Assembly (NCBI RefSeq): GCF_025698545.1 | Contig: NC_068569.1 | Location: 17,050,001 to 17,114,000 of the forward strand | Direction of reading: 5' to 3' | Length of the DNA: 64,000 bases | From: Gossypium raimondii | Taxonomy: Eukaryota; Streptophyta; Magnoliopsida; Malvales; Malvaceae | Shown: piece after piece, positions 1 to 64,000 of the stretch | Layout of the letters: every line of letters begins with the position of its first letter | Position numbering within the stretch: position 1 is the stretch's first letter | Notes under the pieces: model-generated | Told to the model about the DNA's origin: nothing | The model's input: the letters and a program-made list of their open reading frames with translations, nothing else | The model's database searches: none | Position numbers and translations under genes: made by a program

Positions 1-1953
1 TAGCGTACTTGAACATATTTCATATAAATTTGACATCAATATCCTTATTATCTCAACTTGTCACACCTGAGTTTATTACTCATCTCAACTTGCATAATTT
101 CTATGTATCAACATATCAAAGATATTCATATATATACATATCATGATGCAAGTCAATCTCTTACCGTTTCTTCATGTACGTATATCATCCATTTTCGAGT
201 CGGTACAAAATAAATATATATCTTTCAAATTCCATAAATAAATCACCTTACCGAGGTTTTCTCATATCGAAGAACAACTTACGGATAAGAGTACATCGTT
301 TTCAAAAGGTTGAAGGCTGAACAGAAGCACATAAGTGCTAAACAGAAACCCCATAAGGGTTGAACGGAAGCTCATACGAGCTGAACGAAAACCCATAAGG
401 GTTAAACTGAAGCTCAAAAGAGTTGAACGGAAACCATTAGGGTTAAACAAAAACTCATATGAGTTAACAGAAGCTCGTGAGAGCTAAACGAAAAGTAAAC
501 ACGAATGTTCGCAACAAATGTTGAACCTCGGTTTACTTGGGTAATTTTTCGTCAATTCATCATTTGCATTTACCGTCAATTCATCCTTTTCCACAGAGCG
601 ATTGTACTCAAATCCCGCGTTCCATTAATTTCAAACATTCAATTCAAATTTCATAATTTTAACAATATTTTACTTTCAACAATAGATATGAATAAATACA
701 TAATACCATTCATCAATTTAATATATAAACATTAAAGTTTAACCATACAAACTTACCTGGCTAAATTGCAGAAATGTCAAAGTACAAGGGCATTTTGATA
801 ATTTTCTATTTTCCTCAATTTTCTACCCGATCTTGATCTAAATTAATAATTTCATTCAACATATTAATTTAGACAATAAAACAATTCATTTCATGCAATT
901 TAGTTATTTTTATATTTTTACCAAATTACCTCTAAAGTTTTACTTTTATTCAATTTAATTCTTGAGCCTAAAACATGCAAATTAACCATTTTAAATACAA
1001 ACTCAAGCTATCTGAATGTTCATACTATTCAAAACATATCATTTATGCAACAATTTCACATTAAATTCTTGTACTTTTATTAATATAATAAATTAGTCCC
1101 TAATCGAAAAATTCATCAAAATCACTTAACAAAATACTTTTAAATAACAACTAATATCTTAAATTCATCATTTAACATAAAAATCATATAGATTTGTCAA
1201 TGGCAATATCCAAAATCTTTATAAGTTTCAAAATCGAAGGTACGAGTTAACTGGACTTAATTACAATGATCTTAAAAACATAAAAATTATAAGAAATAAG
1301 ATGGATTATACTTACATGTAAAGGAATAAAGCCAAAAAAAAAACCCTCCCGCATGGCTATGGTGTTCGCTGGAATGTTGAAGAAGAAATGAAATAAAAAT
1401 GTTTTACTTTCACTTTTATTTATGTTAATTTCCATTTAATTACAAAATTGCCATTGGTTTTGTATTATTTTATCATTCCATTCAAGTTGCCGTCCAACTA
1501 TATTAGTTTAGGCAATATTTACCACCTAAGTCATTCTTTATTTATTAATCATGTCATTTAATCACTCAATTATTATAATTAGCAAGTTTTGCATTATTTT
1601 TAATTTAGTTCTTTTAATTAATTAACTATTGAAATGTTAAAATTTTTATCGAAACTTTAATACCACCTTATTGACACTCCGTAAATATTTATAAAATATT
1701 TACGGCTCGATTTATAGAAACGATATCTCGATACCTTATTTTCTAATACCACTTGACATTAGATTTTACGACCTTAGATTTTACCCCTCAAATCTAATAA
1801 ATTATTATAAAACATAAATTACTAATTTCAAAAATCTTTGTAAAATCATATTTGACTCGTAAATATCAATTAATAAAATTTACGAACTTACTCGCCGGAT
1901 TTGGTGGCCTCGAACCACTATTTTCAACACCATTGAAAAATCAGGCTGTTACA
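1..1953 (-). mobile_element. LTR-type fossil A, cut by the window edge
   Basis: Solo-LTR-like sequence in minus orientation. Its 5' end lies at 1947-1953, reading TGTAACAGCCTGATTTTTC on the minus strand, and the body then resembles the element at 57791-60866: the 'gaggccaccaaat' start, the 'acccgatcttgatctaaatt' stretch near 825-845 and the 21-bp array near 300-490. The other end is outside the window, so length and target duplication cannot be read. No coding capacity is seen. Family is LTR-type by its TG start and shared body; age is unknown. Confidence 0.6.
296..495. repeat. Degenerate ~21-bp minisatellite inside fossil A
   Basis: Roughly nine diverged units of the type 'gaacggaagctcatacgagct'. 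The same unit, in the other orientation and much better preserved, occurs at 59149-59305. The array therefore belongs to the repeat family and is not a chance event at this locus. Confidence 0.7.
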
Positions 1954-2336
1954 TCATCTTCAGATCAAATTCACACATTTCATCTCTTCTTCTTTTTTTT
2001 TTATCAAAATGTTCATATTCTAATTTTACAAATATTTTTTTAAAAAATTACAAAAAATATTAAATTCTAATCACATTCTATATATTTTAATTAAGTATTT
2101 TTTATTTTTATAATATTTTATTATGTAAATTTTATTTAATATAATTAAAATACTATAATATGAAAACAATATATCATACTAGATTTTATTACACCCATGG
2201 TGTGGTTGAACAAAAATAATTTATATTAAAAAATATATTTATAAAATTATTTCAACAAATTATTATATGGGTGAGTGGTAAGAGATTTTCAAATGAATTT
2301 TTTAGTCTCGTGTTTGATTCTCAAATAATGTTTTTC
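1954..2336. other. AT-rich gap with a tRNA-like relic
   Basis: No gene seen. At about 2268-2322 the words 'gggtgagtggtaagag' and 'gtgtttgattc' stand about 35 bp apart, which resembles the A and B boxes of a tRNA-derived SINE head. The stretch around 2190 ('acacccatggtgtgg') looks like the edge of an AT-rich dispersed repeat that continues after 8025 and is split by fossil C. Confidence 0.35.
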
Positions 2337-2657
2337 TGTAACACCCCATACCTAACCCAACCATCAGGTCCAAGGTAGAAGGTGTCATATTCGTTGCCAG
2401 AACAACTACATTCAAATTACACCATTAAATGATTAATTTCAATCAACACATGCATATGATATGATAAACAGTTCTTTTCGGGTCTTTAACGAGCTTACAA
2501 AAGTATTAATGCTAACCCAATGTTGAATTAGGACTAAACTGTAATGTTTACAAAATTTCAGGTTGGCATCACAACATCAAAGGGTCCCTCGTCGCGGCAC
2601 AACATATTGACTAGGTCTCGTTGCAACAATCCATGCTCGATGTCGCGTCGTTGCATG

Positions 2658-5628
2658 TGTAACGCCCTTTACCCGTATCCGACACTGGAATAGGGTACGA
2701 GGCATTACTAGAACACATACACTTGTAAACGTATTTAACCGAGTTGTAAAATTTCATCTAAATTAAAATTTTCAAAATTATTAACAAGCTTTTATAATTT
2801 TTCATAAGATATCCTCAAAATATTATGATCATAATAATTAGGGCCTACGAGCCTACGAGACCCGAAACATACTCATGCAATTTAATGCTTCATTTCCATT
2901 TCATTAAATTCGCAATTTCTCATGCTCACAATTTAAATCATATCATTAGCAATTTTCATTTAATTCGCATACAATTCAATGTCATTAAGTTCAACACTAA
3001 TACGTATTTACCATTTAACTCAACTTTTATCAATTATACCATTCATTAACACATTTATGAAATTCTAAATTTTGCAATGAAAATATCATTTTAGCTTATA
3101 TAACAACATCATCCTGGTATAAATACACTATCACTTATCCATTTTCTTTAATTCTTTTGGGTCCATTTGTCACTTACCATCCTTAATCAAATTAGGGAAC
3201 GATTACGGAAAATTGAGTACTTTACTTTCACTTTGCCATAGTATAACTATGGTCTTACGTATGATCACTTATCACTTGTCCCTGATCAGATAAGTGTAGC
3301 TAGGCTACCACTTACCACTTTGTCACTTGATCAGATAAGTGTAGCTAAAGCTACCACTTATCACTTTGTCACCACTTATCACTTGTTCCTGATCAGATAA
3401 GTGTAGCTAAAGCTACCACTTATCACTTTGTCACTTGATCAGATAAGTGTAGCTAAAACTACCACTTATCACTTTGTCATTTGATCAGATAAGTGTAGCT
3501 AAAGCTACCACTTATCACTTTGTCTCTTGATCAGAAGTACTCAAATCCGGCGTTCCGCTTAATTTGATCATTTATTCAGTTTTTGCATTGTTATTTTATT
3601 TTCAATCCATCAACAAATATATATCATCATACACTATATAATTCATGAAATTAACATTTAATCATTAAATTTCAGCCATATAAACTTACCAGGCTAATTT
3701 GCAGAAATACCAAGATACAAGGGCATTTTGGTAATTTTTTATTTTTCTCGATTTTCTACCCGATCTTGATCTAAATTAATTTTTCATTTAATAAAAAAAC
3801 TTATTTCATGCAATTTGGTCATTTTTTATATTTTTCCAAAATTACCCCTAAAGTTTTACTTTTATTCAATTTAGTCCCCGAGCCCAAATCATGCAATTTA
3901 ACCATTGTAATGCAAATCCATACTAGCAGAATATTCATACATTTATTTCCTCCTCCTCCTCTCCATTCCACATCCTTAATGTGTATAGTACTCTTAAACA
4001 ACATTAACTATAATTTCACTATTCATCACATGTATATTCAAAGCTATTTATTTGAGTCAGAGTCACTAAGTTATTTTTATCTGGAGCTACAGAGCTCCAA
4101 ATTAAGATCTGTTAATTTTCCCTAAAACTAGACTCACATATCTTCTTGCCATAAAATTTTAAGAATTTTTGGTTCAGCCAAATAGTACATTTTATTCTTT
4201 AAAGTTTCCCCTATTTCGCTGTCTGACAGTTCCGACCACTCTTCACTAAAAATGAATTATCTAATTGTACAGAATTTTGATGATGTTTCTGTTTGTTTCC
4301 TTTGCAAATAGACTCATCAAGGATTATAATAATATAAATTTTATCCCATAATTATTTTTTAAAATTTTTTAATGATTTTCCAAAGTCAGAACAGGGGAAC
4401 CCGAATTCATTCTGACATTGTCTCACAAAATTTACTATATCTCATGATTTAAAATTCTATTTCTATTTCTTCTATGAGAAACTAGACTCAATAAGCTTTA
4501 ATTTCATGTTTTATTCATCCTCTAATTCGATTTTCACAATTTATGGTGATTTTTCAAAATTAATCTACTGTTGCTGTCCAAAACTGTTTTAGTGCAAAAC
4601 ATTGATTACTAAGTCTATAACACTCTTACTTTCCTTCTCCACACTATTTCTCAACACTTTCTCTTATTTTCTCTTCACTAACATATCAAGAACATATAAC
4701 CTTATATAATAAAACCTTACATTAACATCAATCTCATACTTTTTCAATAATATCAAACTCAAAAATATATTGAAATCATGATGTTCTTACCTTGCTCAAT
4801 TAACTTCAATCTTTAACTTGTTTTTCTCTCTCCTCCAGCCTCTATTTCTTAAATCTAACTTGGTATTCTAGCTTCCCATAGTCTCCTTGTCAATTTTCTC
4901 TCTTGGTGGCTATGTAAATTTCTTTGATTTCTAAGTGAAAATGGTGGATTTTTGGTGAAAAGACCAAATTGTAAAGAAAGCAAAACTTTCTTTCTTTCCC
5001 TCTTCTTCTCACGTTAATGCATGCAAAAATGGTGGGGATGGTTGCTTTTCATCCTTCTTTCCACATATATATATATATACTAAATAAATTAATAATAATA
5101 AAATAATATCTTTTAAAAAAATTAAATTAAAATATTAATAAACTAATATTTATTTATTTATTAATCCAAAATATCTCAAACATCATCATTATCTTCTAGA
5201 TTTCTCTCTCTATTCTAATTGACCATTTTGCCCTTTATGATCTTTTAAAATTCCATCCTTGAGTCATCACTTAATTTGGTAAAATTATGATTTAGTCCCT
5301 CAAACTTCTTCACCTTTTTCAATTTGGTCCTAATCCATCCATTTTTCTTAGTTTCTAGATCATTCCACCCTTAAAATATTTACACCATTGGTCCTTCAAC
5401 TTTTTCATATTTACACTTTAACCCCTCAACTTTTGAGTATTTACTCTTAGGTAACAAAACTTTTCTCACTTTTGCAATTTAATCCTTTCTTGAATTAATA
5501 TGTTATAATATACTTCCCAATATTGCCATAACTCAAAATTACCCATTTTTAGCACTTTATTTCCTTATTTTACTATATCAGATATATTATATTACTTTCC
5601 TTACTGTAAAAATTTTCGGAGTATTACA
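2658..5628 (-). mobile_element. LTR-type fossil D (solo-LTR-like), nested in C
   Basis: Bounded exactly by the 5-bp direct repeat GCATG at 2653-2657 and 5629-5633. On the minus strand it starts TGTAATACTCCGAAAAT and ends near CGGGTAAAGGGCGTTACA. It is 2971 bp long and has no coding region. It shares with fossil A and with the element at 57791 the stretch around 3720-3780 ('gggcattttggtaa', 'acccgatcttgatctaaatt'), so these belong to related families. It inserted after C. Confidence 0.78.
3284..3535. repeat. 46-bp minisatellite with a palindromic unit
   Basis: The anchor GATCAGA recurs at 3284, 3329, 3391, 3437, 3483 and 3529, giving five units of 45-46 bp, one lengthened to 62 bp. Each unit holds an imperfect palindrome (GATAAGTGTAGCT ... 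AGCTACCACTTATC). It lies inside fossil D. Confidence 0.9.
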
Positions 5629-8132
5629 GCATGGTAGCCTAATCTTGTCATGACAACATCCGCTCAACGTCGCGACGTGATATACTGATTCTGTAAGGTA
5701 CCAAAATTTACATTCACCTACAATTACCAAATCACTAATTTGCCCGTTCACAACACAATTTCAACCAAAATATGCAATTCACTAGAATCATAATACCTAA
5801 ATCAACTATATACCAATGCCAAATTACTTATAAGTTTACTAACTAGTCTAATTCATTCAATATCTTAAACATACATACTTATCCACAAATGCCATAAGCA
5901 GTTGTATCTTTTTATACATTTCCAAACCATATGATAAACTCATGTACATTTGCATTCACATGACTAATTTCATATACCAAACTTTCAATTCAAATGTTCA
6001 CAAAAATATAGTATTATACCAAAACTGACTCAACATAGGTACATGTCCTACTTAAAAACAAAATGGGATTTATACAAACTTTACTGAGTTGGGGAATCAC
6101 TTCTTAGATGCTAGATCAATTGCTCAAACAATCGAGAATCTACTATACATGCGCACAGAGAAAATAAACCGCGCGTTGATCAATTATGCTCAATAGTATT
6201 TCCTTGATTCAAGTCAATATAACACAAGTTTAAAACATATGCATACATTCAATTTATAAGCAACCCTTGTACAATTTTACATGAACAATCTCCAATACAA
6301 TGTAAACATACATATAATCATTTTTAGCACACAAACTCACTATGTATGAAAACCAACTTGCCATTTACCATTCATTTCACAAACTACCAAATCAATTCAT
6401 ATTGTCATTTTTAGATACTTAATCTTATTCATTTTCCAAAATCAAAATTTGTAAACACATATTCAATTTCATATATAATTTTCAATTATTTCCGAGCCTA
6501 TCGGCTCTTTCATACACATTAGACCCCTAAGCTCGTTTTTTTTGCATGATGTCATGCATCACATTTCAATTTCATTTCATTTCATACATCATTTAATCAA
6601 TTCATATGTTTATAACCCTATTAAGCAGGCACAGACTCAGAACGGATATGCAAATCCGTCACCCAAGTTGCCCAGCAATGACATTAACATGTACATACTA
6701 TCACCCCGGGTTGCCCGACAACAATGGTTTTATTTAATATCGTGACCCTATAACATGCCAACTATATCTGACTCGGTCTGAGCATTTAATAGGATAGTTA
6801 AATTTCTTATTCATTATATATAGTTTAAATTGTACTTTACCATATCCAATTAACCATTAGTTCATAAATTCATCATATAATAAAGCATATTTCAACTCAA
6901 TTTCATACCAATTATCATATATCAATCAAATCATACAATTTTATATTCTATTCAATTTAGTCTTTATCTCGATAATCAATCTCAACCGAAGCAATTCAAT
7001 TAAAAAATTCAATGAAGACTCAACTCACTATTATATAATGCAAAAAAATGAATATGCAGTAATTAAATTGGTCTCAAATCATAGAAATACAAATTGAATT
7101 TTCGAGCTATTCGTCAATGACTTTCGATTTTCCTTTCTTTCTCGACGATTTTGTGTCAACGTTAGCTAAATAAAACCAAAAACACATACTATTATCAAAT
7201 TCCATTCAAATTTAAATCATTTAAAATATCAAGCATATTTGATAATTTATTCAATTTAGTCCCTAAACCCTGAACAAACATAACTTTCAATTTAAAGCTT
7301 TAGATTGAAATCCGATTTCACATATATTCATTAGGGACCTCCTACTTGCTATTCTTACCAAAATTTTAAAATATTTTTCATTTTATTCAATTTGGTTCCT
7401 AATGTATGAAACTAAAACTAAGCTTTACAATTTAGTCCTTTTCTTAATCTAAACTTAATTTCTAACAATTTCACATCAATTTCATTCAATTATTAACAAT
7501 GAAAACTTTCAAAACTTTAAAATTTTTATAAATTGGTACATAGGCTACCTAAATCAAACTACCATGACCTCAAATCTATAAAAATTACAAGAAAAGAACT
7601 TGATTGCACTTACCAATTTAATAGCTGAAAACTTGTTTTCTTCTTTGGCCGGTTGGAGAAGATGAATTTTTCATCTCTCCATCCTCCAATTTCTTATATA
7701 TATAATTATAAGTTAATTAATCTTAATTAAATTTTAATTAGTTTTCTTTCTTTTGATTTAAACCTTCATCATCCATCATCACATTCCACTACCAACTATT
7801 CAAAAGTGGTCTAGTATCCATTTTTCTTAGGATACTTTCTATTTAAGTCCTCAAGCATTCTTCCTAATTAAAATCTATAACAATTAAATTTTAACAATTT
7901 AATCATTAAGCCTTAATTAATTATAATTTTGACTAAATATCCCTTTAATATTTACAGACTCGGTTTATGGAAACGAGATCCCTAAACTATAAATTTTAAT
8001 ACCACTAAAAATCGAGTCATTACATTTTCGATTGTTTTATTTAAGATTATATAAAATTATGAAAAGACAAAATATCATCATAACAATATTAATTACCTTT
8101 TAAAATAAGGATATCTTAATAATTTTACAATT

Positions 8133-8169
8133 GAGTTGGTGTTGAGTTAACTCGTCTTTACACCAACTC
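8133..8169. repeat. Perfect 10-bp hairpin word GAGTTGGTGT ... ACACCAACTC
   Basis: The arms are exact reverse complements around a 17-nt loop containing 'gagttaactcg'. Related words occur at 57661-57690 and 60913-60954, each in similar AT-rich surroundings. It is probably a structural part of a dispersed repeat. The rest of 8025-8628 is AT-rich with no gene seen. Confidence 0.7.
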
Positions 8170-8628
8170 AGTCAATTATTTTCTATATAGTATAACTTTC
8201 AAGATGTGTCAAGTTAAAGCTGGAATAATTTTTTTAAAATATCATGTTGGACCATATAAAAATTATATAAAATTAGATTCAAGAGAAAAATCAAGACGGA
8301 AGGCATATAAAGCAAAATCCGAATCACCTAGTTGCCATCTTAATTTCTTAATGACTGGCTGGATTTATGTCACACTTACGTTCTGGATAAAAATAATATG
8401 CAAAAAATGTATTTATTAAATATTCATGTAAAAATCAATTGATACTTTGGTTACAGTGCTAAAATTAAAATTTTATATTTATATAAAAAGACAAACATAT
8501 ACTTTAATTTTTGTATGAGATGTGAGTCAAGATTTTAGGCCTCTAGTTCTTGGTCTAGTGTCCGGTCCGCTAGCTTTGTGTTTTTGGCCAAGGTCTTACC
8601 TCTAGTTGACTAGCTCTGAGCGAGGTAG

Positions 8629-9396
8629 AGATGTGCATAATTCAGTTTTAATCGAATTAACTGGTCGGATCGAATTAGTTCGATTAATTAGTCGATCACT
8701 AAATCTAACTCACTCGGGGATAGATTAAAGGTTTTTTAAAATTTTGGTTAACAATTAATTTGATTTGAAATCGAATAATTAATTGAATTAACTGATTAAC
8801 CGAGATTATTAATAATGAAATATTATAGGATCAATATATTAAATAAGTCCAATATATTATGTAAGCCCGAAATATAAAAAATCAAAGAATAACTTAAAAC
8901 ATTAGTGAATTTATACAAATTATTATAATGAGCTTAGTAGATTTGTATATATTTTAAACCAACAATTTAAACAAAAAGTTAAAAAAAGAGAGAGTAAAAA
9001 GCCCTAACTAGTAAACTTAAGTTTTTTTCTTCTTTCTGTCGTCAAACTCAAAACAAAATCTGAAAGAAAAGCTAAGGTGCGACTTGAGCCTTGAGTTTTG
9101 ACCCATCTTCGAATCTTCTTCTTCCTTCAATTTTTTTTCTTTCATTTCATCACTCAAAACTTTTTAGTGTTTTTAAATTAAAAATTTATATTATAATAAT
9201 TTTTTTTTCATGTTTCAAACTTATTTGAACAAAAAAAAAAGAGTATTCATTTAAAATAATTTGGTTAACCACTCGAATTAATTGAAATTATTTTGTTCAA
9301 TTAATAAATTTTAAAAATTTCGATTAAAAATTTTAAAATTTCAATTAATAATAATTGGATTCAAATATTAACCGAAACCAACATTTAAACACCTCA
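8629..9396. mobile_element. MITE-like AT-rich repeat upstream of the ankyrin/methyltransferase gene
   Basis: The left end reads 'agagatgtgcataattcagtttt' and the right end, reverse-complemented, reads 'tgaggtgtttaaatgttggttt', a weak terminal inverted repeat of the kind seen in hAT-type MITEs. Both edges are full of 'cgaattaa/ttaattcg' words like the elements at 37054 and 39931. Flanks share GCGAG but a clean 8-bp duplication is not seen. It ends about 210 bp before the next start codon. Confidence 0.45.
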
Positions 9397-9608
9397 TGGC
9401 GAGATCTACAAAGTTCGTCTTGACAGTTATAATTTTGTCATGATATACAATGGAATAATTATAAATTCAGAAAATTTAGGGGAGACTTATGTAATTATGC
9501 CATAATCTTGTGGAGGTAAAAGAAAAACGATCTTGATCTCACTTGGATTAGCAGGGTTTTACTTAACATTTCCTCTCCACGGAACCAGCTGCAGTACTAA
9601 TCGCAGAC

Positions 9609-11116
9609 ATGGAAACAGAAGGGGAGCAACTCTGCGAAGCTGCAAGAAACGGCGACGTCGCCAAAGCGAAAGCTCTGATAGAGTCAGGAGCCGACGTCTC
9701 CTTCTTCGACAGCGATGGACTCACGCCGCTCATGCACGCCGCCAAGCTCGGCCATACCGATTTAGTCAAAGCTCTCCTTGAGGGTGGCGCACCGTGGAAC
9801 GCTCTTTCTCCTTCTAACCAATCCGCTGGTGACTTTGCCATGGACTCCGGTCACCAGGAAGCCTATGAAGCCCTTCTCAATGCTGGTAATCCATTACTTT
9901 GTTTTAGTATTTACTTGAAGCTTAATATAAGACAGATTAAGGAAGCTGAATAATTCATTAAATTTAGTAATTGTAACCAATTAGAACTAATAAAGGTTAC
10001 CCGTGGATTGGGAGTTTTCCAACAGGGACCTTATATTATGAGTTGACAATTAAGTATCTGTAATTGGACAGGAATTCAGGCTGAATTGATTTTGGGAACC
10101 ATTGCAAGGAAAACAAAAAAGAATGGTGATTTTGAAGGGGATTACTTGGAAGATAGGGTTACTTTTAGCGAGGATAAGTTGATGGACTCTGATAGCAAGG
10201 CTGTGATGATGGCTTGGGAGAAACCCTTGATGGAAGCTCATGCTAAAGCTGTTTGCTCTGGAGGTGGTAACGTTCTAAATGTTGGATTTGGAATGGGTCT
10301 TGTGGATACTGCTATTCAACAGTATGGTCCAGCCACACACACAATCATTGAGGCTCATCCGGAGGTCTATGCACGCATGCTTCGCACTGGTTGGGACAAG
10401 AAGGATAATGTGAAAATAATATTTGGGCGTTGGCAAGATGTTCTTTCACAACTTGAATCTTATGATGGTAATTTGAGATCTGTTTTACCACTCAATCTCT
10501 ATGCATATGTGTATCATTATGTATGCCACTTATGTTATGACATTTTTTCTTCTTATTCAGTCAAAGTTGCGAGTTAGTGTAGTTTCTTTGAATGATTAGA
10601 GTGTTTGAGATTGATTACTAATAGTTTGAGTTCATACCTTCTGAAACACAGAACAATAGTTAAAAAGAAAAAAGAAAAATCCTTCCGAAGGGAAGTGCTG
10701 CCAGCTAATGTAGAGTAACCTTTTGTCATAGAAATGTATCCGTGTGGTATATAGGGCTACCTACTTAAATAACAACTTGAATTGTATGTGAAACTTGTAC
10801 AGGTATTTTCTTCGACACCTATGGAGAATATTACGAAGACCTGAGAGAGTTTCATCAACATCTTCCTAAGTTATTGAAGCCTGGAGGAATCTACTCGTTT
10901 TTTAATGGCCTTTGTGGAGGTAATGCATTCTTCCATGTTGTTTACTGCCATTTAGTTTCACTAGAACTGGAGAACCTGGGGTACTCGACGCAATTAATCC
11001 CCTTGCCTGTGAAGGATTGCTTGGGAGAAGAAGTTTGGCGTGGTGTGAGTCAGAAATATTGGCAACTTGATACGTATTATCTCCCTGTTTGTCAGTCTAT
11101 AGAGGAATCTGAATGA
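9609..11116 (+). CDS. Ankyrin-repeat protein with arginine N-methyltransferase 2 (RMT2-like) domain
   Basis: Three exons, 9609-9885, 10072-10467 and 10803-11116, all with GT-AG introns, give 328 residues. Residues about 1-90 are ankyrin-like (GDVAKAKALIESGADVSFFDSDGLTPLMHAA in part, then GHTDLVKALLEGG). The rest is a SAM-dependent methyltransferase fold: VLNVGFGMGLVD is the glycine-rich SAM loop, IIEAHPEV ends strand 2, and FFDTYGEYYEDL plus LLKPGGIYSFFNG follow. Yeast Rmt2 has the same layout and methylates an arginine delta-nitrogen of ribosomal protein L12; Arabidopsis has a single relative described as an ankyrin protein. Splicing restores the reading frame exactly (phase 1 at both introns). 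The short ankyrin part suggests a protein-binding arm. Substrate in plants is not established by anything here. Cytosolic or nuclear; no signal peptide. Confidence 0.9.
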
Positions 11117-12255
11117 TGATTTCATATGTCCAATATGTGAATTATTTTGCTCCCTTAAATTTGGATTTATCTCAAAACACTTCAATATCATCTTCCATGC
11201 ATTTCCTGACTTTGGATTGCTGATTGCATATGATGACTGGTTATAGTTGATGTTGCACTATCTTTTCTTGCTCGATTCACTATGCGCAGATAACATCTTG
11301 CTGAGAATTGGTTATTGAAAAGAACTAGTCCATTGTGTATATGCTGGATCTATCCCCAATTCCTTTGTCTGGTTAAGCTTCGTGGCTGAAAAATAGGACA
11401 AATTACTCGTTAATAAGCAAAATTATGATTACAATATGCTTGAAGTAATCATCATAGAATTCTTCAAATAAAAAGGAAAAAATGAGTCTATGCATAAGGA
11501 GAGACATGAATAAATTAATATTTTCCAACATTGGCCAAACTGCATATACTATCAGAAAGATCTTTTGACTGCTATAATGAATAATTCTTTGTTTTAGATT
11601 GCTCTTCAGAGTACGTTTAGGTAATAAAAAGAAATCATTTGCTCGAGTTTCTTGGTTTTTTCCCCTTGTTTCCTTGGTGTTACTGTGGCAAAACCCTTTA
11701 GTACACATTAAAAGAGGCTACATCTTAGATGCCTGTGATTAATATCCCAAGCGCTGTTTCCTCTGTTGGTTTTGATGCTAGTTTGCTGGGGCAGCAAATC
11801 TTTCTGACAAATCTTGTAGGTATGAATTATGAGATTAATGGGAAAAAAAGAAAACAATAATAAAAAGAAAGAAACATAATAACAATAACCCTCTTTTATC
11901 TTTCTCAACAGTGTGAACTATGATAGACAAGGATATTGGAAGAATGCAAGATGCAATATTTGTAAAACATGACTTATAACTAGGAATCCAGTTTAAATTA
12001 ACATGCTAGTTCCTTATACAGGTAGGCCACTATACAATTATTCCCCGAGCTGGCCCTGACCTTTTTTTTAAACCCAATTTACTGTCCCCTAATTGTTTTT
12101 GGAGAGCATTTATGAATACAGTTGGAGCTGCTTTGTGCGTTGCTGTAATATGAGATAGTACGAGATGGATTCATATACTATAAGAGAGGTCTCTGGTGCT
12201 TTGAGGGCACTTGAAAGTCCCAGTATTAGTATCATGAACCTAATTGTTGTCATGG
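11117..12255. other. Intergenic space between convergent genes
   Basis: Holds the 3' ends of the methyltransferase gene (plus) and the subtilase gene (minus). Several short open frames on the minus strand look accidental (biased, no family match). No repeat with clear ends is seen. Confidence 0.6.
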
Positions 12256-14562
12256 TTATGTCCAACTGAAAGCTATTGGACTACCAACAATGTGTTTTCC
12301 ATCTGACCATTCCAGACGAGCGAAGCTGGTTGTACCAGACGGCATAGAACTCGTTTTGAATGTCACTGTGTAGCTCTTTTTCTCGTATTGTGCTTTGAAG
12401 CTAAGCGTTTCTGGCTCAACTGACATTTTCACTGCTTGAGTCTGTGAATGCAAAGAAACCTTATAAGTTGCCGGGGCACCAACATTAGTAAGGGTCCTAG
12501 TATATTTGATGATGCTTGAGGAGTCAGCACCACCCCTTCTGCCTGACGCAGTTTCCAGAGGAACAGAGAAGGATGGGTAGTTAAAATCTCCCAAGGTGTA
12601 CTTTTTACTTGTCTGGCAAGTGAAGTCTCTGTGGGTAGTGCTCTTAATTTGATTTGGTGTGTAGTTCAAAGCACAAAGAAAACCGAGGTAGTCATCGATA
12701 GTGGCATCGTATACAAGGCCGGGATCAAGGGCTGCAACTGGGTCGGCATGTCCGGCACCATAATCAAACGGCGTTGCTGGTCCTCCAGTGGCAACATCTT
12801 CGATCTTTTGACCAGTTTTATAAGCTGTATAAGCTGTGGTCATGAGGGCAGATTTAATGGCTGCTGGACTCCATTCAGGATGAGCAGCCTTGACAATTGC
12901 AGCTAAGCCACTAACATGGGGGCAAGACATTGATGTGCCTGAAATGATGTTGAAGTTTACATGCCTTGGGTCACTCTGTAATCCGGTCGGACCAACAGCA
13001 GCAGTCCACCCAGCTAGGATATTGACCCCTGGTGCAATAATGTCTGGTTTAAGTATTGCTGGAGTGACTGGGTTTGGACCTCTAGAACTGAATGCTGCAA
13101 CCACTGGTGATGGTTGAACGCCCAACTTTGTGGTTCCAGGACCAATTTTGGCTGTTGGATTACGAGTAGAAGATATATATTTCTTGATTGCATCCCCGGT
13201 CTTCTGTCCAACAGCTGCTGAAGGTAAGAGATGCGCATCGGCGACTAACTCTTCTCCAAAAGTATCTGTGTTTGTCAAAATCATCCCTATGCCACCAGCA
13301 TCCTTCACCACAACACCCTTTTGGACCCTCGCACTACCTCCTCGATCACATACCACTATCTTCCTGGCAACTTTTTCTGGAATCAAACTTCCGGCCATGC
13401 AAAGAGCTCCACCACTTGAATTACTCACATTACCGCCATAAACTAGTGGCACCATGGAATCAGATAACTGCTTTCCATTATAAAGTGTCACACCGGAGTG
13501 TAGTTCACTGTTACCCAGAGTAATAGAGGCAGGGAAATCACGGTCCAATGTTCCGGCACCTACAGTGGTTATCCACGGTGCAACATTTGACAAGCTGCTT
13601 GGCATGGGTCCACCGTTTCCAGCTGAACAAGATACAAAAATTCCATTTGCAGCTGCTGTGAATGCTCCAATGGCAACAGTGTCACTGTAGTACTCCGATA
13701 ACCCTCCCCCGATAGACATCGACAAAACATCCACTCCATCTGCAACAGCTGCATCCATGGCTGCTACAATATCAGAGCCAAAACACCCACCAAGCCAACA
13801 CACCTTGTAGACGGCCACTCGGGCATGTGAAGCCATCCCCCGCGCTGTCCCAGAAGCATACCCTAGCAAGTTAGCAGAGGGCACAACTGACCCTGCAGCT
13901 GTAGTTGCTGTGTGAGTTCCATGTCCATCATCATCTCTCGGGGACCTTGACTCCATCGTTTCATCAATAGGCCCGAACGCAACTTCATACCCTTTTGAAA
14001 AGAACTTGGCTCCAATTAGTTTCCTGTTGCAGCTCGATGCACTGAAGTTTTTCCCCACCTGGCACTCGCCTTTCCAGCGTGATGGTACTGGTCCAAGTCC
14101 CGAATCATCGAAACTTTTCAGCTCGGGCCAAACTCCGGTGTCCAATACGCCAACAATCACTTCACCCATTGAATCAGAGGTGGGGAAGAGAGTAGTGCTC
14201 TTTCCTAACCCGAGGAACTCTGGCGTTCTAGTTGTGTGCAGTTCATATATCACCTCAGGTAAAACAGAGAGAATTCCAGGTTGTTCTCCTAGTGCTTCAG
14301 CTTCCTCAGTCGTTAGCATCGTCGAGTAGCCATGGACTACGTTTTCATATCTGTAAAGCACGGATGCTGAGTCTGAGACAGATTTTAAAGATGTATCATA
14401 CCAGAGGGCATGATCAGTGAAAGTTTCTGGCATGTTGGACTTGTCCACGTGAACAATATAAGTCCTTTTAGCTTTCTGGATCTTTTCTTCTGCTGCAATA
14501 CATACATAATACAAACTCAGAAATAGAAAGATTTCTACTAGTTTGAACTTCAGCGACTTCAT
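12256..14562 (-). CDS. Subtilisin-like protease, SBT1 type (SBT1.7/ARA12-like)
   Basis: A single uninterrupted frame of 768 residues, which is normal for the mostly intronless SBT1 group. Order of parts: signal peptide about 1-24; I9 inhibitor prodomain about 33-110, with the usual junction at HTTRTP (109-114); S8 catalytic domain with Asp141 (VLDTGVWPE), His214 (DDGHGTHT), oxyanion Asn316 (CSAGNGGP) and Ser544 (GTSMSCPH); a protease-associated insertion about 370-455; C-terminal fibronectin-III-like domain about 650-768 ending GSPIAFSWT. All catalytic residues are present, so it should be active. It closely follows Arabidopsis ARA12 in the stretches I can recall. Family members are secreted to the cell wall and act on wall enzymes or peptide precursors. 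The exact orthologue is not decided. Confidence 0.96.
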   Translation of the reverse strand: MKSLKFKLVEIFLFLSLYYVCIAAEEKIQKAKRTYIVHVDKSNMPETFTDHALWYDTSLKSVSDSASVLYRYENVVHGYSTMLTTEEAEALGEQPGILSVLPEVIYELHTTRTPEFLGLGKSTTLFPTSDSMGEVIVGVLDTGVWPELKSFDDSGLGPVPSRWKGECQVGKNFSASSCNRKLIGAKFFSKGYEVAFGPIDETMESRSPRDDDGHGTHTATTAAGSVVPSANLLGYASGTARGMASHARVAVYKVCWLGGCFGSDIVAAMDAAVADGVDVLSMSIGGGLSEYYSDTVAIGAFTAAANGIFVSCSAGNGGPMPSSLSNVAPWITTVGAGTLDRDFPASITLGNSELHSGVTLYNGKQLSDSMVPLVYGGNVSNSSGGALCMAGSLIPEKVARKIVVCDRGGSARVQKGVVVKDAGGIGMILTNTDTFGEELVADAHLLPSAAVGQKTGDAIKKYISSTRNPTAKIGPGTTKLGVQPSPVVAAFSSRGPNPVTPAILKPDIIAPGVNILAGWTAAVGPTGLQSDPRHVNFNIISGTSMSCPHVSGLAAIVKAAHPEWSPAAIKSALMTTAYTAYKTGQKIEDVATGGPATPFDYGAGHADPVAALDPGLVYDATIDDYLGFLCALNYTPNQIKSTTHRDFTCQTSKKYTLGDFNYPSFSVPLETASGRRGGADSSSIIKYTRTLTNVGAPATYKVSLHSQTQAVKMSVEPETLSFKAQYEKKSYTVTFKTSSMPSGTTSFARLEWSDGKHIVGSPIAFSWT

Positions 14563-14684
14563 CGCTTCAGTCTAGGAACTAACAAGGTGTTTCTTTTGGA
14601 TGAATGAATGTAGGGAAGGAAGAACAGCTTTGGTCTGCAATTTTGCTTACTCCCGTTTGCTGAATGAATAGGTCACCAAGGGTC

Positions 14685-14692
14685 TTATTATA
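14685..14692 (-). promoter_or_regulatory. Candidate TATA box of the subtilase gene
   Basis: TATAATAA on the minus strand, about 125 bp upstream of the start codon, which would leave a 5' leader of about 90 nt. A run of eight C lies just upstream at about 14710. Confidence 0.45.
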
Positions 14693-14762
14693 GGATGAGA
14701 TTTGGTATGCCCCCCCCAACAAAGTATGCCCTACAAGAATGGTAGATTTTTCTTCTTTCAAT

Positions 14763-17700
14763 GATTGATGATTAAAATAATAATTTTAAACACCTCAAAT
14801 CTAATAAATTCTATTGCAAGCTATAATTATTGGCATAGGCATAGAAATCGAGTGACAAATAATGGCTGTTCATTTTTCTTACATTAAGTCTTACTTGTCT
14901 GTCAGTGGCTTGTAAAATAGGAATTTGCTTAATTCTAAATGAACCGAAAACAAGGTATTTATTATTATTTGTTTGAGATCTTTTGGTATCTAGTAGTTAT
15001 ATTAGACTCCCATAAAATCTGAAGTTGTGTCAGATCAAACCCCTAAACAAGGGGCAAACTTCTGCTAGTGTTGTTTTTGCCATCTACGAGATTTTAACTT
15101 GAGACTTTGCTTTAGGGTAATGAATTTGTGTTTTTTATTGCTTGTCTAGAATGACAGCTTTAAAAATATGGAGCAAATAAAGGATTGCAAATGTAGGGAA
15201 GGAAGTGGTGGTGCATATGGCAAGCTCCCACTTTTTGTTTTAGTTAATATTTATGATCCCTTTAGCATGAAATAAAATTTCATTATTTAGTCAATTGTAC
15301 ATGAATTTCAAGGTAAAACAATTGAGGTTGTTGGATATATGATTTCGACAGGAAACATTTAAACGAAAATGATAAAAAGGAAGGCTGAATTCGTCAACGA
15401 TTTGGTATTGAAATGGAAGCTAAAGAGGAGATTTCAATATTTTTACAACACTTAGGCGCACTGTCATACTTGTTACAGGTAAGCAAAAGGTCCTTTCAGT
15501 TTTAGTCACTCTAATTAGACAAATATGTACAGGCCATCAATCATCAATCCCAGTTAAGCAAAACGCTTAATTTGCCAGTTGCTTTCATAATTAGTCTGTA
15601 AAAATGGTGAATCTTGCTGGCAAATCTGAGACGTGTAACACTAAAGGGTTTGTTTCTTTTTCATAAATTAGCACACGAAAATGAAATATCAGGGGATGGT
15701 TTTTCATTATAAATTCTGAAAACAGAATTTGCAACAATGATTTATGTGGTTTTTTAGAACATGTTATCTTTTCTTCAGATCTGCAGTGCCTTTTCACCGA
15801 AAATTCCACCTTTTTTATTCATTTTAAATTAAGCATATGCGATAATAATGATAAATTTTATGTGATGATTACAATATGTTATCTTTTCTTGTAGATCAGG
15901 ATTCTCTTTTCACCCAAAATCCCACCTTCAAAAAAAAACAACCAATGATACCATGGAAAGTGATAGTGGGGAATCCACTAATTTCGCCTTCGTTAAGGAT
16001 GCTGGCAAGGATTAAAGCTACTGGCTCTTCAACTTTATCTTTAATCCAATAAGATATCATTACCCATGCAGCTGGTTGCCTGGTACCATAGTGGAAAAAA
16101 CTCTATGGATTGGCCATATCCCAATGGCCAAAAGCAACTTATTCAGGGCTGAAAAGAAAAAAAGATGTTAGAATTCTGTGCAAATTGTGAAAATGGAGTC
16201 ATTAAATCATTTATATGACCTAATTTAACGTAACACAAAAAAAGAAAACTAAAGGTTCATTGGGAAGAGAGAGGCTTTGATTATTGGGATGGAATTATTG
16301 GAATGTTTAATCACAACAGACTCGAAAGGCTTGTTTCTCCCACTTTATCTGATAGTAATATATTAGTGGCAATTTGCTGGAAATGGACCCCTATCCCTCT
16401 AATCACAGCCATGCATTTTATGGATCAGTGTCGTTTAGCAATTAATTCTTGTCTAAACGAAAACTATGTTTTTTAAGGACCTATATCTTGCGCCTGCTTA
16501 GTCTATTTTCCAATAACTTTACTCATTATTAGGTTCCCACAATTTAAAATTCAAGTCTTAGCTTAAGGTGAGTTCAAGGGAAAAATAATAGGACCCAAAC
16601 CGAGTAAAAACTGACCGGATATTGTCTTTTGAAGGTGTCAATGAATCCCAAAAGTTTTCCATGTGTTCTTCATTGATTGAGTGCAAGCTTTCAACTAGCA
16701 TACGTGCTAATCTTTGCTGACTCGCACATTTAATTTTGGACCTCAGGTTGGTATCTGGCTTGCATGCAGCTTCAAAATCCAGTCACTTTGTCATGTCTTA
16801 TTAAGCGTTTTTCTTCAGTCAAATATAATGTTATGAAACAATGCGAAAGGTTGGACGTTTCGGTTGAAGCTGCTGCTTTTTTCATGTATATATCTTATCA
16901 ATTTCAGTTCACACACCTGAAAAAGAAGAAAGGAAAAATGGCATGGCATAGGGTGTGGTTTTTAGAATCTCCAACGTTTGAGCCTTCTTTGTTGATGGAA
17001 TCAAAGCTTTCGTGGGGTTGATGGATGTTTAAGGACCGAATATTTGGTGTTCCCCACCCCCATCAATCAATTTTTTTTGATATTCTATGTTTGTCGAACC
17101 AACTTTAGCACGTATTAAAGATTGGTTCCTTTCATTTTCTACTCTCTCTAATTTGCTTTCCAGGATTGTTATATTAAGGTAGTGAGTATGTTACTCATCC
17201 ACACATTATTTCCTTACTGGAATTAATATGGTTTCATGTATCATTTCAAATTTTAATTTTAAAAAAAATCTAATGCATATATATATAAAATGAATTAAAT
17301 TAGATATTTTAAATATAAAAATATTAATTGATTATATAAAATATTCATCAATAAATTTCACAAATAAAATTTAATTATTTAATAAATCTAAAGTAAACAA
17401 GGAAAAAATCCAACATTAAATAACAAATTATCCGTAACATTATTTTAAGAAAAATCTACAATAAAATTATCCCATACTAAATATATAAAATGAAAGTTTA
17501 ATAAAAACATAAACATAAAGTTGTGTTGGTGAAACTTTTAGAAATTTTGTCTTTATTTATTTATTTAATTTGTTTGTTATATACATTCTTCACTTTTTAT
17601 TATTTATTTATTTTTACTTTAAATTTTAAAGTTGTTCTATTATCTCGATTAAAGTTTAGAAGTTTAAGTTTAGTTAATAATTTTTAAAAATTGATAAAAA

Positions 17701-20007
17701 TAATAATTTTATTTATTTTAAACATTATCCGATTTGTGCATAATCAAAATTAGCCGAAACGATGATCAAATTTTACACTAATATAAAAAAAGTAAATATT
17801 TTAATTTTAATCAATAGATGCCAAACTAACTAGAGTGATTATTCGGCTCAAACCTCAAAGTTAGATGCAATTATTTGGAGTTGGGAGCATGCAGAGATAC
17901 AAAGGGGGAGAGAGGGGATTCTGGTGGAAACCTAGAGAATTTGCTGGACTGTCACTTTCCGAAATTCAGCAATCTGTCCTCCTTTTAATTGCTTTTCTTA
18001 AAGACCTTTTTCTTGATTGATTTGACACCCATCAAATCTGCTTTGCAAGCGTATGTTCAAAGGCCTCAATTATCAATGTCTTGAAGTCAGGTTTTAGTTA
18101 CTCTACGTTGAGCGTTTTCACTCAGATGGGTGAAATTTGAAATTTGAAGCCATTGCAATGATGGTAGTGGAGGGTGTCAAATATGGCGGAATCATTCATT
18201 ATCTAGTTTACTTACTTTTGTTCGTCTTCGACAACTCTGATAGATAGGTAAAAACTTGGTGGGGGTGAAAGATTTTGGGGTTATGTACAAATATATGTAG
18301 TACTAACTACTAAGTTGTTCCTTTTCTTTCATTTGAATAAGTTCAAATTTTAAAACCAATTTATTTCAATTTCCTTCATAAAATAATGAGTTGGATAAGC
18401 TACTTTTTCATCTATTTAACTCTTAAGCTACTTACTTTTTTCATCCGTGTAATCAATTATTTGATATTAATTTTATTGAAGGAGGATTGATCTTTTCTCA
18501 AAAAAGTTTTTCAAGTATTATTCGTATAGAACCGATGGGCTCTTAAACAAGTTGGTATTATTCTCAAGTCGAGCTGAGGTTTTGTTTTCGACTCTAACGA
18601 GAACTCATATACTTAGGCTGGAGTTTAATAGAGTAAGAATATTTCGTCGGGTCAGGTCATACGTGGCACAAATCACTTTCCAATGAGACGTAAACATGGA
18701 CACGTGGTAAAATTTGAACCCATATCCTTTTAGGTAATTTTTGTGGACATATATATACATATATATAAAAAGTATCACCCCGTTAAAAAATCTATCTACT
18801 CTATACAAACAATAATTCAAAAATTCTTTGAAAAGAGTACACCTCCTTTCAAGGCATTTCTTTTCTTCTACTTCTTATTAATCATGAATCCAGAGAATAG
18901 TGGTTTATGGGAAATCTGTTTCTTTTAAATAAACCCCCACCAGTGCAGAAGGAGGAGTAGGGAGATGAAAACTCGAATTGGAAAGTGAGTGAAACTCTGG
19001 AATTTTTAAACAGGAAAGCATTCTCTTATTTCCACTAAATAAATATATCTTTACATCACTTTCAAAAATGTAAATCATGAATCACATTTATGTTTTGATA
19101 ATTTCTTAAATTAATTATTGATTTCGTTAAAGTAATAAAAAAAAAACCGAATCACTTGGTTAGGTGCATTTTATATACTTTTGTTAATATTTGGAATAGG
19201 TTGTAACATTTGATACGTTCCATCTTGATATAATTTTAATAACTTTCGTAATAATAATTGATGCCCTTCGATAACATTTTGATTTTTTTATTATTATATA
19301 ATTCTGAGTATTGTTGAAGTAAATTGATTTTTTAAGAACCATTTTCAAGATGTTGTTCGTTAAATAGTTGATCGAGCTCTCAATAATGTTAGAGTAGTGT
19401 TTCGTGATTAGAATTTTCGTCTCTCCGCTTTGTCGAGAGCGTGTACAATTCATAGGGAAAGAGTGCCTCATTTAGTAGAGATACGGAGATATAACTTGCA
19501 AGGCTTAAAAAAGCGGTGTTAATATACTGTATCATATAATTATGAAAGTTACCTACATGCAGGAGACTTGAACCACCAACTTAAACCATATAAGTAATAT
19601 GCTTGCAAGTGTTGAGGGTTGATCCAACTTCAAATATGTTTTCAAAAAGAATTGATCCACCCAATAAATATTTTCCAAATAATTTTGGAAACCTTTATTA
19701 AAGTGTTGTTTATATTAACATGAATAAAATAACAATCTTTGAAAATGTTGTAACATCATGGAAAAAAAGTTCGGAGTTCTGTTAGTATTTGATTTTCATT
19801 GAGGTTGACGATGGCATCCAATGTTCCTACCTCGTAAGCTAGTAGCTAAGTGGTGTCCATAATATCAAATACTTCAAAGCCCATGAAGACCCCATTTTTA
19901 TTTTAAAGGCCTCCATTGCTTTGAATCAAAGCTTTCTTCAAGCAAGGCCATACCACCCAAAGCTGATTTTGTGAGTGATAATTAATTATCCAAAGGAATA
20001 AGAGAAA
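14763..20007. other. Gene-free AT-rich stretch
   Basis: I see no gene, RNA gene or bounded transposon here. Short open frames (for example 16764-17021 and 19184-19471) lack any recognisable family or splice continuation. Contents worth noting are a diverged 50-bp tandem duplication at 15761-15926, a CACACGTGG-like word at 18700-18707 and very AT-rich tracts at 17230-17800. Confidence 0.5.
15761..15926. repeat. Diverged tandem duplication, period about 115 bp
   Basis: The ~50-bp segments 15761-15810 and 15876-15926 match ('atgttatcttttctt', then 'ctttTCACCcaaAAtcCCACC' in diverged form). Confidence 0.6.
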
Positions 20008-20239
20008 GACTAGATATTTGGGTAAATTTGAGGTATATGCCAAATTTATAAAATATTTAGGATTTTAGGTCAATTTTTTGGATATTTAGGGAAATATGTG
20101 TTTTTTTGTTTTTCTCTTCAGAATTGTTTTTTGTGTGTGTTGGGTGTTGGAAATTTGGGAAGAAATATTTATTTGTGTTTGTGTTTGAGGTAGATATTGT
20201 GATAATTTTAAGGTATATTTGAGTTCATGGTGATGCGAC

Positions 20240-21186
20240 AGTGCTTGGAGACCCACACATTTCATCTGTCGTGTTGGGATGGAACCATCACCTTAGAAGT
20301 CCATCGCATTGTAACTCAAGCTCTTAGCTCACGGTGCTTATACGGTAATGAGTTGAAGTATAACTAGGGTTCTTAGTTGACGGTGGTTATGCAGTCACAA
20401 GTTGGAGTATAACTCGAGAGCCCAGTTGACAATAGTTATGCAGTCACGAGTTCAAGTTTCATGATATCAAAAGAGGATGCTTTATAAACTCTATACATAA
20501 GTTTGGGACCATAATCATAGGGAAAAACAAAGGGGCTTTCCAGTATAATGAATTTATTCTTTTTATCCATCTCCACCAAAAGCAGTATCCTTAACGTAAT
20601 TGTCCAAAACCTATGAAAGAGTTGGATGTAAGAGGACTTTTAGGTAGGGGGAGTCATTGTGGCAGTGGAGAGAAGTTAAAACTTTAGCCGGGACGACAAC
20701 GATTGTAGTTATTAATGAGTTTTTTAATCACAGTAACCATTGTTGGCCCAAAATGACTTTTATCTTTTCTCCACTATTATAGTCACTCTTGACCTTGAAA
20801 GTCCTCTTGCCTCTAACTTTGTCACAAGTTCCGAACAATGAGGTTAATGATATTACTTTAGTGGAGATGGAGAAAAAGAATAAGTTGATTATATTGAAAA
20901 GTCCTTAGTTTTTCCCTAATGATTATGGTCTCAAACTTATGTATGTGGTTTATAAAGCATTCTCTTCGGGTGGCATGAAACTTGAACTTATGACCACATA
21001 ACCACCATCATCTAGGCTACCGAGTTATACTTCAACCCATGACCACATAACCTGGAGCCGTAGTTATACTTTAATCTGTGTCTGTATAACCATCATGAAC
21101 TAAAGCTCGAGTTGCAATGCGATGGGCTTCTAAGGTGATGGTTCGATCCCCATACTGCAGATGAAATGTGGGGGTCTCCGGTGGTG
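20240..21186. repeat. Near-contiguous 0.95-kb palindrome (two ~470-bp inverted arms)
   Basis: The arms 20240-20712 and 20714-21186 are inverted copies with the axis near 20713. Examples: 'ttcatctg' at 20261 pairs with 21158-21165, and 'gaaccatcaccttagaag' at about 20281 has its mirror at about 21131-21150. The arms are diverged at a level visible by eye, with small gaps. Each arm also holds three tandem units of about 49 bp ending 'agtataa' or 'agtttca'. The right arm includes the 3' end of the MAIN-like reading frame. Confidence 0.85.
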
Positions 21187-22740
21187 CATAATGTGGTGCT
21201 TGCGTATAAAAAACAGTGTTAGTGAAAGCACCAAAATAATATAAACCATACTGAAAGGGAGGTGATGCAGTCATCAGTGCCACTTGTGGGTTTGGAGTTG
21301 ATGATGACTCCATCAAGGCATTTACCCCCAACCTAGGATTCATACGGGGTTGTCTTGGCCTCCTACAACAACGTTGCCTAGTCCTTTTCCTTCTCCGATA
21401 GTATATCTGACCTATCGTGATGTTTAAATAATGTCATGTACTCTGGAGAGGTCGCCAATTTTGGTGCAAGAATTGGTTTGCACATAGGTATGAAATCGTA
21501 CCTATGTTCCCAAATGTAGATATATTTCTCGTGGAATTTCACTCAATCTTTGTCGGTTCTCCTCTCAAGTCGACTTTGTGCAGTTCTTTGATGTCCAGGG
21601 GTGATGAGGGAATACTTTGCCTAAACCTGGACTGGCGCAACACTCGGTCGAATTCGTGCATCTCTACCGTCGCGAAAACTATCAATGGCACCTTTATGTG
21701 CCACATATTACCATTGGCCAAAAATTCGGCTGGGATGCATTTTGCATTTTTGAATTCTCAAATCAGCGTATGACATTCATTCAAATTATAGTACAAAATT
21801 ATAATTTTTATTATCTACCTATTACTAAATTTCAAATCCTTACGTAAATATTATATAATTTAAAAAATTCAAAAACTAACCTTTTCTTCCAATCATTGAT
21901 CTAATAGTAGCCAGATATCTTCGAGGTCATCCGCTATACCAACATGACTCGTCTCATTGTTCCAATTATTCAAATAACCTGTTGTTTGAAAAATATAATA
22001 ATGAAAAAAATATTATGATAATTATATTATCAAATGAATTCTACCTTATTACGAGTGGGAAAAAATAATGGGTGTGTACTCGGGGACGTAAAAATGGTAC
22101 CGTGTATCATGCCCATAACTGCAGGAGTATGCAACCACCGATTTTAATTTTTTATGGTTGTGCCGCCTGACACATCTCTCAATACATGTGACCAATACAA
22201 CCAATCCACAACTGAATTGTCCTACATCTTTCAAGTCGATGAATTGTAATAGCCACCTTATATGTACCAGATTTTGAGATTTATCGGGCATTAGAAGACC
22301 CCCAGTTAACCTCAAGATGAATGCTCAGGCGTATTGTTCTTTTTCAAAAACACTTGCGAAGTTGCCGATATAATTGAAATTTTCTTCTAACCATTTCATC
22401 TCTATCGACTACCAAAAAACTTGTTCAGCACCTTGCCTAATAGTTACTCGCAAATTGCGCTCCAATCGCCAACGACCATTGCCCCGTAACAACTAGCCCA
22501 TCTACTGGTAAATTGAGTTGTAAAGCTACGTCATCGAGTGTAATTGTACATTCACCGCACGGAAGATGGATGTGTATCTCAAGTCTCCATCTTTCCACTA
22601 AAGCGTTGATAAGTGTGGGATCTAATTTAGTCCCCCTGAGCATATGAGATACATGCAAAAATCCCCGCCTCTTGCAAGTGTTGTTCAATAACACACGGTG
22701 CCATCGTAGTTAAATTATGTATGTACGTCTCTTAAATTCG
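21071..22740 (-). pseudogene. Broken MAIN-like (plant mobile domain) gene
   Basis: Readable fragments lie in the right order on the minus strand. At 22437-22694: GFLHVSHMLRGTKLDPTLI, then HIHLPCGECTITLDDVALQL and LPVDGLVVTG. At 22049-22315: LMPDKSQNLVHIRWLLQFID. At 21539-21721: MWHIKVPLIVFATVEMHE and DRVLRQSRFRQSIP. At 21071-21343: the proline-rich tail with FQYGLYYFGAFTNTVF and APPETPTFHL. This is the order of the PMD fold of MAIN/MAIN-LIKE proteins and of their transposon-borne relatives. The fragments are in different frames, so several breaks separate them; it is not a working gene. It was probably carried by the surrounding Mutator-like element. Confidence 0.85.
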
Positions 22741-23236
22741 ATCTTCGGCCTGATTATATAAAAATAAAAAAATTATAAAATTAATAATGTTAACAACTTA
22801 ATAATAAACTTAATTAAAATTAAAAAAATTAATAATATTTTCTTATCATTTGCAATTGGACATTAGATATGTGCTTATCATCGAAACGTATAAGCAAAAT
22901 TGTATTATAAAAATCAATTAAATTATGAAATATAAAATTAAAACTACAAGATTTTGAGAGAAATTGAATGAAAATTTGAGAACTAAAAATTTGAGAGAAT
23001 TGAGAGAAAGGATGAGTTGAAAATTTTTGAAGAATGAGATTTAAATGCAAAAGGATGAAATTTATACAGAACAAACTAACTATTTTTAGCCTTCGGAAAA
23101 AATTAGTTGGGAAACTTTTGTTCCTCTCTCCAAAATAGGTTTATTTCCCTAAATATCTAAAAGATTAGTGCAAAACCCTAATTTTTCTTTTTCAAAAAAT
23201 GGCATATGCTTCAAATTTACTCGATATTTTGATACG

Positions 23237-24301
23237 CGGGAAGAACAAAAAAAAATTAAATTCAAAATATTTAAAATAAATAATTTAATAGTGTAATTTT
23301 TTTTAGTTTTTTAATAAGAATTTTATTTGACATGAAAAATATTTTTAAAATAAAGCAGCTACATTAGATATAACATATGTTACTTTTTTAACCATAAATA
23401 GGGATAATATATGATGCTTTATAAGTGCATAAGTTTCATGCACCATCGGTAAATAATAACATGTACATCATCATTATAAATAAAACAACAGACATCGGAG
23501 GATTTATGAATAAATATTAATAACTCTATTTAAATATAATTAAATAATAGTTAATTATGAATAAATGCTAAAATCTTAAAATCTAAACAAGGTACCCTAA
23601 ATCTTTAAACCAAGATCCTAAATCAAAGAGTTATTCATATTTATTTATAATAGTTATGATTAATGTTTAATTATATTTAAATAAAATTATTAGTATTTAC
23701 TTATAAGCCTTCTATATTTTTTTGTTTAATTTAATGATGATGTGTCATGTTATTATTCGTTGATGGTGCATGAGATTTATGTATTGACTATGCATAAAAT
23801 ATTATTCCATGCATAAATAAATACTGATGACTTAATGTATTCCGATGATGGTGCATAAAATTTATGCATTTTGCATCAAATATTATCTCAAAACATTAGA
23901 TATTAAATTAATTTTTTTGTTTAATTTCACAGACGAGTTGATATCTACTTAATTCATTATATCAAACTAAGAGGGAGGGTTTGCTGTAAGGATGATCACA
24001 CGCCGAAAATGCACTGTGAGCTGTGGTCATTCAAATTGGTCTCATCACCAGAACCAGTTGAGTACAATTCGGTTCATATCACACCTCTCTATGGCCAAGG
24101 CCACCACAATACATAGCCTGTTTGTTTTATGTATATATAGATGCTCCTTCGAAACGGTGCCAACGCGTTCGTTAAGCTGCGTACTTTGCATGAGCTTCTA
24201 AATGAACTCTCTTTTTTTAACCATTTTTTCTCTTCTTTTCAATTAACTCTTTTTCTGGAGCATTTTCTTACTTATTTTTATGATTAATTTGTTGTGTAGT
24301 C
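23237..24301. other. AT-rich spacer and promoter of the glycine-rich protein gene
   Basis: 23240-23930 is very AT-rich with diverged repeated phrases ('aaatttatgca', 'taaatattatctc') and no gene. The last 300 bp are the promoter and leader of the next gene. Confidence 0.5.
24132..24139 (+). promoter_or_regulatory. Candidate TATA box of the glycine-rich protein gene
   Basis: TATATATA in 'atgtatatatagatgc', 163 bp before the start codon; it would give a leader of about 130 nt. Confidence 0.5.
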
Positions 24302-24994
24302 ATGGAAAGAAGTAGTGCGATATCTTGGGGATGGGTTTGGTTTTGTTTGTGTTTGTGGTTTTGTTCAAGTTGTGTGGTTGAAGCTAAGCGGGAAGGGAGG
24401 TTTTCGAGTGATGTGAGTCGTAGGATGATAGACATGGGATTAAGACACAGTCCTGCTGAAGCCTTCGGCCATGCAGTGACTACAGATAGTGGTTATGGAG
24501 AATGCCCTGGTGGTGGTGTAGGCAATAAGGGATGTGCAGGCAATGGTGGTGGTGGTGGTTTTGGCAGGGGGGGAGGTGTAGGCAATGGTGGTGGTGGTGG
24601 TGGTGGTGGTGGTTTTGGCAGGGGGGGAGGTGTAGGCAATGGTGGTCTTGGTGGAGGCTTCGGCAGAGGGGGAGGTATAGGCAATGGTGGAACCGGGGCT
24701 TATGGCGGTGCGGGAGGTGTAGGAAATGGTGGCTTTGGTGGTGGTATGGGCCAAGGTGGTGGTGGTGATGGTGGTTATGGCCCAGGGAGTGGGTTTGGGG
24801 GTGGAGGTGGAGGTGGAGGGGACGGTGGTGGCTACGGGTATGGCAATGTAGGCGGTGGAGGAGGAGGAGGCTGGGCAAGAAACGGTGATGGAAAGGGGTA
24901 TGGCGGTGGGTGGGGATATGGTTCCCCAGGTGGAGGAAAAGGTGGCAGATATGGTTCTTCTGCTTCTACGTCTCAAAAGGACCATCCACGGTAA
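24302..24994 (+). CDS. Secreted glycine-rich protein (cell-wall type)
   Basis: One exon, 230 residues. Residues 1-28 form a signal peptide (Trp- and Cys-rich hydrophobic core, cut likely after VVEA). Residues 29-65 are a non-repetitive head (KREGRFSSDVSRRMIDMGLRH is its core). From about 68 on the protein is almost wholly glycine in units such as GGGFGRGGGVGNGG, alternating with GGYG and GWARNGDGKGYGGGWGYG. It ends in a short polar tail (SSASTSQKDHPR). This matches the class of glycine-rich wall structural proteins, which are held in the wall by Tyr and Gly-rich repeats. The GGT/GGA codon arrays make the opposite strand look open in long His/Thr/Pro-rich frames, which are shadows. No RNA-binding or oleosin domain is present. 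Exact subfamily is unknown. Confidence 0.88.
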   Translation: MERSSAISWGWVWFCLCLWFCSSCVVEAKREGRFSSDVSRRMIDMGLRHSPAEAFGHAVTTDSGYGECPGGGVGNKGCAGNGGGGGFGRGGGVGNGGGGGGGGGFGRGGGVGNGGLGGGFGRGGGIGNGGTGAYGGAGGVGNGGFGGGMGQGGGGDGGYGPGSGFGGGGGGGGDGGGYGYGNVGGGGGGGWARNGDGKGYGGGWGYGSPGGGKGGRYGSSASTSQKDHPR

Positions 24995-27013
24995 TAGCAC
25001 CAATGCCCAATGTTGTTTACGGAGAGAATAAGGATGACATTTCTCCATTTTATAGTTTCCCCAGTTCTCCATTTTCTTTAGTTTTTCTTTTCACAAAATG
25101 TTGTGTGTAGTGTTAGGCTGTTAGCTGCATCTGATGGCATTTAAGGTTATTGTCTCCTTTTTTTTTATATAATAAATGTTAGAAAATGCTATGTCAACTT
25201 TTATGATTCAGGGAGCTTGGAGAAACCGAGACCCTGCAAGCTTATCTCCTGTCTTTGTTATCTCTTTAACCACAATGAAATTGTTTAATTTCATATGTTT
25301 AAGGGTGTTTTATTGACTCGCATGAAATCCAAAAACTTGATGGATAAAAATAATTTTTCAGATTTTATTCGCACTGGCTACTATACCATATACATGACCA
25401 TGGTCTTCAAAACCCATTGCTTGGATGTAATTAAAAGTTGTAGATGATATTGCTAACTTAGGTAGATGTAGATGGGCCTAATATCGGTTTATGGGCTATG
25501 ACAGGCTAGGAGACTGAGTTCCATTGGTCTTAGAAATTAAGGTGCCCACTCAGTTTTTCAAATCTTCGTTCTGGGTGGGAAGAGAAGCAACAAGCAAGCC
25601 AGCAAAAGCATGTGAAAATTGATTGCTGCAGTGTCCAAACTCCCCATCCAACAACAACTTAAAGCATCCACGAAATTTTGTAAGGTGCAATGAAGCACCA
25701 TTTCAGAAAATTAATAATTGGGTTTAGGGTCCACCGCCACTTTGTTTGCTGATTTCTATGAAGGGAACTTCCAACAACCAACTATATTTATAGTGAGCTC
25801 CAGCTGTAGTTTTGAAGCACCTAGGCTTTACCCTCGTCAACTTCTAATATCTAAATTAGGCATATCCACCTTGCTGACTTTGGGTGAAATTAAAAATAAT
25901 AATGGTGATAAGATTAATTATTATAGTAGTATGATTAAAATTAATGGTAGATTATGTTTGAATTTAAATACAATATTAACGGTGATATAAAGACTATATT
26001 TTATGAAATAGAAATATTAAAATATTATTATACTTAAATCAAATAATAAAATATAAATTAAATTGTATTCATGCTAAATTATAAATTACAAATAAACAAT
26101 TATTTTATTAAAAACTAAATTGTATTAAATAATGATATATTAATTAAAATTTTATTAGGTGTATTAAATAAAATAAATAATAAAGGAAGAAGTGGAGGGG
26201 TAACCCCTATTTTTGGACTTGGACTTCCAAATCAGTCATCTGGAGTTTTTAACTCCAGCTAATATTTTGAGTTATAATAAGGTGAAAAATGCTCACTGGA
26301 AACACTTCAAGTAGAGCTGCGTTTCAGTTAAATTCTTTTTTACTCTTTTAAGTCTCACCACACTGGAGATGGAAAGGAGGCATAAGATGGTGGTGAGTAT
26401 TGCGCATTCATCTCCCTTTATATCTTCAGACCAAAATTGGACGGTGACATTTGATGGATACATTGCCATGAAATACTAATATAGGTTCTTCAATTGATAT
26501 CGTAAACCTTTTTTCCTTTTGAACTTAATTGTTATTTTGAAGTTTAAATAATGAATTAACTTATGTTTAAGAATTCAGTTCAACTTGAATCTATCTATAA
26601 AACGATGGGCATTAGGTTAGGCTAGCCTTTAATATAATTTATAAAACCAATGAGCATTGGAACAACTATGAAATGCGAACAGAATATACGGTTTGAAACG
26701 ATAGTGATGTTGCGAAACAAGGGTTCCAGGACGCAGAAAAGGAAGGGTATAGTTTCCTTTTTTCTTCTTCTTCTTTTGACTGATGAAATCTAATACCAGC
26801 AGCACAAATGTAATTAAGGTCGTGGGTTTTTTCATTTCTGCCATTCTGGATCCCACTTTACTTTACACACTGGATCCTTGGCTATATATACAAGTCTTCC
26901 ACTCTCAAGCTCTCGTGGACTTTGTACACGAAACCCAATCTTCTCTTTCTTTTCTTCTGGGAGTGAAGCTGAAACTTCTTGTTGGTGCGGAGGAGGGGTG
27001 AGAGATCTGAGTG
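24995..27013. other. Intergenic region, no gene seen
   Basis: 25130-25175 ends the glycine-rich gene (possible signal 'ataataaa' near 25168). 25300-26800 holds no convincing frame; 25980-26200 is very AT-rich. The last 130 bp are promoter and leader of the next gene. Confidence 0.5.
26883..26890 (+). promoter_or_regulatory. Candidate TATA box of the zinc-finger gene
   Basis: TATATATA in 'ggctatatatacaagtc', 124 bp before the start codon at 27014, giving a leader of about 90-100 nt. Confidence 0.6.
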
Positions 27014-27413
27014 ATGGGAGGAGGCAATGGCCAGAAATCAAGGATGGCTCGTGAGAAACACGTGGAGAAGAACAAGGCCGCTAAGGGTAAAAGTTTCTTG
27101 TGCTCGTTCTTTACGTTTTTAAATTTCAGCCATAAGATCTGACGTACAGAGTTTGTAGTTTGTGTATTCTAGGTAGTCAGCTGGAATCAAATAAGAAAGC
27201 CATGACGATCCAGGTAAACTATAAATAGCCTATGCTTCCTTTTCTTTTCTCTTCTGCTTCTGGATACTGATTGATGGAGAGTGGTGGTTGCAGTGCAAGG
27301 TTTGCATGCAGACATTCATATGCACCACATCAGAGGTGAAGTGCAGAGAACATGCTGAGTCAAAGCACCCAAAATCTGACATCTATGCTTGTTTCCCTCA
27401 CCTTAAGAAATGA
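27014..27413 (+). CDS. Small At2g23090-like zinc-finger protein (SERF/4F5 N-terminus plus C2H2-like finger)
   Basis: Three short exons, 27014-27086, 27173-27213 and 27294-27413, give 77 residues; none is long enough to stand out as an open frame. The head MGGGNGQKSRMAREKHVEKN is the 4F5/SERF-like basic segment. The tail holds CKVCMQTF ... KCREHAESKHPKSD ... CFPHL, that is Cys-x2-Cys and His-x4-His spacing of a small zinc finger (zf-met2 type). Arabidopsis At2g23090 has the same two parts and size. The biochemical role is unknown; the basic head and finger suggest nucleic-acid or ribosome contact, which is inference. Splice phases (1, 0) restore one clean frame. The promoter has a good TATA box. 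Confidence 0.92.
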
Positions 27414-28190
27414 ATGAAATTATCCATCAAGGAAAAAATAACAATAATAGAAGTAGCAGGTTGGACTTGAGGTTCCATTTCTTGTATTTTATGTCATTAG
27501 TTCTCGCAATCGTATTGGATCAAATCAATGCAGTTCGAAACTTTCAAGCTATTATTCATGACTATATACAAAATTGCATATTGCAACCAACCTATTAAAT
27601 AAGACAGATTTTGGGAATTAAGTTCGTCTACTCACTACTGTCAAGTTAGAACAACTAAAGACAGCTCGCAATCCATTAACGTAGCTCAAGATCACTTTCT
27701 CTATAAACAAGAAACAACCCCAATTGAGAGTATCAGACAAATCAACTGGGTCCCTGACACCAAATTTCATGTATATATATTATACGCTCTTCATAACTAA
27801 AAGAAAGAATGCATGAATTTTCATGTTGAGGACTTTTAAAGCAAAGTAGTCTTTCAATTTGGCACCAGCAAGAGCATCCAGAATAAAGATATGACAATGT
27901 GAAGTCTTTCACAAAGATGAGTTACCTCAACATTAGAATCCATTTGTCTCCTGATGGAAGGAGAAAACCAAATGACGAGGTAGTAGTAGGTGTTGGGAAG
28001 CCAATTCTAGCAACACTGCTTCTCATAAAAACCTCGTTCGTAATTTAGAATGTGGTTCCTTGCATTGCAATTATTGACCCAGTTAGAAAGGGACCAAAGC
28101 CCATTAGAGATATGGGGTTGATGGGCCCTTTATTGCTAGATCACAACATCGGACCAGGCTGTCCCGTCAGTTGTAGCGCGCGTTCCAGAA
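27414..28190. promoter_or_regulatory. Spacer and upstream region of the Mpv17 gene
   Basis: 27414-27990 shows no gene. Close to the next gene, TGGGCC at 28122-28127 and its inverse-type word AAGCCCA at 28098-28104 are site II elements, typical of constitutively expressed plant genes; no TATA box is evident. Confidence 0.45.
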
Positions 28191-30016
28191 ATGGGGAGCA
28201 GTCGCGGCAACCCTCTCAAAAGCTTAAGCAACCGCTGCCTCCTTCGACTCTCTTCCGATACCCATTCGCTCTTCCATGGCAAAACCTTCAACGAAACTTC
28301 TCTCACGACCCAAAGGCGGGGATTTTACTCTTTCTCCTCCCCTAATAAACTTGCAAGTTGCAAAGGGTCTCATCCACTGCGTTCTTTTTCGACCTCCTCA
28401 TCGTCGTCAAAGGTTGGGTTTTTGGGATGGTATTTAGCGAAGCTCGAATCCAATCCTATTATTACAAAATCTGTCACAACTTCCCTTATCTTTGCCGCTG
28501 CTGATTTTACTTCACAGGTAAGTCTATATATTTTCGTTTTCCCTCAATCCAATTCTCAATTATGCAAACAAGGGTCTGGGATGTTCGCAATTTGATCGGT
28601 TTTGGTAGAAATAGGAGCCTTTTGTTTTGAGAAAGTGATGTTAAATTACTCGAAAGTATGTCTCTTGGCCTAGTTCTATTGAATTCTAGGTGTTTCTTTG
28701 ATGTTTGCATTTACAATCGTTACACATTAAGGGAAAGAATTGCTTTGCAACAACGCAATTCTTATCTTTTGTTGAATTATCCTTTTAACTTTTAAGTTAA
28801 CTTCCAAATGGTTTTTACATCTTCATTTCTGTGATGCTATTGTTTGATCCGTTGATTTACCATAATAATGTTTCCTACTCATATGTATAACATCTTTTGT
28901 TAGATGATCACATCAGCTTCTAGTTATGACTCGATTCGGACATTACGGATGGCTGGATATGGATTGCTTCTCTTGGGGCCATCACAGCATCTTTGGTTTA
29001 ACTTATTGTCAAAAGCTTTGCCTAAACGAGATATGCTGACTACCTTCAAGAAAATGTTTCTGGGGCAGGCTGTCTTTGGACCTTTGGTCACTACTGTTTT
29101 CTTCTCCTACAATGCAGCTTTACAAGGTGAAAGATCCCCCCCTCCACCCCCACCCCCCACAACTATTCTTTTTCTTCAAGGAAATAGACATATTACTGCA
29201 ATGTTGGGACTCTCTATTATTCTGTATTTCAATATCTCTGCTTGGTCGGGACTTATTATGGTCCTTGTGGAGTTCAGAAGGTGACATTGCGAAGGTATCT
29301 AATCAGCATTATTTCAGAAATTCCCTTTAGCTGAAAACTTGAGACCCCTTCTTGGATGAACTGTTGTCAGTTTGTCGCTTGTACCTTGTAGGCTTTTTTA
29401 GATCTCTAGTTAGGCATCATGTATCAAGCTTTGCTTTTTTGCCTACTGGCATGCTCTGTGAAGTTACCATTTTTGCTTGGCTTTCTAACCATTCTTTTGA
29501 TTACGTTTCTAATGGGGCCTTGTTCTTGTTTTGGTCTTTTATTGGCTAGCTTCAGAAGTTAAACCTATCCTCCGAAACTTATTGCTATCACAAGGGATTC
29601 AAAGATGAAGCCCTGGTTCTTAAATTGTACTCATTGTGTATAACCAAGTCTCTGGTTGTGCGGTGTTGGCCATCGTGTTAGACTTACTCTCTGACTTCTT
29701 ATTGTGGTTCTGAAATCAGGTGAAAATGCTGAAGAGATTGCAGCTAGACTGAAGCGTGACCTCCTCCCGACATTGATAAGCGGTGCTATGTTCTGGCCAA
29801 CCTGTGATTTTGTTACGTACAAGTTTGTTCCTGTTCATCTCCAGGTATATTTGTGTTACTTCCTGCTATACTTTTGGAGTTTTCTCATATCCAATTGCTG
29901 TGACTAGTGCCTTTGCTAACATTTTGTGGCAGCCTCTAATGAACAGTTCTTGTTCCTACATATGGACAATCTATTTGACGTACATGGCAAGCTTAAACAA
30001 AGTGAGCATCGAGTAG
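28191..30016 (+). CDS. Mpv17/PMP22 family membrane protein
   Basis: Four exons, 28191-28517, 28904-29126, 29720-29844 and 29933-30016, give 252 residues. Residues 1-75 are a Ser/Arg-rich, acid-poor leader (RRGFYSFSS, SFSTSSSSSK) that looks like an organelle-targeting peptide. The Mpv17 domain follows: WYLAKLESNPIITKSVTTSL, AAADFTSQ, SIRTLRMAGYGLLLLGPSQH, FGPLVTTVFFSYN, then WPTCDFVTYKFVPVHLQPL and the end IWTIYLTYMASLNK. That is the full four-segment core including the C-terminal signature WP..(D/N)F..(Y/F)..VP...QPL. Family members sit in inner mitochondrial, peroxisomal or plastid membranes and are thought to form channels. The leader here argues for mitochondria or plastid rather than peroxisome. 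The second intron starts in a C-rich tract. Confidence 0.93.
29136..29160. repeat. C-rich tract at the start of Mpv17 intron 2 (possible G-quadruplex on minus strand)
   Basis: A run of C7, CC, C5 and C6 blocks separated by 1-2 bases begins 10 bp after the donor site at 29127. On the minus strand it offers enough G3 tracts for a quadruplex, and in RNA it is a C-rich intron start. Confidence 0.6.
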
Positions 30017-31479
30017 TGGGGCTTTTGACTTGAGTGCTTGGTACTTAATTCTTTCAGTTTACTCAAATTAATTCTTAAGCTGGAATTCTTCCTGGAAGAC
30101 GTGAAACAATTGAAAAGCAACCTTTAGTATTGAATATTTCTTGTAACCGTGCCTCTAGCTCTGCGGAGATAGAATTGTATATCGGATCTCCATCTTTTAG
30201 TTTTATATTAAAGATCATTTTTATTTAATTATTAATTATATTCCATGCTGGAATTGGTTGGATAAAAGAGATGAGACATGGGATTTGATTTTGGGTGTTT
30301 GCGTCTTTAGTTGGTCCAGTTGTACGGATCCAATCAAACCTGTGCGTATACACTAAATCATCATTCACTATAACATTTTTATGACAACAAAAATAGTAAC
30401 TGGAGAGAGAAATAGACTGATTTGTCTTTTCCGCTTGTTTCTTTCCTGAAATCTTTAATTACTATATTAGTATTAAGTTCTTGCTAGAAAGCAATAGTTC
30501 ATATCAGTTCAATATATTGCTGAAAATTTGATTCAATGATTACGTATTTTTTATTTATAAAATATCAAACTGAGAGAAATGTGCAAAAAATGATGAAAGA
30601 TATTGATTTGTGATCTATATTTCGTTCGGGTTTATGTATAATTAATTTTATTTTAGCAGCGCCACGTGTTTCTCGTTCCCGACAAACCACTGTTGGAGCG
30701 ACACGTAACTCAATCTTTGAACATATACAAGCGCAGACGTGTTCTGTTTTCCTTATTTGTCTCCCTCTTTGAACCTATGCGGTCAAAGCGACCAGAGTCG
30801 GGCCTATTGATTCGGCCCGAACTCCATTTAATTAGAGCCACGCGCCAAGGCCGAAGCGTTCGCCAAATACCCTCTCCCCGCTCAAACCTTGGAAGGTCCA
30901 AACGTCTCAACAACCGAAATGATATCCTCACGTGCCTGTGCAGTCTCAAAGACGCACAACCAATTAAACCTCCACTTGGGAGACAGGAAGGCACCAGGGC
31001 GTCAAATAGTATACCAGAATAACCGTCTCGGTCGAACGCGCCAAAGGCATTGAATCCCAACACAGTTCTCAAACAGCTAGGAAGTGCCACGTGGCAATCA
31101 CAAAGACAATGATTGTGTCATCCGGGTTTTTTTTTTTTTTTTGTTAAGGGAAGCCATTAAAATACAGAGCACGAACTCAGGAGTTTTCGCAGAGGAGAGA
31201 ATAAAATATAAAAGAAAGACAGAGAACGAAAGCAAAAGAAGAATTAGAAAGAAAAGGAGAAAGTAGAGAACGAGAGAAGTATTTCAATAACATCTCTTTT
31301 TAAAATTTTTTTCTTACTTCAATCAGTAATTTTCTGATTTAATATTTTGGTGAATTTGGTTGCAGGGTTATTTAGAATCTTCTCTCTTTTTTTCACTTTT
31401 TTTCCTTCTTTTAGTTTCACCCTTTCTCTCATCCGCTCTCCTCTCAACGAGAAGAAGGAAATTTTCAGCAGGTAGAAAA
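30017..31479. promoter_or_regulatory. Intergenic region with an ACGT/G-box cluster and GC-richer island upstream of the 87-residue gene
   Basis: 30230-30650 is AT-rich and holds nothing clear. 30660-31110 is unusually GC-rich for the window and contains CACGTG at 30663-30668, CACGTG at 30929-30934 and the 12-bp palindrome TGCCACGTGGCA at 31085-31096, plus other ACGT cores near 30703 and 30738. G-boxes of this kind bind bZIP and bHLH factors. A TATA candidate TATAAAAG lies at 31207-31214, followed by a long purine- then pyrimidine-rich leader. Opposed open frames of 118 and 126 codons in 30666-31090 have no recognisable product. Confidence 0.6.
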
Positions 31480-31961
31480 ATGAATTTTGTTGATAAAATG
31501 TCGAACGGAATGCGTAGAGTTTGGACCGGTCTCGCCACACGCCTCGGGGTTCGTAAAAGCGGTAAGTCTCAACTCTCAACCGTCTTAATTCTAACTCGTC
31601 GCCAATTTGATGATTTTAGCAAGGCTGAGATCAAGAAAGGTCTCCTTTTCTCTTTAGTTTTTCTTTTTTTTGAAAGTTTTCTCCTATAACTGAAATGTTG
31701 ATGACAATGACCCGTACTTCCTTTAAAATGATTGAAGTGATTATACTCAATTAGCCATATTTGTTGGGGGAAGGAACAGGGCTGTTGAAGCTGCAAAAGG
31801 AAGTAAGCTCGTGTGAATACGGGGATGTGCATGTGATGTGGGAGTTGCTGAGGAGATCCGAAATAGAAATGGGTGAATCCCCCAAAAGATGCAAAAAGCG
31901 ACGATTGAGAAAATGCTTTCAATGGAGAAGGTCTCCTTTTCATCGTCGCTGCTTCTCATGA
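31480..31961 (+). CDS. Small basic plant protein of unknown function, 87 residues
   Basis: Two exons, 31480-31561 and 31780-31961, joined in phase 1 by a GT-AG intron. The head NFVDKMSNGMRRVWTGLATR, LGVRKSG and the following LLKLQKEVSSCEYGDVHVMWELL read as a real, composition-balanced protein; I believe this head and the CEY.DVHVMWE segment recur in small unannotated proteins of other dicots, but I cannot name the family. The tail from about residue 64 is strongly basic with Cys (KRCKKRRLRKC, HRRC), like a nuclear-localisation or nucleic-acid-binding tail. No signal peptide or membrane segment. The start is chosen as the first Met of the conserved-looking head. The upstream G-box cluster suggests light, stress or ABA input (inference). 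Confidence 0.72.
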
Positions 31962-34216
31962 GCATGGGCATTACTTTTCCTTTCAGGGTTTCAGTCAATT
32001 CTTTATTATTATTTCATCCCCTCTCTCTGTGTGTATATCCCTGGTTAGAAAGGGTTTTTTCCCCATCGTATCGGTCCAAACAAGAGAGGAAATAAGGAGG
32101 GATTGGTTTTATAAGATTGCTCCTATTCCCTCTTTTTCTATATACCAACTATTTGTATATATCAGCTGCCTGCCAAGTGATTGCGTTCTCTATCTCGTAC
32201 ATTGTCATAAACTATATATATACTTCGGTATATGTGTTTTCTGATGTCCTTTAAAACATGCTGCCAGTGCCATGTTTTACGTATTTGATGTTTTCACGAA
32301 AATTTGCAGAGGAAAAAAACATGGTTCATCTATGATTTGGCAATTGGTTGTTGTTGACTTTCCTTGTGATTCTTCTTTTCTTTTTTTTTTACATATATTT
32401 CGTTTTCCACATGTTGATTTTAAAATTCCAAATCAAATACTAAGCTCTGAATTCAAGCTTCCAATCATCACGAAGTCCATACTTCACTACATATATCTGC
32501 TAAGATTATGGAGACACTGGGTCAGAATAGAACGAATTTGGATCAACCAAAGCGTTACAACTTTAGCTCATTTTGATAGAAAATCTTGCTGCTTGTTGCT
32601 CTTCACGCCAAGTATATTGATGCATTCCAATTAGGGCTTAACAAAGAAACTAAGAAAATCCAAAAATCGATTTAAATCAATGTATTTAATTTGATTTTAG
32701 GTTGGTATATTATTTAAATTGCACAATTCAATTTGGATTTGATTTATTTGATTTTAGGTTGGTGTATTATTTAAATCGCACAATTCAATTTGGATTTGAT
32801 TTTTTCACATGGAACCCGTTTTATCTATAAATTGATCATTTCAATATTTACATAGACTAATTCATTTAACTCTATTATTATTTTTATTAACTAGATATGA
32901 TCATAAAAATAGTTGCAAAATATTTGATAAAAAGATTGTAATTATATTAGAGTAAGTGAATCATTTTTAATATAATAATTATAAGCATAAGCATAATTTT
33001 AATTTTAGAAAAATAGTTTATTAAAATTTATAATATTTTATTTATAAAATAAAACAACTTTTCACAATCATATATGTTTTATAGTGACGAATTTAATCAA
33101 TTATATGACATAGTGTAATCACTCGGTTATAATTAATTAAATTAATTCAAAAAATGACACAGAAAAACATTACGTATACTAATGGTTTATGTATTAACTT
33201 TAGTTTTAAATTTTTTTAAATATTTTTATTAATTGCTATGATATTAATTTAATTATATAATTCATATAAATGAATCTAGAATGAAAAAATCTAGACTTAC
33301 ACTATTAAAATTTTTTAGGACCAAATTAAATATTTTAATTTTTATTGTATACGGTTTTGATTTCCAAAAGCCGAACCCAACCAATACACCCTCTAAATTC
33401 CGATCAATCTTCCAAAATTTTATTATTAGCGGTTTTACCATTTAGATGGAATATTGTTCGCCATTCGAACTCTAGCATCAAATCTCACTTGTCTTGTTAT
33501 TCACCGTAGGCCCAGTACCTGCTGCCAGATGCCTCTTTAGAAATTGCAGGTGAAAAAAGAGATGGTCCAGTCCAGTCTCTCTTTTAAAAAATGAAGATGG
33601 GCTTAAAACCATCTTTTTCCACCTATTGGATGGTAAAGCTCCTTTTCCTACTCTTGAGTCCTAGATATTCCAACAACTAAACAGGCCTAATCCCCCGGGA
33701 CACAGAACCACTTTACTGGCTGCGGCTGGACCACAAAGCTTCTTTCATTTAGGAGAGTAAATTGCTGCTAGATATAACGAAGGCATTTCTATTTCTTCTA
33801 TTTCTAATGCTTATGACCAAAACTTAAAGACTCTATGTTACTCCCAAGTGCTTCGCAGCTTATCAATAATGAAATATCGAATCCTATTTTAGTCCTAATT
33901 TCAGTACTGCTTTCTAGGGTGTTGGTGGCGTCCATTTTTAGAGTAAGCTTTTACTCCTTGGCTGCGTCTTGTAGCCCTTGCATGCGTACAACTAAAGTTA
34001 ATTATTACCAAAAGCTGGCAGGCAGCCTTTTTAGTTATTAACTTACAGCAACACCTGTAGACAAAATCGTCACTTTTCACGCTTATCACCTCCATTCTTC
34101 CACAAGCCACCGATTGTAATAAAGGGTTGTTTCAAAACTGGCGGTCACTATTCTTCCCCCTGAGCTTTAATGGTTGGTAAGTGTTTAATCGGTAGTATTG
34201 CAGTAGTAATATTTAA
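31962..34216. other. 3' region and gene-free AT-rich stretch
   Basis: 31962-32260 is probably the 3' untranslated part of the preceding gene. 32640-33420 is AT-rich with one tandem repeat. 33440-34140 has more balanced composition but no frame with family features. Confidence 0.5.
32690..32803. repeat. Two-copy 58-bp tandem repeat
   Basis: Units beginning 'tttgattttaggttggt' at 32690 and 32748 differ by only a few bases and share 'gcacaattcaatttggattt'. Confidence 0.85.
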
Positions 34217-34290
34217 TGGAGTGAGGGAAATCGAACGCCGTGCCTCTCGGCATACGCGAAGCCAACGCTATATCAATTGAGCTACAACTT
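34217..34290 (-). pseudogene. Degenerate tRNA-Ala(CGC)-like sequence
   Basis: Read on the minus strand: 'gttgtagctcaattgatatagcg' (D arm and A box), 'ggcttcgcgtatgcc' (anticodon arm around CGC, with the loop one or two bases too long) and 'gaggcacggcgttcgatttcc' (variable loop, B box and T arm). It follows the plant tRNA-Ala pattern throughout, but the acceptor stem, the anticodon loop and the T stem no longer pair properly. It is a tRNA pseudogene or the head of a tRNA-derived SINE; no SINE tail is obvious. Confidence 0.65.
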
Positions 34291-35032
34291 TTCTGCAACT
34301 CTATTTGCTTCCCTAATTTTCATTAGGGCTATGGCGAATCCATCTATGTCTGAGAGAAAGCAAGCAAACGATGAGGTGTGTAACAGAGAAACCAAAGTGC
34401 ACGGCAACTGGCTCAAAACAAATGCTAAAAAGGGTTTCCGAGACACGAACGTACGTGGCGAATGGCTCGCGTTCCCAGCAAACATTTTTTGTTTTTTGTT
34501 TTACCGCATTGATGTCTTCATTCATTTCTCACAATGACACTGTTCCCTCCCATGCATAAATCAATGGCATTTAATCCTTTTCTGCATCCCTACAGCCATG
34601 AGAGATCAGACAATGAAACTCACATGCCTTCTTTTATTATTTCACTTACCCCACCATTAAAGTTCCAAACTTTTTTACATTATATATTTTTTATATTATC
34701 AAGCACACTGCATATTCAAAGCCTCAAAGGCATGGCATGGGCCGCCCTTAGGCACTAGAGACATAGTTACTAGCCACCTTTCTTCATTGCCTTATCTCCA
34801 CGGATTTTCCGGTCGACTTTGTTTGAAGTTGCTCCATTTTGGGGGTGACGAAAGCTGGATTCCATTTTTTTTTTTGTCTTTAAATATATTTTGGTGGCTG
34901 GAAAATAGTTTCATGCGCTGACTCGGTTGCTGCATAAAAGGCATTTTTTCCAGGGTGTAATTGTAGTTGGGAAAAATCAACTCTTTGTTCGGAGGGGGAC
35001 TCATCAATTCATCTGCCAATAACACTGGCATT
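34291..35032. other. Spacer and promoter of the peptide-precursor gene
   Basis: No gene. TATA candidates are TTTAAATATAT at 34880-34890 and CATAAAAG at 34933-34940, the second about 95 bp before the start codon. Confidence 0.4.
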
Positions 35033-36419
35033 ATGAAGGTTCCTGGGATTTGGGTTTTCTTCTTTGTGATCGGGACAGCTTTGTTCGTCTTTGCCTTCAG
35101 CAGCTCCTCCATTCCTGGTAATGTTTTACCTCGTACTAGTTCATTTCTCTTCTGTTAATTGGCCTACATAACCATCAAGACAAAATTCCTGTGTTTGTTT
35201 TCATTACTGGAATTCGGCTAATAGCTGCATTGGAAGATGGCTTAAGTTATAGTTAATGCAGCTTCTTAACATTATTTATCTGTTAATGATCTGACTGATC
35301 TTATCAAAAGCACTCTCTAGCTACCACTACCTACATTTGAAATTTATTAAACTTTTGTTTTTAAGAAATTTAGAAGATTTAAAAATATAAGTTAAATGGT
35401 TAAAATTTTTTGTATTAAATTTAAATTCATTACAATATCAATTGCCAATAAATTTAAATTAATTTTAATAATGTAAATAATTGGGTTTATGTTTTTGAAA
35501 TGGGAAAAGAAAATAAAAATAAAATTCAAAATACAACAAACCAAAAACTTAAGTTTAACTTTTCTTTTGTGCAATTATATTTGAGATGTTGATTGTTTAG
35601 TCCATAAACAATGAACCTTCAATCTACAACTCTGGTAAACTGCACATGGCTCGTTGCTATTTAAAGAATTAAATGACCTCACTGCATGCTATTTCTTGTT
35701 ATATAAGTTTGTAGTGTCAATAATTTTGTTACCTTCAAAGAAGAAAAAGGTTAATAATTTCGGTCAACCGTCTCAATTCTCAAGCTGTCTTTTACAGAGA
35801 TTTGTTTTGGATCTTCATTCTTTGGGTTTAAATAAATAATTTAGTGATCTATTTCAATCGTATTTATAACTAGTTGATCAATAATTGCAGGCTTTGGTTG
35901 GCCCATATCTAAATCATGCCAATAAAATGATGTAGCTTAAAATTGCGGTTTTGCATGTTAAAAAGTAAATGCATGACGTTAGTAAATCAAGTTAAATAGC
36001 AGCAACCAGATACATGTCACTGTTGGAATCAATCATTATTACATGTTTAATAGTGACCAGCTTCTTAAATGTCAGGTATGGATTTGCAGCATGTTGATGG
36101 TACGAGTATGAGTGAAACAAGTAGAAAGCTGAAGGTATACACATTCACTACATGCATGGCCACAATCTGCAAAGAGAACCCTTTTCTTTCGTTTCCGATT
36201 TTGAGACATTTTCTCATCTGAAATTTGCAGGGGAGTGGATACAGTCCAAGCAATGAAAAGAGGAGCAATGTGGATGTGGATGATTACGATCCTATTGATC
36301 CAGTTCCAAGCTCCAAAGCATCCATAAAACCTGGTCCTATTGAGCATGGTACTCCTCTTATTCCCTACATCCCAAAACCCTCACCTCCAGATCATCCCAA
36401 AATTGGTGGTTCCACTTAG
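35033..36419 (+). CDS. Secreted peptide precursor resembling TWS1 (sulfated GSO1/GSO2 ligand family)
   Basis: Three exons, 35033-35117, 36076-36134 and 36231-36419, give 110 residues. Residues 1-24 are a strong signal peptide (IWVFFFVIGTALFVFAF). After a variable middle comes the acidic DVDDYDP at 63-69, an ideal context for tyrosine sulfation at Tyr67, then KASIKPGPIEH (77-87) followed by GTPLIPYIPKP (88-98) and a short tail. From memory, Arabidopsis TWS1, the embryo-made peptide sulfated by TPST and cut by the endosperm subtilase ALE1 after a His before Gly, has this same end. By that model the mature peptide here would run from Asp66 to His87. TWS1 signals through GSO1/GSO2 to check embryo cuticle integrity. 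The start is the only Met giving a signal peptide. Intron 1 is long (958 bp). If not TWS1, it is still a small secreted DY-type peptide precursor. Confidence 0.72.
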
Positions 36420-37053
36420 CCATCCAAAAAAATCTTCTGAAGAACATGCGAATGTAATATCTGTATCGTACCTCGTGTTTTAACCAGCTTTGTTCTCTGA
36501 ATCCCGTCTATTCAATAACTTCAAGTTGCCTATATGTATGCAGCTTATGCTTGTGTTGAATCTGTTTGGCATTGGCCTTGTATCCTGAATATCACTTCTT
36601 TTAAGTTAATTTGATTGCCATTTGTATTGGTTTTCCTTCATATCATCAAATCCTTGATCTCCAAACCCATCAATTATCATAAAATTCATAGCTGAAGTGC
36701 CAATTTCTTTCATGACCCCAGCAGCTTAATGAAACACACAGAAGGGTCATGATAAAAAGAGTTTGTGAAAGCGACTGCTTTCATTTGGTCCCCTTTCCTT
36801 TGGTTATCTATGCCTTATGGAAAGGGGTAGAGGAGATATCATAATCACCAAAGCAATGGGACCGAAGAAAGCTAGCTCATTTATCCTGCCCATTTTGCTT
36901 CAACTACCATGTGATAGAGTTTGAGAACGTTGCTTGAAAATGGATTAGTTACTTTGATTACAATGACATGTTGATTGGCTTCCCCATCCAGCATGGTTTA
37001 ATGCAAAACCAGTTTGTTTTTGCTTGACTGGTTTTGTAGTAAATGGTGGTTCA
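36420..37053. other. Downstream spacer of the peptide gene
   Basis: No protein gene seen. It includes the foldback at 36777-36872. Confidence 0.5.
36777..36872 (+). ncRNA. Foldback, candidate small-RNA (miRNA-like) precursor
   Basis: The arm 36777-36804 ('gctttcatttggtccccttt', then 'cctttggt') pairs with 36845-36872 ('accaaagcaatgggaccgaa', then 'gaaagc') over about 28 bp with few mismatches and two single-base bulges. The loop itself folds: TATCT (36805-36809) pairs AGATA (36834-36838) and CCTT pairs AAGG. Size and asymmetric mismatches are as in plant miRNA precursors. I do not recognise a known mature miRNA, and the strand is not certain. Confidence 0.35.
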
Positions 37054-37815
37054 ACGGGTGAGCAAAATTTGATTCGGCTCGTAAAAGTGAAAAAAAATTG
37101 AGTTTCAAATTAGTTAAATTAAATTAATCGAGTTAATTGAATCAACTCAACTTTTTTTTTCGAATTTTGTGTTCAAATTGAATTAAATTTTTGAATTAAT
37201 AAACCAAATGACAAACTCTTTTACTTCCCTTCCCCTCAACTCCCTCAAATCCTTTTATTTTCTCTCAAAAATTTTACTTCCCCAAACCTTCGAAATTTTT
37301 TTACTTCTCTCCCAAAGCTTTTACTTCCCCCAAATCCCCTACCTTTTATTTTATCCCCAAAACTTCTACTTCCCCCTAAATCCCTCAAAACATTTTTCTT
37401 TTACTTTCATCTTAAGACTTTTACTTTCCCCAAACCCTCCAAAAATTTTTCCATTTATTATATATTTTTATTTTTAAAATAGAAGGCAACAAGAATCAAT
37501 AGATAATTGAAGCAACTAAGCAAAGAAAGAAGCTAACACGTATATAAAAATTAATAAATAAATTATAAAGGGATGAAAGTTAATAACAAATTTGATTAAT
37601 GTGGGCAAATTTGATTATGGTAGGTGGCAGTGACTATAATGACCCAAAGTCATTTTTTTTATTTAATTTGAAAAATATATTTGATTCGATTCGAATTCCA
37701 TATCATTCAACTTGATTCGAGAAAATTTCAAATCGAGTTAGGATGATAAAATATGATTCGTCAACTCGATTAACTCGAAATCTTTTCATTCGATTCAATC
37801 AAACGCCCACCCTTA
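37054..37815. mobile_element. MITE-like element with internal pyrimidine-rich array
   Basis: The ends 'acgggtgagca' and, reverse-complemented, 'aagggtgggcg', followed by 'ttgattgaatcgaat', match the ends of the element at 39931-40342, so it is an older member of the same hAT-type family. No clear 8-bp duplication remains. The interior from about 37210 to 37450 is a diverged array. Confidence 0.6.
37225..37450. repeat. Diverged array of 'cttttacttccccaaa' units
   Basis: About seven units of 25-45 bp built on 'ttttacttcccc' and 'aaatccc' with variable spacing. They produce a hydrophobic 89-codon open frame by composition alone. Confidence 0.75.
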
Positions 37816-39006
37816 AATACAGCTGGAGGAACTGTTAATCTCTCACTTGTTTACCATGGAGAGAAAACCAGTGGGGGGATAACTTTTTTTTTTTGGTAAA
37901 GAAGAAATTACAACTCAAGTATCAAACATTTACAAAAAGTCATCACATAATTCTCATCAACCAACCGTAACTCCGATTCTCTCACTCACACAACCTTGAC
38001 AATGGTATAACTTTAATACCAATTATACAATGCTTGTCATTCATGTATTCAAAAAAGAAATCCTATTTCTTCAGCGGGGGAACAAATATTTTTGTTGCGT
38101 CTGCTGCAAGCAATAGCTTCATTAAGCAAAGGTAAAAGCCATGATATGATAACAGCCGACATAGTGATCAATTAGACAAACAGACTACTCTGATCAGATT
38201 TGTATGAAATTGGGATCCTTTTATGGAGATGGTCCTTTGATGGAATTTAATGGAAGCTTGTTTTTGGTGTCCCAAAATATTGTGATTATGATTTGTGGAA
38301 TTTTGGGAAATTTAGGTCGTCTTCTTTTTTCTCTTTGTGTACTTCATGAATCAAATTTGTTCACGACAGATTCCTTGGGTGATGCATTGAACAAAACTTG
38401 AGGACCACCGAGAAAAAAAATGGATTCATTGCTTAAATAAATGTTTTATGACAGGACGAAGCCAGAACAAAATTTTAGGGGGCCGAATGAAATTTTAATT
38501 TTTTATGGTTTATATCGTTAGAATTTTTAAAGAATTAAATCGAATTTTTATAATTTTAAAAGGGCAAAGTGTAATTTTACCTTTACTAATTTAAAATTTT
38601 TTTAAAAAATTAAATAGCCTAAATAACAATTTTTCATTTTAGGGGACGGGAAATCGCCTCTGCTTTATGAGTCTGATTTAATGCACAACTGTTAATAAAT
38701 TAAAATGATTATGCTTCCTAGTACAGACATGTTGAGCTTAATGGTCATTTGTAGGTAGTAGGGATATAGTACTAAGATTAGAGCATAATTGGGATATATG
38801 ATTGTGACTTTCCCTTTAAGATGCACCTAGACAAGTCTTTTTTTTGGTTAATATGTGAATATTTTTTAAATAAATATTGATTTCAATTACATTTTTACAC
38901 CTCATTGTGAGTTGGATTGTCTTTTTAGTTTAATGGTTTAATTCAATTTCAATTAAATAACTTTAGGTATATTTTTATTTAAAATTTAATTATAAAAATA
39001 CATTAT
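37816..39006. other. Gene-free stretch with a repeat relic
   Basis: No gene. 38454-38665 ('gacgaagccagaa' to 'gcctctgcttt', with 'ttttaggggg') resembles a common dispersed plant repeat, possibly a retroposon 3' end; family uncertain. Confidence 0.4.
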
Positions 39007-39922
39007 TGTAACATCTTCAATACCCTTGAGTCGAGAACAATGTTAAATTGAGAGTAAATAAGTTAGAATTTGAGAAGGTTATAAAATAGAAATCATAAGC
39101 GTTAGTAGAAGGTGAAGAAAGATATTCAAGGTAATTGAAAAGAATATATGAGAAATAAATTGAGGTATTGACTAGATTGTAAGAGAGTGAAAAGTGAGAA
39201 AATTAAGAGATAGAATGATTAGATTGAATTGAAAGAAAAATGAGGAGCCACTAAAGGTGAATTTTGACCAAAAGAAAATATGACACATGAATAGTATTGT
39301 AGAGAAAGTTAAGGGATTAAATGGTCAATACTCAATTTAGATAATTATGGAAAGAATAATGATTAAGGACTAAATTGGTGTAAAAGCATGATTGGTGGAA
39401 ATATTTTAATAATTATTATTTTTAATTATTAAATTAATAGATTTAATTTTACAACAATGTAGAAAAGATGATAACATTCACATTTATTCATCTTTTCTCC
39501 CACACGTCACTTATTTCATGAACAGCCAAAGTTTTAGTTTTATTCATTTTGGTCCTTTTCACCATTTTCAAGCCTTCCAAGCTTTATTCCTCCAATTTCT
39601 TTCATAAATATTTAGTGAAATTAAAAAGAGAAACCTAGTTGTTATGATAGTTTTGTAGTTGTCCTGGAAAAGAGAGAAAACAAAAATTAGGGTTTGATTA
39701 CAACAGATCAAGGTAAGAATGATAAGTTTTATATGGATTTCATGTTAGTTTTATTCAAATAGTATAGATATGGCATTTGATTATAATTTTGATAAATAAA
39801 TCTTGTATATTTGATATGAAAATGAATAAAAAGAGAAGAGAAAAGATTAACAAGTTGGGGACAAAGGCAAAGAAATAGCTAAAGAGTAGAAGAAGAAGAA
39901 AAAGAAAGCTTGATTCTATGCC
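39007..39922 (+). mobile_element. Fragment of an LTR-type fossil (F)
   Basis: Starts TGTAACATC at 39007 and has a body in the style of the other LTR-type elements here ('ggactaaattggtgtaaaagcatg', 'caaggtaagaatgataag'). No matching end is found, so it is a fragment or its end is unrecognised. It is broken further on by the MITE at 39931. Confidence 0.35.
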
Positions 39923-39930
39923 TTTGGTAG

Positions 39931-40342
39931 TAGGGGTGAGCAAAATCCGATTCGATTAAAAAATTCAATAAAAAATTTAAATTTTGAATTAAGTAGTTTG
40001 AGTTAATCGAGTTATTCGGACCAACTCGAATAAAAAATAAAAAAATTCAATTTAACTCGAATATGAATTACACATCTCGAGTTATCTGAAAATCCGAATA
40101 AGAAAAGACAAAACTACATCGTTTTGATAAATGTTTACCCATCAACCTTACTTATGTAGTTAAATAATTTTGTATTTCACGCAACATTGAGTATAAATAA
40201 TATGATTCAATAACTTAACTCAACTTGACTCGAAACTTTTTTACTCGATTCGACTCAAATTGAGTTCGATTGCTAAAATAGGATTCATCAACTCAACTAA
40301 CTCGAAATTTTTTTACTCGACTCAATCGAATGTTCACCCCTA
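39931..40342. mobile_element. hAT-type MITE with perfect 8-bp target duplication
   Basis: Direct repeats TTTGGTAG at 39923-39930 and 40343-40350 flank a 412-bp element with ends TAGGGGTGA and TCACCCCTA. The next bases continue the inverted repeat in diverged form ('caaaatccgattcgatt' against 'cattcgattgagtcga'). An 8-bp duplication and a YAGGGGTG end are hallmarks of hAT elements. It has no coding frame and is therefore non-autonomous. Clean ends suggest a fairly recent insertion. Confidence 0.9.
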
Positions 40343-40350
40343 TTTGGTAG

Positions 40351-43288
40351 TAAGTACAACAAGAATTTACTTAAATAATATCTAAATATAGAATTTTGTT
40401 AGATTAGTTATATTTATGTGATTAATTTTATACATGATTATGTTAATATCTAATATGAGATAGATTAGTGAATGTATTGAAATTTAATACGAGGTTGGTT
40501 AATATTTAATAATTTGTTTTATTTATTTTAATATTATATATTATCTTATAAAACTTTATGTTTAAATTTTGATTTTGTTTGGAGTAAGGTGAAATGTTTA
40601 AAATTGAGAATAAAATGTAGAATATATATTTTTAATACTTTAAAATTTATACTTATTAAAAATTTAATTATATTCCATAATTAATTTCAAATAACATGTC
40701 AAACAATTTTACAACTTAAATTTAGTATTTAAATTTTCAATACCTAATTTTTCAACACTTTTTTTATATGTAAGTTAAAAGGATGAAAATAATTGAATAA
40801 TTTACACTAGTGCTATATCAACCCTGTAAGAAAATAAAGACAATATTAAAATTTATAACTAAGGACTTTTAAAAAATAAAATTATTGATAAAGAAATAGA
40901 AAAATCATAAATAATTACTAATAAAATTGAAAAAAATTATTTTTATTTTTAAAAATATTAAATTTCTCATATAATTTAATAATGAATTATTCCTCTTGTG
41001 TAAAAATCTCTTTCTTTGAAAAAATTGAGTTGATGTCTAATTAATTAGTGAGATTAACTCAATCAAAATATTAATGATAATTAGATTGTTCCACCCATGA
41101 AGTGGGTAATTTTTTTAGTAAAATGTATATTTATTAAAATTAATATAAAAATAAATCTTATGCTATTTTTATTAATTTTATATAAAATATTATTGTAATA
41201 ATATAATTTATTTTGTAAAAAGTATGATTTTTTGTCATTTTCCAATTGAGTCTTCGTCTAGTTGTCTCATAAAATAAACTTAGTCAAAGATTTAAATATT
41301 ACCATATATTACAATTACTGAATATGTAACATTTAAATTTGTTAAAAGATAAATCTAATAATGTATGATCTATATCTACGTTATTATTTAAGCTCATAAT
41401 TGATTTCATCTCATGAGTCAATCAAATGCCAAACCAGTTGAAAAATGAAAAAAAAAGACTTTCTATAACATAAGTTATATTATTATGAAGGTGTTTGTTT
41501 TATATTTTTATATAAAATCTATAAAAACCATATAATAAAAATTGAACCGAAGACACCGTAATTTTAAACCTTCAACCTCATCATTTCAACCAAATCTTAA
41601 TTTGGTTTTTATATAAACTTTTAATAAATATAGTAGAATCTATATCTATATTATTAAGCCCCATCGAGGTGGTATTACTCATTAATTGAGTACCAACTTA
41701 ATTGAGAAATAACTAAAATCATTATTTATATAAAAATAAATTATATTATTACGATAGTGTTTTTGTGTTTTTTATATAAGTTATTTAAAAATACACATAA
41801 ATGAGAGTTTATATTTTATATAAAATATTAAAATGCACTTATTTAAATTTTATATTATAAATATAAAATATGGAGGACGAAATTCCAAATGTACGAATTA
41901 TAGAGACTTAGAGTAATGGTTGTTTGAATCGATTGAACCAACCGAGGTACTACGTCGGAGAGAGACATCAAATTGATTGATCTGCGAACTGGTATAAATT
42001 GGTAGAACTATACTAAAAAACCATTTGAATTATTTTTTTAAAATAATTTTATTTTTATGTTTTAATTATTTATTTAATCGAACCATATGAACCAATGATA
42101 TAACCAGTTTAAACACCGTTTTGGTTCTAAAAACTTTGCTTAGAATATATTTAATTTTCAAATTTTTACTCTATGATTTGACAAAACAAATAATCAATTT
42201 AACATAAAGTGTGAGTGGACTATACTAATTAAAGGTAAATTTAAAACTATACTTTAATTTTATACAAATTCCACCACTTTACTTTTTTTTATTAAATTTG
42301 CCACTAAAGTTTCATTTTGAATAAATTTTACTATTAAATCTTATTTTTATGTTAATACTTAACGCAATGTTATTAGTATTTTATTTTAATAGTTGCCATT
42401 AGTATAATAAATATTTATAAAGATAAACTTATATTTTCCTTTTATATATATCTATATATTATTTTCAAGTCTTTCTTTTGTTAAATAAAAGTACAAGTTA
42501 ATTTATTATTTTCTGTAGTATTTTATAAATTTAACTTATTTCTAATTATGAAAATAAATATTTGAAAAAAATTATAAAATACAAAAAATCTTTTAAGGTT
42601 TGTTTAATAAATAAAATAAAAAATTAATAAAAATTTTATTTAAATTTATTTAGTAAACAAATCACTTAAAGTTTATTTAATTTTTGGCAAATCTTAAAGG
42701 ACGTTTGGTTCAAGTCATGATTTTCAAAGGTAAAGTGAATGTGTGATTTTCAAGGGTAATGTGATTGGGGGAATTTGGGTCGTGAAAGTTTATATATATA
42801 TATATATATTTTCCTTTTAATGATCTTATTCCTTCAACTAAAACAAATAACGGGAGTTTTAAGAAAAACTTTAAAATTAAAATTAAGATTTAGAAAAAGC
42901 AAAGAAAGAAATAGTTAAAATTTCGGGGAAAATTAAGAGAAAAGATTGTATAAAACAGTGACATCATGTCATTTGTACCCATTTTCCAATAGTTTTATGC
43001 CACATCAGCATTTTTATCTTGAATTTTAGCATATTCAACCTGAAAAAAAATCAAATCCAAATTAAAATCCTAAAATTCAGGATGAAATTACTGTTGTGAC
43101 ATAAAACTATTGGAAAGAGATAATATCCCTATTTCATACAGTCCTTTCTCGGAAATCAATGATATGAAACTCTAGTAAAAGTAAATTACCTATTTGATTC
43201 AAGGGTTTGATTCATTGATATAAAGATGAATTTCAATGTTGTTTGATAAATTGATTATAGTTACCAACAATCACCTAGTAACTTAATC
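40351..43288. other. Very AT-rich, repeat-derived stretch without genes
   Basis: 40577-40765 is an inverted relative of 61728-61895. 41031-41110 and 41640-41720 carry words related to the 'gttgatg...caac' hairpin repeat ('ccacccatgaagtggg', 'ccccatcgaggtgg'). 41900-42130 has the 'gaaccaaccg ... ttaatcgaaccat' style of another dispersed repeat. (TA)9-10 lies at 42789-42808. Confidence 0.5.
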
Positions 43289-44711
43289 TATAACAACCTA
43301 TTTTCAGTAAAATCGGAATAGTGGTTTGGGGACCACAAGTTCAAGTCCGAAAGAAAATTTATTTTAAAATTATTTTATGGTCTATCGTATGACAGGAATA
43401 TCGTGTAAAAATTTTGTTAAGAAAATTTTATCGATTACATGTTTAATTGATAAAATGATCAAATTGCATAAAATGTAAAAGTTGAGTTCTATTAGCTATA
43501 GGTATCAAATAACTATGTAATTCAAAATTTGAGGTCATTAAATGGCAAATAGACCATTAAGAGGAGTTAGTAGATAAGTATGATGATTCATCAATGGAAA
43601 ATTAAATAAAGAAAAGGACTAAATTGGAAAGATGAAATAATAAAAGATGATATTTTAATTAAAAAGAAATACCATCATTTTATATCATCTTTCCCAAATA
43701 AAAAGACATGGAAACCCTATTTAGAAGAGCTTGAAGATAACAAGCTTATTTGGCTTAATTGGGTTTGTTTTCTTGTTCTATTTTTAGGAATTTTCATATT
43801 TTCGAGATCGTAATAGCTTAATTTAGCTATCGCGGGGATTAATTTGTAAAGTTGCCAAAGTGCTAGGGTTTTTCCATTGATGAGTATAGTTGAATTGTAA
43901 AATTTTTATGGTAGAAAATAAAAGGTTGATGATAGATAAACAACTTTTGTAAAGGAAATTTTGATGAAATTATGATTTAGGGACTAAATTGAAAAGATGT
44001 ACAATTCATGGAAAAATTCTAAATTTTTTGAATTATATGGGTTGCTATTGTTACATGTAAAAATCGACTAGGCTTGGAATAAGGATTAAATTGCAAGAAT
44101 TTCATTTTTCGAGCTTAGGGACGAAATTATAATTAAATGAAAGTATAGGGGCAAAATGGTAAGTTTTCCAAATATGTGAATTGAATTGAATATGAATTTA
44201 TGTTAAATTCATTTATATAGATCTGGATAAACCAAATACGAAGTTAGAACGAGGAAAAGAGAATGTATCAGATTAGTAGATTACAAATACACGAAAATTT
44301 GTCGAGGTAAGTTCGTGTAAATAAATTGTATATTTATATGTTGGAATTGAATGTTATGTATGTGAATTGTAATGGTCATGTGTGAAAATCAATTACATAT
44401 CCGACAATGTTCGACAAGTATTATGCCCCGTTTGAATAAATGAAATTCGATGGATACAGGGTTCCTGAATTGGTTGTGGTCCTGCATGTGTTGCGGATGC
44501 ACCATGGCTTGAAAAAGCGTCCTTTTATTAGCTCTCATGAGCATCTCAATATTTGGCTCTCACGAGCTTCCCGTTATATGATTCTTGCGAGTTTCCCGTT
44601 AATAGCTCTTCAGAGCATCCCGATTGGTTGTGATTATGCATGTGCTGTGGACACACCATAGCTCTTATGAGTGTCCCGATATATGGCTCTCCGGAGCTTC
44701 TCGATTAAATG

Positions 44712-45579
44712 ATTTTTCATAAGCTTCCTGATTAATGGCTCTCCGGAGCTTCCCGATAATGGCTCACTTGAACTTCCCGATTACATCTCTTATGAGCTTC
44801 CTATTACATGACTCATATGAGCTTCCCATTATATGGATCAAGAGAGTGCTTCTCGTTTATGTGCTCCAATGATCACGTCTTCATTTCTATTTTGTTATTC
44901 AAAATTGCTTCTCTTTTACTATTAAAAATAATTAATAGAAAAATTGGATTTAAAAGTTTGCATGGGACAAATAATCCAAATGATAGGTTAATTTTGTTGA
45001 TTGTTTATGCAAGATGGTTAGGAGGAAAGGTAATACAAAACATACACTGCCTTTGCATTATATGCATATACAAATACTAAATGTCTTCAACCTGATACAG
45101 GCAATGATTAATAAATAAGTGAAGGTCCACGTCTAATCCTATTATATGAGACTAAGACGCCAAATTTGACTAGCTAAGTTGTTGCCAGGTACTAAAATTA
45201 TGTCGCCCAATGCTTTATTTCTTTAGGGCTGGCGTAGTCGACACTGGCCTTTTTCTTTATATACCGATGTTCTTAAAGCTTAAACACCCTCAAGTCACTG
45301 AAAATTATGTTGAAGAATTTAGCGGTGTTTGATTCAATTCAGCCTTTTTTTTTAAAAAAAAATTTATGGCTTCAATTAGCACGTTTGGAAAAAGAAAAAT
45401 GTCGCTAAGGCTCTTTCATGAGCTTCCTGATTAATGGCTCTCCGGAGCTTCCCGATAATGACTCGCTTGAACTTCCCGATTACATCTTTTATGAGATTCC
45501 TATTACATGGCTCATATGAGCTTCCCGTTATATGGCCCAAGAGAGAGCTTCCCATTTATGTGCTCCTATGAGCACTCTT
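44712..45579. repeat. 170-bp direct duplication flanking a 530-bp foreign segment
   Basis: 44712-44876 and 45410-45579 match closely ('agcttcctgattaatggctc', 'ccggagcttcccgataatg', 'acttcccgattacatct'). The 533 bp between them do not look like LTR sequence and have no recognisable origin. The right copy runs on into normal LTR body. Confidence 0.8.
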
Positions 45580-46497
45580 GAATATAAATTGACGGATTTT
45601 AGTTTTGTACAATTTGTGTGTACTACATGTGTATCCATCAATATTTTGAATGATTCAACGGGCAAAGTTCTGACATAAGATAATGTGAGTTCAAAATGAA
45701 TTAATACTTGTATATACATGAAATACATGGAAATGATGTTACTTGATATACCTGAAGCATGACTTGATTATTACTTGAATGTGGAACTTGCCTGATGACC
45801 TTGTTCATCCATGATCAATGGTTACTATATGTGATTATATGACTAACATGATGGTTGAGGATATGTGTTAGGGCTTTTAGCCAAATTACTTAAGTATGCT
45901 TTGTATGCTTACTTTAAATGAAAATGAATGGTAAATTAATTTTCTATTATACGAACTTACTAAGCATAAAATGCTTACTCTGTTTTATTTTCTCCGTCTT
46001 ATAGTACTCTGAAGCTCGTAAAGGTTGGAAGTTGGTCGGAGCTACATCACACTATCCATCGGCCCATTTCGGTATATATAGAAAAATAATTTGGTTATAA
46101 TGGCATGTATAAGGTAATTTAGCCAATGTTGGCTTAAAAATATATTTTGTTGTGAATAGCCATTGGAATGGCTTGAGTTGGACATATTTTGATATGTATA
46201 TGTATGTGTGGCTTAATATGTTTGTTGTGTTTAATGTAGTTGAGTAATGGATAATTTATGAGTATGATAATGTACGGTTTGAGATAATATGATTGGAGAA
46301 ATATGCATATAAGTTTATATAGTTAATTAGGTAAGATTGAATACTTGGACATATGGGGTGTTATGATATGTGTTAAACTTGATTTTGGTTTGATTTAAAT
46401 GTCTTGTATTGGTTGGTGAAAGTGTTAAAGTGATGATGTAGGTGGAAGACAAAATTGGTGAGAAAAGTGACTTTGGAATTGGCCTATTTTTGTTCAC

Positions 46498-46880
46498 ATG
46501 GGCAGAGACACGGGCGTGTGTCTCTGCCATGTGTGACACACGGCCTAGCACATAGGTGTGTGTTTTGGCCGTGTGTCCCCTGCATCTTTAAAATTTCAAA
46601 ACAAAATGCTTAAAAATTTTGACACAGCCTAGCACATGGGCGTGTGGCTCTGCTGTGTGACCCCTTCACTTATTTATTACAAGTCAGTATGCTCACACGA
46701 TCTAGCACACGGGCGTGTGACTTGGCCGTATGACCCAAGTCAGAGAGCACCCTAATTTAGACACAAGTTGGGACACGACCGTGTGTCTCTATTTAGAATG
46801 CTCACATGGCCTAAGACACGGGCGTGTCTCTTGACCGTGTGAGACACATGGCCTGGCCACACGGGCGTATGTCCCTTGCA
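46498..46880. repeat. CACACGG / GGGCGTGTG word array in fossil B
   Basis: Repeated short words 'acacgggcgtgtg', 'ggccgtgtg' and 'acacacggcc' with irregular spacing; the words are complementary to each other, so many small hairpins can form. The same array is at 60392-60620. Confidence 0.8.
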
Positions 46881-47120
46881 CTTTGGAAAATTTTTGAAAT
46901 TTTACGAAAAATTCTCTGAGTACCCGGTTTAGTACCGACTTGTTTCTAATGCATATTTTGGGCCTCAATGGCTCATATAAAGGGACAATATGATTGAATA
47001 TGATTGATTTCTGATATAAATGTTAAATGGTATGAAATATCTGTATTTGATCTGTAAATTTTGGTAATGCTCTATAACCCTGTTCCGGCGACGGATATGG
47101 GTTAGGGGTGTTACATAATC

Positions 47121-49427
47121 TTTTCTTACCTTCTCGATAATAAAGAAAATCATCATTAATTCCTTCATTTATTGACAAATAACCCTATAATGATCACTTA
47201 GGAATTTAATTTATCAATAGCATTGAGAATGAAAGAGATCCAATTCTAACCAACAAACATACAATCAATATTTATTTAAGTTAGACCGCATGCTCATACT
47301 ACACAAATAATCATGCAATCATCACAAATATTAGAAATCAATCGATCGACTAATTATCTAATTGACAAATCAATTATTCTAAGCTATTAAATATTGATGA
47401 ATACTTAACAAACTCGAACAATTGTAATTAAACCGAAGACGTGCAAATACTAAATAACAAATAAAGATTAAGAGTAATTCGATCTCAAAAACTTGTAGAA
47501 TCAAACTTCGAATATTACTTCAACTAGAAAGATAGATTTAAAAACCTATAAAATAAAGAAAACAAAATAAAACTAAGAATGGTTGGGTCTCAATCTCCCC
47601 AAATCTTAACCTAATAATGTCTATTTATAGGGCTAAAATAATATAATGGAGAAAATACAAAAGTGCCTTTTATTAAATAAAGTAGAATTTTTCTAGGTTT
47701 CTTAGCTATTTTAGTGTCGAACTTCCAAGCCGTTTTGGGTGCCTTCCTGATATTTTTGGGCTTCAAGTATGAAATAACTTTAGATAATTTTTTTAATTCT
47801 CTCGGAACCTGGGCCCAAAATGAAGGTCTTAGCTCAAGTTGTGGCCGAAATACTAAAACTACATTGTTGAAAGTCTAGAACCACAAAAACTTTGACAAAA
47901 AAATTTAAGCTTTTTTTTCTCCAATTATTCTCTAAATCAATAATAAATAGAATATAAGTATAAATGATTTAATTAAGAACATAAATAGCATAATTCAAGG
48001 CATGAAACATCACAAATAATTAGTAAATTACACAATTATCAACGATATTTTTGTATAACATTACTACGCTTGGTTTGCGAAGATTATCTTGAGTCAATAA
48101 TATTACACTCCAAATAGTATTAAGATTGGCATTGGCACTTACAATATAGTCCAACGGAAAAAAATGTTGCAGATTGACTAGCTAAAAGAGTGTATTGCTT
48201 AATAGGATCTTGAATGTTTACAATGAACCATCGCAGGATGTCTTAACTTGTTAACGACAGATGCGATTGATGGTGTCTTTTCTAGATTAGCTGTTAGTTA
48301 ATTGTTTAAGTTATCCCTCTCGTTTTTATCGAAAAATGTAAAATTTCAAGAATAATTTTCTTTCTTATAATTTTGATCAATTTTATCCCTAAACTAAAAA
48401 AAATCTAATTAACTTTCAACTTTTGCATGACATAAAGCACAACAGCCTTGTATTCTTACAATAACACGTAGTAATTAATATATTAATTATAACAATATTA
48501 TATTAAATGTAAGATTTACTTTTTGTAAAAATAAAAGTTTATAATAAAATGAAATGGTTTTTAAGTAATATATTTTAATGAATATTTAGATTAATGTTAA
48601 AAAGAATTAAACTCGTGTGAAAATAAATTTTATAATGATAACAATTTAGCAATATGTACATACCATTGACAAAAATAAAACCCAAATGAATCAAACTGAA
48701 TAATACAATATCTTCAATGATAATTTTATAATTCGATATATTTCATAAAATATTAACAAACATCCTTTACCACTAGTTGAAGGGTTGAAGGATTTGTGGA
48801 GTGTTACCAAAATCTTTAAAACAGCCATGTAATAATAATAATTCAACGTTCTCTTAAAAGAATTTAAATTCGAGCGTCGTTAGCATTAGCGTAACGTCTC
48901 TCTGAATATTTCAACCTCCTCTCCTCAACATCCTCTTTTCCCTCTCCTTTTCTCCTAAAAATTTCCCCACTACTACTCGCCTCCACGTGTAAATTATTTT
49001 CCAATATTACCCTCATCCGTACACGTTGCCCCCTCATCCTCGCGCGTCTCAATCCTCCCTCCCCGCTTCGCGAGTCCAATCCTCTCCCTTCAATTTTTAA
49101 AAAGCGATTTAAGAAGAAGGAAAAAAAAAGCAAACCCGAGTACGACTTAACGTTATGCACTCAAATTTCGCCTAAACTGTGCTCATTCCCTTCTTTCATT
49201 CTCGCTTTTCCTCTCAAGCTCTCGTTCGTCGCCAACGGTCATTTACAGGCTTAAAACAAGGAAAATTCTGTTAAGCTAGGATTTATATTTAATTAACTCT
49301 AAACTCTGATTCTCCTTTTTTTTTCTCCTTTGATGTGAGATTTTCAGGAGGGTTTATAGGGTTTTGGAGAAGAGTGAGGTTAATAATCTGCGAGATTGTG
49401 AGGATTCAATTTTGTGAGTGCACAGCA
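47121..49427. other. Spacer and long leader of the QWRF gene
   Basis: 47121-48830 is AT-rich without a gene. 48860-49330 is the pyrimidine-rich promoter and leader region, with CACGTG at 48984-48989. The reading frame is open upstream of the chosen start back to an ATG at 49335. Confidence 0.5.
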
Positions 49428-52400
49428 ATGGTAGCGACAGTGTCCGCAGCGGTAAACCCCAAACATCGCGGAGGAGTAACACAGCCACACGGCCAACACC
49501 AAATCCCCTCACGGCCTCCTTTATTGCCTTCCGACCCCGACAATGCCATCGCTCCCCGCCGTCAAAAGTTCCGTGAAGTCACTTCTCGTTATTTGTCCAC
49601 ACCGTCATCCTCCTCAAATTCTTCTATATCATCGTCGTCTTCTTTCGCGGCTGCTAGCAAACGGTGTCCATCGCCGTTCGTTTCGACGTCAACGACTCCA
49701 TCAGCTATCAAGCGGTCGCAATCGGTGGAGCGGAGACAGGCGGTGACGCCGCGGCCTAACAATTCTATGAAATTGAGAAGTAGTGACGGTAACAATAATG
49801 GCGAATTATCCGCTGCTCAGAAGTTGCTCTTCACTTCGACAAGAAGCTTATCTGTCTCGTTTCAGGGAGATTCGTTTCCCTATCAATTTAATAAAGCTAA
49901 ACCGGCTCTATCTCCAAGCGCGGCAAGGAAGGGCACGCCGGAGAAGCGAAAACCAACGGCGATCACAACGACACCGGGTAGAGGAACAGATCAAACGGAG
50001 AATTCAAACACAGAGCGGTTGCCGGCGAGCTTCAGAAAACCAAATTCGATGAGCCGAAAGGTGGATTGCACCGTCGAGAGGAAGAGGCTAAACGGATCTG
50101 TTAACGGAAATGTAGTTAGGGCACTACAAAATTCCATGATTGATAATAGGGATTCAACGGCCGTTACTGCCCTTGGATCTGAGGCTCAATGTGATCCCTC
50201 GGCTTCGGATACTGAAAGTGTTTCCTCTGGAAGTACTTCAGGAGCTCCAGAAGGTTCTTGTAATGGTAACGGAGACGTTAAGCGTGGGCCTCGGGGGATA
50301 ATTGTCCCAGCCCGGTTTTGGCAAGAGACTAATAGTCGGTTACGCAGGTCCGATCCTCTTTCGCCGGTTTCTAAGAAAAATACCGCTCCCTCTAAGATAA
50401 TTGCACCGGAAAAGTTCGGCATTGATAGTCCTTCATCGTCTCCGAAAGGTGTAGTGAATAGCAGGGGACAGTTATCGCCAGTTCGTGGATCAATTCGGCC
50501 TGCATCACCAGGTAAGCTTGGGGCCTCCACTACTTCGTCTCCTTTGAGGGGAATGAGTCCCTCTAGAGTGAGGAGTGGATTGGCTAGTAATTTGGTAAAT
50601 ACTCCATCAATTTTGAGCTTTAATGGTGATGTTCTTAAGATGGGTAAGATTGGGGAGAATAAGGCTTCGGATGCTCATTTTTTGAGGCTACTTCATAATA
50701 GGCTGTTGCAATGGCGTTTTGTTAATGCTAGAGCAGATGCTGCTATGTCTTCCCAGAAGTCTAATGCAGAGGTATGGCTTTAAGAATTACCTCTGAATTG
50801 TTCTCATGTTGCGTTTACCATTATATTTTCATGATTTATCTATTACGCTTTCTGGTGTTGGTGTGCTTCAGTTTTCCGTTAATATTTTATTTAGAGGTAC
50901 AACTCACAGCAACGTTGCATGCCATCAACAGTAAAGTATTATGGCTAAGTTTACTTTGTAATTTGGATGGCGAGTTACACAGATCATGACTAGATGATAT
51001 ATTTAATTCCTGCAAATGTATCTTGGCTGCATGGAACTTGTCTTGCTTCTATTGCCTGGATCATTCAGAACTTTTGACCAGATACTCGGGAAGAAGATGG
51101 CAAACAAAATTGCTTTTATGGTATAGAAGCAGTTTCCTTATTGTCTGCAAGCAGTCTGTGAGAGTTGTTTTGTAGCTTAAAATTGATCATGTTAACGGAG
51201 AGAAGCTGAAGTTTCGGTGAAGGATTGGATTATTAACATGTGGGGTTGGCGTTTTGAATTCTTCCAACAAGTTCTTCTTCCCCTTTATAAACAGCTTTTC
51301 CATTAGAAATTCTTACTTCGGCTGTGTAAATGGATATCCTTATACAAATATTTTATAGACGATACTAGAATGGTGTGAAATGAGACTGTATGCCTGCTTT
51401 GCATATCAAGGGAATCTAAGAGACACTGAGTTCAGTATACTTTAATTTCAAATTAAGAATAAATTTAGAAAGTTGAATGTTTGATAGGAAGAAGCTGGCT
51501 TAATAGTTTCTGACTTTTTTGGTTTAAGGAATGAGTCAAAGAGGGCGTCTATAGTATTTGGAGCAATTTGATCAAATAGAGGCAAGCAGAGTTTGCAGAT
51601 TATATTTGCTATAGAAACAGGGTGATTGAATGATTCATTCTGAGAAGGAAGAAGCAGGGGAAATAAGAGTTCCATTCAGATTTTTCATGTTTTAACAGCT
51701 GATGTGATTAACATTAGTTTCAATTATCGTTTTGCATTGTGTCTCTGAGGGCCTTCATTTAGCTGTCCTATTGTTTCTGAGGCTACTTAAATTATTAATA
51801 TCTGATGAAAAAAAAATCCTTTTTGTTGTCATGTTCCATTGAAACAGAAAAGTCTCTGTGGTGCATGGATAACTACCTCAAAACTTCGAGAATCTGTTAG
51901 AGCCAAAAGAACTGAGTTACAGCTGCTGAAGCAAAAGTTGAAGCTGATTTCCATCCTAAAGGGGCAAGTAAGAACCATCTCCCCATTGTGGAAATTTATC
52001 TTGTTGATTTGATTCTTACTTCATTTTGCTAATCTAAACTTGATTTCCGCTAGTTTCTCATTGTCTACCTCTTCCATTACATTTCAAACTGTATATCTCT
52101 CTGTCCCGCTCTATCTCTCCTCCCCCATCCCTTTTTCTCTCTTCTCATCAACTTTCCTTGAAATTGAAAGTTGAATGATTTTACTTTCAAGTTGCTCCTT
52201 ATCTGAAGAAACGTGATATATAATTATTTCAACTGTAATTGCATGTTTCAATTCATGCAATCCTATACTCTTTCACATTTTGACTGCTTTCCGTTTTATT
52301 GATGAATGCAGATGATTCTTTTGGATGAATGGGATGTTGTAGACCATGATTATTGCAGTTCATTGTCTGCAGCTACCGAAGCTTTGATGGCAAGCACACT

Positions 52401-53984
52401 CCGCCTTCCAGTTGTTGCTGGGGCAAGGGTAATTTTCTTCCTTGGTATTCTGTGGTAGCTTGTGAGTTAGCATGTTTCAGTCTTAAAAGGAAACATTTTG
52501 GTTTTCTCTTCATTTGTTCAGGCTGATGTCCCAAAATTGAAGGATGCTATATGTTCAGCTGTGGACGTAATGCAGGCAATTTCCTCCTACATCTGCCCAT
52601 TGTTTTCTAAGGTAATTCTTTCCTTGTTTCTCTCATCCATAGCCTCTGTTTCGTCTCTCCCTTCCCATGTTATTGTTATTTGCAAATTTTAAGTTTCCAT
52701 CGTCCCTCTTTTAAGCACAAAGTGCAAACATCTTCTTTTCGTAAGAACTAGCTTTCGACAAGCTGCGACCAACAAAAATTAAAATAATAGTAAAATATTG
52801 CTACTGATCTTATTTCTTTGACGGAAGCATGAAGGTTGAGTACTTCTTAGTTCTTTCATCTACTAATTTGTTTTTTTGTTGGGTATTATGCCCTGTATTT
52901 AAAATGGATAGAGATTTTCTTACATCTAATGATCAAATATAGTTTAAAGCTTAGCTATGACGGAAAGAAATACGATGATCTCATGAATCTGCGTTTGTAT
53001 AAAGGTATAGGTTTAAGTCTTCTGGGCTTAGTTTGCTTCCTAATCTGTTTGAATGATGAGGTTATACCATGGGTGGTGCTGTTTTCATCAACCCAAGGTA
53101 GTTTAAATAAGCATTCATAATACAGCTAACATTATCAGATTACCTGTCAGTTTTTACTTGTTTTTGTACATCTGATGTAGCCTTCATCAACAAATAAACC
53201 AGCACTTGTCTTTTCTTCTCCTGTTGTCCTATTTTTACTCAGAATATTTTCTTACCTGACTAAAGGAACCAGAAACTGATTTGTATTGTTAGAAATGCAT
53301 GTAACCAGTCTTAAGAAGTTAATAGAGTGCCACAATGTGAAATATTGTTCATGTTATAAGCATAAGCCTTAGAACTCGCTTGATCTCTCGAGTCCATTGG
53401 ATGGTCATTAGTTAAGACTGTAACTACAGCCACTGAACATATTGATTTGATGCTAGTTACAGCTGCTTGTTTTTTCAATCAATTCTGTAAGCATTAAAAA
53501 ATGACGCATCAAATTACGCATCTTGCTTTGGGTTGAGGATGACAATGGAATTTACCACTGACATAGGAACTCTACTGACATATTAAATTAGCTCACTTCC
53601 TTCAGTGAAAATTTTGGTTTTTATCCTTTTTCCCCTTTATTTTTATCAAATTTCGTTTGTCATTTCATGCTTTTATCTTTTTCTTTTCTTTTTTTTTTAA
53701 ATTTATTTTTTCGGTTGATAGATTGCAGACGTCAACTCTTTGATGGGAGAACTTCGACATATAAGTTCAAATGAGATTGCTTTACTTGACCACTGTCAAG
53801 AACTTGTATCAACAATTGCAGCTATGCAGGTAAATATCTTATTTATAGTTTTATTAGAGGAATTGCTGTTTATAAATGCATTTTTTAACCTAACTGTTCT
53901 AATGAGCAGGTGAAAGAATGTAGCCTGAGAACACACATATTACAACTAAATCAATTACCATCCAGCATAACAACGAAATTGTAA
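49428..53984 (+). CDS. QWRF motif-containing protein (QWRF2/SCO3-like, AUG8 family)
   Basis: Six exons, 49428-50771, 51848-51967, 52312-52428, 52522-52611, 53722-53829 and 53910-53984, all phase 0, give 617 residues. The first 400 residues are Ser/Pro/Arg-rich and disordered, as in the family (RPPLLPSDPDNA, REVTSRYLSTPSS, SPVRGSIRPASPGK). The namesake motif is QWRF at 428-431 in LLHNRLLQWRFVNARADA. The conserved C-terminal helical region follows (LRLPVVAGARADVPKLKDAI) and ends VKECSLRTHILQLNQLPSS. Family members bind microtubules; AUG8 and EDE1 are augmin subunits, SCO3 acts in plastid development. I chose Met at 49428 (MVATVSAAVNPKHRG) because the family starts this way; 31 further codons upstream stay open but look like leader. 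Family subgroup is from memory. Confidence 0.94.
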
Positions 53985-56592
53985 AGCTCGTGGTGATTTT
54001 CACTGCTTTCCTCTAATAACTAACATGACATCAACCACCATTTCCATTTCATCCAAACTAAATAATCAACTAAACCCTTGTGGTTTTATTGCAACCAGTT
54101 TGTGCCTCAAAACATCTATTTTTACCCAATTAAACCCTCGATTGAGCGTAAATTGGGTGGAAGCATATGTTTGAAGATATAATTGATTGCAGTTAAAGAA
54201 TACAGGTTTGGATGATTATATAATTTTAGTTCCGGGGCTTTTTGTATATTCAGGTCCCGAATTTATGGTGCCAAAGGTAAATAAGTTTCCGATGACCAAA
54301 TCCAATTTTTCAAGCTTGAGAGAGAATTTGGTCTTCTGTTATGATATATGAAATTTTAGCTATATGTGTATTTTGATGTTGTGTGGGCGGGGGGAGTTAT
54401 TTTTCAATGTGAAATAGTTTTACAGGGGCCCTTTTTTACCCTTTTCCTTAGGCCAAAGGAAAGTATGTATTTTTTTTTGTATAAATGATGCTTCCAATTT
54501 TAGTTGAAGGTTCTTAGTATTTGTCGTTGTTTGCTTTCATCTAATCAATTTGGTTTGAATGAAAACAACTTATAACTCCAAGCTTTAAGTGAATTATTTA
54601 ATATTTTTCTTAGAATTTGCCTAATTGGTGTTTATAATGAATTAAGAACTATTTAATGGAATTAAAACTTGATGAACTACGCTAGTGCATTATTGTCTAT
54701 AAATATAAATTAGACAGTGGCACCTCATTTAAAATAAACTCTAATGGATTTATTTTTATAAATTTTTAACGATGTATTATTATATATTTTACTAATAAAT
54801 GTATATTATAACATTGATGTGGTTTTTATTTTTGTCATTTCAAATTTTTATATTATTTTGTATAGTTTTGGATAAAAATTAAATATGGTAATTTAAATAT
54901 CTTATTTAAAAAGGGCAATTTATTTTTGTTAAAATTTTATATTAAATAAAACAGTAAAATGATTATCAAACACATTTAAAATATTAAAGGTTAATTTATT
55001 TTTCATTTTAATGGTTTATCAAACATACGCTATATAATAAATTAAAAATAATATGGACATATCTAAAATGAATTTGAATTAGTTATTTGCGAATCGGAGT
55101 AAGCTTAAACAAAATTTTAAGCTTATATTTCGAATTGCGCTAGGCTTAGGCATACATGAAGTATACAAATATCATACATGGACTTGACCCTACCTAGCTC
55201 ATGAATATCTCTAAAATTCATCATGAGATTTAAAAGTATATATTTTTGAAGAAAAGAATTGTTTAGATTTAAACCCAAAATTTAAAATAAACTATGCAAG
55301 TATAAAATTGGATTTTATTTTTATGAAAGAAGAGTACAAAATCTATTCTTTTTTAAAGATAAAATATCTTTTCAATTAAAACCTATAGTTAATGTGAACG
55401 GTAACACTTGCAACAACTTTACATCAACAAAACTTTTTTTCATCAAAGTAGTTGGAAGAAAACATTTTTTAAATATTTGGATTAAATTTAAATTATGAAG
55501 TGAATATTATTGAAAAATTTTTATTTAAATATCATGGGCTTAAATAAAATTATGATGAATATATAAAACAAAAACAGGGATGACACTGACTTAAGCATAT
55601 TTTTATCTCATCCCAGAATATTTTTAGTTTTACAGAAGAGAAGGAAATGCATAATAGCCCTTTTCATTGAGGTGTAAATGAGTTGAGTTATCCAATGAAA
55701 GAAAAAAGGGAGGAGAAAAAAAGCCAAACGTGTGATCCACAGCATATGCAATAGACGCGGCGAAACGATTGAATGGAACCAAAAAAGCATTGCTTCGGAG
55801 CTAATTGTAGTCCCTTTTTCTATCAATAAGCTTTTGTCTTTGTTAGAAAAGGAAAGAAAAGATGGGTTATGCCGTGGAACCCACTTCCAATGGAGGAGGA
55901 CTAGGGCTCGCTCAACCTGACGTGCACCGCACCATTTTTTTTTTCTCTTTTTCATTCATTTATCAATTTAAAATATTAAAAAAAAACCTCTGGACCCACT
56001 TTTTCCCCTTCTTCTTCCTTCCCACCATTTTTTGTTTCCTTTTCTTTTATTTCTTTTCTCTCTTCCTATCAAACTCCTTTTCCGTTGCCTCCAACACTAA
56101 AACTAAAAATAAAATTTAGATTTATTCTTCTCCTTTTTTATGATTTTTACTTTAAAATTAAGAAATTTTAAAAAATCAACTCTTCCTGATTACAGATAAA
56201 TTTAAAATATATAAATATAATATTTTAATATATAATATCCAAAATTTGTACCACACATCAATCAAGTTCTAATTTAATTGTTTAATTACTAGAAAAAAAG
56301 TATACTTTTAAGTATATTGTTACCACGGTTTTATTTTATTTTATAATTTTATATTAAATTAATTAAACCTATATATAATAAGATTTGAACCTAACACCAT
56401 AATATTTAAGGAATATTATCGATACTGCTTTTTACTCCATAAACGAGGTTAAGAACACTTAACAATCTATCAATCCCCTAAATAACTCTACCGCCTCTGT
56501 ATCAAATAATTTATCTAATATTTAAGCCTTTAACTTCATTACTTCAATTAACTTTTTTTCATTCACATCATGGATCTGTGAGATAATATAAT
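53985..56592. other. Gene-free stretch after the QWRF gene
   Basis: 53985-54550 probably includes its 3' untranslated region. 54700-55600 is AT-rich ('ggtttatcaaac' near 55014 relates to the MITE at 61728). 55660-56100 is pyrimidine-rich with accidental open frames. Confidence 0.45.
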
Positions 56593-57155
56593 ATAAGCTT
56601 AATACCTCTTTTGAGCACTGTGATCACTTTAATACTTGTACTATTTTTTTATCATTTCGACCCTTGTACTTTCATTTTATGTAACTCAGTACCCCATCTA
56701 TATTTTCCATTAAAAAGAACACCTCATCCAATCAAACACTGGGACATGAAAAAAAACTCAAAATTCCTTGAAATTTTAAAAAAGAACATGGAAGTCTTAA
56801 ATTTTCTATAAAAAAATCCTAAAATTTCAAACAAATCAATTTTAAAATTTTATGAAAATTTTAATTTTTAAGTTTTGCATAATTATAAATTTTAAATTTT
56901 CTTTTGTAGTTTTGAGAAATATATTATGATTTAATTTAGTTTCTTTTTATAGTTTTCTAAGCTTTAAGGATTTTTAATGATTGTTTTTGGATTTTAATAA
57001 TGTTTCTTATATTTTTAACTTTCCTTAATACGTGGCAACGTGTTATTGGTTGACTTAATTTTTAAAACAAAAAAAATGGGATAACACGGATTACAAAATG
57101 AAAGTATAAGGGCCAAATTGATAAAAAAAATGTACTAAAGTGGTATTAAGCCTAT
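56593..57155. mobile_element. MITE with ~85-bp terminal inverted repeats
   Basis: The left end 'ataagcttaatacctctttt' and following 'atcatttcgacccttgtact', 'ttcattttatgtaactc' match the reverse complement of the right end ('ataggcttaataccacttta', 'tcaatttggcccttatactt', 'tcattttgtaatcc'). Length 563 bp, no coding frame. Long TIRs point to a Mutator-like MITE, but no clean target duplication was found. Confidence 0.75.
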
Positions 57156-57790
57156 AATAAATATTATATGTGTGTGTTTTTAATAGGTTAGAAAAGAGAG
57201 AGATGGAAAAGAGTGGTGGGGAAGTTAAGAATAAGGTGACTTCATCTTCATGTGAGTTTCAATTGAACCCAGCTTTTGCTTGCAATAGTGGTTAAAGATT
57301 CTATTGCTTAAATAAATACACAGTATATAGATTTTATATACTTCCCATGTTATTCCTACAAGACAACATATAATCGTAAATGAATCGTCATCATTGCTCC
57401 ATCTTTGAATGATGTATGAATACATTATATAGTCTAAATCATCATTCAATATTTTATCACACAACCTAAATTTTACATCTATTTCCTTTCGCTCACATTA
57501 TTAATAATTCTATCACACGTAAGCATATAGAAACCACGTATTTAAAACACAGTTATGATTTTTAAAATGATATTCAATAAACAATGAAACATATAATTTT
57601 GACCTAACAATAATATAAAGGACAAAAGTACCATTGTTATTTTTATAATTTCTTTAACTAGTTGGCGTCGAGTTGACTCGTAACGCCAACTTAAAAATAT
57701 TAAAATAGAGCTTTAGTTCACACTTTCACATTTGCAATTTTTGTTATTCTTTAAAATAATGAAAATATAAAAATACTCTCAGAATGATAT
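57156..57790. other. AT-rich spacer holding a hairpin-word repeat
   Basis: No gene. 57661-57690 reads GTTGGCG ... CGCCAAC around 'tcgagttgactcgtaa', a relative of 8133-8169. The repeat around it appears to continue at 60867, being split by fossil E. Confidence 0.5.
57661..57690. repeat. Hairpin word GTTGGCG ... CGCCAAC
   Basis: Exact 7-bp arms around 'tcgagttgactcgtaa'. Third relative 60913-60954 ('gatgccgagttgacttgtaat', GATTG ... CAATC arms). Confidence 0.7.
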
Positions 57791-59148
57791 TGTAAAAGCT
57801 TGTTTTTCAGTGGTGTCAGAAACTGTGGCTCGAGGCCACCAAATTCGGCGAGCAAGCTCGTAAATTTTATTATTTAATATTTACGAGTCAAATGTGGTTT
57901 CTAAAAAATTTTGAATTGGTAATTTAAGTTTAAAATGAATTATTAGGTTCGAGTGGTAAAACCCTAGGTCAAGTGGTTTTAGAAAATGAGGTATCGAGAC
58001 CTCGTTTCTATAAACCAAGCCGTAAATATTTTTATAAATATTTAGGGAATGTCATTAAGGTGGTATTAAATTTTCGTTAAAAATTTTTAATATTTCGATA
58101 GTTATTTAATTAAAATGGACTAAATTAAAAAATGTACAAAATTTACTAATTATAATAAATGGCTTAATTAATAAATAAGGAAGAATTTAAGAAATAAAAT
58201 AAAGTCATTTAATGGCAATCTGGTAAATAAATTGAAATTAAAATAAAACAAATTGATTTTAAAGTTTTCTATGCAATTCTTCTTGAACATTCGGCCAAAA
58301 CCACCATCAGAGAGAAAGTTTTAAGATGGTTCTTTGTTTCATTCATGTGAGTTCAATTCTTACCCGTTTTTTTGTAATTTTTATGTTTTTGAGATTGTTA
58401 TAATTAGGTCCAACTAAATTATACCTTAGTTTTTATTTTATTAAAAATTTTAGAAGTTACCATTGATGAATATTAGAGGTTTTTTTATGAATAACATGGA
58501 TTTAGAGCTTTAATTTTGTTGTATGATGATTTTATAAAGCGATTTTGTTAAATATTAATTTTAGGATTAAATTGTGAAAAGGTAAAAATACAAGGGTTTG
58601 TTCTGAAATTATTGCAAAAATGGGCTGTACTGAAAGCCATGATTATTCAGCTAGCATGAGTTTGCATTAAAAATGGTGAATTTCCATGTTTTGGACTCAG
58701 AGACTAAATTGAATAAAAGTAAAATTTTAAGGGTAATTTTGTAAAAATGTCAAAAATAACGAAATTGCATGAAATGAATTTTTGTATTGTCTAAATTAAA
58801 ATATTGAATGAAATTATTAAATTAGATCAAGATCAAGTGGAAAATCGAGGAAAAATAGAAAATTATCAAAATACCCCTGAATCTTGGTAATTCTGCAATT
58901 TAGACAGGTAAGTTCGTACATTTAAAATTTAAATTTTGTATAAATTGATGATTGGTATTAGACATATATTCTATTGCTAGAAATAATTTAATGTTCGAAC
59001 CATAATATTGAATTGAACGCGAGATTTGAGTACATTCATGGTTTGGCGTATGACAGTATTGGAGGAAGATATCGGCAAATTACCCAAGTAAACCAGGGTT
59101 CAACATTTTTTGCGAACTCTCGTGTTTTACTTTCTATTCAACTCTTTC

Positions 59149-59305
59149 GAGCTTCTGTTCAACTCTTATAAGTTTCTGTTCAACTTTTATGAGTTTCTGT
59201 TCAGCTCTTACGAGCTTCTGTTCAGCTCTTACGAGCTTCTGTTCAGCTCTTACGAGCTTCTGTTCAGCTCTTACGAGCTTCTGTTCAGCTCTTATGAGCT
59301 TTTGT
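59149..59305. repeat. 21-bp minisatellite, about seven and a half units
   Basis: Units of GAGCTTCTGTTCAGCTCTTAC start at 59149, 59170, 59191, 59212, 59233, 59254, 59275 and 59296; the middle four are nearly identical. Because 21 is a multiple of three it reads as a heptapeptide repeat (F-S-S-Y-E-L-L), which is a by-product. Confidence 0.95.
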
Positions 59306-60391
59306 TAACAATGTACTCTTATCCATAAGTCGTTCTTCGAATGGAAAAATCTCGGGAGTTGTCTTGGATGATAAATGTATATAAAGAAACGGTAAGAGAA
59401 TGATGTGTATTATGATATATATATATGCATATCTTGATATGTTGATACATGGAAATTATGTAAGATGAGACGAATAATAAACTCAAGTGTGATATGTTGA
59501 GATAATAAGGTTATCGATGTTGAATTTATATGAAATATGTTCAAGAACGCTAACAAGTGTTGTTGTTTGATGCTTAGGCAAGTGCCAAGTTATTGGTTGA
59601 ATGAAAATATGTTTAATTATAAGATGCATTGAAATGGTAAGTGCTTATGAAAGAGTGGTAAGTTTTAAGTTATGCAATTTCTTATAAAATGACTTCTCAT
59701 ATGATTAATTTGAAAAAAGGATATGTTTAAATGCACTAGCTTGTGGCTATGGAGGTATGATATGCTTATGACTTGTGTGTTATGCCTATGGAATGAGTGT
59801 GGAAAGTAAACAAGTGCAAATGAGAATAAAGGAATTTGGAAGGGTATAAAGTTGTTTAAAACTCTACTATACTAGAAATAATATGTATACGTGATGCTAT
59901 GGATTTACTCATTTTGTGAGTTGTTGAATATGGTTTCTTGAATCGTGTGGTATCAATAGATGTTTATTCTTGATAAGTATAAATTTCATAATGAAATGAA
60001 TTGATACGATTAAAGTTTATACGATCTTACTAAGCAATCATTGCTTACGTATTTGTTTTCCTTTATTTTTTAGATTATTGGAAGCTCGATTGGGTTGGAA
60101 GTTTATCGGAGATATATCACACTATCCATCGGTTCTATCGGTATTTCTGGATGTTTGATTTTGGTTATAATGGCTAAATGTTGGATTATATGTGTTTTAT
60201 TGGGGACTAGCCACTTATTTGGCTTGTATTTTGGTATTTTGGTAGGTGCATAATTTGCCTTATAATGTTGATGAGTGATTTGATTAGTGGTTAAATGATG
60301 AAAGGTAAAATAGTAGTTGAATATGCATAGTGATGATTGTAGGTTGACAATAAATTGGGTGAGAAATATGGCTTGTAAAATGACCTATTTC

Positions 60392-60620
60392 GTCCACACG
60401 GGTAGAGACACGGGTGTGTGTCTCAGCCGTGTGTGACACACGGCCAGGTAACACGGCCGTGTGTCCCCTGTATTTTTTTTTAAATTGCGGAAGTCAGTAT
60501 GCTCACACGGCCTAGCACATGGGCGTGTGACCCAAGTCAGATAGTTACATGGGTACGAAGACGGGCTGGACACGGCTGTGTGTCCCTATTTCGAATGCCC
60601 ACACGACCGTGTGTCCCCTG
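60392..60620. repeat. CACACGG / GGGCGTGTG word array in fossil E
   Basis: Same complementary words as at 46498-46880 ('acacgggtgtgtgtctc', 'gtgacacacggcc', 'acacggccgtgtgtcccc'). Confidence 0.8.
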
Positions 60621-60866
60621 CAACTTTGAAAACTTTTATTGTTCTTTGAAAAAAATAAAAATTCTTTGAGTGCCCGATTTAGTCTCGACTTGTTCCTATT
60701 GCATATTTTGGGCCTCGAGGGCTCGTATAAAGGATAATATGTTAGATTTTAATTGGTTTCTTACGTAAATGTAATATGATATGAAATATCTGTTAATTTA
60801 ATTCGTAAACTCTGGTAATGCTCTGTAACCCTGTTCCGGCGACGAATATGGATTAGTAGTGTTATA

Positions 60867-62375
60867 AATATAACTTATCTAAAATATTTAAGGTTGTTTT
60901 AGTAATTTCCTTGATTGGAGTGATGCCGAGTTGACTTGTAATGCTAATTCAATCACACACTTAAATAATAGTATAAAGAACTATTATTTTTAAAATTCAA
61001 TAAAAATTAATTATATATTTGACTGTAAAAAAAAACCAATAATTATTAGGAATGAAGTTTGGGAAACTTTGAAGTTCATGTTGAAGTTTTATCCTATATG
61101 AGATATTATTATTATTAATCAAAGATGGAGTATGTAATATTAAAACTATATTAATTGATTGTAATTATAATTGTAACCAAAAAGTAGTAGAATTAAATGA
61201 CATTTCTTATTTATCTATAACTATTAATTAAAAATATTTTAAAATGAAAATCAAACATAAAAATAATGATAGTGTTTGCATTTTAGCCCGTTAATTTTCA
61301 TGATGATTACGGGCTCCAATTTAGAAATCACAATGTGGGTAATTATTAACAAAGTTGGTTATTTAAAAAAGAAATTATGTTATATAAAGATTGAAGATGT
61401 AAAACAACACATTATCCGCCGTTCACTTTTTACTAATTCAAGTTATAATGTGGTTATCTTTGTCCACATCTCCTCTCCTATTTTGTATAATACAAGTACT
61501 TCCAAATGAATCCAGTCGGTTTTGTGATTCATGTCATAAAAACTATATCTACTGCTAATCACCATTCTTATTTCTTTTTTAATATTACTCCATTAAACAT
61601 CCTCAACTTGCAACAACAATTGTAATATTCTGTGATAAGTATAATTAGATAAATATTATTTAGGTTGCGGTTTCGCCAAAACAAAACCTGTTTCAAACCA
61701 AAATTAATGATTTTTAAAAAAAACAGTGTTTTGATAAACTTAAAAATGAAGTACTGAAAATTTAAGTTATAAAATTGTTTGATATATTACTTAAAATTAA
61801 TTACGGAATATAATTAGATTATTTGATAAATATAAAATATATGCTACATTTAATCCTTAATTTTAAACATTCCACCTTATTCTAAACAAAAATAAAATTT
61901 TATAAGATTTAAATTAAATTAAATTAAATTTTCTACACTTTTTTTATAGAAAAGAAATTCTATCAAATTGTTTTAATTTAGATGATCAAACATGTGTAAA
62001 AATAATAAATTAATTGATTTAATTTTTTCAATGATTTATCAAAACCAAAATAAAATTAAAACTTCAAGAATATTTAATAGTATACTTCAAATTAAAGTTT
62101 AAAAAAATTGAATTATCAAAGACAATGCTTTTAATAATGTTTTGAATTTAAAAATAAAAAGGAAACGTGGCAATCTGCTCCGCACTCCCAAGCTTATCCT
62201 CTGTTTTCGCTCTTAGCAGCGTCTAATTTTACGTGTCCCTCCAACAATATTTCACCAAGTTATTCAATTAAATAAAATAAGTTTTCTTTATTATTTTCTC
62301 TTCATTATTCACTACAAGATCGCCGGCTTATCAAAAAAGACCGCTTTTTTTTCGTTTTTCAAGTCTTACGTTTAC
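60867..62375. other. AT-rich spacer before the LBD gene's 3' end
   Basis: No gene. 60867-61000 continues the hairpin-word repeat. 61100-61700 shows nothing clear. 62150-62375 is more balanced and probably overlaps the LBD 3' untranslated region. Confidence 0.45.
61728..62045. mobile_element. Small AT-rich MITE-like element
   Basis: Ends GTTTTGATAAACTT (61728) and, reverse-complemented, GTTTTGATAAATCAT (62031-62045) form a short TIR around 318 bp. Part of it (61728-61895) matches 40577-40765 in inverted orientation. No target duplication confirmed. Confidence 0.5.
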
Positions 62376-63152
62376 TCAAACGAAGAGTTTCAAAATCTTT
62401 CTCTCTTGCCTTCCTTCATATTCGTTGCTTTCGGAAGCAGTTATCTCTGATTCCTCCGAGTACATCGACATCGTTTTTGCTTTCTTCTTTTCTTCTTCGT
62501 ATCGCCTTCCGGCACGTCTTCCGTTACCGGACTTAGTCGTCGTCAAAGAGAGGCTTAGATCCGACGCCGCCGAAGCCGATTGATTGTCCATCATCATCAT
62601 CCTCATCAAAGGATTGGACTCGGCGTAGCGGCTTGGGAAGTGGTACGACTCGTCGCCACAGAAACGATCAGATGACTCGTCGCAACTTGGCCTCCAAACT
62701 CCGGCTGAAATCTCCGAAACAGGCCGTAAGGATCCGCCTCGAAGAACCGTATCCACCGCCGCCTGACAGATATGCCAGTTCCCACTGGATAACAGCCCTA
62801 CCGCTCCGTTCACCGGATTCACGGTACGACCACATGCCTCGAACAATAAAGACTGAAACAAAGCTAACAAAATTCCAAAAAAACAAAAACACTCTTAAAT
62901 ATACGTAAAGAATCAAATCAGAAATTCGATAACGTAAATAGAAAATGAAGTATTCTTGTAAAAATTACCAGGGCGTTGGGATTCAGGTACAGAAGAGATA
63001 AGAGAAAGTAAGTCACTACGGCCGAAAAACTTGGCGAGAAATAAGGTGGCGTTGCCTTGGGCTTCGGGGGATTCGATCCAACGTAAGCTTGACCGTAACA
63101 CACATGTCTCCCTGCACCCTTTTCGGAGCACTCGGCAACCGTTGCAGCTCAT
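62376..63152 (-). CDS. LOB-domain transcription factor, class II (LBD37-42 group)
   Basis: Two exons on the minus strand, 63152-62969 and 62863-62376, give 223 residues. The LOB zinc-finger-like block is C3-x2-C6-x6-C13-x3-C17 in [17 protein letters not shown]. The GAS region follows ([19 protein letters not shown]), then [19 protein letters not shown] and [19 protein letters not shown], which is the class II signature. The class I leucine-zipper segment is absent, as expected. The end KILKLFV matches the conserved class II C-terminus, and DLSLSL (EAR-like) before it suggests repressor activity. In Arabidopsis LBD37-39 repress anthocyanin and nitrate-response genes. Start is Met at 63152, since the family begins MSCNGC; 31 open codons upstream are leader. 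The intron acceptor is the TAG at 62864-62866 and not the closer CAG, because only it keeps P-A-L-F-Q. Several LOB positions are unusual ([16 protein letters not shown]). Confidence 0.95.
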
Positions 63153-64000
63153 ATTTCCCCCCTCAACTAACCACCGTCTGATCTTGAAAAGAAAAGAAAA
63201 AACTGATCCTTCTATTTGACCGGTGATTACTTGGGTTTCAAGCAAAGCAGGTAAAGAAAGTGGGCAAAAGGAGTGAGTGAGCTTGAAAAAAGCACAAGAG
63301 AAAGAAGAGAGGAGGAGGGTGGTATTTTAATGAACGTGATAGTTTAGGGGTTGAGTTAAGTTAACTGTGGTTGGGTTAAGGGGTATTGTTATTTTATTTG
63401 GATTTATGACGGTGGGGGGGAATATGAATATCTTCCAAACTCTGGGCACGAGCGGCTCCGTGTTTCCGCTTCCTTTTTTATGTTTTTATGACCACCGTTG
63501 GATTCCAAACTTTTTGATTGATGTGGATCGTTGGATTAGTTTTGTCCATCCAAATCTTTTCAATCTTTTTTGTACTTCCCTCTTAGTACGATTTATCAAA
63601 CACTAGAAGCCGGCAGAATCTGATCCTTGCTCTTCTTCTTAATTACACCCTTTAATTCACCAGTTAAAATTTGATTATTACACTAAAAAATTACTTCTCA
63701 ACTATTGTGTGGAGTAAAATTCAAAAAGAAGGCATAGCTTTATGAGAGTAAAAGAAAGGTGCTGTATTATGGGTAATGATGATAATTTTGATAATATTAG
63801 TGGGGGAATATAATCTTAATTGAGATGGGGATTGAAATTGTACATATAGAGTAGTTGAGGACAAAACCAGACAACAATATCCTTATCAGCACAGGTTCCA
63901 CTTTAGCATTAGTCAAGAAACAGTAATGGAACATGTTGGTTGCTATAGGAATATAATTTGATTTTGTCGACAAACCTACCTAGTTCTCAGCTAAGCTTAA
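63153..64000. promoter_or_regulatory. Upstream region of the LBD gene
   Basis: 63153-63330 is a purine-rich stretch (pyrimidine-rich in the direction of transcription) fitting a leader. No strong TATA box is seen. 63340-64000 shows no gene. Confidence 0.45.

Follow-up and report, generated by a model that had tools for sequence, protein, structure and literature searches.

A duplicated gene of the cotton Gossypium raimondii that is very probably a TWISTED SEED1 orthologue

The locus and its gene model

The window, meaning the whole stretch of DNA that was analyzed, comprises 64,000 nucleotides of the Gossypium raimondii genome (NCBI RefSeq assembly GCF_025698545.1, contig NC_068569.1, positions 17,050,001 to 17,114,000 of the forward strand), on the contig referred to here as C5. 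It carries a small three-exon gene that resembles TWISTED SEED1 (TWS1), and a second copy of this gene is located on contig C6. The features of the window are listed below, with positions counted from its first letter and with a slash marking a cut between two residues.

12256-14562, minus strand: S8 subtilase gene, an intact single exon that encodes 768 amino acids and includes the motifs DTG, HGTH, and GTSM; its distance from TWS1 is about 20 kb
24284-24994, plus strand: glycine-rich open frame of 236 amino acids that begins with a hydrophobic segment and matches nothing in Pfam at E<=0.001
34560-34661, plus strand: conserved non-coding block upstream of TWS1, 77% identical over 107 columns to the C6 copy (positions 2392-2498 of the C6 stretch L004)
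35033-35117, plus strand: exon 1, with the ATG, the hydrophobic signal peptide MKVPGIWVFFFVIGTALFVFAFSSSSIP, and the first base of a Gly codon, closed by a GT donor; the homologous C6 exon has 88 nt
35118-36075, plus strand: intron 1, 958 bp
36076-36134, plus strand: exon 2, a pro-region ending in SRKLK, with AG/GT borders; the homologous C6 exon has 62 nt
36231-36419, plus strand: exon 3, which encodes the spacer, peptide, and tail and contains the stop codon; it matches C6:2019933-2020079 in tblastn (E 1.3e-15)
36282-36347, plus strand: predicted mature peptide DYDPIDPVPSSKASIKPGPIEH, residues 66-87, aligned to the published Arabidopsis peptide, with candidate sulfation site Tyr67 in DVDDYDP
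36348-36416, plus strand: C-terminal tail GTPLIPYIPKPSPPDHPKIGGST, 23 residues, expected to be removed by a cut at His87/Gly88 (published cut PGPIEH/GTPLNP)

Spliced translation of the coding sequence (85 + 59 + 189 nt = 333 nt) gives 110 amino acids and a stop codon (MKVPG...GGST), with histidines at residues 34, 87, and 103 and tyrosines at residues 52, 67, and 94. The exon coordinates, frame, and 110-residue product given in an earlier note on this DNA were thereby reproduced letter for letter. All introns are of the GT-AG type (donors GTAATG and GTATAC; acceptors GTCAG and TGCAG), and both donors match six of nine consensus positions. Without splicing, the frame from the ATG runs into a stop after 41 residues, and skipping of exon 2 at the listed splice sites leaves 274 nt that are out of frame. 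Nine two-exon alternatives can be drawn on paper, and in the best 8 of 9, ranked by donor, the donor matches at most four of nine consensus positions. Unlike these alternatives, the three-exon structure proposed in the note is backed by the C6 copy, which also has an exon resembling exon 2 and has matching exon phases. The signal peptide that the note had described coincides with a hydropathy peak: the best 15-residue mean is 2.68 (residues 8-22), and no stretch that begins beyond residue 30 exceeds 0.09.

The conserved block upstream of both copies is a candidate regulatory sequence, possibly a shared promoter element. The pattern GCATTWAATCC also occurs upstream of both copies (window 34567-34577; L004 2328-2338). 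It is one base off GCATTWAATGC, the motif of epidermal HD-ZIP IV factors. Its chance expectation is 0.33 and 0.03, respectively (found in 23 of 100 and 5 of 200 shuffles), and it provides weak evidence because the pattern was chosen after the sites had been seen and because the two sites do not align with each other.

Farther away in the genome, clusters of terpene-synthase matches are located at C5:54.03-54.31 Mb and C11:5.94-6.24 Mb. One exon at C5:54.05 Mb is identical at 73 of 76 positions to delta-cadinene synthase XC1 (PDB 3g4d), a cotton enzyme; the next enzyme among the matches listed has 53 of 76.

The peptide, its cut sites, and the CIF relatives

In Arabidopsis, the TWS1 precursor (AtTWS1; AT5G01075) has 81 residues, and the sequence of its mature peptide has been published. 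The subtilases ALE1 and SBT1.8 cut this precursor at His54/Gly55 (PGPIEH/GTPLNP), and SBT1.8 also makes the N-terminal cut at Glu31/Asp32 (MKVGLE/DYNFPV) (PMC11534595, PMC13082318). The Asn at P3' has been suggested as a contributor to SBT1.8 specificity (PMC13082318). The end of the window product, DYDPIDPVPSSKASIKPGPIEH/GTPLIP, matches the published Arabidopsis sequence DYNFPVDPTPTTKASIKPGPIEH/GTPLNP. The core KASIKPGPIEH, which ends in His, is identical at 11 of 11 positions; it is followed by the site His87/Gly88, GTPLIP, and the remainder of the 23-residue tail. The C-terminal block that the note had likened to that of Arabidopsis TWS1 agrees with both the published peptide and the ALE1/SBT1.8 site, and KASIKPGPIEH/GTPL is identical. 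An Asp-Tyr sulfation motif (DVDDYDP, candidate site Tyr67) is present at the start of the mature peptide, and a signal peptide and a C-terminal extension are further features shared with AtTWS1.

This likeness exceeds what a proline-rich composition would give by chance. Against a 35-residue Arabidopsis TWS1 stretch taken from two reviews (PMC11534595, PMC13082318), the window product scores 126, and the best of 2000 query shuffles scores 59. In a search of the 751-Mb genome at E<=10, the same query found two places (two candidates, both scored), namely C6 (9.8e-11) and the window (2.4e-8). The window product has no match in Pfam or in PDB, as would be the case for a chance proline-rich open frame that happens to resemble TWS1. 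However, such an origin is exceedingly improbable in view of the E-value of 2.4e-8 with the Arabidopsis stretch, the conserved paralogue, the splice sites, and the bias toward synonymous change in the peptide.

The N-terminal side of the peptide differs from that of AtTWS1. The presumed cut in the window copy reads VDVD/DYDP, so that Asp occupies both P1 and P3', positions that are Glu and Asn, respectively, in the Glu/Asp-Tyr-Asn site of SBT1.8. Moreover, the window copy has one codon fewer beside the candidate sulfation Tyr, which shortens the distance from Tyr to the peptide core by one residue (DY-DP, compared with DYNFP in Arabidopsis and DYRHR in C6). The missing codon and the changes at P1 and P3' suggest that N-terminal processing by SBT1.8 may differ in the window copy, in which this cut may be less efficient or may depend on a different enzyme. 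The two cotton products also differ from AtTWS1 in having 110 rather than 81 residues; this length was treated as a property of the Arabidopsis protein and was not counted as defining.

The CIF peptides share with TWS1 an N-terminal DY, prolines, a C-terminal Asn or His, and, in Arabidopsis, a common receptor pair (PMC11534595, PMC13082318). The alignment with TWS1 and the CIFs that the note had called for separates them: the window gene scores 94 with the TWS1 mature peptide, compared with 19, 20, 31, and 30 for CIF1 to CIF4, respectively. CIF1 and CIF2 end in RPPFKLIPN directly at the stop, whereas the window product continues into its 23-residue tail; the start DYG.W.P.P and the end PVPH or PIPH that characterize CIF3 and CIF4 (scores of 31 and 30) are absent from it. 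CIF-type genes of this genome map to loci of their own. Those on C3 and C13 encode CIF1/2-like peptides whose final residues are PPFKLIPN (KPPFKLIPN in full), with no tail before the stop, and the CIF3/4-like gene at C6:345241-345309 ends in PVPHAA, so that its tail consists of AA only. The E-values of these CIF1/2-like and CIF3/4-like matches (0.005, 0.023, and 0.051) are weak due to the short queries, and the assignments rest on motifs. Judged from these sequences, a long tail distinguishes TWS1 from the other CIF-type genes found in the genome.

A second copy on C6 and constraint between the copies

When the last 51 residues of the window product were compared with the genome, two places were found (two candidates, both scored): the window itself and C6:2019933-2020079 (E 1.3e-15). 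With exons of 88, 62, and 183 nt, the C6 gene shows phases as in the window, a corresponding stop, and a product of 110 residues that ends in VDLEDYRHRIDPVPSSKASIKPGPIEHGTPLNPYIPKPPSPPNHPKSDNGST. It is closer to the Arabidopsis stretch than the window copy is (score 141 vs. 126), and GTPLNP and LE/DY are both kept.

The surroundings of the two genes are also related. Among the 728 open reading frames of the window, those with matches in 120 kb of C6 (E<1e-5) lie at about 26.9-27.4, 36.1-36.4, 49.3-50.8, 51.2-53.9, and 62.3-63.3 kb, and their order is the same on C6. The matches at 49.3-50.8 and 51.2-53.9 kb may belong to one QWRF-family gene, which leaves about three collinear genes besides TWS1. 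Open reading frames located before 26.9 kb, including the subtilase, have no match in this 120-kb region at the same threshold. The Ks value of the TWS1 pair is 0.52, and those of three exons from two neighboring genes are 0.56 (QWRF exon) and 0.63 and 1.04 (two exons of a LOB-domain gene). Taken together, comparison of the two regions indicates that the window and C6 TWS1 genes are a pair duplicated by segmental duplication, which probably stems from a whole-genome event. In Arabidopsis, subtilases process TWS1 (PMC11534595, PMC13082318), and the window subtilase was considered as a possible processing enzyme of the window precursor. Among the genome matches found for it (59 of 219 candidates scored), the nearest are on C3 (80%) and C11 (68%). 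Since it has no match in the 120 kb of C6, its closeness of 20 kb to TWS1 may be due to chance.

At the nucleotide level, the main blastn match between the copies spans 36011-36424 and ends just past the stop, with one 26-bp match further down; in intron 1, blastn similarity is confined to the ~64 bp that precede the acceptor (78%) and a single 24-bp piece. At the protein level, 69 of 105 aligned residues are identical, with ten gapped columns. This identity is distributed unevenly: 15 of 29 residues in the signal peptide exon, 9 of 19 in exon 2, 6 of 12 in the spacer, 20 of 22 in the peptide, and 19 of 23 in the tail. The peptide core from IDP to IEH is identical at all 18 positions. In 5000 runs of a neutral simulation, as few amino acid changes as observed were reached 20 times for the peptide, 273 times for the tail, 205 times for the spacer, 2905 times for exon 2, and 3198 times for the signal peptide. 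The peptide, with a Ka/Ks of 0.040/0.57, is under selection. In comparison, exon 2 outside SRKLK is nearly unconstrained. The SRKLK at the end of exon 2 (36120-36134) is kept in both copies, unlike most of this exon, and might be a further basic cleavage site.

The note had held the tail to be as well preserved as the peptide. By identity this is roughly so (19/23 vs. 20/22, Fisher p = 0.67), but the Ka/Ks values indicate weaker constraint on the tail (0.105/0.35) than on the peptide (0.040/0.57). One explanation for the conservation of the tail would be a second function in its own right, such as that of a wall-binding proline-rich segment, a protease docking site, or a second peptide, rather than merely that of the mask suggested in the note. 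The tail is more conserved than the other non-peptide parts (19/23 vs. 30/60, Fisher p = 0.012, or 0.0097 with gaps counted as mismatches), the corresponding stop in both copies and the end of the blastn match just after it point in the same direction, and the two CIF1/2-like genes of the genome have no such tail, the CIF3/4-like gene having AA only. However, the signal is weak because it comes from only two sequences and because 273 of 5000 neutral runs reach the observed conservation; in addition, the comparison with the Arabidopsis tail spans GTPLNP only. The conservation of the tail between the copies is therefore suggestive only, and a function of its own is a tentative possibility that we consider less probable than a role in processing. 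In the preferred reading, the tail would most likely be the sequence that the subtilase recognizes on the prime side, and it would block the C-terminus of the peptide until it is cut off; its removal is expected from the published processing step at His/Gly.

The differences between the copies may alternatively reflect decay or specialization of the window gene, with C6 keeping the ancestral embryo role and the window copy having lost efficient N-terminal processing or having been taken up in another tissue, such as ovule epidermis or fiber. The greater similarity of C6 to Arabidopsis, together with the missing codon and the Asp at P1 in the window copy, favors this scenario, and so does the published cotton gene described below, which is on A05 and raised in fiber and would fit the C5 gene, provided that the contigs are numbered like the chromosomes (PMC10179096). 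On the other hand, the frame, the peptide core, and most of the tail are kept in the window copy, which is thus not pseudogene-like. On balance, we regard decay or specialization as possible but doubtful.

Cotton TWS1 genes and the proposed pathway

Cotton TWS1 has entered the literature before. A study of fiber elongation lists the TWISTED SEED gene GbTWS1 (Gbar_A05G020690; Gh_A05G1812) and also a cadinene synthase gene (Gbar_D05G037750), and GbTWS1 was among 42 genes raised in G. barbadense relative to G. hirsutum (PMC10179096). Together with the near match to delta-cadinene synthase on C5, these identifiers are consistent with C5 as chromosome 5 of a D-genome cotton; such cottons have 13 chromosomes, and the genome matches of this analysis fell on C1, on C3 to C13, and on two small contigs. 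Described as a homologue of AtTWS1, GbTWS1 was overexpressed in Arabidopsis, where dark-grown hypocotyls became longer and trichomes only slightly longer (PMC10179096). In contrast to the sulfated-ligand reading presented here, section 2.3 of that paper presents it as a small protein with a speculated effect on the endoplasmic reticulum, and the label of a sulfated ligand is not used in that section (PMC10179096). TWS genes have also been catalogued in Pogostemon. The expectation in the note that TWS1 is usually missed by annotation does not hold here, given the gene identifier and overexpression of the cotton gene and the Pogostemon catalogue. The chromosome number of GbTWS1 agrees with contig C5, and the window gene is probably its counterpart; this assignment to the window copy rather than to the C6 copy draws on the published description and the chromosome number.

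The gene model, the TWS1-type peptide with its His/Gly site, a tail specific to TWS1, selection acting on the peptide, and the presence of another copy with the same architecture are directly established. From the match of peptide and cut site, the C6 pair, the conservation of peptide and tail, and the separate CIF loci, we conclude that the window gene is very probably a TWS1 orthologue, one of a duplicated pair in this Malvaceae genome, that would act through steps of the Arabidopsis type. As such, it is an ordinary further member of a known family, of which cotton and Pogostemon members have already been named. Pattern scans of a genome-contig collection (111 matching stretches) and of viral contigs (15 matching stretches), neither of which was meant for plants, returned no TWS1 relative. 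No paper on a cotton TWS1 duplicate pair or on tail conservation was found in the literature covered, which excluded most subscription papers. The new findings are that the gene is duplicated, that the window copy is altered in its N-terminal cleavage region, and that the constraint measured on the tail is weak.

The Arabidopsis pathway proceeds through secretion, sulfation, release by subtilases, perception by GSO1/2 with SERKs, and completion of the cuticle (reviews including PMC11534595 and PMC13082318). By analogy, the cotton precursor would be secreted and sulfated at Tyr67 by TPST, and subtilases of the ALE1/SBT1.8 kind would cut it at His87/Gly88 and before Asp66-Tyr67. The freed 22-residue peptide would then bind GSO1/GSO2 with SERK co-receptors, and the receptor signal would lead surface cells to complete their cuticle. 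A bolder variant is a division of roles after whole-genome duplication, in which C6 encodes the embryo signal of the Arabidopsis type, the window copy, with its shorter Tyr spacing and changed N-terminal cut site, encodes a barrier signal for ovule epidermis or fiber, and the tail, which has no counterpart in the CIF1-4-type genes of the genome, is conserved for a function of its own and is not waste; we consider this combination unlikely.

Under the preferred reading as a TWS1 orthologue, the window gene ties a cotton fiber candidate gene to the pathway in which a sulfated peptide directs the sealing of the embryo surface. The two copies form a natural pair of precursors that differ in the N-terminal cleavage region and have the His/Gly site and most of the tail in common, so that both the role of the tail and the specificity of SBT1.8 can be tested directly.
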